From NCBI RefSeq assembly GCF_029168335.1, contig NZ_JARGYC010000006.1, forward strand, positions 41,813 to 105,812: DNA of 64,000 nucleotides, given 5' to 3'. How positions within the stretch are numbered: the stretch's first letter is position 1; each line of letters begins with the position of its first letter. The DNA is from Psychromarinibacter sediminicola (lineage in GTDB: Bacteria; Pseudomonadota; Alphaproteobacteria; Rhodobacterales; Rhodobacteraceae). The notes under the pieces were generated by a model that saw only the letters and a list, made by a program, of their open reading frames with translations, was not told the origin of the DNA and did no database searches. Of the stretch, positions 1-64,000 are shown piece by piece. A program made the translations under genes and the position numbers.

Positions 1-530
1 CGGTGGCTGACGAGGCTGTCCGTCCCGAGATCGGCGAGATGCAGGACCTCGCCGCCGTCGGAGAAGGCGACACAATGCGCGTGCGGGCCCTCCTGGCGGG
101 CGGCATTCGGCCCGCGGCCCGTGCGCCGGAGATAGCGCGGCGGCTGCAACACGCCCGCCGCGACCGGGCAGATCGCGACATCGCCGGTCCAGTACTGGGC
201 AGAGGCCAGGCGCCGCTGCGCCGGGTCGAAGGCCAGATGGCAGGGGAGCTGACCGTCGAGCGGCATGTGCGACAGCGGGGTCAGCCCGCCATCGGCCGAG
301 ACGCGGAACGACACCACGGCGGGGCCGTGATCGGCGAAGACTTCGCGGCCCGCCATCAGGACAACGCCGCAGGGCGACAGGACCAGCGAGGAGGGGTTCA
401 CGCAGTCGGCAAGCAGGTCGGGCGGGCCGAACGCGCCGGTCCCGCCGTCGAAAGGGACGCGGTAGATCCCGGCGCCGTTGCCCGCCATGCCCGCGATGGG
501 ACGGGTATAGGTGCCGACGATCAGGTCCAT
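1..530 (-). CDS. Lactonase family protein (6-phosphogluconolactonase-like beta-propeller), partial
   Basis: The reading frame opens with ATG at 530 (MDLIVGTYTRP) and stays open to the window edge, giving about 176 residues without a stop, so the C-terminal half is missing. The beginning GTYT, the repeated D-G-G-x-T/L turns and the phrase HMPLDGQLPCHLAFDP resemble the seven-bladed lactonase family (Pgl, PF10282). It starts one base after the stop of the RraA-like gene, so it is the last visible member of the sialic-acid-type operon. A lactone hydrolase here would fit an oxidative sugar route in which the dehydrogenase makes a lactone. The family call rests on sequence pattern only; the substrate is inferred from context. 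Confidence 0.75.
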   Translation of the reverse strand, partial: MDLIVGTYTRPIAGMAGNGAGIYRVPFDGGTGAFGPPDLLADCVNPSSLVLSPCGVVLMAGREVFADHGPAVVSFRVSADGGLTPLSHMPLDGQLPCHLAFDPAQRRLASAQYWTGDVAICPVAAGVLQPPRYLRRTGRGPNAARQEGPHAHCVAFSDGGEVLHLADLGTDSLVSH

Positions 531-1223
531 TCACATGATCCCGAAGGTCTCGAACGCCTCGACCGTGCTCATCCCCTCCTGCAGCGCCTTGCGCACGGCG
601 CTTTCGCCGCGCACCTTGTCGAGCGCCGCCGCAACGACCTCGCGCTCGCGGTCCCGGGGCACGCAGAGCACGCCGTCGCAATCGCCGAAGACGATGTCGC
701 CCGGCTCGACCCGGACCCGCCCGATGGCGAGGGGCACGTTGTAGTCGAGCACCTTGCCGCGCGGCGCCTGATCCTGCGCATAGCAGCCGCGGGCGGCCAC
801 CGGCAGGCCCAGTTCGAGGATCTCGTTGCTGTCGCGCACGTAGCCGTCGAGCACCGCGCCCGCGGCCTTCAGGTGCAGCGCGCGGGTCGACATCAGGCCG
901 CCCCAGAGCGCGTAGTCCGGCGACGCGCCGGTGCAGATATAGACGTCGTCGGGTCCGAGGCTGTCGAGCGCCTCGAACATCAGCCCGAAGGGTTTGGCCA
1001 TCAGGGGGGTCCTGGCGCCGTCCGTCGCCTCGTCGAACACGTCCGCCTCCAGCACGGTCATCGCCCGCCCGGCGATGATCATCCGGCGGTCGAGAACCGC
1101 CAGGTAGGGTGGCAGGAACTGGTGGCGCAGCCCCATCCTGTCCATCACGTCGCCGATCACGGCCGAGAACAGCTCGGTCCGCATCAGCGCGAAAAGTTCG
1201 GTATCGGTGGTCCAGTCGGACAT
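531..1223 (-). CDS. RraA family protein / HMG-aldolase-like
   Basis: A 230-residue protein of the RraA fold. The family includes 4-hydroxy-4-methyl-2-oxoglutarate/4-carboxy-4-hydroxy-2-oxoadipate aldolases and the RNase E inhibitor RraA. The signature G-x-x-x-D-G-x-x-R-D is visible at about residues 122-131 (AVLDGYVRDSNEI), with Arg130 and Asp131 in the positions used for pyruvate and metal binding. Being inside a sugar-acid operon, it is more likely a class II pyruvate aldolase or oxaloacetate decarboxylase than an RNase regulator. It follows the dehydrogenase gene after 4 bases and is followed at once by the lactonase gene. The substrate cannot be read from the sequence. Confidence 0.85.
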   Translation of the reverse strand: MSDWTTDTELFALMRTELFSAVIGDVMDRMGLRHQFLPPYLAVLDRRMIIAGRAMTVLEADVFDEATDGARTPLMAKPFGLMFEALDSLGPDDVYICTGASPDYALWGGLMSTRALHLKAAGAVLDGYVRDSNEILELGLPVAARGCYAQDQAPRGKVLDYNVPLAIGRVRVEPGDIVFGDCDGVLCVPRDREREVVAAALDKVRGESAVRKALQEGMSTVEAFETFGIM

Positions 1224-1227
1224 GGTC

Positions 1228-2019
1228 TCAGCCCTTTCGCGGATCGTAGCGGACGAGGTTCAGCACATAGCCCCCGTCGATTTCGAGCGTGGTGCCGGTG
1301 ATGTAGCCGGCGTCGTCGGAGACGAGAAAGGCCGCGACCTTCGCGACATCCGCGGCGCGTCCGAGGCGGGACAGGGGAATCCAGTCCTCGAACCTGTGCT
1401 TGCCGAAGGCGGCGATCTCGGCGGCGTTCGCGTCGGTCTCGATGGCGCCCGGGGCGATGCCGAGCACGCGGATGCCGTGTTCGGCCCATTCCAGGGCCAG
1501 GGCCTTGCCGAGCATGCGCAGCCCCGCCTTGCTGACGGCGTAGTGCGTCAGGCCGAGGCGGGAGACCGACTCGTGGATCGACGAGGTGAACAGGATCACG
1601 CCGCCCCGGCCGTCGGCCACCATCCGGCGGGCGGCGGCGCGAGCGCAGACGAAGCCGCCGCGCAGATTGGTGTTCATCACCCGGTCCCACTCGGCGAGGT
1701 CGAGGTCCATGGCGGCGACGGTGCTTTCCACGCCCGCGTTGTGGATCAGGATGTCGAGGCCGCCGAGCCGGTCGGCACCGGTCCGGATCAGTCGTTCGGC
1801 CTGGTCGGGGACCGAGATGTCGGCGCGGATCGCATGGGCCGTGCCGGCGCCGGCGGCCGCGTCGAGGCGCGCCGTCAGCGCCTCGGCGGCCGGCATTTCG
1901 GCCGGGTCGTGCGTGTTGATCACCACCCGGGCGCCTTCGGCCACCAGTTCCTGCGCGATCCCGGCGCCGATGCCGCGCGACGATCCGGTGATAATGGCGC
2001 GTTTGCCGGGCAGTCTCAT
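1228..2019 (-). CDS. SDR family NAD(P)-dependent oxidoreductase
   Basis: A 263-residue classical short-chain dehydrogenase. The cofactor motif TGSSRGIG is at 11-18, HNAG at 93-96, a catalytic Ser near 147, and Tyr160-x3-Lys164 in YAVSK. It ends with the usual GTTLEIDGGY segment. The ATG at 2019 overlaps the stop of the mannonate-dehydratase homologue in ATGA, so the two are translationally coupled; upstream extension is not needed because the N-terminus MRLPGKRAIITG is canonical. An SDR enzyme, N-acylmannosamine 1-dehydrogenase (EC 1.1.1.233), is known to oxidise N-acylmannosamines to lactones. That activity would fit the neighbouring NanA and lactonase genes, but this is inference. Confidence 0.9.
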   Translation of the reverse strand: MRLPGKRAIITGSSRGIGAGIAQELVAEGARVVINTHDPAEMPAAEALTARLDAAAGAGTAHAIRADISVPDQAERLIRTGADRLGGLDILIHNAGVESTVAAMDLDLAEWDRVMNTNLRGGFVCARAAARRMVADGRGGVILFTSSIHESVSRLGLTHYAVSKAGLRMLGKALALEWAEHGIRVLGIAPGAIETDANAAEIAAFGKHRFEDWIPLSRLGRAADVAKVAAFLVSDDAGYITGTTLEIDGGYVLNLVRYDPRKG

Positions 2020-3083
2020 GCGGGCCGGCCCAGCCGGTCGATCTCTGCCCGCATGTAGCCGAGCGCGAAGGCCATCCCCGCGTGCCAGGGCGCGTCGCAG
2101 GTGACCTGCGGGGTGTGGTCGGGGATCACCGTGCCGTCGAAGCCGTTGCGGTTCAGGATCGACAGGATCCTGGGGATGTCGACGTCGCCCTCGTCGATGA
2201 AGACCTCGTGATACTCCGGCACCTTGCCGCGGACGTTGCGCAGGTGGACATAGCCCACGCGGCCGTCGCGGCTCCAGCGGTCGACATCGGCGTAGATGTC
2301 GCCTTCGGACATCTCCGAGAGCGAGCCGATGCACAGTTCGGCGCGGTTCGCGCGGGACGGGTTGTCGGCAAACATCTTGTCGTAGAACCGCGGCTGCCAG
2401 ACCAGCCGCGCGTGCCCGCGCATCGTCGGCATCGGGGGATCGTCGGGGTGGGCCGCCAGCTGCACACCCGCCGCCTCCGCGACGGGAAGGATCGCGTCGT
2501 GGAAGGCGTGCAGGTTGGCCCAGAGCGTCTCGTGGTCGACGGGCGGTATCGTGCCCTCCGGCGCCTCCGGGTCGTAGACCATGTTCCAGATCATCCCGTT
2601 CGGGATCGGGTCCAGGCCCAGGGCATCGGACTCGACGAAGCCGACGCTGGTGGCCCCGCCCCGGGCGAAGGCCCCCGCGCTCCATCCCGCGACGCCGGCG
2701 ATGGAGAAGTTGTAGCCCATGACCGGGATGCCGACGGCGCCCATGTTGCGGATGATCTGCGCGATGAAATCGAGCTGCGCGTCGCGGCGCGGCCCGCCGA
2801 GCGGCACGTCGTACCAGAGGCCGGGATCGAAGTTCTCGATCGCGGCGAATTCCAGGCCGGCGGCGTTCATCTCGGATTTGAGCCGGGCCAGGGTGTCGCG
2901 CGACCAGACCGATCTGTCGCCCCGGGTGACGCCCCAGCCCATCGCGGTCTGTCCGGGGAGCCGGGGGCCGTCGGCGAAGTAGTCGGTCAGGTGCGCCACG
3001 ATGTGGGTCGCGCCGCATTGCCGGGCGAACGCGTAGTTCTCCGCCGTCAGCATGTGCTTGTAGAGGCCGAGGCCGAGTTTCAT
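2016..3083 (-). CDS. uxuA: Mannonate dehydratase family protein (UxuA-like)
   Basis: A 355-residue TIM-barrel protein of the UxuA family, somewhat shorter than E. coli UxuA (about 394 residues). Family features include the N-terminal KLGLGLYKHMLTAEN, ENFDPGLWYD near 83-92 and the metal-site motif HPDDPP at about 212-217. UxuA removes water from D-mannonate to give 2-keto-3-deoxygluconate. In this operon the natural substrate could instead be a mannonate-like acid, for example N-acetylmannosaminate derived from N-acetylmannosamine; that is inference. Its stop overlaps the SDR start. A 72-base gap separates it from the upstream aldolase gene. Confidence 0.88.
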   Translation of the reverse strand: MKLGLGLYKHMLTAENYAFARQCGATHIVAHLTDYFADGPRLPGQTAMGWGVTRGDRSVWSRDTLARLKSEMNAAGLEFAAIENFDPGLWYDVPLGGPRRDAQLDFIAQIIRNMGAVGIPVMGYNFSIAGVAGWSAGAFARGGATSVGFVESDALGLDPIPNGMIWNMVYDPEAPEGTIPPVDHETLWANLHAFHDAILPVAEAAGVQLAAHPDDPPMPTMRGHARLVWQPRFYDKMFADNPSRANRAELCIGSLSEMSEGDIYADVDRWSRDGRVGYVHLRNVRGKVPEYHEVFIDEGDVDIPRILSILNRNGFDGTVIPDHTPQVTCDAPWHAGMAFALGYMRAEIDRLGRPA

Positions 3084-3155
3084 GTCCTACCCTTTCCTTC
3101 TACGCCGGCATTCGGTGTCCGCTGTCGCCCGCCGGGCCGAAAGGCGCCGCGCGGT

Positions 3156-4091
3156 TCAGGCCACATCGGCGAGCACCGTCTGAACGAGCGCCCGGGCGTC
3201 CGGCATGGCCCGGTCGATGGCGTCCTGCGGGCAGGCGAGATGCGGCCAGAGCATGTACCGCCCGACCGGCGCCCAGCCGCCTAGCACCGCCAACATCTTG
3301 TCGAGCGCCGCGTTGGACACGCCGCATTGCGTGACGAGGGGGACGACGTATCTGTCCAGGAACGCGCGGACACGGGCCTCGTGTTCGACGGCCCGCGCCG
3401 GAGCGCTTTCCGCGAGGGTCCAGATCCGACCGGCGGCGCGCGGCGACAGGCAGGCGACGTTGGAATAGGCGCCGTCCGCGCCGAGGGGGCGTCCGAACGC
3501 CACCGTGTGCCCCGGCACGAAGACCGAGAAATCGGGGAGGCGCTCGCGACGGTCCTTATACCAGTCCGCATCTCCGCCGGGAAGCTTCGCGCCGACGATA
3601 CCCGGCGCGATCCGGCGCAGCTCGGCGATCTCCGACAGGGAAAGCCGGATCTTCGCATGGGGCGGGTTGTAGAGGATCAGGGACAGCCCGTCGGCCGCCT
3701 CCTGCATGCCCTCCGCGAAGCGCGCCAGCTCCGCCATCGAATGCGGCCACCAGTCCGGCAGGATGAACTGCGCGCCCGAGGCGCCGACGGTGCGGATGCG
3801 CGCCAGCCGGTCCCGCGACACCCGCGGGTTGGGGTGGCTGACGCCGATCTGGAACGGCATCTTCGCGTCGACGGCCCGGCGCGCGACGAGTTCCGTCACC
3901 CGATCGAACTCCGCCTCGGTCTGGAGGTGGAATTCGCCCGCCGTCCCGTTCGTGTAGATCCCCGCGACCCCGCTGTCGCAGAGCAGCCGGACCTCCTCGT
4001 CGAGCGCGTCGCAGTCGATCTCGCCCGCCGCCGTGACCGGCAGCAGGACCGTCCCCCAGATGCCGGTCGGACGCTCCGGCCCCGCGCTCAC
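3156..4091 (-). CDS. Dihydrodipicolinate synthase/KDG-aldolase superfamily protein
   Basis: A 311-residue pyruvate-dependent aldolase of the DapA/NanA superfamily. The GxxGE-type motif TNGTAGEF is at 47-54, the catalytic Tyr141 sits in YNPP, and the Schiff-base Lys169 in VGAKLPGGD. The start is taken as GTG at 4091, overlapping the stop of nanA in GTGA; longer frames exist upstream but the extra residues look like out-of-frame nanA sequence. It clearly differs from its nanA neighbour (YNPPHAK versus YNFPAIS), so it is not a recent copy. A second aldolase suggests a second C-C cleavage later in the same pathway, such as cleavage of a 2-keto-3-deoxy sugar acid. Confidence 0.88.
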   Translation of the reverse strand: MSAGPERPTGIWGTVLLPVTAAGEIDCDALDEEVRLLCDSGVAGIYTNGTAGEFHLQTEAEFDRVTELVARRAVDAKMPFQIGVSHPNPRVSRDRLARIRTVGASGAQFILPDWWPHSMAELARFAEGMQEAADGLSLILYNPPHAKIRLSLSEIAELRRIAPGIVGAKLPGGDADWYKDRRERLPDFSVFVPGHTVAFGRPLGADGAYSNVACLSPRAAGRIWTLAESAPARAVEHEARVRAFLDRYVVPLVTQCGVSNAALDKMLAVLGGWAPVGRYMLWPHLACPQDAIDRAMPDARALVQTVLADVA

Positions 4092-4975
4092 CCCTCGGCC
4101 CTCCAGTCGAGGAGTGGGCGGATCGCCGCGGCCAGCACCTCGCGGTCGCCTTGCACCAGTTTCCGGAACGGCCGGCGGCACTGGCCGATCCCGACGCCCA
4201 TCAGCTCCAGGATCGCCTTGGCGCCGGGCATCACCCCGACCCTGATCAGACCGTCGATGGCCGTGTTCGCGATGCGCTGAAGCCGGCGTGCCTCGTCCAT
4301 CCGGTCCGCCCGGATCTCGGAGGCGAGCCGCATGAAGAGATCGCCCATGAAGTTGTAGGTCGTCCCGATCCCGCCCTGCGCGCCGCTGGCCATGCCGGCG
4401 ACGAACATCTCGTCATAGCCGTTATAGACCACGGTTTCGGGGAACGCGGTGCGGATCCGTTCGAGCTGATACATGTCCGACGAGGTGTGCTTGAGCCCGG
4501 CGATGTTCGGATGCGAGAGCAGAAGCTTGAACTCGTCCATGGTGAACGCGGCCGAGATCGCCGGGAAATTGTAGATCACCAGCGGCAGCGCGGCGGCGTC
4601 GGCGATCTCGCAATAGTGGGCGATCACCTCGGACCGGGAGAACGGGTAGTAGAAGGGCGAGATTGCCGACACCGCGGCATAGCCGGACTCTGCCGCGGTC
4701 TCGGCCAGGGCCAGGACATCCGCCGTCGAGGCGGCGCCGACATGGGCGATCAGCTCGAACCTGCCGCCCGCGGCCTCGGACACGGCCGTCAGGTAGTCCG
4801 CCCGTTCGGTGCGCGACTGAAGCATCGCCTCCCCGGAACTGCCCCCCACATACAGCCCGTCCACGCCATGTTCCTGCTGGAGGTCGATCAGGCGCAGGGC
4901 CGCGTCAACGTCGATCGACTCGTCCGCGGCGAAGGGCGTCAGGAGCGAGGTATATATGCCGGGTCTGAGTGCCAT
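4088..4975 (-). CDS. nanA: N-acetylneuraminate lyase (NanA-like)
   Basis: A 295-residue aldolase that matches N-acetylneuraminate lyase better than dihydrodipicolinate synthase. Signs are YVGGSSGEA at 42-50, catalytic Tyr135 in IYNFP, Schiff-base Lys162 in GLKHTS, and NGYDEMFVAGMASGAQGGIG near 185-204, a stretch typical of NanA. The enzyme splits sialic acid into N-acetylmannosamine and pyruvate. It lies directly behind a TRAP transporter of the sialic-acid type and in the same operon as a NanR-like repressor, which strengthens the call. The stop overlaps the next aldolase start by four bases. Confidence 0.85.
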   Translation of the reverse strand: MALRPGIYTSLLTPFAADESIDVDAALRLIDLQQEHGVDGLYVGGSSGEAMLQSRTERADYLTAVSEAAGGRFELIAHVGAASTADVLALAETAAESGYAAVSAISPFYYPFSRSEVIAHYCEIADAAALPLVIYNFPAISAAFTMDEFKLLLSHPNIAGLKHTSSDMYQLERIRTAFPETVVYNGYDEMFVAGMASGAQGGIGTTYNFMGDLFMRLASEIRADRMDEARRLQRIANTAIDGLIRVGVMPGAKAILELMGVGIGQCRRPFRKLVQGDREVLAAAIRPLLDWRAEG

Positions 4976-4998
4976 GATCGCTTTCCGTTATGCCCGGC

Positions 4999-6267
4999 TC
5001 ACATCAGCGTTCGCGGCAGATACGTGACCAGGGAGGGGAAGAAGATGAGCAGGAGGAGAACGACGAACAGCGGCAACAGGAACGGCAGAACGCCGATCGC
5101 CAGATCCCGGAAGGGGATCCGCGCCACCGACGACACGACGAACAGCGCGACCCCCATCGGCGGGGTCAGGATGCCGACCATGAGATTGAAGACCACCACG
5201 ATCCCGAAATGGATCGGGTCGATGCCATAGCTTCGGGCCGCCGGCACCAGCACCGGAACGATCAGGAGCAGGATCGCGAGCGTATCGACGAATGTCCCAA
5301 GCAGGATCAGCATCAGGCTTACGATCAGCAGGAAGGCCACGGGGCTTTCCGAGAACGACAGGAAGAACTGCGCGAATTCCTGCGGCACCTGCTCGCGCGC
5401 CATGATGTAGCCGAACAGCGAGACCCCCATGATCAAGAGGCCGACGGCCGAGGTGTAGATCACGGTGTCGCGCATCGCCTCGGCCAGCTTGGCCAGCGTC
5501 AGTTCACCATAGACCACGAAGCCGAGAAACAGCGCGTAGCTCGCCGCGACCACCGCCGCCTCGGTGGGCGAGAAGATGCCGCCGAAGATGCCGCCGATGA
5601 TGATGAACGGCGTCATCAGCGGAACGAGCGCGCGCAGGAAGACCTTGCCGATCTGCCGCAGGGGCGGCCGCGGCTCTTTCGGATACCCCCGGCGCCGGGC
5701 GATGATATACACCGTCACCATCAGCGTCAGGGCGCAGATCAGGCCGGGCACGATACCGCCCAGGAACAGGCCGCCGATCGAGGTGCTGGCGATGACCCCG
5801 TAGATCACCAGCGGGATGGAGGGCGGAACCAGCGGGCCGATGATCGCCGAGGCGGCGGTCAGGGAACCCGCGAACCGGTCGTCGTAGCCGGCATCCCGCA
5901 TCGCCTTGATCTCCAGCTGGCCCAGCCCCGCCGCATCGGCGACCGCCGAGCCGGACATGCCCGAGAACAGCAGGCTCGCCAGGACGTTGACGTGGCCCAG
6001 CCCGCCGGTGATGTGCCCGACGAGCGACTTGGCGAAGTCGAATATCCGCTCGGTGACGCCGGAGATGTTCATCAGCTGCGCGGTGAGGATGAAGAACGGC
6101 ACCGCGAGCAGCGGGAAGGAGTTCAGCCCCGCGACCATGCGCTGCGCCGCGAAGTTGATCCCCATGCCGTTCACCAGCATGTAGATCACCGAGGCGACGA
6201 TCAGCGTGAAGGCGACCGGCATTCCGGCCAGCAGCAGGGCGAACCAGCCTGCGAAGAGCGTCGGCAT
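4999..6267 (-). CDS. TRAP transporter large permease (DctM/SiaM family)
   Basis: A 422-residue, strongly hydrophobic membrane protein with about a dozen predicted helices, the usual size for the large TRAP subunit. Family segments such as ASLLFSGMSGSAVADAAG, IGPLVPPSIPLVIYG and GTFVDTLAILLLIVPVLVP are present. The start is the ATG at 6267, whose A is also the last base of the small-subunit stop (TGATG); longer frames upstream are low-complexity Arg-rich read-through. With the Q and P subunits it forms a sodium-driven high-affinity importer for an organic acid. The linked genes suggest sialic acid or a related sugar acid. Confidence 0.93.
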   Translation of the reverse strand: MPTLFAGWFALLLAGMPVAFTLIVASVIYMLVNGMGINFAAQRMVAGLNSFPLLAVPFFILTAQLMNISGVTERIFDFAKSLVGHITGGLGHVNVLASLLFSGMSGSAVADAAGLGQLEIKAMRDAGYDDRFAGSLTAASAIIGPLVPPSIPLVIYGVIASTSIGGLFLGGIVPGLICALTLMVTVYIIARRRGYPKEPRPPLRQIGKVFLRALVPLMTPFIIIGGIFGGIFSPTEAAVVAASYALFLGFVVYGELTLAKLAEAMRDTVIYTSAVGLLIMGVSLFGYIMAREQVPQEFAQFFLSFSESPVAFLLIVSLMLILLGTFVDTLAILLLIVPVLVPAARSYGIDPIHFGIVVVFNLMVGILTPPMGVALFVVSSVARIPFRDLAIGVLPFLLPLFVVLLLLIFFPSLVTYLPRTLM

Positions 6268-6773
6268 CAGGCGGCCTCGCCGGTGTCTTCGACCTCGCCG
6301 CGGATCAGCGCGACGACGTCCTGGGTGAAAATGAAGGCGACGCGCAGGGCCATCAGCACGGCACCGACGGGCAGCGCGCCGTACAGCAGCGACTCCGGCA
6401 CGCGCAGGGCCACGGACATCACGCTGTGGGCCCGCATCGTGCCGAGCGTCCCGTACCACGCCAGCACCGCGAGGCAGCCGAAGATCGCGACGTGAAACAC
6501 CAGCTGCAGCGCCAGGCGCAGGCGGACCGGCAGGAGCATGTAGAAGACGTCCATGGTGATATGCGACCTCGACCGGACCACGTCGGCACTGCCGATGGCG
6601 ACCATCCAGACATAGAGATACCGCGCGGCCTCCTCGGTCCAGAACAGCGGGTCGCGCAGGACGAAGCGGGTGATGATCTGAAGCGCGATCGACAGGAACA
6701 CCAGGGCCAGAAGAAGCATGCCCATCGTCTGTTCCGCGCGCAGGATCCTATGTGCGATCCCGTTCATGGACAT
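6267..6773 (-). CDS. TRAP transporter small permease (DctQ/SiaQ family)
   Basis: A 168-residue inner-membrane protein with four hydrophobic segments. The DctQ signature FWTEEAARYLYVWM lies at about 44-57 and is followed by the conserved stretch SRSHITMDVF. It pairs with the large permease gene, sharing one base with its start, and follows the binding-protein gene after 78 bases. Its role is to couple the periplasmic binding protein to the transport subunit. Confidence 0.92.
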   Translation of the reverse strand: MSMNGIAHRILRAEQTMGMLLLALVFLSIALQIITRFVLRDPLFWTEEAARYLYVWMVAIGSADVVRSRSHITMDVFYMLLPVRLRLALQLVFHVAIFGCLAVLAWYGTLGTMRAHSVMSVALRVPESLLYGALPVGAVLMALRVAFIFTQDVVALIRGEVEDTGEAA

Positions 6774-6851
6774 GGCTCTGACGTCGTCCCGGAAGCTGCT
6801 CGGTGCCGATCGGCGGTTCGGCGCCCGCCGGGTGCGGCGGGCGCCTTCGGG

Positions 6852-7826
6852 TCAGTCACCGGCAAGCCCGGTCAGGGAGGCGACCGTGCCGTCGCCGAAG
6901 CGCTCGTCGAGGTCGGCATAGACTGACGCCATCAGTTCGCTCAGGGCCGCGCGATCCGGCTCTGTCACGGTGGCGCCCTCGGCCTCGAAGTCGGCGATGA
7001 GGCTCGCCTCGCGCTCGCGGACGACCCGGTCGTTCACGTCGCCACCGGCTTCGAAGGCCGCCGTCACCAGCGCCTTGTCCTCTTCGCTGAGCGTGTCCCA
7101 GGTCGCCGCCGAGGCGATGATGGCCTGATCCTGCACGAGGTGTCCGGTCAGGGCGAGATGCGACTGCACCTCCATGAACCCCATCGAGTCGATGGTCGGC
7201 AGCGGGTTCTCCTGCCCGTCGACCTGGTTGGTCTGCAGCGCCAGGTAGACCTCGGCGAAGGCCACCGGCGTCGGGCTGGCCCCCATCGCCCGCGCCCATG
7301 ACAAGAGCGGCGCAGAGTTCGGAACCCGCAGGCGCATCCCGTCGAAGTCCGCGGCACTCTCGATCGCCGCGTTCGACGTGGTGTGGCGCGTCCCGAAATA
7401 CCAGTCGTCGATGATCAGCAGCCCGTGCTCGCTGCGAAGCTCGTCCTGGATGCTCTGCCCCCAGTCGGAGGCGATCATCGCCTGCAGGTGCTCGAAGTCC
7501 TGTGCGACATAGGGCGTATCCGCGACAATGGCGCGTTCGACCCAGGGGTTCATGCCGCCGAAGGGGTTCAGCGTGAAGTCCAGCTCGCCGAGCTTCAGCT
7601 GTTCCATCATCTCGGTGAAGTTGCCGAGCTGCGAGTTGGGGAAGATCTCCAGCGTGATGCGCCCGTCCGAGCTTTCTTCCAGCACGCGCGCGGCCTCGAC
7701 CACGCCCTGGTGCTGAGGGTCGCCTTCGGTCCCCTGCATGCCGAGCCTGAGCGTTATCTGATCCTGCGCCAGGACCGGCATGGCGAGGCCGATGGCCAAC
7801 ACCCCTCCGAGTGCAAAATGTTTCAT
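6852..7826 (-). CDS. TRAP transporter substrate-binding protein (DctP/SiaP family)
   Basis: A 324-residue periplasmic binding protein. A signal peptide is visible at 1-20 with cleavage after VLA before QDQITLRLG. Family hallmarks are NPWVERAIVADTPY, the Arg of RLRVPNS that grips the carboxylate of the ligand in this family, and FAEVYLALQTNQVDGQENP. The ATG overlaps the NanR stop in ATGA, so repressor and transporter are co-transcribed. Similarity in pattern to SiaP plus the NanR and NanA neighbours points to a sialic-acid-like ligand. The exact ligand is inferred. Confidence 0.92.
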   Translation of the reverse strand: MKHFALGGVLAIGLAMPVLAQDQITLRLGMQGTEGDPQHQGVVEAARVLEESSDGRITLEIFPNSQLGNFTEMMEQLKLGELDFTLNPFGGMNPWVERAIVADTPYVAQDFEHLQAMIASDWGQSIQDELRSEHGLLIIDDWYFGTRHTTSNAAIESAADFDGMRLRVPNSAPLLSWARAMGASPTPVAFAEVYLALQTNQVDGQENPLPTIDSMGFMEVQSHLALTGHLVQDQAIIASAATWDTLSEEDKALVTAAFEAGGDVNDRVVREREASLIADFEAEGATVTEPDRAALSELMASVYADLDERFGDGTVASLTGLAGD

Positions 7827-8533
7827 GTCGTCTCCTCCTGTTGGGTAGTCCTTTTCTGATTGAACCGCCGCTGCGCATGTTCCAGGTGATCGCGCATCGC
7901 ATCCGCGGCGGCTTCGGGCTCGCGGCGGCGTATCGCATCGACGATCCTCTGATGCCCCGCGAAGGACTGCCGATTGCCCTGCTCTGCCGCGGACGGCAGG
8001 GTGCGCCGGTTGATCATCCAGTCGACGATCGCCTCGTGCATCGCCACGAAAATCGGATTGCCGGGTATCTCCGTCAGCACCCGGTGGAATGCGACATCGG
8101 TGATGGCGAAGGCCCTGGCGCGCGGAATTGCGCGTTCGTTATCCTCCAGCGCGGCTTCCAGGGCGGCGATCTGGTCCGGCGTGGCGTGGCGCGCCGCGTG
8201 ATGCGCGACGCTGACCTCGAGGAACTCGCGGGCCTGTTCGAAATGCTCCACCCCGCTGGGCTGGTCGAGCAGGAGGTTCGCGGTGCCGGCGAGCGCCGAC
8301 ATCATGTCCCGCATCGTCGGGCGCGTGACGCGCGGACGTTCGCCGGTGTGAATCCGGACGAGCCCCATGCGTTCGAGAGAGAACAGGGCCTCGCGGATCG
8401 ACGGCCGCCCGACATCGAAGAGTTCCATCAGGTCGCGTTCCGACGGCAGGTGGCTGCCCTCGGGATAGATCTCGTCCCGGATCATCTCTTCCAGCCTGAG
8501 CCGGACATCGTCTGACAACTTCCGCCGCTTCAT
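7823..8533 (-). CDS. nanR: GntR/FadR-subfamily repressor, NanR-like
   Basis: A 236-residue regulator with an N-terminal winged helix (about 8-75; LPSERDLMELFDVGRPSIRE) and a C-terminal FCD ligand domain. Several phrases agree closely with E. coli NanR as I recall it: NVGRPS-like DVGRPSIREAL, the GERPRV segment, FHRVLTEIPGNPIFVAMH and HQRIVDAIRRREPEAA. The start at 8533 (MKRRKLSDD) is preferred over ATG at 8560 because the latter has no ribosome site and lies against the operator. NanR represses sialic-acid genes and is released by N-acetylneuraminate. GGTATA repeats just upstream support autoregulation. Confidence 0.87.
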   Translation of the reverse strand: MKRRKLSDDVRLRLEEMIRDEIYPEGSHLPSERDLMELFDVGRPSIREALFSLERMGLVRIHTGERPRVTRPTMRDMMSALAGTANLLLDQPSGVEHFEQAREFLEVSVAHHAARHATPDQIAALEAALEDNERAIPRARAFAITDVAFHRVLTEIPGNPIFVAMHEAIVDWMINRRTLPSAAEQGNRQSFAGHQRIVDAIRRREPEAAADAMRDHLEHAQRRFNQKRTTQQEETT

Positions 8534-8563
8534 ATCCGTCCGAATTCCCGATCTGCGCATTTA

Positions 8564-8602
8564 GGTATTAAGGTGTTATACCAGTTGTTAAGGTATTATA
8601 CC
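8564..8602 (-). promoter_or_regulatory. NanR-type operator array (GGTATA repeats) over the operon promoter
   Basis: On the minus strand two GGTATA elements (8597-8602 and 8577-8582) lie exactly 20 bases apart, each facing an imperfect inverted half (GGTATT at 8592-8597, GGTGTT at 8572-8577); a further GGTATT is at 8564-8569. GGTATA repeats are the established NanR site in E. coli. A TATAAT hexamer is embedded in the first palindrome and a TTGACA lies just upstream, so bound repressor would block the promoter. The site is 31-70 bases ahead of the preferred nanR start. Confidence 0.75.
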
Positions 8603-8843
8603 AAAACTGTCAAACGCAATCGCGGGACGTCCGTAAGTCTTTGAAATAAGGAATTTTATCCCTGAGAGGTCGAAGCGCGCCGCAGGCCGACCCCTGAAGG
8701 ATGCGCCACCGCTGCCCCGTCACACGAAGGCGCCGGACGCCCCGACCCTCCCCTCACGACCCTTGCGTCCGCACACGGCGTTGGACGCAAGGCGGCGACT
8801 CATGCAGGCTGCGCCGGACCTGCCAAACGTCGGAGACCTTTCC
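8603..8843. other. Intergenic stretch, no gene recognised
   Basis: The divergent space between the nan-type operon and the secreted protein gene at 8844. The first 60 bases are AT-richer and belong to the nan promoter region. I see no RNA gene, terminator or convincing short reading frame in the rest. Confidence 0.5.
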
Positions 8844-9509
8844 ATGCCCCGCTTCCCGTTTCGCCCCCTCCTGCTCGGCGCCGCCCTGGCCGGCCTTGCC
8901 GCGGGCACGGCTTTGGCGCAGTCCGAAAACGGCGACGAGCCGTACTGGAAGACGCAATGCGACGACGACTGCCCGACGATGGAGGACAAGCGCGCCGCCG
9001 AGGCAGCGGCGCAGGCGTGGCTGGACGGGATGCCGGAGGACGGCTTCCAGGTGCGGACGGTCAACGCCACCGCGGTCTACGAGGACAAGGTCGTGTCCCT
9101 GGCCGACGGCGGGGAGAGGCGGATCGTCAATATCCACGCCTATGGCGGGGCCTGGCCGACGACGCTGCATTTGAGCGGGCCGGTGCATTCCGGCATGAGC
9201 CCGGCCGAGCTGCAGGCTCGGGTCGAGTCCTTCTCGCATGACGGGTTCCCGGTGCCCGGCCTGTCGGTGGAGCACTGGCGCATCGAGGCACAGACGCCGA
9301 GCAGCCACGTGGAGGAGGGCATCGAGATCCTGGAGGTCGCGCCCGGGCGCGTGAGGTTCCGGGTGCGGACGTCGTTCTTCGCGCTCTACGGGTTCGACAC
9401 GCGAATGCCGGAGATCATGGACGCGCCGACGCCGGAGGAGGCCTATTTCCAGATCCGCACCCCGTTCCGCGGCGAGGCGCTGGTGACCTACGAGGTCGCG
9501 GGGTTCTGA
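8844..9509 (+). CDS. Hypothetical secreted protein
   Basis: A 221-residue protein with a clear signal peptide (about 1-26, ending TALAQ). The mature part begins with a short Cys pair (CDDDC) and then a mixed alpha/beta region rich in Asp, Glu, Trp and aromatic residues. No family motif is recognised. The ATG at 8844 is chosen because it places the signal peptide at the N-terminus; the frame is open from 8763. It stands alone between the nan-type operon and a methyltransferase gene, 122 bases before the latter. Confidence 0.7.
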   Translation: MPRFPFRPLLLGAALAGLAAGTALAQSENGDEPYWKTQCDDDCPTMEDKRAAEAAAQAWLDGMPEDGFQVRTVNATAVYEDKVVSLADGGERRIVNIHAYGGAWPTTLHLSGPVHSGMSPAELQARVESFSHDGFPVPGLSVEHWRIEAQTPSSHVEEGIEILEVAPGRVRFRVRTSFFALYGFDTRMPEIMDAPTPEEAYFQIRTPFRGEALVTYEVAGF

Positions 9510-9631
9510 CGGCCGGGTCTTGCGTCGCCGGGCCGATGCGCGCCGACGTATTCAAACTATCGCATCCGATGCCTATCTCCCGCAGGGGGCGCCCCGCTGA
9601 CGGCGGCGCCCGCCGGGGGAAGGAGACGGGC

Positions 9632-10282
9632 ATGGACACGGACGGCGCAGCGGGCGGCACGGCGCATTGGGACGCGGTTTATCGGGCGCGGGCGGAGGAC
9701 CGGCTGACCTGGTTCGAGGCGACGCCGACGCTGTCGCTGGAGCTGATCGCGCGGCATGCCGTGCCGGGCCGGCCGGTGATCGACGTGGGCGGCGGCGCAT
9801 CGCGGCTTGCGGAGGCGCTGGTGGCGCGCGGGGTCGGGCCGGTGACGGTGCTGGATCTGTCGCCGGAAGCGCTGGCGGCCAGCCGGGCGCGGATGGGCGC
9901 GGCGGCGGCGCAGGTCGACTGGATCGCGGCGGATGTCACCGGCTGGGTGCCGGACCGGCGCTACGGGCTGTGGCACGACCGGGCGGTGTTCCATTTCCTG
10001 ACCGACGCGGCGCAGCGCGCGGGCTACCTGCGAGCGCTGGACGCCGCGCTGGACCCGGACGGCGCCGCCATTCTCATGACCTTTGCCGAGGACGGGCCGG
10101 AGACATGCTCGGGCCTGCCGGTGCGGCGCTACAGCCCGGACACGCTGGCGGCCGAGGTCGAGGCGCATCTGCCGGGGCGGTTCCGGCTTGCCGAACGCGG
10201 CCGGCACGTGCATGTCACGCCCAAGGGCAACCGGCAGGCGTTCCAGCTGTCGGTGCTGAGGCGGCAGGAGCAGGCGGAATGA
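9632..10282 (+). CDS. Class I SAM-dependent methyltransferase
   Basis: A 216-residue Rossmann-fold methyltransferase. SAM-binding motif I is VIDVGGGASRLAEALV at about 48-63, the acidic end of strand 2 is VTVLDLSPEAL, and a motif II/III region LWHDRAVFHFL follows. It resembles the small methyltransferases annotated near thiopurine methyltransferase-like proteins. The start is ATG at 9632, preceded by AAGGAG. Its stop overlaps the ybgC start in ATGA, which couples it to the Tol-Pal cluster. The substrate is unknown. Confidence 0.88.
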   Translation: MDTDGAAGGTAHWDAVYRARAEDRLTWFEATPTLSLELIARHAVPGRPVIDVGGGASRLAEALVARGVGPVTVLDLSPEALAASRARMGAAAAQVDWIAADVTGWVPDRRYGLWHDRAVFHFLTDAAQRAGYLRALDAALDPDGAAILMTFAEDGPETCSGLPVRRYSPDTLAAEVEAHLPGRFRLAERGRHVHVTPKGNRQAFQLSVLRRQEQAE

Positions 10283-10665
10283 GCCACCGATTTCCGGTCC
10301 GGGTCTATTACGAGGACACCGATCTGGCCGGGATCGTCTATTACGCCAATTACCTGAAGTTCATCGAGCGCGCGCGCAGCGAATGGGTGCGCAAGTTGGG
10401 GATCGACCAGAGCGAGCTAAAGCGGCAGGGGCTGGTCTTTGCCGTGCGGCGGGTGGAGGCGGATTACCTCCGGCCCGCCCGCTTCGACGACGAGGTGATC
10501 GTTGTTACAGAGCCGGTAGAGCGGACGGCCGCCCGGCTGGTCCTGCGACAGGACGTAACGCGCGGGGAAGAGGTGCTTTTCTCGGCGCGCGTGACGCTGG
10601 TGGTGCTCACGGAATCGGGCCGGCCGGGACGGATGCCGGCAGAGATTCGCCGAGTGGTCGGCTGA
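10279..10665 (+). CDS. ybgC: Tol-Pal system-associated acyl-CoA thioesterase YbgC
   Basis: A 128-residue hotdog-fold thioesterase. The active-site signature YYEDTDLAGIVYYANYLKF with the catalytic Asp lies at 10-28, followed by ERARSEW. YbgC is the standard first gene of the Tol-Pal operon and acts on acyl-CoA or acyl-ACP thioesters linked with phospholipid metabolism at the inner membrane. It overlaps the upstream methyltransferase by four bases and is followed by a 114-base gap holding a probable tolQ promoter. Confidence 0.95.
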   Translation: MSHRFPVRVYYEDTDLAGIVYYANYLKFIERARSEWVRKLGIDQSELKRQGLVFAVRRVEADYLRPARFDDEVIVVTEPVERTAARLVLRQDVTRGEEVLFSARVTLVVLTESGRPGRMPAEIRRVVG

Positions 10666-10698
10666 TCACGGGTCTTTGTGTTTCCAATACGGCTTTTC

Positions 10699-10728
10699 TT
10701 GGCTTTTGGGGGCGAAATCCGGTAGACA
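10699..10728 (+). promoter_or_regulatory. Candidate tolQ promoter
   Basis: TTGGCT at 10699-10704 and TAGACA at 10723-10728, separated by 18 bases, match a sigma-70-type promoter at four of six positions each. The site lies 52 bases before tolQ in the only sizeable gap between ybgC and tolQ. It is a sequence match only. Confidence 0.35.
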
Positions 10729-10779
10729 CGTGGGCAAGAAGAGCCCGCGCAAGCCGGGCCGACGAAAAGAGCAGGACCA

Positions 10780-11451
10780 ATGGAAGCCGATTTCTCCTTT
10801 TTCGCGCTGTTCTGGCGTGCGTCGTTTGTCGTGCAGTTGGTGATGCTTCTGCTGCTGGCCGCCTCGTTCTGGGCCTGGGCCATCATCATCCGAAAGATCA
10901 TCACCTACCGCGCGGCGCGGCGCGAGGCGGAGGCGTTCGACGCCGTTTTCTGGTCGGGCGAGCCGCTGGACGAGCTCTACGACACGCTGGGCCCGACGCC
11001 GGACGGCGCGTCGGAGCGGATCTTCGCGGCCGGGATGCTGGAATGGCGGCGCTCGCACCGGCAGGACGGCGCGCTGATCGCCGGCGCGCAGAGCCGGATC
11101 GACCGGTCGATGGACGTGGCCATCGCCAAGGAAGCCGAGGACCTGAACCGGGGCCTGCCGTTCCTGGCGACGGTGGGGTCGACGGCGCCCTTCGTGGGGC
11201 TGTTCGGCACCGTCTGGGGCATCATGCGCTCGTTCATCGAGATCGCGGGGCAGCAGAACACCTCGCTCGCCGTGGTCGCGCCGGGGATCGCCGAGGCGCT
11301 GCTGGCGACGGGGCTGGGGCTTCTGGCCGCGATCCCGGCGGTGGTGGCCTATAACAAGCTGTCGTCGGATTCCGACGCCATCGTGGCGAATTACGAGAGC
11401 TTCGCCGACGAGTTCTCGACCATCCTGTCGCGGCAGCTGGACGCGGCCTGA
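10780..11451 (+). CDS. tolQ: Tol-Pal system proton-channel subunit TolQ
   Basis: A 223-residue inner-membrane protein of the MotA/TolQ/ExbB family with three hydrophobic segments (about 15-37, 125-147 and 165-185). The conserved block GLPFLATVGSTAPFVGLFGTVWGI and the following AIAEALLATGLGLLAAIPAV-type helix are present. With TolR it uses the proton motive force to energise TolA, holding the outer membrane to the cell wall during division. Its stop overlaps the tolR ATG by one base. Confidence 0.97.
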   Translation: MEADFSFFALFWRASFVVQLVMLLLLAASFWAWAIIIRKIITYRAARREAEAFDAVFWSGEPLDELYDTLGPTPDGASERIFAAGMLEWRRSHRQDGALIAGAQSRIDRSMDVAIAKEAEDLNRGLPFLATVGSTAPFVGLFGTVWGIMRSFIEIAGQQNTSLAVVAPGIAEALLATGLGLLAAIPAVVAYNKLSSDSDAIVANYESFADEFSTILSRQLDAA

Positions 11452-11933
11452 TGGGGGCCGGGGTCGTCAAGAACGGCGGCGGGGCCAAGCGGCGCGGGCG
11501 CGACCGGCGCCGCCGGGGCAACGCGCGCGCGATGTCCGAGATCAACGTGACGCCCTTCGTCGACGTGATGCTGGTGCTTCTGATCATCTTCATGGTGTCG
11601 GCGCCGCTTCTGACCGTGGGCGTGCCGATCGAGCTGCCCGAGACGGCGGCCGAGGCGCTGCCCGTCGACCAGGAAGAGCCGCTGACGGTGACGATCACCG
11701 ACGAGGGCACGCTGATGATCCAGACGACCGAGATCGCGCGGGATCAGCTGATCGGCCGGCTGCGGGCCATCGCCGCCGAGCGGGTGAGCGACAAGATCTT
11801 CCTGCGCGCCGACGGCCGGATACCCTATGCCCGGGTCGCCGAGGTGATGGGCGCGCTGAACGCCGGCGGGTTCCGCAACATCGGGCTGGTGACGGATACC
11901 GGCGGGCCGTCGCTGGACGACGCGGGCGGCTGA
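11451..11933 (+). CDS. tolR: Tol-Pal system protein TolR
   Basis: A 160-residue ExbD/TolR protein. It has one transmembrane helix at about 38-58 with the essential Asp in TPFVDVMLVLLIIFMV, then a periplasmic domain ending in the DGRIPYARVAEVMGALNAGGF segment. The N-terminus is unusually Arg-rich (about 14-25), typical of a cytoplasmic anchor. It shares one base with tolQ and is followed five bases later by tolA. Confidence 0.96.
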   Translation: MGAGVVKNGGGAKRRGRDRRRRGNARAMSEINVTPFVDVMLVLLIIFMVSAPLLTVGVPIELPETAAEALPVDQEEPLTVTITDEGTLMIQTTEIARDQLIGRLRAIAAERVSDKIFLRADGRIPYARVAEVMGALNAGGFRNIGLVTDTGGPSLDDAGG

Positions 11934-11938
11934 GGACA

Positions 11939-13141
11939 TTGGACACGGGGACGGTCATATCGGGCACGGGCCACGGGCTTTTGCTGGCGTGGCTGGCCTT
12001 CGGCGGGCTGTTGCAGCCGGCGCCGGAGGAACCGGAATTCTCGGTCGCGGACGTGTCGATCATCTCGTCGGAGGAGTTCGCGGCGCTGAGCCGGCCGGAG
12101 GTGGCCGAGGAGGCGCCGGAGGCGGAGACCGCCGCCCCCGAGGTCGAGGAGACGCCGCCGGAGCCGGCCGAGCCGGAGGTTGAGGCGTCGCCGCCGCCGG
12201 CGCCGCGGCCGGAGGAGCCGCCCGAGCAGGCGGAACCGCCGCTCGCCGAGGCGCCGGAGATGCCCGAGGATGTGCCGGTGGAACCCGAGACCCCGCCGGC
12301 GCCGGAACCCGATGTGGTCGAGCCGCCCGAAGAGGTCGCCCCGCCGGCCGAGCCGCCTGCCCCGCCCGAGCCCGAGGTGGCCGAGGAGCCGCAGCCGGAC
12401 GCGGCCCCGCGCGTGGCGCCGGACCCGGTGCCGGAGACGCAGGATTCGCCCGAGATCGCCGACACGCCCGCGCCCCGCGTGGACGAGGAGGCCGACACCG
12501 ACCAGGTCGCCGAAGAACAGCCCGACGCCGCGCCGGAAGAGGCGACGACCGAGATCGTGACCGAGGCGGAGACGCCCTCGGGCGCGCCGGACCGCTCGCC
12601 CGTGCCGCGGGCGCGGCCCGCCGCTCCGGCCCCCGCGCCCGAGACCGAGGCGGTCGAAGGCCCGGTGGAGGTGGCCGAGCCCGACGCGCCAGACGACGCG
12701 CCGGACGACGCGCCCTCGGAGGCGCCCGAGGAGGACCAGCTGGCCGAGGCCATCGCCGGCGCCGTGGCCGAGGCGAACGAGGACGGGGCCCCGGCCGCCA
12801 GTGCCACGCCCGCCGGCCCACCGATGACGCGCGGCGAGGAAGAGGCGCTGCGCGTGGCGGTGCAGCAATGCTGGAACCTCGGCTCCTCCTCGACCGAGGC
12901 GCTGCAGACGACGGTGGTGGTCTCGGTCGACATGAACCGCGACGGGACACCGGACACGGGCTCGATCCGGCTGGTGGCGTCGAACAATGTCGGCAGCGAG
13001 GGCGAGCGCATCGCCTTCGAGGCGGCGCGACGCGCGATCATCCGCTGCGGCGCGCGCGGCTTCCCGCTGCCGGAGGAAAAGTACGGCTACTGGCAAGAGA
13101 TCGAGATGACCTTCAACCCCGAGGGGATGCGGCTGAGATGA
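11939..13141 (+). CDS. tolA: Cell envelope integrity protein TolA
   Basis: A 400-residue protein. It has a single N-terminal membrane helix (about 6-24), a long Pro/Glu/Ala-rich linker (about 40-290) that bridges the periplasm, and a C-terminal domain (about 300-400) with QQCWNLG, TVVVSVDMNRDGTP and FEAARRAIIRCG. The start is TTG at 11939 (TTGGACACG), since the membrane helix begins at once and no ATG lies in frame before it; GAGGA just upstream can act as ribosome site. The stop overlaps the next ATG (ATGA). The C-terminal domain is repeated in the following gene. Confidence 0.92.
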   Translation: MDTGTVISGTGHGLLLAWLAFGGLLQPAPEEPEFSVADVSIISSEEFAALSRPEVAEEAPEAETAAPEVEETPPEPAEPEVEASPPPAPRPEEPPEQAEPPLAEAPEMPEDVPVEPETPPAPEPDVVEPPEEVAPPAEPPAPPEPEVAEEPQPDAAPRVAPDPVPETQDSPEIADTPAPRVDEEADTDQVAEEQPDAAPEEATTEIVTEAETPSGAPDRSPVPRARPAAPAPAPETEAVEGPVEVAEPDAPDDAPDDAPSEAPEEDQLAEAIAGAVAEANEDGAPAASATPAGPPMTRGEEEALRVAVQQCWNLGSSSTEALQTTVVVSVDMNRDGTPDTGSIRLVASNNVGSEGERIAFEAARRAIIRCGARGFPLPEEKYGYWQEIEMTFNPEGMRLR

Positions 13142-13596
13142 GGGGGCGCGTCGTATCGGCATTGCTGACCGCCCTGCTGTCCGGTCTTGTCACCCCATCG
13201 GGGGCAGAGGGTCAACGCCTCGGCCCCGAACCGGGCGAGGCCGGCCTTCCGGTCGACCTGGCCCAGCCCGCGCCGCCGCTCTCGCCCGCGGTCATTGAGG
13301 CGCTCGGACTTGCGGTGCAGCAGTGCTGGACCCTCGGGGCCTCTCCCTCGGGGACGAGACAGACGACGGTGGTGGTTTCCGTCGACATGCGCCGGGACGG
13401 GACACCGGATAACGGCTCGATCCGGCTTGTGAGCTCGGAAACCCCTGGCGGCGAGGCCGAGCGTATCGCCTTCGAGGCCGCGCGCCGCGCGATCATTCGG
13501 TGCGGGGCGCGGGGCTTCCCGCTGCCGGAAGAGAAATACCCACATTGGAAGAGAATCGAGATGACCTTCGATCCCGAGGGAGCGCACCGGCAATGA
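13138..13596 (+). CDS. Secreted stand-alone TolA C-terminal-domain protein
   Basis: A 152-residue protein with a signal peptide (about 1-25, MRGRVVSALLTALLSG...) followed by a domain nearly the same as the end of TolA: QQCWTLG, TVVVSVDMRRDGTPDNGSIR, AFEAARRAIIRCGARGFPLP and IEMTFDPEG. It lacks the membrane anchor and Pro/Glu linker. Similarity is high in DNA as well as protein, which points to a fairly recent tandem duplication of the tolA 3' end with a new secretion signal. The ATG at 13138 overlaps the tolA stop. A free periplasmic domain could compete with or assist TolA in contacting TolB or Pal; that is inference. Confidence 0.82.
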   Translation: MRGRVVSALLTALLSGLVTPSGAEGQRLGPEPGEAGLPVDLAQPAPPLSPAVIEALGLAVQQCWTLGASPSGTRQTTVVVSVDMRRDGTPDNGSIRLVSSETPGGEAERIAFEAARRAIIRCGARGFPLPEEKYPHWKRIEMTFDPEGAHRQ

Positions 13597-13794
13597 AAGG
13601 GTCCGCGATGTCTTCCTACGGGGCACGGTGCATGGGCAAGGCCATCTTTCGCCCCGTCGTCGCACTCGCACCCGCGAACCGAACGACTCCATTAACGGTA
13701 GATAAACCGTCCCGCCGCGCCATATGGTGGCCTCGAACCCCTGCGAGCCGCCGCTCCGCGCCAGTGACGTGACAATCGAGAGGGTATTTCACGC

Positions 13795-15120
13795 ATGATC
13801 CGCCTTTTGATCCTGACCCTTGCCCTGGGCCTGGCCGCCGCCGGTCCCGCCGCCGCGCAGGAGCGCGGGCCGCTCCGGATCGAGATCACCGAGGGCGTGA
13901 TCGAGCCTCTGCCCTTCGCGATCCCGCAATTCGTCCCGGAAAATCCCGGCGCCGCCGAGATGGCGCGGCAGATCACCCGCGTGGTCTCGGCCGACCTGAC
14001 CGGCACGGGGCTGTTCCGCGAGATCCCGCGCGACGCCTATATCTCGGACGTCACCAGCTTTCAGAGCCCGGTGCAGTATTCCGACTGGAAGGCGATCAAC
14101 GCGCAGGCGCTGATCACCGGGGCGGTGCAGACCACGAATGACGGCCGGGTGATCGTGAAGTTCCGCCTGTTCGACGTGTTCGCCGAGAACCAGCTGGGCG
14201 ACGGACTGCAATTCGCGGCCAGCCAGGACAGCTGGCGGCGGATGGCGCACAAGGTGGCCGACGCGGTCTATTCCCGGATCACCGGCGAGGGCGCCTATTT
14301 CGACAGCCGCGTCGTGTTCGTCGCCTCCAGCGGGCCGAAGGACGCCCGGCGCACGCGGCTGGCGATCATGGATTACGACGGCGCGAACGTGGAATACCTG
14401 ACCGACAGCGGCAACCTGGTGCTGGCGCCGCGGTTTTCGCCCGACGGTAAGCGGGTGCTCTACACCAGCTACGAGACCGGCAGCCCGCGCATCCACATCC
14501 TGGACGTCGACACCGTCGAGCGCCGGGTGCTGGAACAGGAGGCCGGCGCGATGTCGGTGGGGCCCTCCTTTACCCCCGACGGCAACAAGGTGATCTACTC
14601 GCTGGCGCGCGGCGGCAACTCGGACCTCTACGAGCTGAACCTTCAGACCGGCGCGACGCGGCAGCTGACCAGCGCACCGTCGATCGAGACCTCGCCCAGC
14701 GTGTCGCCCGACGGCCGCTTCATCGTGTTCGAAAGCGACCGCTCGGGCAGCCAGCAGCTCTATGTGATGCCCGCGGGCGGCGGCGAGGCGCGGCGGATCA
14801 GCTCGGGCGCGGGACGCTACGGCGCGCCCGTGTGGTCGCCGCGGGGCGACATGATCGCCTTCGTGAAACAGAACAAGGGCCGGTTCCATATCGGCGTGAT
14901 GCGGACCGACGGGTCCGAAGAACGCCTGCTGACGGCGTCCTTCCTGGACGAAAGCCCGACCTGGTCGCCCAACGGCCGCGTGATCATGTTCACCCGCGAG
15001 AGCCAGGGCGCCTCGGGGCAGCCGTCGCTCTATTCCGTCGACATCACCGGGCGCAACCTGCGCCGCGTCCCGCTGGAGACGGCGGCCTCCGATCCGACGT
15101 GGTCGCCGCTGCTGCAATGA
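13795..15120 (+). CDS. tolB: Tol-Pal system beta-propeller protein TolB
   Basis: A 441-residue periplasmic protein: signal peptide about 1-21 (ending AAAQ), an N-terminal TolB_N domain (about 25-150), then a six-bladed WD40-like propeller with repeated [36 protein letters not shown] and [11 protein letters not shown] strands. TolB links Pal, TolA and peptidoglycan-bound partners. It sits 198 bases after the small TolA-domain gene and 76 bases before pal. Confidence 0.97.
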
Positions 15121-15196
15121 CGCTTCGTTCCCAAACCGCCGCGATGGTGCTAGACTGCCGGCATCGAGCGACAATGACCCAAAGAGGCATGACCAG

Positions 15197-15727
15197 ATGA
15201 CCCCCTTCCGCATTGCCATCGGCGCGCTGGCCCTGATCGCGCTCGGCGCCTGTTCCAACCCCGACCGCTTCGGCGGCGACGGGGCCGGCCCGAACGGCGG
15301 GATCACCGACCCCGACGCCTATGACAGCACCGGCGGGCTGAACGACCCGTCGAACCCCGCCTCGCCCGCCTATTTCAGCGAGGCGATCGGCGACCGCGTT
15401 CTGTTCGAGGTGGACCAGAGCAGCCTGACCCCCGCGGCGCAGGGCGTGCTGGACCGCCAGGCGACCTGGCTGATCGACAACCCCGAATACAACGCCAAGA
15501 TCGAGGGCCACGCCGACGAGCAGGGCACGCGGGTCTACAACTTCAACCTCGGCGAGCGGCGGGCGAACGCGGTGCGGGAATACCTGATCTCGCGCGGGGT
15601 GTCGGCGAACCGGATCACCACGATCAGCTACGGCAAGGAGCGGCCCATCGAGATCTGTTCCGAGGAAGCGTGCTATCAGAAGAACCGGCGCGCGGTGACG
15701 GTGGTCACCGCCGGCGGCGTGAGCTGA
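15197..15727 (+). CDS. pal: Peptidoglycan-associated lipoprotein Pal
   Basis: A 176-residue outer-membrane lipoprotein. The lipobox LGAC places the lipidated Cys at residue 19; a Gly/Asp-rich spacer follows, then an OmpA-like peptidoglycan-binding domain from about 68 (VLFEVDQSSLTPAAQ). The domain contains IEGHADEQGTRVYNFNLGERRANAV, where the Asp and Arg bind diaminopimelate. It anchors the Tol machine to the cell wall. cpoB begins seven bases after its stop. Confidence 0.97.
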   Translation: MTPFRIAIGALALIALGACSNPDRFGGDGAGPNGGITDPDAYDSTGGLNDPSNPASPAYFSEAIGDRVLFEVDQSSLTPAAQGVLDRQATWLIDNPEYNAKIEGHADEQGTRVYNFNLGERRANAVREYLISRGVSANRITTISYGKERPIEICSEEACYQKNRRAVTVVTAGGVS

Positions 15728-15734
15728 GGCGGCG

Positions 15735-16592
15735 ATGCGCGGTGGTGTGAAGGCCCTGGTCCTGGCCGTGGCGCTGGCGGCGCCGGCGGGGCCCGTCGCG
15801 GCGCAGTCGGGGCAGGAGCAGACCCTGGCCGACATCCGCCAGGAGCTGTCGGTGCTGTATGTGGAATTGCAGCGGCTGAAGCGGCAGCTGTCGACCACCG
15901 GTGCGCCAGAGGTGGCCGTCGGCGGTGCGACCGCGCTGGAGCGGATGGACCGGATCGAGGCCGAGCTGCAACGCCTGACCGCCGAGGCCGAGGCGATGGA
16001 GCTGCGGGTCAACCGCATCGTCGAGGACGGCACCAACCGCGTCGGCGACCTGGAGTTCCGGCTGTGCGAGCTGGAGGCCGACTGCGACATCGCCGATCTG
16101 GGCGAGACGCCGACGCTGGGCGGCGACGTGGCCGAGGAAGAGATCGCGCCGATCGAGGTTCTGCCGCCGGCCGGGGACGACACCGGCACGGGCGACGGGG
16201 CCGAGATGGCGATGGGCGAGCAGGCGGATTTCGACCGCGCCAAGGCCGCCTACGACGCCGGCGAGTACGGCCAGGCCGCGCAGATGTTCCGCGCCTTCAC
16301 CGAGACCTATCCCGGCGGCCCGCTGAACGCCGAGGCGCATTTCCTGCGCGGCGAGGCGCTGTCGCAGTCCGGCCAGACCGCGCCGGCGGCCCGCGCCTAT
16401 CTCGACGCCTTTTCCGGCCGCCCCGAGGGGCCGCGGGCGCCGCAGGCCCTGCTGAAGCTGGGGCTGGCGCTGAATTCGCTGGGCCAGGCGGAGGAGGGCT
16501 GCGTGATGCTGCGCCAGGTCGGCGCGCGTTTCCCCGGCACACCGCAGGCGGCAGAGGCGGCGACCCAGGCGCAGACGCTGGGCTGTCAGTGA
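15735..16592 (+). CDS. cpoB: Cell division coordinator CpoB (YbgF), TolA-binding
   Basis: A 285-residue periplasmic protein. It has a signal peptide (about 1-23), an N-terminal coiled coil with heptad-like LADIRQEL and RMDRIEAELQRLTAEAEAMELRV, an acidic linker, then a C-terminal TPR domain (about 165-285; FDRAKAAYDAGEYGQAAQMFRAF and later repeats). CpoB binds TolA and coordinates outer-membrane constriction with septal wall synthesis in E. coli. Its stop overlaps the tilS GTG start. Confidence 0.93.
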   Translation: MRGGVKALVLAVALAAPAGPVAAQSGQEQTLADIRQELSVLYVELQRLKRQLSTTGAPEVAVGGATALERMDRIEAELQRLTAEAEAMELRVNRIVEDGTNRVGDLEFRLCELEADCDIADLGETPTLGGDVAEEEIAPIEVLPPAGDDTGTGDGAEMAMGEQADFDRAKAAYDAGEYGQAAQMFRAFTETYPGGPLNAEAHFLRGEALSQSGQTAPAARAYLDAFSGRPEGPRAPQALLKLGLALNSLGQAEEGCVMLRQVGARFPGTPQAAEAATQAQTLGCQ

Positions 16593-17842
16593 GCCACGAG
16601 CCGCCGCTCGCCGAGCGGCTGCGGGGTCGGGTCGCCGGCCGCATCGCCCCGAACGCTCCGTCGCGGCTGGGCGTCGCCGTCTCCGGCGGCGGCGACTCGC
16701 TGGCGCTTCTGGATCTGCTGATGACTGTGACGGGGCCGGGCGTGCCGCTGGAGGCGGTGACGGTGGACCACGGTCTGCGGCCCGAGGCGCGCGACGAGGC
16801 CGCGCATGTGGCCGCGCTCTGTGCCCGCTGGGGCGTGCCGCACGAGACCCTGCGCTGGGACGGCGGCGGCGAGCGCGGCAACCTGATGGCCAACGCGCGG
16901 GCGGCGCGATACCGGCTGATCGCGGATTGGGCCGGGCGCCGGGGGATCGGCGCGGTCGCGCTGGGCCATACCGCCGACGACGTGGCGGAGACCTTCCTGA
17001 TGCGGCTGGCGCGGGCGTCGGGCATCGACGGGCTGGCCACGATGCGGGCGCGCTTCGAGCTGCACGGCCTGTCCTGGCTGCGCCCGCTTCTGGACATCCG
17101 CCGCACCGACCTGCGCGCCTATCTGAAAAGTCGGGGCATCGCGTGGTGCGACGACCCGACGAATGCGGACCTTCGCTATGACCGGGCGCGGACCCGGCAG
17201 ATCGTCGAGGTTCTGACTCCGCTGGGGATCGACGCCGGCACGCTGGGCCGGGTGGCCGACAACATGGCGGCGGCGCGCGACGCGCTGCAGCACTATGCCC
17301 GGATCGAGGCGCCGCGATGCGTCCGGGTCGACCGCGGCGACGTGCTGCTCGACCGCGCGCCGGACCCGCCGGTGCCGGCCGAGATCGACCGGCGCCTGCT
17401 GGTCGCGGCTTTGATCTTCGTGTCGGGCGCGGACTATCCCCCGCGCGAATCGAGCCTGACGAACCTGCGCGCGGCGCTGGCGCGGCAGGAGAGCCATACG
17501 ATCTGCGGCTGCCATGTCTCGCACGCGCCCGACGGCCGCTTGCGGATCACCCGGGAATGGAACGCCGTGAAGGATCTCGCCGGCCCCGCCGACGCGCTGT
17601 GGGACGGGCGCTGGCGGCTGACCGGGCCGCACGCGCCGGAGCTGGAGGTCCGCGCCCTGGGCGAGGCCGTGTCACAATGTCCCAACCGCCGTACGACCGG
17701 CCTGCCGCGGCCGACGCTTCTCGCCTCGCCCTCCGTGTGGCGCGGAAACGCGCTGATTTCCGCCCCATTGGCGGGCATGCCGGCCGGCTGGACGGCGGAA
17801 CTGGACGAAACCCGCTGCGAATTCGTCGCATCGGTGTTATAG
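16589..17842 (+). CDS. tilS: tRNA(Ile)-lysidine synthase TilS
   Basis: A 417-residue N-type ATP pyrophosphatase. The PP-loop SGGGDS is at about 31-36, and VDHGLRPEA and [21 protein letters not shown] are family signatures. It changes C34 of the AUA-reading tRNA-Ile to lysidine, which is essential for decoding. The start is GTG at 16589, overlapping the cpoB stop in GTGA; the open frame upstream is out-of-frame cpoB. The tilS-ftsH order after the Tol operon is common in alphaproteobacteria. Confidence 0.93.
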
Positions 17843-17924
17843 CGTTGAAGATCCCGCCCCGTTCCCTATTTTAAGCAGGCAGGCCCGCGGGGCGCCGCGA
17901 GAGCCAGACTTGGAGGAGTTTTCC

Positions 17925-19844
17925 TTGGGCAACGCCAGAAATATCGCGTTTTGGGTCGTACTATTCCTGCTGATCCTTGCGCTGTTCAACCTGTTCTCGG
18001 GCGGTCAGTCGACCATGACCACCCGGTCGATCAGCTATTCCGACTTCGTGCAGCGGGTCGAGAACGACAATGTCGCCTCGGTCACCATCGACGGCGAACG
18101 CATCCTGTTCCGCGGCGCCGACGGCCAGGACTACAGCACGATCCGGCCCGATGACGCCGATGTGACCGGCATGCTGATCGAGAACGACGTGACCGTCACC
18201 GCGAAGCCGCAGGAGCAGTCGGGCTTCCAGACGATCCTGATGACCTTCCTGCCCTTCCTGCTGCTGATCGGCGTCTGGATCTATTTCATGAACCGGATGC
18301 AGGGCGGCGGCCGCGGCGGCGCGATGGGCTTCGGCAAGTCCAAGGCCAAGCTGCTGACCGAAAAGCAGGGCCGCGTGACCTTCGACGACGTCGCCGGCAT
18401 CGACGAGGCGAAGGACGACCTCGAAGAGATCGTGGAATTCCTGCGCAACCCGCAGAAATTCTCGCGTCTGGGCGGCAAGATCCCGAAAGGCGCGCTGCTG
18501 GTCGGCCCGCCGGGTACCGGTAAGACCCTGCTGGCCCGCGCCGTGGCCGGCGAGGCGGGCGTGCCGTTCTTCACCATCTCGGGCTCCGACTTTGTCGAGA
18601 TGTTCGTGGGCGTGGGTGCGTCCCGCGTGCGCGACATGTTCGAGCAGGCGAAGAAGAACGCCCCCTGCATCGTGTTCATCGACGAGATCGACGCCGTCGG
18701 CCGCTCGCGCGGCGTGGGCTATGGCGGCGGCAACGACGAGCGCGAGCAGACGCTGAACCAGCTTCTGGTCGAGATGGACGGCTTCGAGTCGAACGAAGGC
18801 ATCATCATCGTCGCGGCGACGAACCGCCCCGACGTGCTGGACCCCGCGCTGCTGCGCCCCGGCCGGTTCGACCGGCAGGTGCAGGTGCCCAACCCCGACG
18901 TGCGCGGCCGCGACAAGATCCTGGGCGTCCATGCCCGCAAGGTGCCGCTGGGCCCCGATGTGGATCTGCGCATCATCGCGCGCGGCACGCCGGGCTTCTC
19001 GGGCGCGGATCTGGCGAACCTGGTGAACGAGGCGGCGCTGATGGCCGCCCGCGTGGGCCGGCGGTTCGTCACGATGGAGGACTTCGAGAACGCCAAGGAC
19101 AAGGTCATGATGGGCTCGGAGCGCCGCTCCATGGTCATGACCGACGACGAGAAGAAGCTGACCGCCTATCACGAGGCGGGCCACGCCATCGTCGGCCTGA
19201 ACGTGCCGCAGCACGACCCGATCCACAAGGCGACGATCATCCCGCGCGGCCGGGCACTGGGCCTGGTCCTGGCGCTGCCCGAGCGCGACCAGCTGTCGGT
19301 GACGCTGACCAAGTACAAGTCCAAGATCGCCATGGCGATGGGCGGGCGCGTCGCCGAGGAGCTGATCTTCGGCAAGGAGAACGTGACCTCCGGCGCGGCC
19401 TCGGACATCCAGCAGGTGTCGAAGATCGCGCGCGCGATGGTGACGCAGTTCGGCTTCGCCGAAGAGCTGGGCTACGTGGATTATGCCAACGAGCAGCAAT
19501 CCTACCTGGGCCCCTACGGCGCCGGCACCAATCACTCCGACGACATGCAGCAGCGCATCGACGCCAAGGTGAAGGAATTCATCGACGAGGGCTACGACAC
19601 GGCCAAGCGCATCCTCACCGAGAAGAACGAGGATCTGCACCGGCTGGCCCAGGGGCTGCTGGAATACGAGACGCTGACCGGCGACGAGATCACCAAGGTG
19701 ATCGCGGGCGAGCCGCTGAACCGCGGCGACGACGAGGACGACCACACGACCGGCGGCACCGCCTCGGTCACGGCGATCCCCAAGACCAAGCCCAAGCCGC
19801 GGCCCTCGGGCGACAGCGGCGGGATGGAGCCGGAACCCACCTGA
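17925..19844 (+). CDS. ftsH: ATP-dependent zinc metalloprotease FtsH
   Basis: A 639-residue membrane AAA+ protease. Two transmembrane helices flank a small periplasmic domain (about 5-25 and 105-125). Walker A GPPGTGKT is at about 193-200, Walker B IVFIDEID follows, the second region of homology is near 300, and the zinc motif HEAGH starts at 416. The start is TTG at 17925 (MGNARN-), with GGAGGAG eight bases upstream; an earlier TTG at 17910 would place that ribosome site inside the gene. It degrades unneeded or damaged membrane proteins and regulators such as LpxC in E. coli. A strong terminator follows. Confidence 0.96.
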
Positions 19845-19852
19845 CAGGAAGA

Positions 19853-19880
19853 GCCCCCGCGCCCCGGCGCGGGGGTTTTT
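19853..19880 (+). terminator. Rho-independent terminator after ftsH
   Basis: A GC-rich stem, CCCCCGCGCC paired with GGCGCGGGGG, is followed by TTTTT at 19876-19880. It starts about nine bases after the ftsH stop and ends the tol-ftsH operon. Confidence 0.9.
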
Positions 19881-19892
19881 CCTTGACCGGCA

Positions 19893-19962
19893 CCGTTTTC
19901 TTGGAAAGAAAACGGATCGGATTGTTTGCAACAATCCGGGCCGGAGTTTTACAAAAACTCCG
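19893..19962. repeat. Three consecutive short perfect hairpins
   Basis: Three inverted repeats stand in a row, each with a three-base loop: 19893-19915 (stem CCGTTTTCTT, 10 bp), 19918-19938 (stem CGGATTGTT, 9 bp) and 19942-19962 (stem CGGAGTTTT, 9 bp). Gaps between them are two and three bases. Each stem has a different sequence, so they are not copies of one element. The array lies between the ftsH terminator and the MOSC gene. Its role is unknown; it could be a mobile palindromic element, extra transcription stops or an RNA-stability block. Confidence 0.85.
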
Positions 19963-20047
19963 ATAACGGGCGCCCCGTCCGATTGATTGCCTTCCCCCGA
20001 AACGGTCGCCATTCTGCACGCGCAATCCGACCCGGAGGTTTTCGCCC

Positions 20048-20632
20048 ATGCCCGCGCTCGTCCGCACCGACCATTCCGCCCGCATCACCTGGCTCGGCCG
20101 GGTGAAGGACCGCGACGACAGCCTCTTGGCCGACCCGGTGGAACGCATCGAGGCCATGTTCGACGGGTTCGCGGGCGAATGCCACGGCGGCGCGACGCGG
20201 CCCGCCTGTTCGCGTTTCACCATGCTGCACCCGAAGGGCACCGAGATCCGCAACACGCGGCAGATCTCGATCCTCTCGGCGGAGGAACTGGCCGAGATCG
20301 CCGCCGCCATCGGGCTGGAGACGCTGGACCCGGCGCTTCTCGGCGCCTCGATGGTCGTCGAGGGCATTCCCGATTTCAGCCACGTGCCGCCGGGCGCGCG
20401 GCTGCAGGCGCCCTCCGGCGCGACGCTGACCGTCGACCTGGAGAACGGCCCCTGCCAGTTCCCCGCGAAGGAGATCGAGCGCGTGCATCCCGGCCACGGC
20501 AAGGGGTTCAAGCCCGCCGCCGAGAGCCGCCGCGGCGTCACCGCCTGGGTGGAACGGCCCGGCGCGCTGGCCGTGGGCGACACGCTGGGGCTGTTCGTGC
20601 CGACGCAGCCGGCCTGGCGTGGCGGGTCCTGA
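20048..20632 (+). CDS. MOSC domain-containing protein
   Basis: A 194-residue protein with the features of the MOSC (molybdenum cofactor sulfurase C-terminal) domain. The key Cys occurs in LENGPCQFPAKEI at about 138-150, and the preceding beta-rich region fits the fold. MOSC proteins carry or transfer sulfur to the molybdenum cofactor. CGGAGGTT lies ahead of the ATG at 20048. It appears to be a single-gene unit. Confidence 0.85.
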   Translation: MPALVRTDHSARITWLGRVKDRDDSLLADPVERIEAMFDGFAGECHGGATRPACSRFTMLHPKGTEIRNTRQISILSAEELAEIAAAIGLETLDPALLGASMVVEGIPDFSHVPPGARLQAPSGATLTVDLENGPCQFPAKEIERVHPGHGKGFKPAAESRRGVTAWVERPGALAVGDTLGLFVPTQPAWRGGS

Positions 20633-20703
20633 CGGCGAAGCGCGCCGCCCGCCCGCCGGCGTAAGCCGTTTCTTAACCCGGGTCGCCTAGACCGGCCCGG
20701 GCC

Positions 20704-21813
20704 ATGACCCTGATACCCGACCTCATCGAGCTGTCCTCGATCGGCAGCGACCGGACCTACACCCCCGGCCCGGACGGGGGCGGGGAGATCCTGGGCGTCG
20801 TGGACGACGCCGTCTATTCCGGCGACGGCGACAACCCGCCGGGCGAGATCGTCGAGCTGAACGAGACCGCCTCGGGTGGCGGCGTTCTGACGATCGGCGA
20901 CACGGCCTACAGCATCGAACTCGTGGTACCCGGCACCGGCGGAGTCGACCTGGCCTTCGCCGACGGAACTTCGCTCACCCTCACCGGCGACGGCGGAGCC
21001 ACGGAGGTGGTGTTCATCGTCGCCACGCCGACGAACGGCGGCGCGGTGCGATATTTCATGGCCGTCGACGACACCGCGGCCGGGGGCGACCTTCCGCCGA
21101 TCACCTCGATCACCACCCATGCGCTCGACTGGGACCCGGCCGGCGACGATGTCAGGATCAACCTCGATGTGGACAACGCCATCTCGGCGGTCTGCTTCGC
21201 CGCCGGCACGCGGATAGCAGTCCCGGGCGGGACGCGGCCGGTGGAGCGGCTGCCGCCCGGGCAGGTCGTGCAGACGATGGATCGCGGCGCGCAGCCGGTG
21301 CGCTGGACCGGGCGGGCGGTGCTGACGGCGCGGGATCTTCGGGCGCATCCGCATCTGGCGCCGGTCCGCTTTGCGCCCGGCGCGCTGGCCGCCGGCCGCC
21401 CGCACCGCGCCCTGACTGTCTCGCCGCAGCACCGGATCCTTCTGTCCTCGCCCATCGCGGCGCGAATGTTCGGCTGCCGCGAGGTGCTCGTGCCCGCCGT
21501 CAAGCTCACGGGGCTTGCAGGGGTCGAGCAGCTGACAGGGGCCGGCGGCGTGACCTACCACCACCTTCTGCTCGACCGGCACGAGATCATACTGGCCGAG
21601 GGCGCGGCCACCGAATCCATGCTGCGCGGACGAGAGGCGCTGCGCGCGCTGCCGCCGGAGGCCCGCGACGAGATCGCCCGGCTTTTCCCCGACGCCCCGG
21701 TCGAGCGCCCGTCCGAGGCCGCCCGTCCGATCCAGGCGGGGCGCGGCCGGCTTGCCCGGCTGATCCTGCGCCACCGCAAGAACGGCAAGCCGCTGTTTCC
21801 TGCCCCGCCCTGA
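20704..21813 (+). CDS. Hint (Hedgehog/intein) domain-containing protein
   Basis: A 369-residue protein. The N-terminal part (about 1-160) is Asp/Gly/Thr-rich and beta-structured. A Hint domain begins at Cys164 (CFAAGTRIAVPGG) and includes the conserved block LTVSPQHRILL with the TxxH-type His. No Asn is seen at the end of the domain, so it is Hedgehog-like rather than a splicing intein. Such Hint_2 proteins are frequent in Rhodobacterales and are thought to self-cleave, but their targets are poorly known. Confidence 0.85.
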   Translation: MTLIPDLIELSSIGSDRTYTPGPDGGGEILGVVDDAVYSGDGDNPPGEIVELNETASGGGVLTIGDTAYSIELVVPGTGGVDLAFADGTSLTLTGDGGATEVVFIVATPTNGGAVRYFMAVDDTAAGGDLPPITSITTHALDWDPAGDDVRINLDVDNAISAVCFAAGTRIAVPGGTRPVERLPPGQVVQTMDRGAQPVRWTGRAVLTARDLRAHPHLAPVRFAPGALAAGRPHRALTVSPQHRILLSSPIAARMFGCREVLVPAVKLTGLAGVEQLTGAGGVTYHHLLLDRHEIILAEGAATESMLRGREALRALPPEARDEIARLFPDAPVERPSEAARPIQAGRGRLARLILRHRKNGKPLFPAPP

Positions 21814-21974
21814 CGGGCCTCCGACCAGCGGACGCTGCGGCAATTCACGCCGCTTTGTCCGGTTGATTACCGCCCCCGCATCGTCTAGGCGAAACTCGAC
21901 CCGCGCTGCGGGCACGCCGGGCCGTTTCCGCGCCCGCCCGAGGATTCAACCGGACAGAGAGGGGCACCGACAAG

Positions 21975-24197
<2,223 letters not shown>

Positions 24198-24214
24198 GCC
24201 GGGTCGTCGACGAG

Positions 24215-24248
24215 AAAAGGGCCGTCCCGCAGCGGGCGGCCCTTTTTC
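24215..24248 (+). terminator. Rho-independent terminator after icd
   Basis: AAAAGGGCCG pairs with CGGCCCTTTT around an inner GC-rich loop, ending in a run of five T. It lies 18 bases after the icd stop. Confidence 0.88.
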
Positions 24249-24285
24249 TTTGGCGTCGATGGTTTTGCGCGGGTGGAAGGCCCGC

Positions 24286-24456
24286 TCAGACGGCCCGGCG
24301 GTCCACGATCACCTCGGGCAGCGTCATCAGCTCGATCAGCGTCTGGCAGAGGCCGCGGCAATCGGTACAGCCGACGCAGGGCTGAGTCAGGGCGGCGACT
24401 CCGCGGCCCAGATCCTGGGTGCGCGGGGCGTGCGCGATATGGCGCTGAATATCCAT
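24286..24456 (-). CDS. Small cysteine-rich protein of unknown function
   Basis: A 56-residue protein from ATG at 24456, with AGGAG six bases upstream. The centre holds four cysteines, CVGCTDCRGLC (pattern C-x2-C-x2-C-x3-C, residues 27-37), followed by a hydrophobic helix-like LIELMTLPEVIV. The spacing could bind an iron-sulfur cluster or zinc, but no known ferredoxin family is recognised. It faces icd tail to tail and is followed by nothing in operon. It is too short for many gene finders, but ribosome site and composition support it. Confidence 0.6.
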   Translation of the reverse strand: MDIQRHIAHAPRTQDLGRGVAALTQPCVGCTDCRGLCQTLIELMTLPEVIVDRRAV

Positions 24457-24545
24457 CGGCGGCTCCTGGGGCCATTGCATTTGCATCGACAAGGAAGGAT
24501 AGCACATTCCGGGGCGTCGTGCAGCTTTTCGGCGCCGCGAATGCG

Positions 24546-24558
24546 GGACAAATTGTCC
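24546..24558. promoter_or_regulatory. Perfect dyad, candidate operator
   Basis: GGACAA-A-TTGTCC is a perfect 13-base inverted repeat about 90 bases upstream of the small cysteine-rich gene. It has the size of a repressor half-site pair. No regulator is recognised from it. Confidence 0.3.
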
Positions 24559-24684
24559 GCGTCCCCGCGGCAATGCGGTCGGCCGCCCTCCGCGGAGGTG
24601 GATCGACGTGCGTTCGATGCGGTGTTTCGGGCAATGCGGCACGGCACAGGATAACGGCCGTGCGCTTCGGCCAACCGTACGGCG

Positions 24685-24713
24685 AAAAAGGGGCGGGCAA
24701 CTGTGCCCGCCCC
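24685..24713 (-). terminator. Rho-independent terminator after ileS
   Basis: On the minus strand GGGGCGGGCA pairs perfectly with TGCCCGCCCC around a four-base loop and is followed by TTTTT. It lies about 33 bases beyond the ileS stop. Confidence 0.9.
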
Positions 24714-24746
24714 GCCCGTTTTCTGAAGACGTGCCCGGCCCGCGGC

Positions 24747-27716
24747 TCAGCCCAGCGCGTCGTCGCAGCGGCTGCAGACGCCGGGATGCGACTGGCTGCC
24801 CACCTCCGGCAGGATCTTCCAGCAGCGCTGGCACTTCTCGCCCTCGGCCGTCTCGAAGACGACGCCGACGCCTTCCACCTCGGGCAGGCGGAACGCCTCG
24901 GACGGCATCGGATCGCCGGTCAGCCAGATGGCCGAGGTGATGCAGATATCCTCGAAATGCACCGATCTCGCGGCCTTCAGCACCTCGGCGTCGCGGATAT
25001 GGACCACCGGCGCCGCCTCCAGCGAGGCGCCGATCACCTTGTCGCGCCGCTGGATTTCCAGCGCCGCCGTCACCACCCGGCGCACCCGCCGGATACCGGC
25101 CCATTTCGCCGCCAGCGCGTCGTCCAGCCACTCCGCCGGCGTCTCGGGGATATCCACCAGATGCACCGAGGACTCGTCGCCGGGGAACCGCTCCAGCCAT
25201 ACCTCTTCCATGGTGAAGACCAGGATCGGCGCCAGCCAGGTGGTCAGCCGGTGGAACAGCAGGTCCAGCACCGTCCGCGCCGCCCGCCGCCGCAGGGAAT
25301 CGTCGGCGTCGCAGTAGAACGCGTCCTTGCGGATGTCGAAATAGAAGGACGACAGGTCGCCGGTCGCGAAGTCGAACAGCGCCCGGAACACGCCCTGGAA
25401 GTCGTAGGCGTCATATCCCGCGCGCACCCGCGCATCCAGCTCCGCCATCCGGTGCAGCACCCAGCGCTCCAGCTCCGGCATGTCCTGGGCGGCGACGCGC
25501 TCGCCCTCGGAGAACCCGGCGAGGTTGCCCAGCAGGAAGCGCATCGTGTTGCGCAGGCGGCGGTAGCTGTCCGCCACGCCCTTCAGGATTTCCGGCCCGA
25601 TCCGCTGGTCGCCGGTATAGTCCGTCTGCGCCACCCAGAGCCGCAGGATGTCGGCGCCGTACTGCTTCACCACCTCCTCGGGGACGATGGTGTTGCCCAG
25701 CGACTTGGACATCTTGTTGCCCTTCTCGTCCAGCGTGAACCCGTGGGTCAGCACGCCGCGATAGGGCGCCCGGCCCTTGGTGCCGCAGGCCTGCAGCATG
25801 GACGAGTGGAACCAGCCCCGGTGCTGGTCGGTGCCTTCGAGGTAGAGGTCGGCGATGCCGTCCTCCGCCCCGTCCGCGCGGTCGCGCAGCACGAAGGCAT
25901 GGGTCGAGCCGCTGTCGAACCAGACATCGAGAATGTCGAAAACCTGCTCGTACTCGTCGGGGTTCACGACGCCGTCCAGGAACCGCTCCTTGGCGCCCGG
26001 CTTGTACCAGGCGTCGGCGCCCTCTTGTTCGAAAGCATCAAGGATCCGCTGGTTGACCGTAAAATCGCGCAGCAGAAAGTCCGGATCGTCCGGTTTTGCG
26101 CCCGTCTTCACGAAGCAGGTCAGCGGCACGCCCCAGGCCCGCTGGCGCGACAGCACCCAGTCCGGCCGCGCCTCGATCATCGAATGAATGCGATTGCGCC
26201 CGGTCCGCGGCGTCCATGTCACCAGCTCGTCGATCGAGGTCAGCGCCCGCTGCCGGATCGTCTTGCCATAGGTGTCCTGCCCGTCGCCGACCTCGCGGTC
26301 GATGGCGGCGAACCATTGCGGCGTGTTGCGGAAGATCACCGGCGCCTTCGACCGCCAGGAATGCGGATAGGAATGCTTCAGCCGCCCGCGCGCCAGCAGC
26401 GCGCCGACCTCCACGAGCTTGTCGATCACCCGCTTGTTGGCGTCCTTCTCCTTGCCCTTGTGATCGAAGATCAGCGCCCCGCCGAAGAACGGCAGGTCGG
26501 CGCGGAAGCTCGAATCCTCCAACACGTTGTAGGTCATCGGCAGGCCGTACTTGCGCCCGATCTCGTAGTCGTCCGCCCCGTGGCTGGGCGCGGTGTGGAC
26601 AAAGCCGGTGCCCGCCTCCTCGGTCACGTGATCGCCCGGCAGCAGCGGCACGTCGTAGTCCCACTCGCCCTCCGCGCCTTCGGCGCCCTGCAGCGGATGC
26701 GCGCAGGTCAGCCGCGACAGTTCCTCGGCCGAGACATCGCGCAGCCGGCGGTACATGCTGTCGTCCAGCCGCGCCTGGCTCATCGTCTGCTCGGCCAGCG
26801 AATCCGCCATGATGTAGCGCTCGCCGATCCGCGCCCAGCATTCCTCGGGCCGGCCGGTCACCTCGTAGAGGCCATAGGAGATCTCCGGCCCGAAGCAGAT
26901 CGCGCGGTTCTGCGGGATGGTCCAGGGCGTGGTCGTCCAGATCACGACATAGGCGCCCTGCAACTGCGAGGCCAGCAGCGCCTGGTTCGGCCCGTCATAG
27001 TCGCCGCCCTCGTCGCCCAGGTCGAAATCGGCGTCGCCGCCCTTCACGGCGCGGAACTTCACCCAGATCGTGTGGCTCTGGTGGTCGTGGTATTCCACCT
27101 CGGCCTCGGCCAGCGCGGTCTTTTCCACCGGCGACCACATCACCGGCTTGGACCCCTGGTAGAGCGTGCCGTTCATCAGGAAGGTCTGGAACTCCTCGGC
27201 GATCACCCGCTCGGCGTGGAAGTCCATCGTCAGGTACGGCGCGTCCCACTTGCCGGTCACGCCCAGCCGCTTGAACTCGTCGCGCTGGACGTCGATCCAG
27301 CCCTCGGCGAACTCGCGGCATTCCCGGCGGAACTCGACGACGTCGACCTTGTCCTTGTCGAGCCCCTTCTCGCGGTAGCTCTGCTCGATCTTCCACTCGA
27401 TCGGCAGGCCGTGGCAGTCCCAGCCGGGCACGTAGCGGCTGTCGCGGCCCATCATCTGCTGCGACCGGACCACCATGTCTTTCAGGATCTTGTTCAGCGC
27501 GTGGCCGATATGCAGGTGGCCGTTCGCATAGGGCGGGCCATCGTGCAGGATGAAGGGCGGGCGGTTGCCCGCGCCCGCGCGCAGGCGGTCGTAGACGCCG
27601 ATCTTTTCCCACCGCTCCAGCCAGCCGGGCTCGCGCTTGGGCAGGCCGGCGCGCATCGGAAAGTCGGTTTCGGGCAGGTTCAGCGTGTCTTTGTAGTCAG
27701 GCGTGTCGGCACACAT
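24747..27716 (-). CDS. ileS: Isoleucyl-tRNA synthetase
   Basis: A 989-residue class I aminoacyl-tRNA synthetase. The HIGH motif is at 69-72 within PYANGHLHIGHALNK, the KMSKS loop in KGNKMSKSLGN at about 630, and a C-terminal zinc knuckle CQRCWKILPE...CSRCDDALG closes the protein. It charges tRNA-Ile with isoleucine and edits valine. The ATG at 27716 (MCADTPDYKDTLNLP) is chosen because homologues begin with this segment; the frame is open slightly further upstream. A leaderless short ORF and promoter lie 80-170 bases ahead. Confidence 0.97.
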   Translation of the reverse strand: MCADTPDYKDTLNLPETDFPMRAGLPKREPGWLERWEKIGVYDRLRAGAGNRPPFILHDGPPYANGHLHIGHALNKILKDMVVRSQQMMGRDSRYVPGWDCHGLPIEWKIEQSYREKGLDKDKVDVVEFRRECREFAEGWIDVQRDEFKRLGVTGKWDAPYLTMDFHAERVIAEEFQTFLMNGTLYQGSKPVMWSPVEKTALAEAEVEYHDHQSHTIWVKFRAVKGGDADFDLGDEGGDYDGPNQALLASQLQGAYVVIWTTTPWTIPQNRAICFGPEISYGLYEVTGRPEECWARIGERYIMADSLAEQTMSQARLDDSMYRRLRDVSAEELSRLTCAHPLQGAEGAEGEWDYDVPLLPGDHVTEEAGTGFVHTAPSHGADDYEIGRKYGLPMTYNVLEDSSFRADLPFFGGALIFDHKGKEKDANKRVIDKLVEVGALLARGRLKHSYPHSWRSKAPVIFRNTPQWFAAIDREVGDGQDTYGKTIRQRALTSIDELVTWTPRTGRNRIHSMIEARPDWVLSRQRAWGVPLTCFVKTGAKPDDPDFLLRDFTVNQRILDAFEQEGADAWYKPGAKERFLDGVVNPDEYEQVFDILDVWFDSGSTHAFVLRDRADGAEDGIADLYLEGTDQHRGWFHSSMLQACGTKGRAPYRGVLTHGFTLDEKGNKMSKSLGNTIVPEEVVKQYGADILRLWVAQTDYTGDQRIGPEILKGVADSYRRLRNTMRFLLGNLAGFSEGERVAAQDMPELERWVLHRMAELDARVRAGYDAYDFQGVFRALFDFATGDLSSFYFDIRKDAFYCDADDSLRRRAARTVLDLLFHRLTTWLAPILVFTMEEVWLERFPGDESSVHLVDIPETPAEWLDDALAAKWAGIRRVRRVVTAALEIQRRDKVIGASLEAAPVVHIRDAEVLKAARSVHFEDICITSAIWLTGDPMPSEAFRLPEVEGVGVVFETAEGEKCQRCWKILPEVGSQSHPGVCSRCDDALG

Positions 27717-27798
27717 GATCTGTGTCCTCGGGTCGGTCCGTGAATTCGGGTGAGGGTCGGCGCGCGGGCGCATACGCCTTGTCCCGGCGTCTCATGGA

Positions 27799-27849
27799 TC
27801 AGAGCGCCGGGCCGGTAATTCGCAGGATGATCGCCAGCCGGTCCGTCAT
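27799..27849 (-). CDS. Possible isoleucine-rich leader peptide of ileS
   Basis: A 16-codon frame, MTDRLAIILRITGPAL, ends 82 bases before ileS. Three of 16 codons are isoleucine (two adjacent). Its ATG lies eight bases beyond a good -10 box, so the transcript would begin at or next to the AUG, a leaderless start like that of rhizobial trpL leaders. No classical terminator with a T-run was found between it and ileS, so control could be translational, or the frame may be chance. Confidence 0.35.
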   Translation of the reverse strand: MTDRLAIILRITGPAL

Positions 27850-27856
27850 GGGGCGG

Positions 27857-27885
27857 CTTATAGGGAAGCGAAAAGGCGGGGACAA
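27857..27885 (-). promoter_or_regulatory. Probable ileS promoter
   Basis: On the minus strand TTGTCC (27885-27880) and TATAAG (27862-27857) are spaced by exactly 17 bases. The match to the consensus is 4/6 and 5/6. It starts 18 bases after the ktrB stop and would give ileS its own transcription start close to 27849. Confidence 0.6.
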
Positions 27886-27902
27886 GCGGGATGGGGCCAG
27901 GC

Positions 27903-29225
27903 TCACCCCAGATAGACCTGCCCGGCCGGATAGGCGACCCGCGGCCGCGTCTTGGTCGCCAGGAAGAAGCCCAGCGACAGCGGCCCGATCCGCCCGAAGA
28001 ACATCATCGCCATGATCACGCAGCGCCCCAGCGTGTCCAGCTCGCCCGTCGCCCCGCGCGACAGGCCGACGGTGCCGAAGGCCGAGGCGACCTCGAACGC
28101 CAGGTCCAGGAAAGCGCCGTCATGCGACAGCGAACACAGGAAGATCCCCAGCATCACCAGCGCCACCGACACGGTGGTCAGCGCCATGACCTTCATCACC
28201 TCCTCCATCCCCAGCGACCGGCCGAAGGCGTGAAGCGAAGAGCGCCGGCGGAAATAGGCGATGGTGGCCAGCACCAGCACGATGGCCGTCGTCACCTTCA
28301 CCCCGCCGGCGGTGGAGGCGGAGCCGCCCCCGATCATCATCAGCAGGATCAGCATCAGCGTCGTGGAATCGTGCGTGGCCCCGATTTCCACCGTGTTGAA
28401 CCCGGCCGTGCGCGGCGTCAGCCCCTGGAAGACCGAGGCCGCCACCTTGCCCCAGCCCGACAGCGGCCCCAGCGTGCCCGGGTTGCTCCATTCCAGCGCC
28501 GCGAAGGTGACGATGCCCCAGGCGGACAGGATCAGCGTGCCTGCCAGCATCAGCTTGGAATGCAGCGACAGCTTGCGGAACGCCCGCCTCCGCGCGATGT
28601 CGTCCAGCACGACGAAGCCCAGCCCGCCCAGCAGGAACATCGCCGGGACGCCCAGCGCGATCACTGGATGCCCGGCCCAGCGGCTCAGCGAGTCGGGCCA
28701 CAGCGCGAAGCCCGCGTTGTTGAATGCCGAGACCGAGTGGAACACGGCCGCCCACAGCCCCGGCCCCCAGCCGAGGTCCGGCACGAAGACCACCGTCAGC
28801 AGCACCGCGCCCGCCGCCTCCGCCGCCAGCGCCACGCCGAAGACCATCTTCACCATCCGCGCCAGCCCGACCATCGAGGTCTGGTTCAGGTCCTCGCGCA
28901 GCACCGCGTTGCCGCCCGGCCCGATGGCGATGCCCAGCGCCTCCATCACCAGCGCTGCGAAGGCCACCAGCCCGAGCCCGCCAAGCTGGATCAGCACCGC
29001 GATCACGATCTGCCCGAACAGCGTGAAGTCCTGCCCGGTCTGCAACAGCACCAACCCCGTGACGGTCACCGCGCTGGTGGAGGTGAACAGCGCCTCCATC
29101 GCCGTCACCGGCCCCGTGGCAGCCATGGGCAGCTTCAGCAGCCCCGCGCCCGCCAGGATGAACCCCAGATAGGCCAGCCCCAGCACCGCCGGCGGCGGCA
29201 GCCGCACCGGTCGCGACAGCCGCAT
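27903..29225 (-). CDS. ktrB: Potassium uptake channel subunit KtrB/TrkH family
   Basis: A 440-residue membrane protein of the Trk/Ktr/HKT family. Four pore segments are suggested by TSTSAVTVTGL, HSVSAFNNAGFAL, LTPRTAGFNTV and AFGTVGLSRG, whose glycines form the selectivity filter. Length is typical for KtrB. The ATG at 29225 is used; a TTG at 29252 that overlaps the ktrA stop (TTGA) would add nine residues and is also possible. With the cytosolic KtrA ring it takes up potassium. Confidence 0.92.
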   Translation of the reverse strand: MRLSRPVRLPPPAVLGLAYLGFILAGAGLLKLPMAATGPVTAMEALFTSTSAVTVTGLVLLQTGQDFTLFGQIVIAVLIQLGGLGLVAFAALVMEALGIAIGPGGNAVLREDLNQTSMVGLARMVKMVFGVALAAEAAGAVLLTVVFVPDLGWGPGLWAAVFHSVSAFNNAGFALWPDSLSRWAGHPVIALGVPAMFLLGGLGFVVLDDIARRRAFRKLSLHSKLMLAGTLILSAWGIVTFAALEWSNPGTLGPLSGWGKVAASVFQGLTPRTAGFNTVEIGATHDSTTLMLILLMMIGGGSASTAGGVKVTTAIVLVLATIAYFRRRSSLHAFGRSLGMEEVMKVMALTTVSVALVMLGIFLCSLSHDGAFLDLAFEVASAFGTVGLSRGATGELDTLGRCVIMAMMFFGRIGPLSLGFFLATKTRPRVAYPAGQVYLG

Positions 29226-29248
29226 CCGCCACGCCCGCCGCGTTCGGC

Positions 29249-29908
29249 TCAAAGCGTCGCCCCGAACGCCTGCAGGTTCTCCCGCGTGCCCAGAAGCAGC
29301 AGGCGGTCGTCCTCCGCCAGCTCGCAGTCCATGTGCCGATCGCCGACGAACTTCGACCCGCGCATGACCCCGACGCAGCGCAGCTCGTGGCCCTCCAGCA
29401 ACTCCAGCTCCGCCAGCCGCTTGCCCTGCAGCGCCTCGGGGACGAAGAAATTCACCACGTGATAGCCATTGCCGACGCTCACGTAGTCCCGGACCAGCGG
29501 GTTGTGCATGACCTGCGCGATGTGCAGGCCCATCTCCTCCTCGGGATGCACCACGCGGTCGGCGCCCAGCTTGGACAGGATGCGGTGGTGCATCTTGCTG
29601 TCCGCCTTGGCCAGGATGCGCGGCACGCCCAGGAGCTTGGCGTTCATCAGCGCCAGCACGCTGGCCTCCATCGGCTCGCCCACCGCGACGATCACCACGT
29701 CGCATTCGCCGATCCCCGCCTCGCGCAGCGCCTCCGCGTCGCGCCCGTCGCCGATCAGCGCGCGGGTCAGCGTCTCCACCATCGCGTCGACCGCCTTGCC
29801 GTCGACGTCGACGCCGATCACGTCATCGCCGAACCGCGCCAGCTCGCCCGCCACGGCGCGGCCGAAATTGCCCAGCCCGATGATCCCGAAGGTCCGCCGC
29901 TTCGCCAT
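29249..29908 (-). CDS. ktrA: Potassium uptake regulatory subunit KtrA/TrkA family
   Basis: A 219-residue protein with one RCK_N Rossmann domain (IIGLGNFGRAVAGEL at 9-23, acidic VIGVDVD at the end of strand 2) and one RCK_C domain (about 135-219). The single N+C arrangement is that of KtrA rather than the doubled E. coli TrkA. It binds nucleotides and gates the KtrB channel, whose gene follows immediately. Confidence 0.93.
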   Translation of the reverse strand: MAKRRTFGIIGLGNFGRAVAGELARFGDDVIGVDVDGKAVDAMVETLTRALIGDGRDAEALREAGIGECDVVIVAVGEPMEASVLALMNAKLLGVPRILAKADSKMHHRILSKLGADRVVHPEEEMGLHIAQVMHNPLVRDYVSVGNGYHVVNFFVPEALQGKRLAELELLEGHELRCVGVMRGSKFVGDRHMDCELAEDDRLLLLGTRENLQAFGATL

Positions 29909-30022
29909 CCGCGCATCCTTTCAGAAGGTGTCACGCATTCGAACTACGCGCCGCGCGCGGAATCAAGACCACCGGCGTGAAGAGGGTCCGGAACGGGACC
30001 GATGAACGCCCGCTGGTCCGGC

Positions 30023-31024
30023 CTACCCCGACAACCCCGAAAACAGCCCCGTCAGCGCCCGCTGCACCAGCCGCGCGACCGACGGTTTCCGCGCCGCGCG
30101 GAACGGCATCGGCCGGCAGACCTCCATCGCCGCCACGCCGACCCGCGCCGTCAGCGCGCCGTTCACGATCCCCTCGCCGAACCGCCGCGAGATCTTCGAC
30201 AGCACGTGCCCCCCGGTCACCGAGCCGATCAGGTCGTCGCCCACCGCGACGGCGCCGGTCGCCACCAGATGCGTCATCACCGACCGCGTCAGCCGCCAGC
30301 TGCCCAGCGTCCCCGCGCGGCCGCCATAGACTTCCGCCACCCGCCGGATCATCCGCAGGTTCGCCGTCAGCGCCGTGATCACGTCCGCCAGCGCCAGCGG
30401 CACGATGGCCGTCACCGTCGCCACCTGCCGCGCCGCCGCCTCGACCTCCTGCCGGGCCATGTCATCCAGCGGCTGCAGCAGCTCCATCTCCGCCAGCGCC
30501 AACAGCCCGTCGGCATCGAACACGTCGCCCTTGCGCTCGGCCAGCCGCGTGCGGCCCCACTCCAGTTCCGGCCGCTGCGCATAAAGGTCCGACAGCCGCG
30601 CCGTCACGTCCCGCGCCTTGGCCAGATCCGCCTCGACGATCGCCGCGTCGGAGGCGCGGTGCAGCGCGTCCAGCCGCCCCAGCCGCGCATAGGCGGCCCA
30701 TTCCTTCACCGCGATGGCCAGCAGCACCAGCACGAACAGCACCACCAGCACCACCGCGATCAGCCCCAGCACCGGATTGCGGTCCAGAAGCCCCATCACG
30801 AAGTCCCAGGCCGCCACCGACACCACGAAGCCCACCAGCGCCAGCAGCAGCCGCCAGAACCAGCGCGCCAGCGGCGAGGGCCGCCGCGCCGCCAGCGCCG
30901 CCACCTTCTGCATCGCCGCCGCGTCGGGCAGTTCGGGCGCGTCCACCACCGGCGGCGCCTCCGCCGGAGAGACGCCCGAGGGCTCGTCCATCTCGATCAG
31001 CACCGGTCCGCGCTTGTCGTTCAT
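30023..31024 (-). CDS. YcjF-like membrane protein (TIGR01620/DUF697)
   Basis: A 333-residue protein with a hydrophilic N-terminus, two adjacent transmembrane helices (about 55-75 and 84-105) and a DUF697-type C-terminal half containing VVTAIVPLALADVITALTANLRMIRRVAEVYGG-like sequence. The ATG at 31024 overlaps the GNAT gene stop in ATGA. It forms a three-gene operon with a YcjX GTPase homologue; the E. coli pair ycjX-ycjF belongs to the heat and phage-shock responses. Function is not established. Confidence 0.87.
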   Translation of the reverse strand: MNDKRGPVLIEMDEPSGVSPAEAPPVVDAPELPDAAAMQKVAALAARRPSPLARWFWRLLLALVGFVVSVAAWDFVMGLLDRNPVLGLIAVVLVVLFVLVLLAIAVKEWAAYARLGRLDALHRASDAAIVEADLAKARDVTARLSDLYAQRPELEWGRTRLAERKGDVFDADGLLALAEMELLQPLDDMARQEVEAAARQVATVTAIVPLALADVITALTANLRMIRRVAEVYGGRAGTLGSWRLTRSVMTHLVATGAVAVGDDLIGSVTGGHVLSKISRRFGEGIVNGALTARVGVAAMEVCRPMPFRAARKPSVARLVQRALTGLFSGLSG

Positions 31025-31467
31025 CTTCCGCCCTCCGGCCGCTCCCACACCAGCCGCACGTCCGGCAGCTTCTCGTCGTTCTCGGCGCCGTCGGTGAATT
31101 CTACCTCGGCAAAGCCGTGCCGCGCATAAAACCGCCGCGCGTCCAGGTTCGCCTGAAAGCACCAAAGCTCCAGCCGTCCCGTCCGCGCCTTGGCCGCCTC
31201 CAGCAGCCGCGCGCCGACGCCCTGCCCCCGCGCCCGCGGCGCGACATAGAGCGAATGCACCCAGCCCCCGTCGCGCGCCAGAAAGCCCTGCGCGCCGCGC
31301 CAGTCCCGCGCCGCCGTCACCTCGAACCGGTCGATCAGCATCGCCACATGCGCCCGGTCCTCCTCGGCGTCGTGCAGTTTCGGCATCCACACCGTCTCCT
31401 GCACCCAGCCGCCCAGGATGCCCGCCAGCCGCGGCACGTCGCGGCGTCGTGCCGGCCGCAGCCTCAC
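31021..31467 (-). CDS. GNAT family N-acetyltransferase
   Basis: A 148-residue acetyltransferase. The acetyl-CoA loop is SLYVAPRARGQGVGARLLE at about 84-102 and the later FYARHGFAEVEF is the usual motif B. The start is GTG at 31467, overlapping the ycjX stop; the long open frame upstream is out-of-frame ycjX. It is placed between ycjX and ycjF homologues with overlaps on both sides. The substrate is unknown. Confidence 0.87.
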   Translation of the reverse strand: MRLRPARRRDVPRLAGILGGWVQETVWMPKLHDAEEDRAHVAMLIDRFEVTAARDWRGAQGFLARDGGWVHSLYVAPRARGQGVGARLLEAAKARTGRLELWCFQANLDARRFYARHGFAEVEFTDGAENDEKLPDVRLVWERPEGGR

Positions 31468-32879
31468 AGCCGGTCCCCGATCAGGAACTGCGCCGCCTTG
31501 TCGAGCCGGATATGCGGCGGCCCCTCGCCCGGCTTCAGCCGCAGCCTGGCCGGCGCGAAGCGCATCACCTGATAATCGTCGTCGAGCCATGCCTCGGCCC
31601 CCTGCCGCGCCGGGCCCAAAAGGCGCTGCGGATCCTCCGGCAGCTCGCCCGGGTAGAACGCCGCCTGCCGGCCGCCGTCCAGCAGCGTGCCCCGCACGCA
31701 GTCCAGCTCGCGCCCGCCATGGCTCAGCGTCTCCTCCACCGTCGCCCGCAGCGCCGCGACCGCCATCGCCTCGGTGCGCGCGCCCGCGAAATCCGCCCGG
31801 TTCCGCGCCTCGCGCAGCATCGCCTCCATGATCGCCGTCAGCCGCCCGTGCTGGCGGTGGTGCAGGTGGTCGGCCTTGGTCGCCGCGAACAGGATCTTCT
31901 CCACCCGCCGCCCGAGGAACAGCCGAGACAGGAAGGCATTCCGCCCCGGCCGGAAGGCGCCCAGGATATCCGCCATCGCCCGCCGCAGATCCTCCATCGC
32001 CGGCGGCCCGGAATGGATCGCCCCCAGCGCATCGACCAGCACGATCTGCCGGTCGATCCGGCTGAAATGGTCGCGGAAGAACGGCTTGACCACGCGGGCC
32101 TTGTACGCCTCGTAGCGCCGCTCCATCTCGCGCCACAGGCTGCCGCGCCCGGTCCGCTCCGGCTCGGGGATCGGCGCGAAGGTCAGCACCGGGCTGCCCT
32201 CCATCTCGCCGGGCAGCAGGAAGCGACCCGGCGTGCAGTCCGAATACCCCGCCTCCCGCGCGTCCCGCAGATAGGCCGCGAACTCCCGCGACAGCCCCCG
32301 TGCGGTGCCCTCGTCGAACCTGGCCGCCCCGTCCACCGCCTCCAGCGCCGCGCGGTAGCCGTCCGCCTCCGCGCGCCCCTCCAGCCGCGCGAAGACCTTC
32401 GCGACCCATTCGGCATAGGACAGGTCCAGAAGCTCCAGATCCAGAAGCCACTCGCCCGGGTAATCCACGATATCCAGATGCACCGTCCGGGGCCCCTGCA
32501 GCCCGGCCAGCAGCCCCGCCGGCCGCACCCGCAAGGACAGCCGCAGCTGGCTCACCGCCCGCGTCGATTCCGGCCAGTGCGGCGCGTCCGAGGTCAGCGC
32601 CGCCAGATGCGTCTCGTAATCGAAGCGCGGCACCGTGTCGTCCGGCTGCGGCTGAAGGTACGCGGTCAGGATGCGCCCCTCGGCGGCGGCGGCCAGCTGC
32701 GGCATCCGCCCCCGGTCCAACAGGTTCGCGACGAGCGACGTGATGAACACGGTCTTGCCCGCCCGGCTCAGCCCGGTCACGCCCAGCCGGATCACCGGCT
32801 CGAAGAACGCCCCGCTGACCGCGCCGCCGACATTCTCCACGCTGCGGCTCAGCCCGTCTGCGATGTCACCCAGTCCCAA
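31464..32879 (-). CDS. YcjX-like GTPase (DUF463)
   Basis: A 471-residue P-loop protein. Walker A is GLSRAGKT at about 36-43, and HLDIVDYPGEWLLDL acts as the Walker B/switch region; FAATKADHLHHRQH provides the TKAD base-recognition motif. These are signatures of the YcjX family, a stress-related GTPase of the inner-membrane face. It is the first gene of the ycjX-GNAT-ycjF operon. Confidence 0.93.
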   Translation of the reverse strand: MGLGDIADGLSRSVENVGGAVSGAFFEPVIRLGVTGLSRAGKTVFITSLVANLLDRGRMPQLAAAAEGRILTAYLQPQPDDTVPRFDYETHLAALTSDAPHWPESTRAVSQLRLSLRVRPAGLLAGLQGPRTVHLDIVDYPGEWLLDLELLDLSYAEWVAKVFARLEGRAEADGYRAALEAVDGAARFDEGTARGLSREFAAYLRDAREAGYSDCTPGRFLLPGEMEGSPVLTFAPIPEPERTGRGSLWREMERRYEAYKARVVKPFFRDHFSRIDRQIVLVDALGAIHSGPPAMEDLRRAMADILGAFRPGRNAFLSRLFLGRRVEKILFAATKADHLHHRQHGRLTAIMEAMLREARNRADFAGARTEAMAVAALRATVEETLSHGGRELDCVRGTLLDGGRQAAFYPGELPEDPQRLLGPARQGAEAWLDDDYQVMRFAPARLRLKPGEGPPHIRLDKAAQFLIGDRL

Positions 32880-33091
32880 TGGCTGCTCCCTGCCTCGCCC
32901 GGGCCCAAGATAGGCTGCGCCGCCGCGCCCCGCCAGTGGGCCCCGTCACGCCGCGGCCCGAACCGGTCCGCCCACAGGCACGACGTCCAACAAAAGCGAC
33001 GCGCCGACACAAGCGGACTCCCCCGCAGGCGAAGCCGAGGAGGAGAGGAAAACAGTGCCGAGGCGCAGCCGAGGCCCCGCTTGCCGGCGTC

Positions 33092-34003
33092 TCAGACCTT
33101 CGTCGCCACCGAGGGCGGCGTCACCGCCCGCCGCTTCAGAACGGCCTCGCGCCAGGTGATGAAGCTCACCGCCCCCACCACCAGCGTGCCGCCCAGCAAG
33201 ACCCAGCCGTCCACCGGCTCGGAAAACACCAGCGCGCCGAGCAGCACCGACCACACCAGCTGCAGGAAGGTCACCGGCTGGGTCACCGCCAGCGGCGCGG
33301 CGCGGAAGGCCAGCGTCATCGTAAAATGCCCGCCCGTCGCGAAGGCCGCCACCAGGAACAGCCAGCCCAGCTGTGACCAGGTGGGCCAGACCCAGACGGC
33401 GATGGCGAAGGGCGCCAGCACGATGGTCACCACCAGCGACAGCCAGGCCACCACCACCCCCGGCGCCACCCGGTCCGCCATGATCTTCGCGATCAGGTAG
33501 GAGCCCGAGAAGACCACCGCGTTCGCCAGCATCGCGACATGCCCCGGCGACAGCTCGCGCACCCCCGGCCGCAGGATGATCAGCGCCCCGATCAGCGCCA
33601 CGACCACCGCCGCGATCCGCCGCGCCGCCAGCCGCTCGCCCAGGAAGACCACCGCGCCGATGGTCACGAAGACCGGGTTGATGTAGCCCAGCGAGGTGAC
33701 CTCGGCGATCGGGATCTGCGTCATCGCGTAGAACCACAGCATCACCCCGAAGGCGTGCAGCGTGCCCCGCAGCCCGAACAGGCCCAGCGCCTTGCGGTCC
33801 AGCCCGGCCCGCATCATCGCCGGGAAAATCGGGATCAGAAAGACCAGCCCCATCGCATAGCGCAGGAATGCCGTCTCCGGCGCCGGCAGCGCCGCGCCCA
33901 CGTATTTCACCAGCGCCGTGACGGCGATGAACTGCGCGCCGGTCAGCAGCATCCAGAGGACGCCGGCCAGCGGCCGGGCGGTGGGGGTCAGGGGCGAATC
34001 CAT
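33092..34003 (-). CDS. DMT superfamily (EamA) transporter
   Basis: A 303-residue membrane protein with about ten hydrophobic helices in two EamA halves. Typical segments are the first-half TSLGYINPVFVTIGAVVFLGE, whose equivalent in the second half is QPVTFLQLVWSVLLGALVFSE. The ATG at 34003 is preferred to a frame that begins 13 residues earlier. Such proteins export small metabolites; the substrate is unknown. It stands alone, followed by a gene-free 212 bases. Confidence 0.9.
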   Translation of the reverse strand: MDSPLTPTARPLAGVLWMLLTGAQFIAVTALVKYVGAALPAPETAFLRYAMGLVFLIPIFPAMMRAGLDRKALGLFGLRGTLHAFGVMLWFYAMTQIPIAEVTSLGYINPVFVTIGAVVFLGERLAARRIAAVVVALIGALIILRPGVRELSPGHVAMLANAVVFSGSYLIAKIMADRVAPGVVVAWLSLVVTIVLAPFAIAVWVWPTWSQLGWLFLVAAFATGGHFTMTLAFRAAPLAVTQPVTFLQLVWSVLLGALVFSEPVDGWVLLGGTLVVGAVSFITWREAVLKRRAVTPPSVATKV

Positions 34004-34067
34004 GCTGCGGGCATGTATTTCGGAAACGCGGCCGGACCACAAGGGACCACAAGGAACCGCATTGGGA

Positions 34068-34673
34068 TCAGGGGAAGACCACGAGCTTTGCCGCGATGGC
34101 CCACATCGTCGCGCCGACCACGGCCTCCAGCACCCGCCAGGCGGCCGGCCGGGCGAAGAGCGGCCGCAACAGCCGCGCGCCGTAGCCCAGCGCGAAGAAG
34201 AACACGAAGGACGCCGTCACGGCCCCAAGCCCGAAGACCGGCCGCGCCTCGGCATACTGGGTCGAGACCGAGCCCAGCAGCACCACGGTGTCCAGGTAGA
34301 CATGCGGGTTCAGCCAGGTCAGCGCCAGGCAGGTCGCCAGCGCCGCCGCCAGCGACGCCGCGCCCGCGCGCGCCGGCTCCAGCGCCTCGGCCGGCCCCGC
34401 CGCGCGGCGGAACGACAACGCCCCGTAGGCCAAGAGGAACGCCGCCCCGCCCCAGCGCATCGCCGGCGCGATCCCCGGCAGCGCCGCCTCGACCGCCGCG
34501 AAGGCGGCCACGCCGAGGGTGATCAGCACCGCATCCGACAGCGCGCAGGCCAGGCAGACCGCGAAGACATGCGCCCCGCGCAGCCCCTGCCGCAGGACAA
34601 AGGCGTTCTGCGCCCCGATCGCCAGGATCAGCGAAAAGCCGAGCGCGAAGCCGTCGAGAAAGGCCGCGACCAC
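34068..34673 (-). CDS. LysE/ArgO family amino acid exporter
   Basis: A 201-residue membrane protein with about six helices. The N-terminal GFALGFSLILAIGAQNAFVLRQG is the ArgO/LysE signature, with the conserved LTWLNPHVYLDTVVLLGS in the centre. It exports basic amino acids such as arginine in related bacteria. It follows a small secreted-protein gene after seven bases, which suggests co-transcription, although the proteins have no obvious link. Confidence 0.92.
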   Translation of the reverse strand: MVAAFLDGFALGFSLILAIGAQNAFVLRQGLRGAHVFAVCLACALSDAVLITLGVAAFAAVEAALPGIAPAMRWGGAAFLLAYGALSFRRAAGPAEALEPARAGAASLAAALATCLALTWLNPHVYLDTVVLLGSVSTQYAEARPVFGLGAVTASFVFFFALGYGARLLRPLFARPAAWRVLEAVVGATMWAIAAKLVVFP

Positions 34674-34680
34674 CGCGCGC

Positions 34681-35130
34681 TCAGGACAGTTCGATCACGT
34701 CGGTGCCATAGCTCATCTCCACGACGACGCGATCGTCGTACCACTGCCAGTCCGCCGGCTCGCAATCCTCCGAATAGACCGGCATGCCCAGCGTCTCGCC
34801 CGTCCGCAGGTCGACGACGGCGTTGCGCACGATGGTCACGAGGTAGGAGGTCCCCGGATCGCCCGAGAAATACTGCAGCACCCCCACGCGCCCGCCGTAG
34901 CGGGGCGGAGTCGCGAAATCCAGCACCCGCGGCGTCACCGGCGCGTCCAGGTCCAGCCGCACGCGCAGCCCGGGATATTCGGGGCTCGACGCATAGTAGT
35001 CGTAGTCCGGGGTCTGGAAGACCTCCCAGTTGCCCGCCTCCCAGCTCGGTGCGGGCAGGTCGCACTGCGCCCACGCGGCGCCGGCCGCCGCCACCAGCCC
35101 GGCCATCACCGGAAGGACCGTCATCCTCAT
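34681..35130 (-). CDS. Hypothetical secreted protein
   Basis: A 149-residue protein with a signal peptide (about 1-21, ending AWAQ). The mature part is beta-rich with many aromatic residues and two cysteines (Cys23 and one in SEDCEPADW), perhaps a disulfide. No family is recognised. ATG at 35130 is chosen because the signal peptide begins there. It lies seven bases ahead of the ArgO-like gene. Confidence 0.68.
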   Translation of the reverse strand: MRMTVLPVMAGLVAAAGAAWAQCDLPAPSWEAGNWEVFQTPDYDYYASSPEYPGLRVRLDLDAPVTPRVLDFATPPRYGGRVGVLQYFSGDPGTSYLVTIVRNAVVDLRTGETLGMPVYSEDCEPADWQWYDDRVVVEMSYGTDVIELS

Positions 35131-35216
35131 CGAAAAGCCTTTCCCTGAAAAAGAACGCCCCGGCCACTGCCGGGACGTCCACCCTAGGCCGGCGCGCTCG
35201 GCCGGGGCAAGAGGCG

Positions 35217-36326
35217 CTACTTCGCGTTGAACGGGATCGACCAGATGAAATCCATCGAGGCGTAGCCGTCCAGCATATGCGGCACCAGCTTGCCCGTGCC
35301 GATCTGCGCCTGGAAGCCGAAGAACTCCTTGTCCTCGGGCTGGAACGCGGCCGTGGCATGGCAGCTGTGGCAGGACGAGTTCCACCCGGTCCAGTCCGAC
35401 GCCGGCAGCGGCGACAGCTTGCCCGGTTGCAGCGGCAGGCCCGCGAAATCCTCCATCTTGGTGTTGCCCAGCACGATATGCGGGTTATCGGCATCCGAGA
35501 ACCGGATCTGCGTGCCGACCGAGCGGTAATTGCCCCAGACCGAGCCGCCCAGACCGGCCTGTTGCAGCAGCGCGTCGATCTCCGCCGCGCTCAGCGCATC
35601 CGGGTAGGTGACGAAGCCGATCGCGTTGTCCAGCCCCTCGTTGCCCTGGAACTCGAAGGTGGTCCAGAACCAGCTCGGCTCCTCCGAGGTGAACGGGTCC
35701 TCCGGCGTCGGCGCCATCTTGGCCATGATGTGCAGGCCCAGCAGGCTGAAGGTCTGGCCCGAGGACCCGTCGGTCCACTGATACGCGCCGTCGGTCGCGC
35801 CCGCGCCCCAGTCCGCCTTGATCTCGACCGACCCGATGGGCACGTCCACGCTGTTGCCCGCCGACAGATAGGCCGCGATCCCGTCCTTGGTGATCAGCCC
35901 GTTGTCGCGGATATAGTCGTAGGACAGCATGTTGCGCGTGCGCTCCTCGCCGGCCTTCTCCGGGAAGGTGTCGAACGGGTCCGCCGCCTGCTCGGCCTTG
36001 GTCACGTCCAGGTCCGGGATCGCCCGCACCTTGTCCTCCGTCCGGAACGCCGGCGCATTCGGGTCGAACGTGTCGTCGTTCGACGGCCAGAGTTCCCAGG
36101 TCGAGGCGGTCTTGTCCGCGTAGGGCACCGGCTGGTTGACGCGGGCAAAGAGCATCCAGGCGACTTCGGATTGGCCGGGGATGTCGTCGGCAAAGGCCAT
36201 CGCCTCGTATTCCGCTGCGAAATCGGCGTCGGACAGGGTCCACCAGTCCTGCGCGGCGGCGGAAAGCGGCAGCGCGGTCAGGCAGGCGGCGAGACTCAGC
36301 TCAAAGAGCGGCAATCGGGTGGACAT
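35217..36326 (-). CDS. Secreted monoheme cytochrome c-like protein
   Basis: A 369-residue exported protein with a signal peptide (about 1-25, ending AAAQ). A single heme-attachment motif CHSCH is at 319-323, close to the C-terminus, with a possible distal Met in PHMLDG. The 290 residues before it are soluble and without a recognised fold. ATG at 36326 has AGGAG seven bases upstream. It could be a periplasmic electron-transfer or dehydrogenase-associated protein; the partner is unknown. Confidence 0.75.
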   Translation of the reverse strand: MSTRLPLFELSLAACLTALPLSAAAQDWWTLSDADFAAEYEAMAFADDIPGQSEVAWMLFARVNQPVPYADKTASTWELWPSNDDTFDPNAPAFRTEDKVRAIPDLDVTKAEQAADPFDTFPEKAGEERTRNMLSYDYIRDNGLITKDGIAAYLSAGNSVDVPIGSVEIKADWGAGATDGAYQWTDGSSGQTFSLLGLHIMAKMAPTPEDPFTSEEPSWFWTTFEFQGNEGLDNAIGFVTYPDALSAAEIDALLQQAGLGGSVWGNYRSVGTQIRFSDADNPHIVLGNTKMEDFAGLPLQPGKLSPLPASDWTGWNSSCHSCHATAAFQPEDKEFFGFQAQIGTGKLVPHMLDGYASMDFIWSIPFNAK

Positions 36327-36589
36327 CGGGCGAACTCCTTTCACGAATAGCGCGAATCATCCCATCGGCTTCAACCGATAGTTGAATGCTAGAAGCGCCG
36401 AAGACCACCCGTCAACGACAGCCGCGACGGCAGCGACGCAGCCGGGTGGGCGGCCCGGGCCGGCCCGCGCGCTTGTGTCGTGTCGTGCGGAGACCACGCG
36501 ACGGAGCCAGAATATCTTCGTGAAATCAGATTTTTAGACGATTCTCCGGCTCACACCGTCAGTGACGTGTCGCACGGAACAGACGCAAG

Positions 36590-37048
36590 TCATTGGGAAG
36601 GAACGGGACTCCCGGCATCGCGTCGATCCCCGTCGCGCGGCGACGGGCCGGGATCGCATGGACGATCAAACCAGCTGCGGTTTCCGAGGGCTTCGTTGTC
36701 GAGGTTGCGCGAGGCGCAACGGGGCAGAAACGGCGCGGCCTTGGCTTCATACAAGAGACCGGGCCCGATCCAGTCGGTGTAGTAGCCGTTGCATCCATTT
36801 CCGTCGCTCAGCCCGCTGATCGCCATGGCGTGCGCGTAGTCCATCCGAACTCGGCTGTCGGTCTCGGCATCATAGAGCCCCGTTAATTCACGGTCTTTCG
36901 AGTGAACGAACACATAGCGGTCGTTGAAGCAGACGAACGCGACATCGCGCGACAGCGGGGTCCGGCCGGTCGTCGCGAACAGATCCCAGCGGGCGTAGCG
37001 GGTCCAGTCGAACTGTCGGCCCAACTGCATCCCGCTCGGCAAGGTCAC
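36590..37048 (-). CDS. Hypothetical protein in accessory patch
   Basis: A 152-residue frame from GTG at 37048, seven bases after a small membrane-protein gene. Composition is protein-like: FDWTRYARWDLF, RDVAFVCFNDRYVFVHSKDREL and GYYTDWIGPGLLYEA look like ordinary folded sequence, with four cysteines. The tail (last 20 residues) is low quality and may be damaged. No family is recognised. The local base composition is less GC-rich than the neighbours, and an IS remnant lies 340 bases upstream. Confidence 0.5.
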   Translation of the reverse strand: MTLPSGMQLGRQFDWTRYARWDLFATTGRTPLSRDVAFVCFNDRYVFVHSKDRELTGLYDAETDSRVRMDYAHAMAISGLSDGNGCNGYYTDWIGPGLLYEAKAAPFLPRCASRNLDNEALGNRSWFDRPCDPGPSPRDGDRRDAGSPVPSQ

Positions 37049-37054
37049 GGAGTC

Positions 37055-37174
37055 TTAGAAGCTCATCGCCCACCGAGTACCAGCAATCAACGCCCAGAGG
37101 AGGAACAACACGGTCAGACCCAGCAGAGTGTATCGGGCAAGCGACCCCGCAAGAGATCGCGCGCTCGATGTCAT
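37055..37174 (-). CDS. Small single-pass membrane protein
   Basis: A 39-residue protein with a short basic N-terminus (MTSSARSLAGSLAR) and one hydrophobic helix (about 15-34). ATG at 37174 overlaps the stop of the preceding 44-residue frame in ATGA. The frame is open further upstream, but that part would overlap the other ORF. Unknown function; probably the middle gene of a three-gene unit. Confidence 0.42.
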   Translation of the reverse strand: MTSSARSLAGSLARYTLLGLTVLFLLWALIAGTRWAMSF

Positions 37175-37305
37175 CGCCCATTCCGGGTGCGCCAGACATA
37201 CTGATCCGTGATCCCTGCCTGTTTCAGCGACAGGCGGATCGGTGTTCCCCCTGCGGAGATATTCGACGACGGCCGTCCGATAGCCTCGGTACAGGTGACG
37301 GTCAT
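37171..37305 (-). CDS. Small hypothetical protein
   Basis: A 44-residue frame, starting MTVTCTEAIGRP and ending RTRNGR. The segment TPIRLSLKQAGITDQYVWR looks like folded protein. The ATGA overlap with the next small gene suggests translational coupling. It is too short for a family call and may be the remains of a longer gene. Confidence 0.35.
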   Translation of the reverse strand: MTVTCTEAIGRPSSNISAGGTPIRLSLKQAGITDQYVWRTRNGR

Positions 37306-37383
37306 GAAAGATGGCCTCTGCGGTTGGCCGCAAGATCATCGACGATCAAACTAAAGATCACGTCAACCGACCTCCCGGCCCGC

Positions 37384-37560
37384 TCACGCCGAGGCGATCT
37401 GCGCCGCCCCCGCCCGCTCCGTCGCAACGGGGCTGGGATTGACGGTCCACGCGCCGATCATCCCGACGACGAGCAGGCACAGCGTCTCTAGCCGGCTCCC
37501 GCCGAGCGCCACATGCGGCGATAGCTGTTGCCGGAGGCCAGTGAGTGCGGCCTGAGACAT
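37384..37560 (-). pseudogene. IS4-family transposase, N-terminal remnant
   Basis: A 58-codon frame from ATG at 37560 (MSQAALTGLRQQL) with LETLCLLVVGMIGAWTVN, the start of a transposase type common in Rhodobacterales. Homologues continue for hundreds of residues, but here the frame ends after ERAGAAQIASA and the rest is gone. The DDE catalytic core is missing, so it is inactive. It marks an old insertion next to the three unknown small genes. Confidence 0.7.
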
Positions 37561-37639
37561 CCGACGGACCCTGTTTGCAGACAGGAATCCGCCATCAGAT
37601 CACCCTTCGCCGCCCTCAGCCTGGGTTTGCGTCGTGCCG

Positions 37640-37653
37640 CATGGACGTCCATG
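37640..37653. repeat. 14-base perfect palindrome
   Basis: CATGGACGTCCATG reads the same on both strands. It lies in the gene-free stretch between the IS remnant and yebC, 19 bases before a second inverted repeat. It may be a protein-binding site. Confidence 0.35.
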
Positions 37654-37658
37654 GACGT

Positions 37659-37676
37659 GTTACCGCTATCTGTAAC
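37659..37676. promoter_or_regulatory. Orphan inverted repeat, operator-like
   Basis: GTTAC-N8-GTAAC (TGTTACCGCTATCTGTAACG) resembles the TGTTA...TAACA operators of LacI-family regulators. No sugar operon or LacI gene adjoins it, so it may be left from a gene cluster disrupted near the IS remnant. Confidence 0.25.
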
Positions 37677-37692
37677 GATTTCAGAGAGTTGA

Positions 37693-37704
37693 CCCCCCCC
37701 CCCC
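37693..37704. repeat. Homopolymer run of 12 C
   Basis: Twelve consecutive C bases lie 24 bases beyond the yebC stop. Such tracts can slip during replication, but this one is not inside a reading frame or an evident promoter. Its exact length could also be a sequencing artefact. Confidence 0.7.
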
Positions 37705-37727
37705 GTCCAACCTCGGACACCCCGAAA

Positions 37728-38477
37728 TCAGGCCGCGCCCAGCTGCTCCATCACATCGTCGGAGACCTCGAAATTCGACGTCACCCGCTGGATGTCGTCG
37801 TCATCCTCCAGCGCATCTATCAGCCGCATCAGCTTCTGCGCGCCCTCCAGGTCCAGCTCGGTCGTGGTCGTCGGCTTCCAGATCAGCTTGGTCTCCTCGG
37901 ACTCGCCCAGCTCCGCCTCCAGCGCCGTCGCCACGTCGTTCAGGTCGGTATCGGCGCAGTAGATGATATGCCCGTCCTCCGAGCTCTCCACGTCCTCCGC
38001 GCCGGCCTCGATCGCCGCCATCATCACCGTGTCGGCGTCGCCCGCCTCGGCCGGGTAGCTCACCATGCCCTTGCGCTCGAACATGAACCCGACCGACCCG
38101 GTCTCGCCCATGTTTCCGCCGTGCTTGCCGAAGGTCGACCGCACCGTCGAGGCCGTCCGGTTCCGGTTGTCGGTCATCGCCTCCACGATCAGCGCCACGC
38201 CGCCCGGGCCGTAGCCCTCGTAGCGGACCTCCTCATAGCCCTCGCCCTCGCCGGACGTGGCCTTCTTGATCGCCCGGTCGATGTTGTCGTTCGGCATCGA
38301 CTGCGCCTTGGCCTGCTTCACGGCCAGCCGCAACCGCGGGTTCTTGTCGGGGTCGGGGTCGCCCATCTTGGCGGCGACGGTGATCTCCTTCGACAGCTTG
38401 GAAAACAGCTTCGACCGCGCGGCGTCCTGACGGCCCTTGCGGTGCTGAATATTCGCCCATTTGGAATGGCCGGCCAT
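37728..38477 (-). CDS. yebC: YebC/PmpR family transcriptional regulator
   Basis: A 249-residue protein of the YebC family. It begins [22 protein letters not shown] and contains [29 protein letters not shown] and [23 protein letters not shown], all family hallmarks. Recent work ties members to relief of ribosome stalling, others to transcription control. The gene stands alone. Confidence 0.96.
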
Positions 38478-38563
38478 GGTTCTTTCTCCGAAGTCACGGG
38501 TGCTGGCGCAGGCTTCTATAGGTGCGCGCGGCCCCTTTCAAGCCTGACCGCGCCCGGCGCCAG

Positions 38564-38609
38564 CCCCTCCCTGGCCCTCCCCCTGGCCAGGGGGCGGGCC
38601 AGGGAGGGG
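38564..38609. repeat. GC-rich hairpin repeat (dispersed family, copy 1)
   Basis: CCCCTCCCTGGCCC at 38564-38577 pairs with GGGCCAGGGAGGGG at 38596-38609, and the inner CCCCCTGGCCAGGGGG forms a further stem. It is close to the copy at 55203-55240 in composition. Such elements occur between genes in many alphaproteobacterial genomes and can fold in RNA of either strand. Confidence 0.8.
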
Positions 38610-38631
38610 AGCGGCCCCGAAGACCCGCCGC

Positions 38632-39324
38632 TCAGAACGTCACCGACTCCATCACCTCCATCTGCTTCACGTCGACACCCGGCAGCGCCGCCGCCAGCGC
38701 CTCGGCCGACTGCTCCAGAAGCGGGAAGGTCCGGTAGTGGCAGGGGATCACGGTCTTGAAGTCGAAATACTTCTTCGCCGCATAAGCCGCCCGCCGCATG
38801 TCCATCGTGAAGTGCCCGCCGGCGCAGAGGATGCCGATATCCGGTTTGTGCAGGTCGTGGATCACCTCCATGTCCGCCATCACGTCGGTGTCGCCCGAGA
38901 AATAGATCGAATGCCCCTCGCCCTCGATCACGAAGCCCGACTCGTGGCCGGCATAGATCGGCCCGTCCGGCCCCTCGACCGAGGAGGAATGGCTGGCGTT
39001 GACCATCGTCACCTTCACGTCGCCCAGCTCCACGGTGCCGCCCTTGTTGAAGCCCACAGTCTGGATGTCGTGCCGCTTCTCCCAGAACGACATCAGGTCG
39101 AAGATGCCCACGACGGGGATGCCCATCTCCGAGGCCAGCGGCACCGCGTCGGCGGAATGGTCGCCGTGCCCGTGGCTGAGCAGGATATGCGTGGCCCCCA
39201 CGGTCGCCTCTTCCTTCTTGTCCTCCGGAAAGACCGGGTTGCCCGAGAACCACGGGTCCACCAGCAGGATCTGGTTGCCGATCTCGATGCGGAATCCGGA
39301 ATGGCCGAGCCAGGTGATCTTCAT
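38632..39324 (-). CDS. Metal-dependent hydrolase (UPF0173, metallo-beta-lactamase fold)
   Basis: A 230-residue protein. The zinc-binding motif LLSHGHGDHS is at about 46-55, a later metal ligand is in YFSGDTDVMADM, and the start MKITWLGHSGFRIE is typical of UPF0173. TAGGAG precedes the ATG at 39324; longer frames are not needed. The reaction is unknown. Confidence 0.93.
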   Translation of the reverse strand: MKITWLGHSGFRIEIGNQILLVDPWFSGNPVFPEDKKEEATVGATHILLSHGHGDHSADAVPLASEMGIPVVGIFDLMSFWEKRHDIQTVGFNKGGTVELGDVKVTMVNASHSSSVEGPDGPIYAGHESGFVIEGEGHSIYFSGDTDVMADMEVIHDLHKPDIGILCAGGHFTMDMRRAAYAAKKYFDFKTVIPCHYRTFPLLEQSAEALAAALPGVDVKQMEVMESVTF

Positions 39325-39384
39325 GAGACAGCTCCTATCTGTATGGTTTCCCGGCAAGGATAGCAGCGACGGCGGGCCTGTCAC

Positions 39385-40047
39385 GTGAACTGGATGCAAC
39401 AGATCGACGCCTATTGCGAGCGCACCGACGCCGCGCTGTGGTCCGAGCCGCTGAACGCGCTGACCAACGCGGCCTTCCTGCTGGCGGCGCTGGTCATGGC
39501 CTGGCGCCTGCGCGGCCGGCCCCTGCCGCTGGCCTGGGTCATGGTCGTGGTGCTGGCGCTCGTCGGGCTAGCCTCAGGGGCCTGGCACATGTGGGCCGTG
39601 GCCTGGACCGGCGCGGCCGACAGCGGGTCCATCGCCGTGTTCATCCTGATCTACCTCTACGCCGCGAACCGGCACTTCCTGGACCTGCGCCCGCTGCCCG
39701 CGCTGAGCCTTACGGCGCTGATCCTGCCGGCGCTCGCCGCGGCGGGCTGGGTCGCGGGCCGGCTGCCCTTCTTCGAGGTCTCGGCGGTCTACTGGCCCGT
39801 GGCGCTGTTGATCGCCGCCTATGCCGCGGGCCTGTGGCGCCGCGCGCCGGCGACGGCGCGGCGGCTGGCGCTCGGCGCTGCGCTTCTCGCGGTGTCGATC
39901 ACCGCCCGCAGCCTCGACGCCCCGCTCTGCGACACGGTTCCGATTGGCACGCATTTCCTGTGGCACCTGCTGAACGCGCTGATGCTGGGCTGGATGATCG
40001 AGACCTACGCCCGCCACCGCGCCGGTCAGCACACGAGGGCGACATAG
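39385..40047 (+). CDS. Ceramidase domain-containing membrane protein
   Basis: A 220-residue protein with about seven hydrophobic helices. The alkaline ceramidase/CREST pattern is visible: YCERTDAALWSEPLNALTNAAF near the start, the Ser/His region SGAWHMWAVAWTGAADSGSI with Asp, and the C-terminal GTHFLWHLLNALMLG. These residues bind zinc in the family. It may hydrolyse lipid amides. GTG at 39385 is the start. Divergent from the UPF0173 gene, 60 bases away. Confidence 0.82.
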   Translation: MNWMQQIDAYCERTDAALWSEPLNALTNAAFLLAALVMAWRLRGRPLPLAWVMVVVLALVGLASGAWHMWAVAWTGAADSGSIAVFILIYLYAANRHFLDLRPLPALSLTALILPALAAAGWVAGRLPFFEVSAVYWPVALLIAAYAAGLWRRAPATARRLALGAALLAVSITARSLDAPLCDTVPIGTHFLWHLLNALMLGWMIETYARHRAGQHTRAT

Positions 40048-40129
40048 ACCGGGATCGCCCCCACCCCGCTTGCAGCCCCCCGGCAGCGGCGCTAAACGCG
40101 GGGCCGGAACGGACCGACCGGAGAGGCCC

Positions 40130-40417
40130 ATGTCGATCGACAAGGCACAAGCGGCCCACGTGGCCAAGCTCGCCCGCATCAAGGTGGAAGACGACGCGCT
40201 GCCGGCGCTGGCAGAGGAGTTCAACACGATCCTCGGCTTTATCGAGCAGCTGAACGAGGTGGATATCGAGGGCGTCGAGCCGATGGTCTCGGTCACGCCG
40301 ATGCGCCTGAAGCGCCGCGAGGACGTGGTGACCGACGGGCAGATGCCCGACAAGGTGCTGTCTAACGCGCCGGATGCCCGCGAGGGCTTTTTCGCCGTGC
40401 CGAAGGTGGTCGAGTGA
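40130..40417 (+). CDS. gatC: Asp-tRNA(Asn)/Glu-tRNA(Gln) amidotransferase subunit C
   Basis: A 95-residue Gat[23 protein letters not shown], then [17 protein letters not shown] and the terminal FFAVPKVVE. The subunit wraps around GatA and stabilises the GatCAB complex that amidates Glu-tRNA-Gln. ATG at 40130 with GGAGAGG upstream. gatA starts 10 bases after its stop; gatB is not in this stretch. Confidence 0.95.
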
Positions 40418-40427
40418 GGAACCCAGA

Positions 40428-41921
40428 GTGACGAACGACCTGACGAAACTCACCATCGCCGAGGCCCGCGACCGACTGCGCGCCGGCGACGTCACCTCGG
40501 TCGAGCTGACCGAGGCGTGCCTGTCCGCCATCGACGCGGCCGACGCGCTGAACGCCTTCGTCCACAAGACGCCCGAGATCGCGCTGGACCGGGCCAGGGC
40601 GGCTGACGAACGCCTGCAAGGGCGTGAGGAAGCCCCGGCCATGTGCGGCATCCCCATCGGCATCAAGGATCTGTTCTGCACCGAGGGCGTGCCCAGCCAG
40701 GCCGCCAGCCGCATTCTGGACGGCTTCCGGCCGGAATACGAATCCACCGTCAGCCGACAGCTCAAGGACGCCGGCGCGGTCATGCTGGGCAAGCTCAACA
40801 TGGACGAGTTCGCCATGGGCTCGTCGAACGAGACCAGCGTCTACGGCGATGCCGTGAACCCCTGGCGGCGGGAGGGCGACGCGACCAGGCTGACGCCCGG
40901 CGGCTCGTCCGGCGGCTCGGCCAGCGCGGTCGCGGCCGACCTGTGCCTGGGCGCCACCGGCACCGATACCGGCGGCTCGATCCGGCAACCGGCCGCCTTC
41001 ACCGGCATCACCGGGATCAAGCCCACCTACGGCCGCTGCTCGCGCTGGGGCATCGTCGCCTTCGCCTCCTCGCTCGACCAGGCCGGGCCGATGACCCGCG
41101 ACGTGCGCGACGCGGCCATCATGCTGCAGGCCATGTGCGGCCACGACATGAAGGACTCGACCTCCGCCGACCTGGCCGTCCCCGATTTCGAGGCGGCGCT
41201 GACCGGCGACATTAAGGGCAGAAAGATCGGCCTGCCGCGGGAATACCGCATGGAGGGGATGCCCGCCGAGATTGAGAAGCTCTGGGCCGACGGCGCCGAG
41301 ATGCTGCGCGACGCCGGTGCCGAGGTGGTCGACATCTCGCTGCCCCACACGAAATACGCGCTGCCGGCCTATTACGTGATCGCGCCGGCCGAGGCGTCGT
41401 CGAACCTCGCCCGCTACGACGGCGTGCGCTACGGCCGCCGCGCCAAGCTCGCCCAGGGCGACGGCGTGGTCGAGATGTACGAGAAGACCCGCGCCGAGGG
41501 CTTCGGCCACGAGGTGCAGCGCCGCGTCATGGTCGGCACCTACGTGCTGTCGGCGGGCTTCTACGACGCCTATTACAACCGCGCCCGCAAGGTCCGCACG
41601 CTGATCAAGCGCGACTTCGAACAGGTCTTCGCCGACGGCGTGGACGCGATCCTGACGCCGGCGACCCCGTCGGCAGCCTTCGGGCTGGGCGAGATGTCGG
41701 AAAGCGATCCGGTGCAGATGTATCTCAACGACGTGTTCACCGTCACCGTCAACCTCGCCGGGCTGCCCGGCATCTCGGTGCCGGCCGGGCTCGACACGCA
41801 GGGGCTGCCGCTGGGGCTGCAGCTGATCGGCCGGCCCTGGGAAGAGGCCGCGTTGCTGAATGGCGCCTATGCGCTGGAACGTGCCGCCGGCTTTGTTTCC
41901 AAACCGGCGAAATGGTGGTAG
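40428..41921 (+). CDS. gatA: Asp-tRNA(Asn)/Glu-tRNA(Gln) amidotransferase subunit A
   Basis: A 497-residue amidase-signature enzyme. The Lys of [14 protein letters not shown] is the catalytic Lys near residue 80; [13 protein letters not shown] and [13 protein letters not shown] supply the Ser-cisSer pair. It releases ammonia from glutamine for tRNA amidation. GTG at 40428 is the start, in line with the preceding gatC stop at 40417. No gatB follows, which is common in Rhodobacterales. Confidence 0.96.
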
Positions 41922-41959
41922 AAGGCGCGGCAAGAAACGATCCGGGCAGGACACGCAGA

Positions 41960-42592
41960 ATGAACAAGACGGTACTGACGCTGGCCGCGGTCGCGCTCGC
42001 CGCCTGCGCACCGGAGATCCCCGATTCGAACCCCGAGTCGCGCGGGGTCGGGTTCGGCGACTACAACGAATACCGGCGCGCGCGGGACGCCGAGCTGACG
42101 CGCGAGGAGGCCCCGCCGTCGACCACGCCCGCCCCCACGGCGACGACGCCGCCGGCGACTGCCGCGCCGGAAACCGCCGCCGCGCCGCCGCCCGACTCCA
42201 CGGCCGGTATCTCGAACGAGCAGGATTTCGCGGCCGTCTCCGAGCGCGAGACGATCGAGAGCGATGCCGCCCGCCTGCACGAGCAGGCGCAGGACTACGA
42301 GATGGCCGAGCCGGAGCCGGTGCCCACCCGCACCGGCAACGAGGGCCCGAATATCGTCGAATACGCGCTGTCGACGAACCACGCCGTGGGGACCGAGATC
42401 TACAGCCGCAACACCCTGTTCGCCGAGAAGAAGTTCGAGCGGAACTGTGCGCAATACGCCTCTCCCGACCTGGCGCAGCAGGCGTTCCTGAAGGCCGGCG
42501 GCCCGGATCGCGACCGGCTGGGGCTCGACCCGGACGGCGACGGCTATGCCTGCGACTGGGATCCGACGCCGTTCCGCTCGATCAGCGGGTGA
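41960..42592 (+). CDS. Lipoprotein with C-terminal Excalibur-like motif
   Basis: A 210-residue lipoprotein: lipobox ALAAC puts the lipidated Cys near residue 16. A long Thr/Pro/Ala-rich linker follows, and the last 60 residues contain a small Cys-rich domain ending in LGLDPDGDGYACDWDP, the Asp/Gly loop of Excalibur calcium-binding modules. ATG at 41960 is chosen for the lipoprotein signal. Its stop overlaps the GTG of the amidase gene. Confidence 0.8.
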   Translation: MNKTVLTLAAVALAACAPEIPDSNPESRGVGFGDYNEYRRARDAELTREEAPPSTTPAPTATTPPATAAPETAAAPPPDSTAGISNEQDFAAVSERETIESDAARLHEQAQDYEMAEPEPVPTRTGNEGPNIVEYALSTNHAVGTEIYSRNTLFAEKKFERNCAQYASPDLAQQAFLKAGGPDRDRLGLDPDGDGYACDWDPTPFRSISG

Positions 42593-43293
42593 TCCGGCAT
42601 CCCTCGCCCAATCACGGCCCCCGCCGCGGCGGGGCCCTGCCCGACATGGTGGTGCTGCATTTCACGGCGATGCGCGACTGCGCCGCGGCGCTGGAGCGGC
42701 TGTGCGACCGGCAGGCCCAGGTCTCGGCGCATTACCTGATCGCCGGCGACGGCCGCGCCTATCACCTCGTGGACGAGGACGCCCGCGCCTGGCACGCGGG
42801 GGCGGGGCAGTGGGGCGAGGTCTCGGACGTGAACTCGCGCTCGATCGGCATCGAGCTGGACAATCCGGGCGACTGCCCGTTCGCGGAGCCGCAGGTCGCG
42901 GCGCTGGAGCGGCTTCTGGCCGGCATCTGCGCGCGCTGGCGGATCCCGCCCGAGCGCGTCATCGGCCATTCCGACATGGCGCCGACCCGCAAGACCGACC
43001 CCGGGCCGCGCTTCGACTGGCGGCGCCTGGCATTGCAGGGGCTGTCGGTCTGGCCGGCGGCGCCTTTGTCGGGCGCGGCCGCGCCCTTCTCAGGCGCCGC
43101 CGATCCGCGCGCCTTCGCCGCGGCCGCCACCCGCTTCGGCTATGCGCCCGAACTCGACCATGACACGATGCTCGCCGCCTTCCGCCTGCGCTTCCGCCCC
43201 TGGGCCGAGGGGCCGCTGGCTCCGGTGGATTGCGCCGCCGCCGCCGACCTTGCCCGCCGCTTCCCGGTTGACCGCGCGGCCGCCAATGCCTAA
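42589..43293 (+). CDS. N-acetylmuramoyl-L-alanine amidase (AmpD/AmiD family)
   Basis: A 234-residue zinc amidase. The first zinc His is in MVVLHFTAMRD, IGIELDNPGD carries the active-site Glu, and GHSDMAPTRKTDPGPRFDW gives the second His and Asp ligands, as in the amidase_2 fold. It cleaves the bond between muramic acid and L-alanine in peptidoglycan. No signal peptide is seen, so it could act in cytoplasmic wall recycling like AmpD. GTG at 42589 overlaps the lipoprotein stop. Confidence 0.93.
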   Translation: MIRHPSPNHGPRRGGALPDMVVLHFTAMRDCAAALERLCDRQAQVSAHYLIAGDGRAYHLVDEDARAWHAGAGQWGEVSDVNSRSIGIELDNPGDCPFAEPQVAALERLLAGICARWRIPPERVIGHSDMAPTRKTDPGPRFDWRRLALQGLSVWPAAPLSGAAAPFSGAADPRAFAAAATRFGYAPELDHDTMLAAFRLRFRPWAEGPLAPVDCAAAADLARRFPVDRAAANA

Positions 43294-43301
43294 CTGCCGT
43301 A

Positions 43302-43698
43302 GCGCGCGGATGGCCGGATGGCCGCGGGAGCGATCCCGAGGAAAGTCCGGACTCCACAAGGCGACGGTGCCGGGTAACCCCCGGCCGGGGTCGGCGGGGC
43401 AACCCGCCGTGAACCCGAGGGAAAGCGCCACAGAAAACAGACCGCCCGCGCAAGCGGGTCAGGGTGAAACGGTGGGGTAAGAGCCCACCGCGGGCCGGGC
43501 AACCGGGCCGGCACGGCAAGCCCCACCGGGAGCAATGCCGAATAGGGATCCCGCGCCCCCGTGCGGGGACAGGGCGCCTTGCCCCAGGGATCCGGGTAGG
43601 CAGCTTGAGGTGCCGGGCAACCGGCATCCGAGAGGAATGGCCATCTCCGGCGGGTCCGCCCACCGACGACAGAATCCGGCTTACAGGCCGTCCGCGCA
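43302..43698 (+). ncRNA. rnpB: RNase P RNA (bacterial type A)
   Basis: The RNA of RNase P, about 397 bases. Recognised by the 5' core GAGGAAAGTCCGGACTCCAC, the ACAGAAAACAGACCGCC segment, GGTAAGAGCCCACCG and the 3' CAGAATCCGGCTTACAGGCC. The ends pair (GCGCGCGGATGGCC with GGCCGTCCGCGC), closing helix P1. It cuts the 5' leader from precursor tRNAs. Ends are approximate by a few bases. Confidence 0.97.
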
Positions 43699-43790
43699 TA
43701 TTTCCCCCGCCACGCCGGCGTCGAGGCCGGGACGCCTCCGGCGGGCGTATTTGACACGAGAAGAAGTCCGGGGACGGCGCGACGAACCGG

Positions 43791-43818
43791 TTGACTCGCG
43801 CGCGGCAGGCAGTAAAAG
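43791..43818 (+). promoter_or_regulatory. Candidate rpmG promoter
   Basis: TTGACT (43791-43796) and TAAAAG (43813-43818) with 16 bases between. It sits 58 bases upstream of rpmG in the gap after rnpB. Sequence match only. Confidence 0.4.
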
Positions 43819-43875
43819 GCGGGCTTCAAGGTTTTTCTCGGGCGCCGCGCCGCCCGCGTGACGGAGCAAGACGAC

Positions 43876-44043
43876 ATGGCGAAGCCCACCACCATCAAGA
43901 TCCGGCTGAACTCCACCGCCGGGACCGGCCACTTCTATGTGACCAAGAAGAACGCGCGCACGATGACCGAAAAGATGTCGATCCGGAAATACGACCCGGT
44001 GGCGCGCAAGCATGTGGAATACAAGGAAGGCAAGATCAAATAG
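43876..44043 (+). CDS. rpmG: 50S ribosomal protein L33
   Basis: A 55-residue bL33: [34 protein letters not shown] and [18 protein letters not shown]. It lacks the zinc-binding cysteines of the C+ type. ATG at 43876 is chosen over the slightly earlier start because bL33 begins MAK. A terminator follows. Confidence 0.97.
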
Positions 44044-44070
44044 GTCTCGCCCCCTTTCACGTTTCGAAAG

Positions 44071-44096
44071 GCCGCGCCCCCGATGCGCGGCTTTTT
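44071..44096 (+). terminator. Rho-independent terminator after rpmG
   Basis: GCCGCGC pairs with GCGCGGC around a seven-base loop and is followed by TTTTT. It is 28 bases beyond the rpmG stop. Confidence 0.88.
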
Positions 44097-44115
44097 CGTT
44101 TCAGGATCCGGTGAC

Positions 44116-44604
44116 ATGCCCGACACACTGACGATCCGCGTGGCCGAGCCGTCCGACCTGTTGGCGCTGGACGCGCTGTTCGGCCGGGCCTACCCGCGGC
44201 TTCTGAAGGCGGATTACCCGCCCTCGGTGCTTGTCACCGCGCTGCCGCTGATCTCCAAGGCGCAGCCGCAGCTTTTGCGCAGCGGCACGTTCTATGTCGC
44301 CGAGACCGGCACGGGCTGGCTTGTCGGCGCCGGGGGCTGGACGCCGCGGCGCGGCGGCGGCATCGGCGACATCCGCCATGTGGTCACCGACGACCGGCAG
44401 ACGCGGCGCGGCGTCGGCCGCGCGATCCTGACACGGGTGATTGCCGACGCCACGGCGGCCGGGCTTCGCCTGCTGGACTGCAAGGCGACGCGCACGGCCG
44501 TCCCCTTCTACCGCGCCATGGGGTTCGCCGAGGATGGCGAGATCACGGTCTCGCTCCGCCCCGGCATCGACTTTCCGGCCATCCACATGACGCGGCCGCT
44601 CTGA
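44116..44604 (+). CDS. GNAT family N-acetyltransferase
   Basis: A 162-residue acetyltransferase. The acetyl-CoA motif is VVTDDRQTRRGVGRAILTRVI at about 91-111 and the final part has PFYRAMGFAEDG. ATG at 44116 is preferred; the longer frame would run through the rpmG terminator. Substrate unknown. It is convergent with the Bax-inhibitor gene. Confidence 0.87.
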   Translation: MPDTLTIRVAEPSDLLALDALFGRAYPRLLKADYPPSVLVTALPLISKAQPQLLRSGTFYVAETGTGWLVGAGGWTPRRGGGIGDIRHVVTDDRQTRRGVGRAILTRVIADATAAGLRLLDCKATRTAVPFYRAMGFAEDGEITVSLRPGIDFPAIHMTRPL

Positions 44605-44626
44605 CCGCGCCGCCGGCCGGTCGCGC

Positions 44627-44657
44627 AAAAGAAAAGGGCCGGCGCAATGGCCGGCCC
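44627..44657 (-). terminator. Rho-independent terminator after the Bax-inhibitor gene
   Basis: On the minus strand GGGCCGGC pairs with GCCGGCCC around a six-base loop and is followed by TTTTCTTTT. It is 23 bases beyond the stop at 44680. Confidence 0.85.
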
Positions 44658-44679
44658 CCGGTTCGGAATGTCCCGCAGC

Positions 44680-45417
44680 TCACTCGCGGCTGCCGAGGAA
44701 CTGCAGCAGGAACATGAACAGGTTGATGAAGTCGAGATAGAGGTTCAGCGCCCCCATGATCGCCGACTTGCCCAGCCATTCCTTGTCCATCGCCTGGGCG
44801 TGCTGGATATAGTCGTTCTTGATCTTCTGCGTGTCATAGGCGGTCAGTCCCGCGAAGATCAGCACGCCGAGGATCGAGACCGCGAAGTGGATCGCCGGCG
44901 ACTGCAGGAAGATGTTCACGATCGAGGCGACGATCAGGCCGATCACGCCCATGATCAGGAACGACCCCCAGCCCGAGATGTCCTTCTTCGTCGTGTAGCC
45001 CCACAGCGACAGGCCGGCGAAGGAGATCGACGTGACCAGGAAGGTCTGCGCGATCGAGATGCCGGTGAAGGCCGCGAAGATCCACGAGATCGACAGGCCC
45101 ATCGCCGCTGCGAACACGTAGAAGAACAGCTGTGCGCCGGCCGCCGACAGGCGGTTGATCATGGCGCCGAAGGCGAAGACCATGATCAGCGGCAGGAACA
45201 TGGCGATCCAGCCCAGGATATTCGGCTGCAATGTCGCGGGATCGCGGAAGATCGACAGCAGCGCGTCGCTGGAGCCCACGGCCCAGGCCACGCCGGCGGT
45301 GACGAGCAGGCCCACGGACATGGTGCCGTAGACCTTGTTCATATGGGCGCGCAGGCCCTCGTCGATCTGTGCAGTGCGAACGCCCGCCGTATTGCGCGCC
45401 GTCCGGATATCAGCCAT
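44680..45417 (-). CDS. Bax inhibitor-1/YccA family membrane protein
   Basis: A 245-residue protein with seven hydrophobic helices. The BI-1 pattern is seen in AHMNKVYGTMSVGLLVTAG, SLWGYTTKKDISGWGSFLIMG and the last segment ALNLYLDFINLFMFLLQFLGSR. Relatives are involved in calcium leak and membrane-protein quality control with FtsH. It stands alone and has its own terminator. Confidence 0.94.
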   Translation of the reverse strand: MADIRTARNTAGVRTAQIDEGLRAHMNKVYGTMSVGLLVTAGVAWAVGSSDALLSIFRDPATLQPNILGWIAMFLPLIMVFAFGAMINRLSAAGAQLFFYVFAAAMGLSISWIFAAFTGISIAQTFLVTSISFAGLSLWGYTTKKDISGWGSFLIMGVIGLIVASIVNIFLQSPAIHFAVSILGVLIFAGLTAYDTQKIKNDYIQHAQAMDKEWLGKSAIMGALNLYLDFINLFMFLLQFLGSRE

Positions 45418-45538
45418 TCATGCCTCCTCGAAAACTCTGCGACGGCCCGCGGCCGCCTTCGCCTTTGAATATCGGCAAGGTCGCGGGGGATTTCAAGATT
45501 TTCCGGCGCCGGGCGTTCACGTTTCGGACAGCGTTGCC

Positions 45539-45763
45539 TCAGTCCGTCCAATGCGCCGGCGCATCCCAGATCGGCCGCTGCGATTCGCGCAGCGCCGCGT
45601 CGCGGGTCACGCCGATATCCTGCAGCAGGTGGTCGTCGAGCTGCGCGAGGGTCCGCCGCTGCCGCCGGAGCGCGGCCAGCGCCATCAGGCGGCCGAAGAG
45701 CGTGCCCCGGCGACGCCGCGGGGCGGACCGGACCAGAACGTGCGGGCGGGCGGACAGGGGCAT
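45539..45763 (-). CDS. DUF1127 domain-containing protein
   Basis: A 74-residue basic protein. The C-terminal DUF1127 motif is LDDHLLQDIGVTRDAALRE with an Arg-rich stretch before it. ATG at 45763 has AAGGAA eight bases upstream and is chosen over a start nine residues earlier. Such proteins can bind RNA and affect phosphate and carbon metabolism in some rhizobia. Divergent from a LysR gene. Confidence 0.82.
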   Translation of the reverse strand: MPLSARPHVLVRSAPRRRRGTLFGRLMALAALRRQRRTLAQLDDHLLQDIGVTRDAALRESQRPIWDAPAHWTD

Positions 45764-45886
45764 GGCGCATTCCTTTCGTTTTCGTGACACGAACGTCGCG
45801 TCTCATTTGCCGGCTTGATATATGCGCGGCGTAACGGCATATTGAAAACGAATGTTCTTGAAGACTGTCATCAGGGAGCGTGATGG

Positions 45887-46738
45887 ATGCGCAACCTCGA
45901 CATTTCCGTGCTCCGCTCCTTCGTGGCCGTGGCGCAGGCCGGCGGCGTCACCCGGGCCGCGGGCTTTCTGAATCTCACGCAGTCGGCCGTGTCGATGCAG
46001 CTGAAGCGGCTGGAAGAGACCATGGGGCTGGACCTGCTGGACCGCTCGAACCGGCGCATCGCGCTGACGGCGGCGGGAGAGCAGCTTCTGGGTTATGCCC
46101 GCCGCATGGTCGAGATGAACGACGAGATGTTCTCGCGCCTCACCGACCAGGCCTTCGAGGGCGAGGTCACGCTGGGTGTGCCGCATGACATCGTCTACCC
46201 GGTGGTCCCGCAGGTGCTGCAGCGGTTCAACGCGGAGTATCCGCGGGTGAAGGTGCGGCTGACCTCGCTCTACACCTCCGGGCTGAAGCGGATGTTCGAC
46301 CGCGGCGAATGCGACCTGATCCTGACGACCGAGCCCGAGGTGGGCGAAGGCGGCGAGACGCTGAAGGAACTGCCCCTGCGCTGGATCGGCGCGCCGGGCG
46401 GGCAGGCCTGGAAACAGCGCCCGCTGCCGCTGGCGAATTGCCTGGTCTGCTCGTTCCGTATAACCGCGATGGACCGGCTGACCGAGGCGGAGATCGCCTG
46501 GGAACAGGCCGTGGAATCGGAATCCGACCGCACGGTGGAGGCGACGGTGGCCGCGGACCTGGCCATCACCGTCATGCTCGAAGGCACCCACGCGGCGCAA
46601 CTCGAACAGATCTGCCCCGGCCCCGCCCTGCCCGATCTGGGCACGCAGAAGATCAACCTCTACGGCGGCACCTCCGCCAATGGCGGCTTCGTCGGGCATC
46701 TGAAGGAGATGATCCGGCAAGGCTACCGCGCGATGTGA
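45887..46738 (+). CDS. LysR family transcriptional regulator
   Basis: A 283-residue regulator with an N-terminal winged helix (about 4-63; FVAVAQAGGVTRAAGFLNLTQSAVS) and a LysR substrate domain. It is divergent from the DUF1127 gene across 123 bases, which probably contain the promoter of both. The ligand is unknown. Confidence 0.93.
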   Translation: MRNLDISVLRSFVAVAQAGGVTRAAGFLNLTQSAVSMQLKRLEETMGLDLLDRSNRRIALTAAGEQLLGYARRMVEMNDEMFSRLTDQAFEGEVTLGVPHDIVYPVVPQVLQRFNAEYPRVKVRLTSLYTSGLKRMFDRGECDLILTTEPEVGEGGETLKELPLRWIGAPGGQAWKQRPLPLANCLVCSFRITAMDRLTEAEIAWEQAVESESDRTVEATVAADLAITVMLEGTHAAQLEQICPGPALPDLGTQKINLYGGTSANGGFVGHLKEMIRQGYRAM

Positions 46739-46870
46739 CGCCCTGGCTTCTTCTCGTTTGAAATACGCAGATCCCGGCCGCGCCACAGGCGCCACGCCCG
46801 GCTGACGGCGGCCCCGCTCCTCCGGCGGCGGGGCGGGCGGGTGGGCGCCGGCGGAGGAGCGGGGGCGACG

Positions 46871-47833
46871 TCAGCCGATCTCGACGACGACCTTGCCCAC
46901 GGCCTTCCGGTTCCGCAGCAGCTCCAGCCCCTCGGCCGCCTTTTCGAAGGGCAGCCGATGCCCGATCGTCGGGTGCAGCCGTCCCCCGGCATACCAGCCG
47001 AACAGCACCTCCAGGCTGCGGCGCAGCGCGTCCGGGTCGAAGGCCAGATAGCCGCCCCAGTTCAGCCCGATGGCGCTGACATTCTTCACCATCAGATGGT
47101 TCGCGGGAATCTGCGGCACGTCACCGCTGGCAAAGCCGATCAGCAGCATCCGGGCGCCCGGGTTGACCGCCCGGAACGCCGCGCGGAAGGCATCGCCGCC
47201 CACCGGGTCATAGACCACGTCCGCCCGCCCCAGCGCGATCACCGCCTCGCGCAGATCCTCGGTCTCGCTGTCGATCAGGTGATCCGCCCCGGCCGCCCGG
47301 GCGACCGCCAGCCGCTCCGCGCCCCGCGCCACGGCGATCACCCGCGCGCCCATGGCCTTGCCGATTTCCACGGCCGTAAGCCCGACGCCGCCCGCCGCTC
47401 CCAGGACCAGCAGCGTTTCGCCCGCCCGCAGGCCGGCCCGGTCAGCCAGCGCGACATGGCTGGTGCCATAGGCGATCTGGAACCCCGCGGCCACGTCGAA
47501 CGGCATCGCGTCCGGCAGCGGCACGCAGCGCGCCGCCTCGAAACAGCCCGCCTCGGCCAGCCCGCCCTGCCCGGTATAGACGGCCACGCGGGTGCCCGGC
47601 GCCGGAGCCGCCACGCCGGGGCCCAGCGCCTCGACCGTCCCGGCCAGCTCCTTGCCCAGGGTCAGCGGCAGCTCGGGACGCTCCTGATAGGTCCCCTCGA
47701 TCGTCAGCAGGTCCGCGAAGTTCAACCCACAGGCCGCGATCCGCACCCGCACCTCGCCCGGCCCGGGATCCGGGCAGGGAACGGTCGCGAAGGCCGGGCT
47801 TTCGCCATAGGAGCCCAGTCGGAATGCGCGCAT
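46871..47833 (-). CDS. NADPH:quinone oxidoreductase family protein (zinc-type MDR)
   Basis: A 320-residue medium-chain reductase. The cofactor motif is LVLGAAGGVGLTAVEIGKA at about 143-161; CGLNFADLLTIEGTYQ is the QOR signature, and structural-zinc cysteines are lacking, as usual for the class. ATG at 47833 is chosen over one seven residues earlier. Physiological substrate unknown. Confidence 0.9.
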   Translation of the reverse strand: MRAFRLGSYGESPAFATVPCPDPGPGEVRVRIAACGLNFADLLTIEGTYQERPELPLTLGKELAGTVEALGPGVAAPAPGTRVAVYTGQGGLAEAGCFEAARCVPLPDAMPFDVAAGFQIAYGTSHVALADRAGLRAGETLLVLGAAGGVGLTAVEIGKAMGARVIAVARGAERLAVARAAGADHLIDSETEDLREAVIALGRADVVYDPVGGDAFRAAFRAVNPGARMLLIGFASGDVPQIPANHLMVKNVSAIGLNWGGYLAFDPDALRRSLEVLFGWYAGGRLHPTIGHRLPFEKAAEGLELLRNRKAVGKVVVEIG

Positions 47834-48147
47834 TGCTTTTCCCTCTTCGACCACGCCGGCATAGCCAAATACGCGCCCGCACGCGAGGGCCGTCGCCGGG
47901 ACTCGCCGGCAGGTTACCCTGGGTCACTCTACCCCCGGTGGCTTAACGGCCGAAGATTCTGACAGGACGAATCAACCGAAAGATGTATCTTGAGGCCGGC
48001 AAGAGCCCTTTACCCTAACGTCAATAGAGTCCAGATAACCCTTGTTTCACACGCCCTTTGCCGGAAACTACCTAAAAAGACAGGTTGTCCAATTCCCGCG
48101 CGACGTGATCACTGGCCCTACCGTTTTGAGTTGTAAGGAATCCCTCA
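47834..48147. other. Intergenic stretch with AT-richer promoter-like part
   Basis: The space between the quinone reductase and the XRE regulator. From about 47955 to 48105 it is less GC-rich than anywhere nearby, fitting a promoter and 5' leader for the regulator. No gene, RNA or clear -35/-10 pair is recognised. Confidence 0.45.
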
Positions 48148-48522
48148 ATGAAGCATCCGGTGGATGTTCACGTTGGCAAGCGCGTCCGGCATCGCCGCTG
48201 GATGGTGGGCATGACCCAGCAGCAGTTGGCGAACAAGGTCGGCATTAAGTTCCAACAGATCCAGAAATACGAAACCGGCATGAACCGGATCAGCGCATCG
48301 CGGCTGTGGGACATCGCCGAAGCCTTGAATGTCGATGTGCGCTTCTTTTTCGAAGGCATCGACGAAGAGGTCGACGCCGGTGCCGCCGGGGCCGACGGCG
48401 TGCCGGGCGACATCCTGGCCGACAAGGAGGCGCTGGAACTGGTCCGCTCCTACTATGCGATGCCGGAAAACCAGCGCCGCCGCCTGTTCGAGCTCGCCCG
48501 CGTGATGAGCGACGTCGCCTGA
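48148..48522 (+). CDS. XRE family helix-turn-helix regulator
   Basis: A 124-residue regulator. The Cro/C1-type HTH is at about 20-72 (MTQQQLANKVGIKFQQIQKYETG), and an acidic linker leads to a short helical tail (EALELVRSYYAMPENQRRRLFELARVM). AAGGAA stands ahead of the ATG. Proteins of this build are conserved in Rhodobacterales. The target genes are unknown. Confidence 0.92.
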   Translation: MKHPVDVHVGKRVRHRRWMVGMTQQQLANKVGIKFQQIQKYETGMNRISASRLWDIAEALNVDVRFFFEGIDEEVDAGAAGADGVPGDILADKEALELVRSYYAMPENQRRRLFELARVMSDVA

Positions 48523-48613
48523 GGCGTCGGCTCCTCATCCGGGCCGGCTTGACGCCCGGCACCTTTTGCGACTACCGCGCCCGGAACGGCACATTCCGGC
48601 GCGGGGTTCTTGC

Positions 48614-49414
48614 ATGCGACAGATCGACGACGCCCTGCGCGAGGCATTGATCGCCACGGCGGAAGCGATGGCCGATGCCGCGCGTGCGGCGATCCTGCCG
48701 CATTTCCGCGCCGACGGGCTGAGCGCCGACAACAAGGCCGGCCATGGCTTCGACCCGGTCACCGTCGCCGACCGCGACTCCGAGCAGGCGATGCGCGCCG
48801 TGCTGGCCGACCGGCGGCCCGAGGACGGCATCCTGGGCGAGGAATACGGCGACGTCGCCGGCACGACCGGCCTCACCTGGGTCATCGACCCGATCGACGG
48901 CACCCGGGCGTTCATGTCGGGCACGCCCACCTGGGGCGTCCTGATCGCGGTCTCGGACGCGCGCGGCCCGGTTCTCGGCCTGATCGACCAGCCCTATATC
49001 GGCGAACGCTTCCTCGGCGGGCTGGGCGAGGCGCGGCTCGACGGGCCGGCGGGGCGGCGGGTACTGAAGACCCGCGCGCCCCGGCCGCTGCCGGAAGCGA
49101 TCCTGTTCACCACCTTCCCCGAGGTCGGCACGCCCGAGGACGGCGCCGCCTTTCGCCGAGTGGCCGACCGCGCCCGGCTGACCCGCTACGGCATGGACTG
49201 CTACGCCTATGCCCTGCTGGCCGCGGGCCAGATCGACCTGGTGATCGAGGCCGGCCTGCACGCCTACGACATCCAGGGGCCGATGGCGGTGATCGAGGCC
49301 GCGGGCGGCCTGGTGACGGACTGGCGCGGCGCACCCTGCCCGATGGGCGGCCGGGTGCTCGCCGCCGCGAACCCCGAGATCCACGCCGAGGCGCTGGCGC
49401 TGTTGCAGGCTTGA
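48614..49414 (+). CDS. Inositol monophosphatase family protein, HisN-like
   Basis: A 266-residue lithium-sensitive-type phosphatase. Metal motifs are GEEYG at about 76-80 and WVIDPIDGTRAFMSGTPTWG at 91-110, then the later AYDIQGPMAVIEAAGG. The details, especially GTRAFMSG, agree with histidinol-phosphatase HisN rather than inositol monophosphatase. ATG at 48614. It precedes the 8-oxoguanine deaminase gene by 52 bases. Confidence 0.87.
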   Translation: MRQIDDALREALIATAEAMADAARAAILPHFRADGLSADNKAGHGFDPVTVADRDSEQAMRAVLADRRPEDGILGEEYGDVAGTTGLTWVIDPIDGTRAFMSGTPTWGVLIAVSDARGPVLGLIDQPYIGERFLGGLGEARLDGPAGRRVLKTRAPRPLPEAILFTTFPEVGTPEDGAAFRRVADRARLTRYGMDCYAYALLAAGQIDLVIEAGLHAYDIQGPMAVIEAAGGLVTDWRGAPCPMGGRVLAAANPEIHAEALALLQA

Positions 49415-49466
49415 GCCCCGGGGCCGGCCCGCTACCCTCTACCGGACCGCACCGGAGAGCTTCGCC

Positions 49467-50801
49467 ATGCCCGAGACCCTGATCAGGAACGCCCGCACCG
49501 TCGTGACGATGGACGATCACGGCAGCGAGTACGTGGATTGCGACATCCGCCTCCGCGACGGCGAGATCGTGGAGATCGGCGGCGGGCTGACCACAACGGG
49601 CGAGACGCAGGACGCGACCGGCTGCATCGTCACCCCCGGCCTGGTGAACACGCATCACCACCTGTTCCAGACGCTGACCCGCGCCGTGCCGGCGGCGCAG
49701 GACGCGCTGCTCTTCGGCTGGCTGAAGACGCTCTATCCGATCTGGGCGCGGTTCGGGCCGGAGCACATGCATGTCTCCGCCCTGACCGGCCTGGCGGAGC
49801 TGGCGCTGTCGGGCTGCACGCTGACCTCCGACCACCTCTACCTGTTCCCGAACGGCGCGCGGCTGGACGACACGATCGCCGCCGCTGAGGAGATCGGACT
49901 GCGCTTTCACCCGACCCGCGGCGCCATGTCCATCGGCGAGCGCCTGGGCGGCCTGCCCCCGGAGTCGCTGGTCGAGATGGAGCCCAATATCCTGGCCGAC
50001 ATGATCCGCGTGGTCGATGCCTTCCACGACCCGGCCCCCGGCGCCATGGTCCGCGTCGGGCTCGCGCCCTGCTCGCCCTTCTCGGTCAGCCGCGAGCTGA
50101 TGCGGGATACGGCGCTGCTGGCCCGCGACAAGCATGTGATGCTGCACACGCATCTGGCCGAGAACGACGAGGACGTGGCCTACAGCGAGGAGACGTTCGG
50201 CTGCCGGCCGGGCCAGTACGCGGAGGAACTGGGCTGGACCGGGCACGACGTGTGGCACGCGCATTGCGTGAAGCTGGACGCCCACGAGATCGACCTCTTC
50301 GCCCGCACGAAGACCGGCGTCGCGCATTGCCCCTGTTCCAACTGCCGCCTCGGCTCGGGCATCGCGCCGGTCCGCGCCATGCGCGAGGCGGGGGTGCGGG
50401 TCGGGCTGGGCGTGGACGGGTCCGCCTCGAACGACAGCGGCAACCTTGTAGCGGAGGCACGGACGGCGATGCTTCTGCAGCGCGTGGCGAGCGGCGCCGA
50501 CGCGATGAGCGCGCGGGAGGCGCTGCGCCTGGCCACGCGCGGCGGCGCCGAGGTGCTGGGCCGGGACGACACCGGCCGGATCGAGGAAGGCTACCGCGCC
50601 GACCTGGCCGTCTGGGACGTGGGCGGCGTCGAGAGTGCGGGATCGTGGGATCCCGCGGCGCTGCTGCTCGCCGGGCCCACCCGCGTGCGCGACCTGTTCG
50701 TCGAGGGACGGCAGATCGTGCGGGGCGGCGAGATCGTCACCATCGACCTGCCGACGGTTCTGGAACGTCAAAACGCCCTGGCATCCGGCCTCGCCGGGTA
50801 G
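49467..50801 (+). CDS. 8-oxoguanine deaminase
   Basis: A 444-residue amidohydrolase. Metal ligands are in NTHHHLFQTLTRA near 61-73, the HLAENDEDVAY His at about 230, a third His at HAHCVKLD, and SASNDSGNLVAEAR holds the terminal Asp. These match 8-oxoguanine deaminases, which turn 8-oxoguanine into uric acid, better than guanine or cytosine deaminases. It faces guaD tail to tail. Confidence 0.88.
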   Translation: MPETLIRNARTVVTMDDHGSEYVDCDIRLRDGEIVEIGGGLTTTGETQDATGCIVTPGLVNTHHHLFQTLTRAVPAAQDALLFGWLKTLYPIWARFGPEHMHVSALTGLAELALSGCTLTSDHLYLFPNGARLDDTIAAAEEIGLRFHPTRGAMSIGERLGGLPPESLVEMEPNILADMIRVVDAFHDPAPGAMVRVGLAPCSPFSVSRELMRDTALLARDKHVMLHTHLAENDEDVAYSEETFGCRPGQYAEELGWTGHDVWHAHCVKLDAHEIDLFARTKTGVAHCPCSNCRLGSGIAPVRAMREAGVRVGLGVDGSASNDSGNLVAEARTAMLLQRVASGADAMSAREALRLATRGGAEVLGRDDTGRIEEGYRADLAVWDVGGVESAGSWDPAALLLAGPTRVRDLFVEGRQIVRGGEIVTIDLPTVLERQNALASGLAG

Positions 50802-50864
50802 CGCCGATTATTCGATCCGTGACTCCTGGCGCGGCAACACGCGCAAAATTCGCCGGCAAATGAC

Positions 50865-52163
50865 TCATCCGTCCGGTATTGCGACAGGCTCTCCGCCCAC
50901 CCACACCGCCTGCACCGCGCGGTCGTCGCCCATCATGATGGTAGGAAAGATCGCCTCCCAGAGGTCCTCTGCCCGGGCGGCACGCTGGGCGATGGCCGGC
51001 GTGGAGGCGAGGTCCAGCACGACGAGGTCCGCCTCCATCCCCGCGGCCAGGTTGCCGATCCGGTCCTCCATCCGCAGCGCCCGCGCAGAGCCCTGCGTGG
51101 CCAGCCACAAAAGCTCGGCCGGATGCAGCGCCGCGCCGTTCAGCTGCCCGATCTCGTAGGCCGCCGCCATCGTCCGCAGCATCGAGAAGGACGACCCGCC
51201 CCCGGTATCCGTGGCCAGCCCGATGCGCGGCCCGCCGCGGACCAGCCCGGCCATGTCGAACAGCCCCGAGCCGATGAAGGTGTTCGAGGTCGGGCAATGC
51301 ACCACCGCCGCGCCCACCTCGGTCAGCCGCGCCCGCTCGCGCGCGGTCAGGTGGATCGCGTGGCCGTACATCCCGCCCGGCCGCAGCAGGCCGAAGCGCT
51401 CGTAGGTGTCCAGATAGTCGCGGGCGTCCGGGAACAGCTCTGCCACCCAGGCGACCTCGTCCACCTGCTCGCTGAGATGCGTCTGCATCGGGCAATCCGG
51501 ATGCTCGGCCCAGAGCGCGCCCAGCGCCTCCAGCTGCTCCGGCGTGGACGTCGGCGAGAAGCGCGGCGTGATCGCGTAGCTCAGCCGATCCACCCCGTGC
51601 CATTCCTCAAGCAGTGCCCTGCTTTCGTCATAGGCGCGGGTGGCCGTGTCGCGCAGCCCCTCGGGGGCGTTGCGGTCCATACAGGTCTTGCCCGCCACCG
51701 CCCGCACGCCCCGCACCTGCGCCTCGGCAAAGAACGCCTCCACGCTCTCGGGATGGATCGTGCAGAAGGAACAGGCGGTCGTCGTCCCGTTCGACAGCGT
51801 CAGGTCGAAGTAGCGCGCCGCGATCTCGGCGACATAGGCGGGATCGCCGAATTTCATCTCTTCGGGGAAGGTGTAGCTGTTCAGCCAGTCGATCAGCCGC
51901 TTGCCCCAGCTGGCGATCATCGCCGTCTGCGGGTAATGCGCATGCGCATCCACGAAGCCCGCGCAGATCAGCGCCTCGCCGTACTCCACGGCCGCCACGC
52001 CGGGATGCGCCGCGCGCAGGTCGTCGGCCGGCCCCACCGCCGCGATCCTCCCGTCGCGCACCAGCACCGCCCCGCGCCGCTCGTGACGGGCCGCGCCCGG
52101 CCCCTCGGCAAAGGGATCGCCCGCAAAGCCCAGCACCTGCCCGAAGATCAACCGCTCGCTCAT
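50865..52163 (-). CDS. guaD: Guanine deaminase
   Basis: A 432-residue amidohydrolase of the guanine deaminase type. Signs are GFVDAHAHYPQTAMIASWG, SFCTIHPES, QTHLSEQVDEV and the metal Asp in ATDTGGGSSFSMLRTM. It converts guanine to xanthine. Its stop lies 63 bases from that of 8-oxoguanine deaminase, so two related purine deaminases converge here. Confidence 0.94.
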   Translation of the reverse strand: MSERLIFGQVLGFAGDPFAEGPGAARHERRGAVLVRDGRIAAVGPADDLRAAHPGVAAVEYGEALICAGFVDAHAHYPQTAMIASWGKRLIDWLNSYTFPEEMKFGDPAYVAEIAARYFDLTLSNGTTTACSFCTIHPESVEAFFAEAQVRGVRAVAGKTCMDRNAPEGLRDTATRAYDESRALLEEWHGVDRLSYAITPRFSPTSTPEQLEALGALWAEHPDCPMQTHLSEQVDEVAWVAELFPDARDYLDTYERFGLLRPGGMYGHAIHLTARERARLTEVGAAVVHCPTSNTFIGSGLFDMAGLVRGGPRIGLATDTGGGSSFSMLRTMAAAYEIGQLNGAALHPAELLWLATQGSARALRMEDRIGNLAAGMEADLVVLDLASTPAIAQRAARAEDLWEAIFPTIMMGDDRAVQAVWVGGEPVAIPDG

Positions 52164-52288
52164 GCCTGTCCCCTGCGCCGCACCCGGCAGACGATAGGCG
52201 GGCCTGAGCGCGGCGAAAAGTCCTCTCTCCCCCTGTCATCCGAAACCGCCTTTCCCTAAAAGGGTCGAAACCGGATGAGAGGCAGGCG

Positions 52289-53674
52289 ATGGCGGACGAA
52301 ACCACCACCGAAGAGCCCCGCGAGGACGGCCGCTACGAGCTGGATCAGGAGCGCGTGCACGAGATCGTCGACGCCGCGCATGCCGGCGAGGCCGAGCTTG
52401 TCGCCGAGCTGCTGGAGCCTTTGCACCCGGCCGACATCGCCGACCTCCTGGAGCAGGTCGAATACCAGGACCGCGTGGCGATCCTGAAGGTGTACGAACC
52501 GGAAATCGACGGCGAGATCCTCTCCGAGATCGACGATTCGATCCGCGAGGAGGTGATCGGCCTGCTGTCGCCCGGCGTCCTGACCGACGCCATGCGCGCG
52601 CTGGAATCGGACGACGTGGTCGACATCCTCGAAGACCTCGAGGAACCGCAGCAGCAGGCGATTCTGAAGACGCTGGAAGACAGCGATCGGCTGGCCGTGC
52701 AGCAGGCGCTGAACTGGCCGGAATACTCCGCCGGCCGCCTGATGCAGCGCGAGGTCGTGGCGGGGCCCGAACACTGGACCGTGGGCGAGGCCATCGACTA
52801 TCTGCGCTCGCGCGACGACCTGCCGGCGGATTTCTACCACATGACGCTGGTGGACCCGCGCCACCGGCCGGTCGCCAACGTGACGCTGGGCAAGATCCTC
52901 GGCCACCCGCGCGACGTGAAGCTGCAGGACATCGCCGAGGAGACGTTCCGCACCATCGAGGCGACCGAGGACGAGGGCGACGTCGCCTATGCCTTCAACC
53001 AGTACCACCTGATCTCGGCGCCGGTGGTGGACCCGGACGGCCGGCTGGTCGGTGTCATCACCATCGACGACGCGATGATCGTGCTGGACCAGGAGCACGA
53101 GGAGGACATCCTGCGCCTCGCCGGCGTCAGCGACGAATCGAGCCTTGCCGACAAGGTGATCGCGACGACCAAGCGGCGGTTCCCGTGGCTTGCGGTGAAC
53201 CTGGTCACCGCGATCCTCGCCTCGCTGGTCATCGCGATGTTCGAGGATACCATCGCGCAGTTCGTGGCGCTGGCCGTGCTGATGCCCATCGTGGCGTCGA
53301 TGGGCGGCAACGCCGGCACGCAGTCGCTGACCGTCGCCGTGCGCGCCATCGCGACCAAGGACCTGACCGGGTCAAACGTGCTGCGGGTGATCCGGCGCGA
53401 GGTGCTGGTGGGGCTGGTGAACGGGGTGCTCTTCGCCATCATGATGGGGGCGGTGGGCGTCATCTGGTTCGGCACGCCGATGCTTGGCGTGGTGATTGCG
53501 CTGGCCATGGTCATCAACCTCGTGGTGGCGGGACTGGCGGGCACAGTCATCCCGATCATCCTGGACAAGCTGAAGATCGACCCGGCGCTCGCCTCCGGCG
53601 CCTTCGTGACGACGGTGACCGACGTCGTGGGCTTCTTCGCCTTTCTCGGCCTCGCCGCCGCGATGCTGCTGTGA
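52289..53674 (+). CDS. mgtE: Magnesium transporter MgtE
   Basis: A 461-residue protein: an acidic N domain (about 15-140), paired CBS domains (about 145-265) that sense magnesium, and a C-terminal pore with five helices and ASMGGNAGTQSLT. It brings magnesium into the cell down the membrane potential. Its stop overlaps the GTG of the next gene in GTGA. Confidence 0.96.
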   Translation: MADETTTEEPREDGRYELDQERVHEIVDAAHAGEAELVAELLEPLHPADIADLLEQVEYQDRVAILKVYEPEIDGEILSEIDDSIREEVIGLLSPGVLTDAMRALESDDVVDILEDLEEPQQQAILKTLEDSDRLAVQQALNWPEYSAGRLMQREVVAGPEHWTVGEAIDYLRSRDDLPADFYHMTLVDPRHRPVANVTLGKILGHPRDVKLQDIAEETFRTIEATEDEGDVAYAFNQYHLISAPVVDPDGRLVGVITIDDAMIVLDQEHEEDILRLAGVSDESSLADKVIATTKRRFPWLAVNLVTAILASLVIAMFEDTIAQFVALAVLMPIVASMGGNAGTQSLTVAVRAIATKDLTGSNVLRVIRREVLVGLVNGVLFAIMMGAVGVIWFGTPMLGVVIALAMVINLVVAGLAGTVIPIILDKLKIDPALASGAFVTTVTDVVGFFAFLGLAAAMLL

Positions 53675-54243
53675 CCGGGGCCGACGAGCTCGCCGCCGCG
53701 AAGGCCGCCACCCGCAAGGCCGCCTTCGCCCGCCGGCAGGAGGCGTACGACACCGGCGACCGCGCCGCCGGCGCCGCGCGCCTGCAGGAGGTGCTGCAGG
53801 ACCACCGGGGCGCCCCGCTGGCCGGCTACATGCCGATGCGGACGGAGATCGACCCGCTGCCGGCCATGGCGGCCCACGCCACCGACGCCCCCGTCGGCGT
53901 TCCGGTCATGCAGGGCAAGGGCCGGCCGCTGGTCTTTCACCTGTGGCAGCCGGAGGCGGAGATGCAGGAGGGCCCGTTCGGCGCGCGCATCCCCGTGTCG
54001 GCGGCGGAGATGACCCCGGCCGTGCTGATCGTGCCGCTGGTGGCCTTCGACCGGGCCGGCAACCGGCTGGGCTATGGCGGCGGCTTCTACGACCGCACGC
54101 TCGAGCGGCTGCGCGCCGCGGCCCCCACCCGCGCCATCGGCTTCGCCTGGGCGGCGCAGGAGGCCGAGGCGCTGCCGCTGGAGCCCACCGACCAGCCGCT
54201 CGACGCCATCGTGACCGAGCGCGAGACCCTGCTGTTCGGCTGA
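53671..54243 (+). CDS. 5-formyltetrahydrofolate cyclo-ligase
   Basis: A 190-residue enzyme of the FTHFS/MTHFS family. It contains the ATP-binding ARRQEAY, the substrate region GYMPMRTEIDP and the signature GYGGGFYDRTLERL. It converts 5-formyl-THF to methenyl-THF. GTG at 53671 overlaps the mgtE stop. The 6S RNA gene often found upstream of this family was not seen. Confidence 0.9.
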   Translation: MTGADELAAAKAATRKAAFARRQEAYDTGDRAAGAARLQEVLQDHRGAPLAGYMPMRTEIDPLPAMAAHATDAPVGVPVMQGKGRPLVFHLWQPEAEMQEGPFGARIPVSAAEMTPAVLIVPLVAFDRAGNRLGYGGGFYDRTLERLRAAAPTRAIGFAWAAQEAEALPLEPTDQPLDAIVTERETLLFG

Positions 54244-54330
54244 CCGGCCGCGCGCGCCGCGAAAGCGCATGGCGCGGCAAAACGACTTCCGGCTTGCCGG
54301 GCCTGCGCTGCCGCCCTACCCATTCGGGTC

Positions 54331-55143
54331 ATGCGTATTCTGTTTCTCGGCGATGTGATGGGCCGCGCCGGCCGCGAGGCGATCAAAGCCCGCCTGCCCG
54401 GTCTGCGCAAGAACTGGCAGCTCGATTTCGTGGTGGTCAACGGCGAGAACGCCACCAACGGTGCCGGTCTCTCGGCCGCGCACGCGCAGCTTCTGCTGGA
54501 GGCGGGCGCCGACTGTCTGACGCTGGGCGACCACGCCTTCGACCAGCGCGACATGCTTCAGTTCATCGAGACCGAGCCGCGCATCCTCCGGCCGCTGAAC
54601 TTCGCCAAGTCCGCCCCCGGCCGCGGCGCCAGGCTGTTCGAGGCGACCCGCGGCCGCAAGGTGCTGGTGACGCAGGTGCTGGGCCAGGTCTTCATGAAGC
54701 GGCCCTTCGAGGACCCGTTCTCCCACGCCGAGCGCACGCTCAAGGCGCATCCGCTGGGCGGCCAGGCGCAGGCGGTCCTCGTCGACATGCATTGCGAGGC
54801 GACGTCGGAGAAGATGGCGATGGGACACTGGTGCGACGGCCGCGCCTCGATCATGGTGGGCACGCATACGCATGTGCCGACGGCGGACGCGATGATTCTG
54901 TCGGGCGGCACGGCCTATCAGACGGATGCAGGCATGTGCGGCGACTACGATTCCGTGATCGGGATGGACAAGGCAGAGCCGCTGCGCCGCTTCATCACCG
55001 GAATGCCCGGCGGCCGCTTCACGCCGGCGGAGTCCGAGGCGACGCTGTCCGGCCTTTACGTCGAGACCGACGACAGGACCGGCAAGGCGACCCGGGTCCG
55101 GATGATCCGGGAGGGCGGCCGCCTCTCGCCGGCGGCGCCGTGA
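54331..55143 (+). CDS. YmdB family metallophosphoesterase (TIGR00282)
   Basis: A 270-residue phosphoesterase. The first metal motif is LFLGDVMGRAGR at 4-15, then NGENATNGAG, LGDHAFD and the final GTHTHVPTAD. YmdB relatives hydrolyse 2',3'-cAMP and influence RNA turnover. It follows the cyclo-ligase gene after 87 bases. Confidence 0.94.
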   Translation: MRILFLGDVMGRAGREAIKARLPGLRKNWQLDFVVVNGENATNGAGLSAAHAQLLLEAGADCLTLGDHAFDQRDMLQFIETEPRILRPLNFAKSAPGRGARLFEATRGRKVLVTQVLGQVFMKRPFEDPFSHAERTLKAHPLGGQAQAVLVDMHCEATSEKMAMGHWCDGRASIMVGTHTHVPTADAMILSGGTAYQTDAGMCGDYDSVIGMDKAEPLRRFITGMPGGRFTPAESEATLSGLYVETDDRTGKATRVRMIREGGRLSPAAP

Positions 55144-55202
55144 GCGCGGCGCCATGGGCGCACCGCCCGCCCCGGCAGCCCGCCCCCTGCCACCCGCGCC
55201 TC

Positions 55203-55240
55203 CCCTCCCCCTGACAGGGGGAGGGTCAGGGAGGGGGTCG
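55203..55240. repeat. GC-rich hairpin repeat (dispersed family, copy 2)
   Basis: CCCTCCCCCTG at 55203-55213 pairs perfectly with CAGGGGGAGGG at 55215-55225, with a single-base loop; TCAGGGAGGGGG follows as a right flank. The motif is like that at 38564-38609, though its left outer arm has decayed. It lies in a 294-base gene-free gap before the SLC13 permease. Confidence 0.75.
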
Positions 55241-55437
55241 ACCCCGCCTCCGAACCGACCAAGGCATACGGCATGGGCCCGCGCCCGAACCTTGCGGCAC
55301 GCCGGCGCCTCGACGCCGCTGCCGCAGAATTCGCCCGCACCGGCGGCTCGGGGCTTGCCGCGCGGCAACGCATCGCTTGTGTGCCCCGTCACCTCTGGTA
55401 AGGATGCCCCCCGGGGGTTTCACGGGCGCCGCCTTAC

Positions 55438-57219
55438 ATGATCGACCCATTCCTGTCGCCCACGGGCGAGGCCATCTTCACGCTCGGCGTGGTCGCGCTG
55501 ATGTTCGCGCTCTTCGTGCGCGAGGTCTTCCCGACCGAGGTCGTCGCCATCGCCGGCACCGCGATCCTGCTGGTCTCGGGCGTCCTGCCCTACGAAGCCG
55601 CGCTGGAGGTGCTGTCGAACTCCGCCCCCTGGACCATCGCCGCGATGTTCATCGTCATGGGCGCGCTGGTCCGGACCGGGGCGCTGGAATGGTTCACCCA
55701 GTCGGCCCAGCGCAGCGTCGACGCGCGCCCGACCGCGACCATCGCCACGCTGATGGCCTTCGTCATCGTCGCCTCGGCAGTGGTGAACAACACGCCGGTG
55801 GTCGTGGTCATGATCCCGGTCTTCGTGCAGCTCGCCTCCAAGCTCGGCGTGCCGGCCTCCAAGCTGCTGATCCCGCTGTCCTATGTCGCGATCCTGGGCG
55901 GCACGCTGACACTGATCGGCACCTCCACCAACCTGCTGGTCGACGGCGTGGCGCGCACCCACGGGCTGGAGCCGTTCACGATCTTCGAGGTCACCCCGCT
56001 GGGCATCGTGCTGGTGGCCTGGGGCGCCGTCTATCTGAGGTTCGTCGCCAGTCCGCTGCTGCCCGCCCGCGACAGCATGGCGGACCTTCTCTCCTCCGGT
56101 CGCTCGCGGATGAAGTTCTTCACCGAAGCGGTGATCCCGCCCGACAGCAACCTGATCGGCCGCGAGGTGACGGGGGTGCAGCTGTTCAAGCGCGAGGGGG
56201 TGCGGCTGGTGGACGTGATCCGCGGTGACGAATCGCTGCGCCGCAACCTCGACGGCGTCACGCTGCAGGTCGGCGACCGCGTGGTGCTGCGCACCCAGAT
56301 GACCGAACTGCTCTCGCTTCAGCGCAACAAGTCGCTGCGCCGGGTCGACCAGATCTCCTCGGTCGAGACCCAGACGGTCGAGGTGCTGATCTCTCCGGGC
56401 TGCCGGATGGTCGGCCGGCGGCTGGGCGATCTGCGCCTGCGCCGCCGCTACGGGGTCTACCCGCTGGCCGTCCACCGGCGGAACCAGAATATCGGCCGCC
56501 AGCTCGACGACCTGATCGTGCGCGTCGGCGACACCCTGCTGCTGGAGGGCGCGGCCGAGGACATCCAGCGGCTGGCGCAGGACATGCGGCTGGTCGACGT
56601 GGCGCGCCCCTCCGCCCGGGCCTTCCGCCGCAGCCACGCGCCGCTGGCCGTCGGCGCGCTGCTGGGCATCGTCGCGCTGGCCGCGCTCGGCGTGGCGCCG
56701 ATTTTGCTATTGGCGGTCGTCGCGGTGGCCGTCGTGCTGGTGTCGCGCTGCATCGACGCCGAAGAGGCGTTCAATTTCGTGGAAGGCCGCCTGCTGGCCC
56801 TGATCTTCTCGATGCTGGCCGTGGGCGCGGCGCTGGAGCATTCCGGCGCCGTCGAACTGATCGTCCGCCGCATCGCGCCGCTGCTGACCGATCTGTCGCC
56901 CTTCTTCATCGTCTGGGCCATCTACCTGCTGACCTCGGTGCTGACCGAACTGGTATCCAACAACGCGGTCGCCGTCGTCGTCACACCGATCGCCATCGGT
57001 CTGGCCGGCGCCATGGGGATCGACGCGCGCCCGCTGGTGGTGGCGGTCATGGTGGCCGCGTCGGCCAGCTTCGCCACGCCCATCGGCTATCAGACCAACA
57101 TGCTGGTCTACGGCCCCGGCGGCTATCGCTTCACCGACTTCCTGAAGGTGGGCATTCCCCTGAACTTCAGCGTGGGCCTGCTCGCCTCGGCGCTGATTCC
57201 GTTGATCTGGCCGCTATAG
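55438..57219 (+). CDS. SLC13 family permease with two TrkA_C domains
   Basis: A 593-residue transporter. The two hydrophobic halves (about 1-205 and 400-593) contain the paired SNT-type motifs [14 protein letters not shown] and [15 protein letters not shown], and two regulatory TrkA_C (RCK_C) domains lie between them (about 210-385). Such proteins move sulfate, citrate or other divalent anions with sodium. The substrate is unknown. Confidence 0.92.
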
Positions 57220-57245
57220 AGCTCGCGGCACGCTCTGACGGAAAC

Positions 57246-57267
57246 GGCCCCGTCGGGGAACGGGGCC
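57246..57267. terminator. Weak terminator-like hairpin
   Basis: GGCCCCGT pairs with ACGGGGCC around six bases. Only short T runs follow on either strand, so it may be a weak bidirectional terminator after the SLC13 gene. Confidence 0.4.
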
Positions 57268-57331
57268 TTGAGTGCTGAAATCGTCTCGGCCGGTCCTTCG
57301 GCCACTCTCCGGGGACGGGTCCCGAAACGGA

Positions 57332-57365
57332 AACCGCGTCGCCGCAGGCCATGCGACGACGCGGT
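57332..57365 (-). terminator. Possible terminator after the tiny ORF
   Basis: On the minus strand ACCGCGTCGTCGC (57365-57353) pairs with GCGGCGACGCGGT (57345-57333), allowing one G-U pair, around a seven-base loop. The tail is TTTCCGTTT. It follows the small frame at 57380-57436. Confidence 0.45.
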
Positions 57366-57379
57366 CCCGCACCTTCTTC

Positions 57380-57436
57380 TTACTTGGGTTTCGGCTCCGA
57401 ACCGGACTTCTTCGGAGCAGGTTTCCGTTCGCCCAT
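57380..57436 (-). CDS. Tiny basic ORF, unconfirmed
   Basis: An 18-codon frame, MGERKPAPKKSGSEPKPK, with AGGA ten bases ahead and a hairpin after it. The peptide is very basic, half Lys/Pro. It may be expressed, part of an sRNA, or chance. Confidence 0.25.
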   Translation of the reverse strand: MGERKPAPKKSGSEPKPK

Positions 57437-57768
57437 GGGCGTTCATCCTGAAAAGCTGGCCGGCGGGATTACCGGGCCATGGCAGAAATCTCAGCGCCGG
57501 TTTTGCGAGTCGCGCAATTCACATTCGCACTGTTACAAGCGATGTGATCCGGAGCCTGCAGGACCCCGCGCCGAGGCCGGGCCGCCAGGGAAAGCCGCCC
57601 GCCGCCGCGTGAAGAGGGACCGCCGCGCCGGGCGCGCGCGGGACCGATGAACGCACCGGAGGGGCGACGTCGTTACCGCCAACAGTGACCGGATACCGCA
57701 GGACGCCCCGCTTGCCCGACTCTCTGCCGCCGGGTAAATGCGGGCCGACGGAGCGAGGAGGGCATACA

Positions 57769-59670
57769 ATGGCATACGCAGACGTCTACACGTCCTGGCA
57801 GAACGACCCCGAAGCCTTCTGGCTGAAACAGGCCGAGGCGATCGATTGGGTCGAGCCGCCGAAACAGGCCCTGTTCGAGCGGGGCGATCACATCTACGAA
57901 TGGTTCGCCGACGCCAGGGTCAACACCTGCTGGAACGCCGTCGACCGCCATTGCGAAAACGGCCGCGGCCACCAGACCGCGATCATCTGGGACAGCCCCG
58001 TCACCCACACCAAGCGCGAGATCAGCTATTTCGAGCTGCGCAACCGCGTCGCCAACCTCGCCGGCGCCCTGCGCGCCAAGGGCGTGGAAAAGGGCGACCG
58101 CGTCATCATCTACATGCCGATGATCCCCGAGGCGCTGGAGGCGATGCTCGCCTGCGCCCGGCTCGGCGCGATCCACTCGGTCGTCTTCGGCGGCTTCGCG
58201 GCGCATGAACTGGCCGTGCGCGTCGACGACGCCAAGCCCAAATGCATCATCGCCGCCTCCTGCGGGATCGAGTCGGGGCGCATCGTCCACTACAAGCCGC
58301 TGCTCGACGGCGCGCTGGAACAGTCGACGCATCAGCCGGACTTCTGCGTGATCTTCCAGCGCGAACAGGAGGTCGCGCATCTGGAGGAAGGCCGCGACGT
58401 CAACTGGCACGGCTTCCAGTTCGGCACCGAACCGGCCGATTGCGTGCCGGTCGAGGGCAACCACCCCGCCTACATCCTCTACACCTCGGGCACCACCGGC
58501 CAGCCCAAGGGCGTCGTGCGGCCCACCGCCGGCCATCTCGTGGCGCTGAACTGGACGATGAAGAACATCTACAACGTCGATCCGGGCGACGTGTTCTGGG
58601 CCGCCTCCGACGTCGGCTGGGTCGTGGGGCACAGCTACATCTGCTACGCGCCGCTGATCCACGGCAACACCACCATCGTGTTCGAGGGCAAGCCCGTCGG
58701 CACCCCCGACGCCGGCACCTTCTGGCGCGTGATCTCCGAGCACAAGGTGAAGTCCTTCTTCACCGCCCCCACCGCCTTCCGCGCGGTGAAGCGCGAAGAC
58801 CCCAAGGGCGAGTTCATCGAGAAATACGACCTCTCCAACCTCAACGCCATCTACCTCGCCGGCGAACGCGCCGACCCCGACACCATCGAGTGGACCAAGA
58901 AGATGACCGGCAAGCCGGTCTACGACCACTGGTGGCAGACCGAGACGGGATGGACCATCGCCGGCAACCCGGTGGGGATCGAGCCGCTGCCGGTCAAGAT
59001 CGGCTCGCCCACCGTCGCGATGCCGGGCTACGACATCCGCATCCTCGACGAGGAGGGCCACGAGGTCCCCGCCGGCACGCTGGGGGCCATCGCGGTGAAA
59101 CTGCCGCTGCCCCCGGGGACGCTGCCGACCCTGTGGAACGCGCCCGAGCGGTTCGAGAAATCCTACCTCGCCCATTTCCCCGGCTATTACGAGACGGGCG
59201 ACGCGGGCATGAAGGACGAGGACGGCTACCTCTGGATCATGGCCCGCACCGACGACGTCATCAACGTCGCCGGCCACCGCCTGTCCACCGGCGGGATGGA
59301 GGAGGTGCTCGCCTCGCACCCCGATGTCGCCGAATGTGCCGTCATCGGCGTCGCGGACGAGCTGAAGGGGCAGCTGCCGATGGGCTTCGTCTGCCTGACC
59401 AAGGGCGTGAACCGCCCGCATGACGAGATCGCGACCGAATGCGTCAAGCTGGTGCGCGACCAGATCGGCCCCGTCGCGGCGTTCAAGCTGGTCACCGTTG
59501 TCGACCGCCTGCCCAAGACCCGCTCCGGCAAGATCCTTCGCGCGAGCATGGTCAAGATCGCCGACGGGCAGGAGTTCAAGACGCCGGCCACCATCGACGA
59601 CCCGGCGATTCTCGACGAAATCCGCGAGGCGGTCGGCACGCTGGGCTATCCGCTAAAAAAGGCGGGCTGA
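57769..59670 (+). CDS. prpE: Propionyl-CoA synthetase (acetyl-CoA synthetase-like)
   Basis: A 633-residue acyl-CoA ligase. The AMP-binding motif is YILYTSGTTGQPKGVVRPT near 238-256, then YDHWWQTETGW, YYETGDAGMKDEDGY and the C-terminal catalytic Lys in RSGKILRAS. The YADVYTSWQNDPEAFW beginning and WTMKNIYNVDPGD segment match PrpE. It activates propionate for catabolism. ATG at 57769 has GAGGAGG upstream. Confidence 0.92.
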   Translation: MAYADVYTSWQNDPEAFWLKQAEAIDWVEPPKQALFERGDHIYEWFADARVNTCWNAVDRHCENGRGHQTAIIWDSPVTHTKREISYFELRNRVANLAGALRAKGVEKGDRVIIYMPMIPEALEAMLACARLGAIHSVVFGGFAAHELAVRVDDAKPKCIIAASCGIESGRIVHYKPLLDGALEQSTHQPDFCVIFQREQEVAHLEEGRDVNWHGFQFGTEPADCVPVEGNHPAYILYTSGTTGQPKGVVRPTAGHLVALNWTMKNIYNVDPGDVFWAASDVGWVVGHSYICYAPLIHGNTTIVFEGKPVGTPDAGTFWRVISEHKVKSFFTAPTAFRAVKREDPKGEFIEKYDLSNLNAIYLAGERADPDTIEWTKKMTGKPVYDHWWQTETGWTIAGNPVGIEPLPVKIGSPTVAMPGYDIRILDEEGHEVPAGTLGAIAVKLPLPPGTLPTLWNAPERFEKSYLAHFPGYYETGDAGMKDEDGYLWIMARTDDVINVAGHRLSTGGMEEVLASHPDVAECAVIGVADELKGQLPMGFVCLTKGVNRPHDEIATECVKLVRDQIGPVAAFKLVTVVDRLPKTRSGKILRASMVKIADGQEFKTPATIDDPAILDEIREAVGTLGYPLKKAG

Positions 59671-59700
59671 GCGCGCGCGGCCCTGCCGAAAAAAATGATG

Positions 59701-59739
59701 CGCCCGGGCCGGTCCGCGTGACCGCCCGGGCGTTCTTTT
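59701..59739 (+). terminator. Rho-independent terminator after prpE
   Basis: CGCCCGGGC at 59701-59709 faces GCCCGGGCG at 59724-59732, followed by TTCTTTT. It is 31 bases after the prpE stop. Confidence 0.8.
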
Positions 59740-59753
59740 GTCCTGTCAGGTGT

Positions 59754-59840
59754 TCAGAGCCTGAAAATCGCGGCCAGCGCCAGCCCCGTCAGCAGCGCGA
59801 GGCCCAGAAAAGGCAACGATATTCCGAGAAAGACACTCAT
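59754..59840 (-). CDS. Tiny hydrophobic ORF
   Basis: A 28-residue frame, MSVFLGISLPFLGLALLTGL followed by ALAAIFRL, almost all hydrophobic, so one membrane helix. AAGG lies four bases ahead of the ATG. It lies in series with another tiny hydrophobic frame at 59908. Small membrane proteins of this size are often real but need expression data. Confidence 0.35.
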   Translation of the reverse strand: MSVFLGISLPFLGLALLTGLALAAIFRL

Positions 59841-59907
59841 ACCTTCAAACTCGTTTCCGCGTCGCCGCACCGTCCCCCCAGGGCACCGGGCGCGCGATGC
59901 AAGAGGC

Positions 59908-60003
59908 TTAAAATCCGATTGCCACCATGAAGATCACTGTGGCCGCAAAAAGCAGATCCACAACGGGAAGGGTGACTCCGTGTCCTTGAACCAGTCGGCG
60001 CAT
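59908..60003 (-). CDS. Tiny hydrophobic ORF
   Basis: A 31-residue frame starting at ATG 60003, with GGAG nine bases ahead: basic start MRRLVQGHGV, then one hydrophobic helix LPVVDLLFAATVIFMVAIGF. An ATG at 60012 would add three residues. It precedes the other tiny membrane frame by 67 bases on the same strand. Confidence 0.4.
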   Translation of the reverse strand: MRRLVQGHGVTLPVVDLLFAATVIFMVAIGF

Positions 60004-60160
60004 CTTGCGCATCTCCGCATGTTGTTATCAGGCCCCCACCTGCGCGGCTTTGTTAACGCCTCAAGCGAAACCGGATAAGATGCCTTTTTAGATAGGTATC
60101 GTAGGGTCACCCGCGGCCTCGCCTCGCCGGCGCCGGACTCGCCCGCGGCGAAGCGCCGTG
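60004..60160. other. Intergenic stretch, nothing recognised
   Basis: Includes an AT-richer portion (about 60015-60105) that could be the promoter of the two tiny ORFs. No gene or RNA is seen. Confidence 0.4.
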
Positions 60161-60724
60161 TCAGAGCCCGTATTTCGCCAGTCGCTCGCGCAGGACGGAT
60201 ATCCGGCCCCGATACGCATATTCGATGCAGCTGACCGATCCGCCGCAGGCATCCCGCCCCTGCCTAAGCCAGGTTGCCTGCCCATACGCCTCGCCCCGGG
60301 CCGCCGCGAGGTCGTGGACATATTGCAGCTCGGCATCCAGATCCCGCAGCATTGCGTTGCCGCACACCGTCCGCTCGGTCAGGTTCAGCCGCCCGGCATT
60401 GCACCAGGGCCGCGGGTTGAACACCTTGGCCGAGTCGGCCAGCCCGCGCAGATGCGAGATTCGCGACAGGTAGGCGCTCTCGATACAGGCATAGCCCGTG
60501 CCACAGGCATTCCGAGCCCGCAGCCAGTCGCCCTGACCGGACACATGCGTCACCAGCTTCGCCTCGTCGTACAGCCGCACCATCGTCGCATCCAGGTCGC
60601 GCAGGTACTGGCTGCCGCAAATGGTCAGCTCGGTGGGATTCAGCCCGGACTTGCCGCACCAAGGCCGCGCCTCGGCCGTGGCGGAGGCCAGCAGGACCGC
60701 ACCCAGCATGCCGATGAGTCGCAT
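60161..60724 (-). CDS. Secreted protein with two LprI/DUF1311-like repeats
   Basis: A 187-residue exported protein (signal about 1-20). It has two copies of a domain of about 80 residues: each begins RPWC, then LNxTExTxCG, LRDLDA, W-L-R, AC and CIExAY-x2-RI. The four cysteines per repeat and Asp-Leu-Asp core look like the lysozyme-inhibitor LprI/YecT fold. The GAGGAGG site precedes the ATG at 60724. It may protect the wall from lysozyme; inference. Confidence 0.72.
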   Translation of the reverse strand: MRLIGMLGAVLLASATAEARPWCGKSGLNPTELTICGSQYLRDLDATMVRLYDEAKLVTHVSGQGDWLRARNACGTGYACIESAYLSRISHLRGLADSAKVFNPRPWCNAGRLNLTERTVCGNAMLRDLDAELQYVHDLAAARGEAYGQATWLRQGRDACGGSVSCIEYAYRGRISVLRERLAKYGL

Positions 60725-60813
60725 GGCACCCTCCTCTTGGTGATGCGGAAAGCATCCCCCGCCGCCCCGCACCGGTCAAGCCGGAAGGTCCGGGGAGTAC
60801 CCGGCGGCATGCC

Positions 60814-61506
60814 TCAGGTCGCCTGCGCGGGCTCCTCGGCCCGGCCCTCGCCGTGATCGGTCATCCGCGGGTCCATCATGCCCTCCTTCACGCCGTAGTG
60901 CAGAAGCGCCACGTTCACCGGATAGGCCGCCACCAGCCCAAGGGTCAGCGACACGATGAGCGAGGACCAGAACCGCACGTCGCCGAGCCCCGCCTCGCCG
61001 GCGAGCCACAGGTCGGCGCCGATGGCCACCGCCTCCATCACCGCGATCGACGGCGTCTCGGACAGGATCGCGTCCCACATCGCCCGGCGGAACCCGACGC
61101 CGTCCTGCATCAACGGCCCGACGGTCAGCGCGACACCCGCGACATAGGCCAATGCGAAGGTGAGGCTCGCGGTCACCACGTTTCCGGCCTGCAACAGGCC
61201 CACCGCGATGATCAGGCCGGTGATCTCGCCCATCCCGCAGCCCGAATAGCAATGCGCCACCGACCGGAAGGCGCGGCGCCACAGGTGGTCGTCGGGAATC
61301 TCCTTGCGCCCGCAGCGCCAGTAGACCAGCAGGCCAACCGGCCCGGAATAGAGCACGGTCAGCGCCCAGACGAGCTTCATCAGGCTCATCAGGTGGCTGT
61401 TGCGGGTCGCCAGGTCGCGCAGCAGAACAATCAGGCTGGGCACCGTCAGCACCGCCCAGCCGACAAGGAACCCGGGGCTTGAGATCACGGAAATGATGGC
61501 GTTCAT
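60814..61506 (-). CDS. DUF4396 domain-containing membrane protein
   Basis: A 230-residue membrane protein with about six hydrophobic helices. The segment RSVAHCYSGCGMGEITGLII with a His-Cys-x3-Cys pattern is typical of DUF4396. ATG at 61506 is used. The function of the family is not known; a metal role is suggested by the Cys/His pair. Confidence 0.82.
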   Translation of the reverse strand: MNAIISVISSPGFLVGWAVLTVPSLIVLLRDLATRNSHLMSLMKLVWALTVLYSGPVGLLVYWRCGRKEIPDDHLWRRAFRSVAHCYSGCGMGEITGLIIAVGLLQAGNVVTASLTFALAYVAGVALTVGPLMQDGVGFRRAMWDAILSETPSIAVMEAVAIGADLWLAGEAGLGDVRFWSSLIVSLTLGLVAAYPVNVALLHYGVKEGMMDPRMTDHGEGRAEEPAQAT

Positions 61507-61622
61507 GGCCTTGAAACGTTGCGCTCCGGGCATGGTTCCCTTGCGATCCCCGTTTGATGCGCGTCATGGCGGCGTCGCGCCGGCGGCGTAGACTTCGCGC
61601 ATCCCAGAAGGAGAAAGCCGCG

Positions 61623-61943
61623 ATGACCGACGACAGAAAAGACACCGAAGACCGCACCTGGACGGAAGAGATCGAGGTCTCGTCCGACCGGCTGATGGAC
61701 AAGATCAAGGAACTGGCCAACGAAGCCTCGGTGCGGCGCGTCCGCATCAAGGAACCCGACGGCGACATCGCGGTGGATCTGCCGCTGACCGTCGGCGCCC
61801 TGGCCGGGGGCGCTCTGGTGCTCGCCGCGCCGATGCTCGCCCTGATCGGGGCGCTCGTCGCCTTCTTCACCAAGGTGAAGCTGGAGGTCGTGCGGGACGC
61901 GACCGAAGAGGCGCAAGAGCCCGAGACGACCGAGGTCGATTGA
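61623..61943 (+). CDS. DUF4342 domain-containing protein
   Basis: A 106-residue protein with an acidic N-terminus, EEIEVSSDRLMDKIKELANEASVRRVRIK typical of DUF4342, a hydrophobic hairpin (about 55-85) and an acidic tail. AAGGAG precedes the ATG at 61623. Function unknown. Confidence 0.82.
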   Translation: MTDDRKDTEDRTWTEEIEVSSDRLMDKIKELANEASVRRVRIKEPDGDIAVDLPLTVGALAGGALVLAAPMLALIGALVAFFTKVKLEVVRDATEEAQEPETTEVD

Positions 61944-61984
61944 CCCGGTGGCCGGGGCGGCGGGGTTTTCCGGCGCCCCGTAGC

Positions 61985-62056
61985 TTATCCCAGAAGGCTC
62001 ACCGCAAGCAGGCCGGCGGTGAAGAAGCCGAAAGCGAAGATCGTCAGATGCTTCAT
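61985..62056 (-). CDS. Tiny hydrophobic ORF
   Basis: A 23-residue frame, MKHLTIFAFGFFTAGLLAVSLLG minus nothing removed, a single membrane helix. It starts five bases after the stop of a small secreted-protein gene on the same strand, a good operon spacing. Confidence 0.4.
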   Translation of the reverse strand: MKHLTIFAFGFFTAGLLAVSLLG

Positions 62057-62061
62057 GGCCG

Positions 62062-62262
62062 TCACTCCGCCCGCGCCGGGCCCTGCGCCAGAAACGGCGG
62101 CGCGACGGGGAAGTCGGCGGCCTTGTCGGCCGGCCCCAGGCCGAACGTGTGCGCATCGCCCGGCAGCGGCGCATAGGCGAGCGCCGGGGCGGTGGCGAGG
62201 TTCAGGACGGCCAGCGCAACGGCGAGACCGAGGCGAAAGCGGAACGGGCGGGCAGCGGGCAT
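62062..62262 (-). CDS. Small secreted protein
   Basis: A 66-residue protein with a signal peptide (about 1-29, ending ALA-Y) and a short Pro-rich mature part of about 37 residues. AGAGGAT stands ahead of the ATG. No family is recognised. It is divergent from the gene at 62448. Confidence 0.5.
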   Translation of the reverse strand: MPAARPFRFRLGLAVALAVLNLATAPALAYAPLPGDAHTFGLGPADKAADFPVAPPFLAQGPARAE

Positions 62263-62447
62263 GGCGACTATCCTCTTGCATGAAAACCGATGCCCGGACC
62301 CTCGCCGCGCCCCGCCGCGACAGGCAATGTCGGACGGCCGCTATCGGATAACCGCCCGGGTCTTTCCGTCGGGCATTGACCGGGCGCAAGGAACGCGCCT
62401 TTGATTGGCTTTAGAGTCCTTTCATCGCATTCGACCCGGAGGTTCCC

Positions 62448-62828
62448 ATGAAACTCGCCGCCCTCGCGCTTGCCGCGCTGCTCGCCCTGCCGGGCGCGGT
62501 CCAGGCACAGCAGCTCCTGGAAAGCTACACCGCCTATCTCAGCGCGCATGACCACTACAATTCCCGCGGGGTCCGCCTGACGGCCTACTGGCAGGTGATC
62601 CGGCAGGACCGCGCCAATTTCCACCGCTTCGGCACCGGCGATCCGCAGGACGAATGGGACAGGTTCTTCGGCAGCATGCAGAACCGCGCGGTGATGGAGC
62701 AGATGATCCTGAACGGCACGGTCGAGCCCGGCGTCGCCAGCTACATCGTCAACAACGAGGTGATGGTGCAAGTCGACGTCTACGGCTACGGCAACCAGAT
62801 CAGCTATGTCAACGTGACGGCCTATTGA
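62448..62828 (+). CDS. Hypothetical secreted protein
   Basis: A 126-residue exported protein (signal about 1-20, ending VQAQ). The mature part, with YTAYLSAHDHYNSRGVRLT and IVNNEVMVQVDVYGYG, has no known family. GGAGG is in front of the ATG. Two bases after its stop the peptidase gene begins, so the two are co-expressed. Confidence 0.72.
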   Translation: MKLAALALAALLALPGAVQAQQLLESYTAYLSAHDHYNSRGVRLTAYWQVIRQDRANFHRFGTGDPQDEWDRFFGSMQNRAVMEQMILNGTVEPGVASYIVNNEVMVQVDVYGYGNQISYVNVTAY

Positions 62829-62830
62829 GG

Positions 62831-63655
62831 ATGCGCCGCCTCGCGCTTGCGCTGCTCGTCGCGCTGGCCGCCCCCGCGGCCGGCGCGCAGACCTGCACCG
62901 CCACCGACTGGATGGCCGTGCCGCTGCCCGGCGGCGGCGACCTGATGGAAACGGCGCTGGAGACGGCCTATCCCGGCACCGATCTCGACCGGCCGGCCGG
63001 CACCTTCGTCACGGACGACGGCCGGACCGTGCCCTATCGCGGCGACCGCGACGTGTCTCCCGCCGACCGGCTGGACGACGCCACGATCGGGGACATGTTC
63101 GTCTATCCCTACCCGCTGGCCTTCGACCTGTCCGCGCGGCGCACGCCCTGGTTCGACCCCGGCCGCGTCCGCAACGACGCGCTGATGCGCGCGCTCTGGT
63201 TCGACGATGCGGCCGCCGCCCGCGCCTCGCTCGCTGTCGCGCGCTACCAGGGGTATTCCACAAGCGCCGATTTCGCCGTGACCTCGAAACGCTGTGTCCA
63301 CGCCCAGCTTCAGGCCGCGCTGGACCAGATCGCGACCCACGGCGCCGGGATGGACAAGTTCCTGGTGCCCAACGGCGGCACGTTCAACTGGCGCACCATC
63401 TCGGGTACCGACCGCCTATCCGCGCACAGCTTCGGCATCGCGGTGGATTTCAACACCGAGCTCGGCGGCTACTGGCGCTGGTCCGGCGCCCAGCCCGGCA
63501 ACGCGGCGGCCTACGACAACCGCTACCCGCCGGACCTGGTGCAGGCGATGGAGCGCTACGGCTTCATCTGGGGCGGCAAATGGCACCACTTCGACGGGAT
63601 GCACTTCGAGTATCGGCCGGAACTGATCCTGTTCGCCCGGCTTCTGCGCGGCTGA
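62831..63655 (+). CDS. M15 family metallopeptidase (VanY-like D-alanyl-D-alanine carboxypeptidase)
   Basis: A 274-residue exported protein (signal about 1-19). The zinc ligands are in LSAHSFGIAVDFN (SxHxxGxAxD) and the C-terminal WHHFDGMHFEYRPEL, as in Peptidase_M15_4. It trims peptidoglycan stem peptides or muropeptides in the periplasm. The ATG at 62831 begins two bases after the upstream gene; the frame is open earlier, but the signal peptide fixes this start. Confidence 0.85.
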   Translation: MRRLALALLVALAAPAAGAQTCTATDWMAVPLPGGGDLMETALETAYPGTDLDRPAGTFVTDDGRTVPYRGDRDVSPADRLDDATIGDMFVYPYPLAFDLSARRTPWFDPGRVRNDALMRALWFDDAAAARASLAVARYQGYSTSADFAVTSKRCVHAQLQAALDQIATHGAGMDKFLVPNGGTFNWRTISGTDRLSAHSFGIAVDFNTELGGYWRWSGAQPGNAAAYDNRYPPDLVQAMERYGFIWGGKWHHFDGMHFEYRPELILFARLLRG

Positions 63656-63688
63656 CCCGGCGCAAAGGACGCACGGGACGACGCCGAT

Positions 63689-63868
63689 TCACTCCTGCCC
63701 GGTCGACCTGACCTCCTGCGACAGCGACTCGACATGCGCCCGGGTCTCGTCCAGCCGGTCATGCAAAACGGTGAGCCGTTCCGCCAACTCGCCCCGCATA
63801 TTGCGCATCTCTTCCTGCAAATCCCGCAGCAAGAGCAGAACACGCGCTTCCGGTGTCTCGAACATCAT
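63689..63868 (-). CDS. Small coiled-coil protein
   Basis: A 59-residue frame from ATG at 63868 (a second ATG follows at once). It has heptad-like LLLLRDLQEEMRNMRGELAERL and LHDRLDETRAHVESLSQEV, so one long coiled coil. Ribosome site is weak. No family is recognised; it may be a helper protein for a partner outside the window. Confidence 0.5.
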   Translation of the reverse strand: MMFETPEARVLLLLRDLQEEMRNMRGELAERLTVLHDRLDETRAHVESLSQEVRSTGQE

Positions 63869-63910
63869 TCACCCAATATTTACTCAATCACGTCCCACGC
63901 GGCGATCTAA

Positions 63911-64000
63911 CAGGCTGCTGAAAAACTCTGCCTCGACAGGGGTTTGAGAACGTGATTCACCCTTTGCACGGCATGCTGGGGGTGATGATGCGCGGGACGG
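63911..64000 (+). mobile_element. Left end of an insertion sequence (transposase start), partial
   Basis: GGCTGCTGAAAAACTC at 63913-63928 looks like the terminal inverted repeat of an IS1182/IS5-type element. Beyond it an open frame begins MLGVMMRGT, a start seen in such transposases, and leaves the window. The right end and target duplication cannot be seen. Confidence 0.6.

Follow-up and report, generated by a model that had tools for sequence, protein, structure and literature searches.

An operon that joins a sialic acid regulator, importer and lyase to sugar-oxidizing enzymes raises the question of which acid enters the cell and which sugar is oxidized. Such an operon lies at the start of the window, namely, the whole 64,000-nucleotide stretch of Psychromarinibacter sediminicola DNA that was analysed. 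ORF calls and family scans define a run of ten genes on the minus strand, in the order NanR-SiaPQM-NanA-DapA2-UxuA-SDR-RraA-lactonase, with the following features.

8577..8602, minus strand: NanR-type operator 5′ of nanR, a pair of GGTATAA sites spaced 20 bases apart
7823..8560, minus strand: NanR-like GntR/FCD repressor (NCBIfam NF003011, 290.5 bits, cut-off 260)
6852..7826, minus strand: SiaP-like TRAP solute-binding protein, DctP (nearest solved structures are sialic-acid-binding SiaP, best E 3.6e-85)
6267..6773, minus strand: SiaQ-like TRAP small permease, DctQ (PF04290, 105 bits)
4999..6267, minus strand: SiaM-like TRAP large permease, DctM (PF06808, TIGR00786)
4088..4975, minus strand: N-acetylneuraminate lyase NanA, predicted to convert Kdn to pyruvate and mannose (NF003164, 331.8 bits, cut-off 281)
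3156..4091, minus strand: DapA2, divergent DHDPS/NAL-family lyase (PF00701, 73.1 bits)
2016..3083, minus strand: UxuA-like protein, predicted mannonate dehydratase (PF03786, 147.1 bits; below both NCBIfam mannonate dehydratase cut-offs)
1228..2019, minus strand: SDR, predicted aldose (mannose) 1-dehydrogenase (top matches in PDB and NCBIfam: glucose 1-dehydrogenases of the SDR type)
531..1223, minus strand: RraA-like protein, predicted class II KDG aldolase (PF03737, 112.7 bits)
1..530, minus strand: seven-bladed propeller lactonase running past the window edge (PF10282, 108.8 bits on the partial protein)

The ORFs, profiles and sites confirm the original prediction that NanR, its operator, the TRAP importer and NanA form one run with the SDR, the lactonase, the UxuA homologue, a second aldolase and the RraA-like protein. 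The lactonase gene, of whose 355 codons the window holds 176 (the complete 355 aa ORF is at L012:11276-12343), is the final gene of the operon, and a convergent ORF comes after it. The repressor is 64% identical to the NanR of Sinorhizobium medicae. The two GGTATA sites are located at 8577-8582 and 8597-8602, just 5′ of nanR, and the Sinorhizobium medicae nanR is likewise preceded by a similar GGTATAA...TTATACC site. GGTATA was found 8 times in the whole window against 1.9 expected, a count reached in 1 of 100 shuffles. The longer operator pattern, with at most 2 mismatches, matched twice in the whole genome, both times at this operon (the reversed-pattern control matched once), and this search revealed no second gene set under the same operator; a complete nanEK-nagAB set so placed had been named as a finding that would speak against the prediction.

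The NanR-type repressor, the GGTATA operator, the SiaPQM-type importer and NanA are common to this operon and the canonical Nan/Sia operon (NanA-NanK-NanE, NagAB). In contrast to the latter, however, the genes after NanA and DapA2 form an oxidative block here, and the family scans of the operon proteins found no kinase or epimerase, in agreement with the predicted lack of NanK- and NanE-like genes. The lack of nanE extends to the whole genome (completeness given as 99.99%), where PF04131 gave 0 matches, the E. coli control being positive. One nagA match over the cut-off was found on another contig, with one more below the cut-off. The only PF01182 match lies directly 3′ of a glucose-6-phosphate dehydrogenase gene; it is therefore probably a 6-phosphogluconolactonase and was rejected as a NagB candidate. 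A bypass by a GlcNAc 2-epimerase was also rejected, since the single AGE-family protein is nearer to D-mannose isomerase (308.5 bits) than to the N-acylglucosamine epimerase model (27.4 bits), both scores being below the cut-offs.

Comparison with relatives showed that the operon consists of two separable modules, an uptake/lyase cassette and an oxidative block. The former, NanR-SiaPQM-DapA2-NanA, stands alone in Sinorhizobium medicae, with 52–76% identity to the window proteins. The latter, UxuA-SDR-RraA-lactonase, occurs in the same order in the closest relative, G352 (85, 80, 84 and 63% identity, respectively), where it adjoins the ATPase and permease of a ribose-type ABC importer as well as a GntR/FCD regulator; the 19.5 kb around it gave 0 matches to NanA, DapA2 and SiaPQM. 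A NanA homologue was found in none of 80 UxuA-like loci, and the fused operon in one genome only. With the own genome counted, the UxuA-like protein turned up in 2 genomes among 390 from the order (E 1e-60), in 2 among 385 from the class (E 1e-120) and in 1 among 398 from the phylum (E 1e-130), the last being the own genome, and no close Proteobacterial relatives were among the matches listed in the genome-contig scan. For DapA2, counted likewise, the order search (390 genomes, E 1e-60) gave 3 genomes and the class search (385 genomes, E 1e-40) gave 2. Among the matches listed for UxuA and the solute-binding protein (120 each), only the length of the window's own contig (105812 bases) was seen by eye to be common to both. 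The RraA-bearing plasmid loci of Paracoccus and Variovorax gave no UxuA-like or lactonase match. A UxuA-like gene is also present, in another setting, in the genome G891.

The separate occurrence of the modules, the single finding of the fused form and the 72-base gap between DapA2 and UxuA would suit a chance neighbourhood, in which the cassette and a sugar-oxidation block fed by other genes are metabolically unlinked. We regard this as very improbable: the ten genes lie on one strand below one operator, with neighbouring genes either overlapping, by as much as 4 bases, or separated by no more than 78 bases; the motif scan gave 0 promoter- or terminator-like matches in the DapA2-UxuA junction, although the same scan found no promoter 5′ of nanR either; and the oxidative block here, unlike that of G352, has no transporter of its own.

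The surroundings of the block in other genomes bear on the identity of the sugar. Of 20 neighbour proteins named by eye and then family-scanned, 19 matched the expected family type; a supposed ybgC beside tolQ gave no family match and was dropped. Among the families listed in the neighbour census, the most frequent glycosidase was GH38 (19 of 139 ORFs). GH38, GH92 or GH76 matches were found in 16 of the 17 loci with a close SDR, as compared with 7 of the 63 other UxuA-like loci, where the close-SDR loci (16 of 17 being Bacteroidota by title) are not independent lineages and the detecting queries were drawn from the same loci. The close-SDR loci carry an RraA homologue in 16 cases (57–61% identity; directly beside the SDR in 6) and a lactonase homologue in 14, at only 25–32% identity. 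KdgK and Eda homologues are also present in three of the 17, as would be expected if 2-keto-3-deoxygluconate (KDG) is the product. Homologues of the block are present in cultured species such as Maribacter polysiphoniae, Arenibacter palladensis and Sunxiuqinia elliptica. It is homologues elsewhere that tie the block genetically to the release of mannose; in the window, NanA is the only link.

Because the block travels without NanA and near alpha-mannosidase families, the oxidized sugar is more likely to be D-mannose than N-acetylmannosamine (ManNAc), and the acid is most likely Kdn, the deaminated sialic acid. The original prediction was that Neu5Ac is imported and cleaved by NanA to ManNAc, that the SDR oxidizes this to N-acetylmannosaminolactone, and that the lactonase, the UxuA homologue and the aldolases lead on to pyruvate. 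To our knowledge, dehydration of a 2-acetamido acid by UxuA would be new chemistry. The NanR, SiaP and NanA family matches and the genome without a NanE match accord with this route, and SDR-type ManNAc dehydrogenases exist, according to the accessible part of PMC12133307. Nevertheless, the SDR/UxuA block is found elsewhere with no NanA, near alpha-mannosidases and, in G352, next to a ribose-type ABC importer. Furthermore, the marine chitin oxidation pathway (Ong cluster), which likewise leads from a non-phosphorylated sugar acid to KDG, handles the N-acetyl group by a deacetylase and a PLP deaminase, as described in the accessible part of PMC9537276, and the family scans found neither family in the operon. 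ManNAc oxidation is accordingly improbable as the main reading. What stays plausible of the predicted phosphorylation-free sialic acid route is an oxidative route fed by NanA, in a genome with no NanE and no second set under the operator; its ManNAc chemistry is the part that has become less likely.

The reading that we prefer, with confidence evenly divided, is that the operon takes up and degrades a nonulosonic acid, most probably Kdn, and oxidizes the released D-mannose without phosphorylated sugars, all substrates being predicted ones. Judging from the families, the SiaPQM-like TRAP system would bring the acid into the cell, an inducer would be needed to lift repression by NanR, and NanA would cleave Kdn to pyruvate and D-mannose. 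The SDR, which is just under the NCBIfam glucose 1-dehydrogenase cut-off (213.8 of 215), would convert mannose to mannonolactone, and the PF10282 lactonase would convert this to mannonate. The UxuA-like enzyme, which matches a solved mannonate dehydratase with E 2.7e-36 and with the HPDDPP, C, H.RNV and PDH motifs aligned, would then form KDG. Cleavage of KDG to pyruvate and glyceraldehyde by RraA is the least certain assignment of the route: RraA and DapA2 are both candidates for the KDG aldolase, and both are under the curated cut-offs. The RraA-like protein carries, by eye, a GxxRD motif, which we take to be functional. Homologues of an SDR aldose dehydrogenase, a lactonase and a mannonate dehydratase are thus together in one unit, the dehydratase and the SDR being below the NCBIfam cut-offs.

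The lyases and the binding protein provide further information on the acid. NanA, whose best PDB matches are N-acetylneuraminate lyases, is below the stricter TIGR00683 (263.3 of 382); it keeps the Schiff-base lysine, the active-site tyrosine and the YNGYDE motif, which we presume to be catalytic. DapA2 retains the lysine and the tyrosine and is missing the YNGYDE motif. In Sinorhizobium it sits between SiaPQM and NanA, and homologues of the solute-binding protein and DapA2 appear to share a contig in 6 cases (18248, 9864, 8260, 7249, 558645 and 161424 bases). Since DapA2 accompanies SiaPQM/NanA at a locus that lacks the UxuA block, its candidacy as the KDG aldolase is weakened, and the idea that the second aldolase cleaves the products of the oxidative block is unlikely to hold in that simple form. 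DapA2 would instead be an additional lyase of the uptake cassette, one that may act on a different 2-keto-3-deoxy acid. The SiaP-like protein keeps the carboxylate-binding arginines and asparagine, and the equivalents of D49/E67/R70 are F/P/G, so that the Neu5Ac-tail network is absent (alignments, with the numbering mapped by eye); F/P/G was found in 17 of 27 aligned rows, the window included, and D/E/R in 2 Vibrio rows. In SiaP, this network holds the Neu5Ac tail, and D49 holds the glycerol tail, which is common to Kdn (PMC11550005, PMC4089482). Because Kdn has the same glycerol tail, the loss of these residues counts against the Kdn reading as well, and the ligand may be another acid; the changes do not single out Kdn.

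These altered residues, together with one cassette having two lyases, would also suit another 2-keto-3-deoxy sugar acid, such as Kdo or a different nonulosonic acid, with NanA and DapA2 cleaving two related acids and the block burning an aldose other than mannose. In two relatives, DapA2 occurs alongside NanA-like, SDR, RraA-like and SMP-30 genes; an Ensifer cluster carries both the UxuA-like gene and one for a full-length UxuA (391 bits; 25% identical), and the presence of the latter suggests a different substrate for the UxuA-like protein there. On the other hand, the block is associated with mannosidases, and D-arabinose, the Kdo product, was used at only 1-1.5% by the lyases tested in the accessible part of PMC4016182. 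This alternative is on the whole rather unlikely. Returning to the Kdn reading, the E. coli and Lp NAL were, in the same source and in the synthetic direction, 91% and 95% as active with mannose as with ManNAc, respectively, whereas Kdn is the least efficiently cleaved substrate of human NPL (accessible part of PMC13220900).

Parts of the proposed route have precedents. The dehydrogenase, mannonate dehydratase and KDG aldolase of Thermoplasma acidophilum (AldT-ManD-KDG aldolase) run in vitro on mannose, and the dehydrogenase and dehydratase genes are adjacent (accessible part of PMC6901390). This route, from mannose to pyruvate and glyceraldehyde, shares the logic of SDR, UxuA-family dehydratase and aldolase; the likeness is one of pathway logic, whereas the present system is bacterial, has its own lactonase and RraA, and would obtain mannose from a nonulosonic acid. 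In haloarchaea, manD and RraA genes occur in mannanase clusters (accessible part of PMC10963439). Kdn has been reported from Emiliania huxleyi, Prymnesium parvum and Sinorhizobium fredii (accessible part of PMC7845648). Haemophilus influenzae, and E. coli when it carries siaPQM, also use Kdn through SiaPQM-type uptake, with NanA implied in its degradation, but they do so with Neu5Ac machinery that binds Kdn weakly (42 uM) and, in the accessible parts of PMC7845648 and PMC4646407, with no dedicated mannose oxidation.

No dedicated bacterial Kdn route was found in the open-access literature searched. A mannose-specific oxidative pathway was stated to be undiscovered in 2019 (accessible part of PMC6901390), and such a route was predicted in haloarchaea in 2024 (accessible part of PMC10963439). 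It seems quite possible that the present locus is a dedicated Kdn operon, in which a bacterial module for mannose oxidation has become fused to a rhizobial uptake/lyase cassette, leading from a sialic acid to pyruvate and glyceraldehyde without a kinase, epimerase, deacetylase or deaminase, and that the same module gives mannosidase-bearing Bacteroidota an oxidative pathway for mannose that is as yet undescribed. The operon thus supplies named proteins with which both gaps, the bacterial Kdn route and the mannose-specific oxidative pathway, may be tested.

The operon is located at the left end of the window, and the original prediction of a single gene run preceded by a GGTATA operator was borne out.

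Features of the operon and its upstream region
1–8560, minus strand: genes for NanR, DctP, DctQ, DctM, NanA, DapA2 (the second PF00701 protein), a UxuA-family protein, an SDR, an RraA-like protein and a PF10282 lactonase
8577–8582: GGTATA, immediately upstream of nanR
8597–8602: GGTATA, immediately upstream of nanR

The junctions are overlaps of 4 bases or fewer or gaps of 78 bases or fewer. The lactonase ORF crosses the left edge of the window; the contig contains its full length (355 aa), after which comes a convergent ORF, and thus the operon comprises ten genes. When the longer operator pattern was searched for in the whole genome with up to two mismatches, two matches were obtained, both upstream of this nanR, and the reversed-pattern control gave one. 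A similar site precedes nanR of Sinorhizobium medicae. The operon is flanked by ruvB on one side and by tolQ-/tolB-type genes on the other (window 10780–15120; L012:9394–10419, in the part of the contig beyond the window).

Two separate occurrences clarify how this operon is composed. One is found on the S. medicae plasmid pMl3, where the annotated order is nanR-siaP-siaQ-siaM-DapA2-nanA (64, 67, 52, 76, 53 and 60% identical, respectively, to the window proteins) and no oxidative genes adjoin. Another is found in a genome of the same family (G352), which carries UxuA-SDR-RraA-lactonase in the window order (85, 80, 84 and 63% identity) next to an ABC ATPase, a PF02653 (ribose-type) permease and a GntR/FCD regulator; NanA, DapA2 and SiaPQM gave no match in the 19.5 kb around that block. 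The window therefore fuses an uptake-and-lyase cassette, of which DapA2 is a member, with a portable sugar-oxidation block, and this fusion was found in a single genome. One genome from the window's class, 1.6 Mb in size (G901; L101:695–14721), has a DapA2 homologue (48%) at a distance of a few kilobases from NanA and NanE (above cut-offs) and a NanK-like ROK gene (below cut-off); the same ~14 kb holds two BNR-repeat (sialidase-type) genes, with PanB-like and PhyH-like genes recognized by eye in between. Two further genomes of the window's order (L123:3832–14774 and L124:4583–15538) carry DapA2 (~60%) together with a NanA-like protein (32–33%), an RraA-like protein (41%) and an SDR; in L123, the locus whose further neighbours were scanned, a class III aminotransferase and an SMP-30 lactonase are encoded as well. 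These are perhaps another oxidative nonulosonate locus.

The sugar consumed by the block was approached through 80 UxuA-like loci among the matches listed, of which 17 contain a close SDR (sharing 40% identity or more with that of the window). These 17 usually carry an RraA homologue (57–61%; 16 loci) and a distant lactonase homologue (25–32%; 14 loci), and a NanA or DapA2 homologue was found in none of the 80 listed. The families GH38, GH92 and GH76 act on alpha-mannosides. Matches to them occur in 16/17 close-SDR loci versus 7/63 of the other listed loci, a contrast that does not form a set of independent tests because the queries were drawn from the same 17 loci, 16 of these are from Bacteroidota to judge by their record titles, and they are longer (mean 19.4 versus 15.2 kb). 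A Pfam census of 139 of the 153 neighbouring ORFs (14 dropped for size; the 25 commonest families per half) counted 19 with GH38 and 5 with GH76, and no fewer than 3 with GH92 and 1 with GH3. KdgK and Eda homologues, present in three close-SDR loci and backed by family matches in one of these, fit 2-keto-3-deoxygluconate (KDG) as the product. Family III CoA-transferase and enoyl-CoA hydratase genes lie near the sugar-oxidation genes in nine of the 17 loci (L032, L037, L042, L043, L054, L055, L072, L077 and L094).

As for the enzymes, residues 58–331 of the UxuA-like protein align with a solved mannonate dehydratase (3ban), with the metal-site motifs in register, but the protein scores below the curated cut-offs for mannonate dehydratase. 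The best matches of the SDR are glucose 1-dehydrogenases. The RraA-like protein is proposed as a candidate KDG aldolase, since it travels with the block and has a GxxRD motif, recognized by eye. Relatives of the block also occur in Ensifer canadensis (UxuA-like 53%, RraA 58%), in one cluster that encodes a full-length UxuA (391 bits) too; thus the two UxuA proteins may differ in substrate, a point against the mannose reading. This cluster (L108:2672–12031, pT173e) also includes an SDR, an SMP-30 lactonase and a ribose-type ABC importer. According to PMC6901390, mannose can be converted in a cell-free system in vitro by aldohexose dehydrogenase, mannonate dehydratase and KDG aldolase; in Thermoplasma the genes for the first two of these enzymes lie side by side, and the authors knew of no mannose-specific oxidative pathway. 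In haloarchaea, manD and RraA occur in mannanase clusters, and mannose oxidation to KDG is predicted (PMC10963439).

Should mannose be the sugar that the block consumes, the acid split by NanA to yield it would be Kdn, the deaminated sialic acid. In synthesis, group 1 and 2 lyases are reported to be almost as active with mannose as with ManNAc (91% for E. coli, 95% for Lp; 10% for one group 3 enzyme; PMC4016182). According to PMC7845648, NanA has a part in the breakdown of Kdn by Haemophilus influenzae, and Kdn occurs in Emiliania huxleyi, Prymnesium parvum and Sinorhizobium fredii; human NPL cleaves Kdn with the lowest efficiency among its substrates (PMC13220900). The original prediction instead held that NanA releases ManNAc from sialic acid for oxidation by the SDR without phosphorylation. 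Any N-acetyl sugar acid would need removal of its acetyl and amino groups. In the single marine pathway described for such acids, a deacetylase and a PLP deaminase lead to KDG (PMC9537276); family scans of the operon proteins found neither family.

The lack of nanE extends to the whole genome: PF04131 gave no match there and a positive result in E. coli, and therefore the standard ManNAc route via NanE was not found. The single AGE-family protein scored 308.5 bits with the D-mannose isomerase model and 27.4 bits with the N-acylglucosamine epimerase model, both below curated cut-offs. NagA gave one match above cut-off, on a different contig; the sole PF01182 match lies directly after a glucose-6-phosphate dehydrogenase gene and is probably a 6-phosphogluconolactonase, not NagB. 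Elsewhere in this genome (C22; L115:6530–10809), the gene for a BNR_2 protein (181 bits) adjoins those for PdxA, a further PF00701 lyase and an iron alcohol dehydrogenase.

The binding protein was also compared with SiaP, in which D49 keeps R70 and the glycerol tail of Neu5Ac in place (PMC11550005); the residue equivalent to D49 contacts O7 (PMC4089482). The D49/E67/R70 equivalents are F/P/G in 17 of 27 aligned homologues, the window protein counted; D/E/R is kept in two Vibrio rows, and the remaining eight carry other residues. Because the tail of Kdn is that of Neu5Ac, these aligned changes argue for another ligand or another binding mode, not for Kdn specifically. Classical SiaP binds Kdn with an affinity more than 300-fold below that for Neu5Ac (PMC4646407).

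In the open-access literature searched, no prior description of a Kdn-to-mannonate route or of this gene set was found. The gene content of the operon and the absence of NanE are sound. The best mechanism, which could about equally well prove right or wrong, is that Kdn would be imported from outside and cleaved by NanA, and that the mannose thus yielded would be used oxidatively, without phosphorylation.
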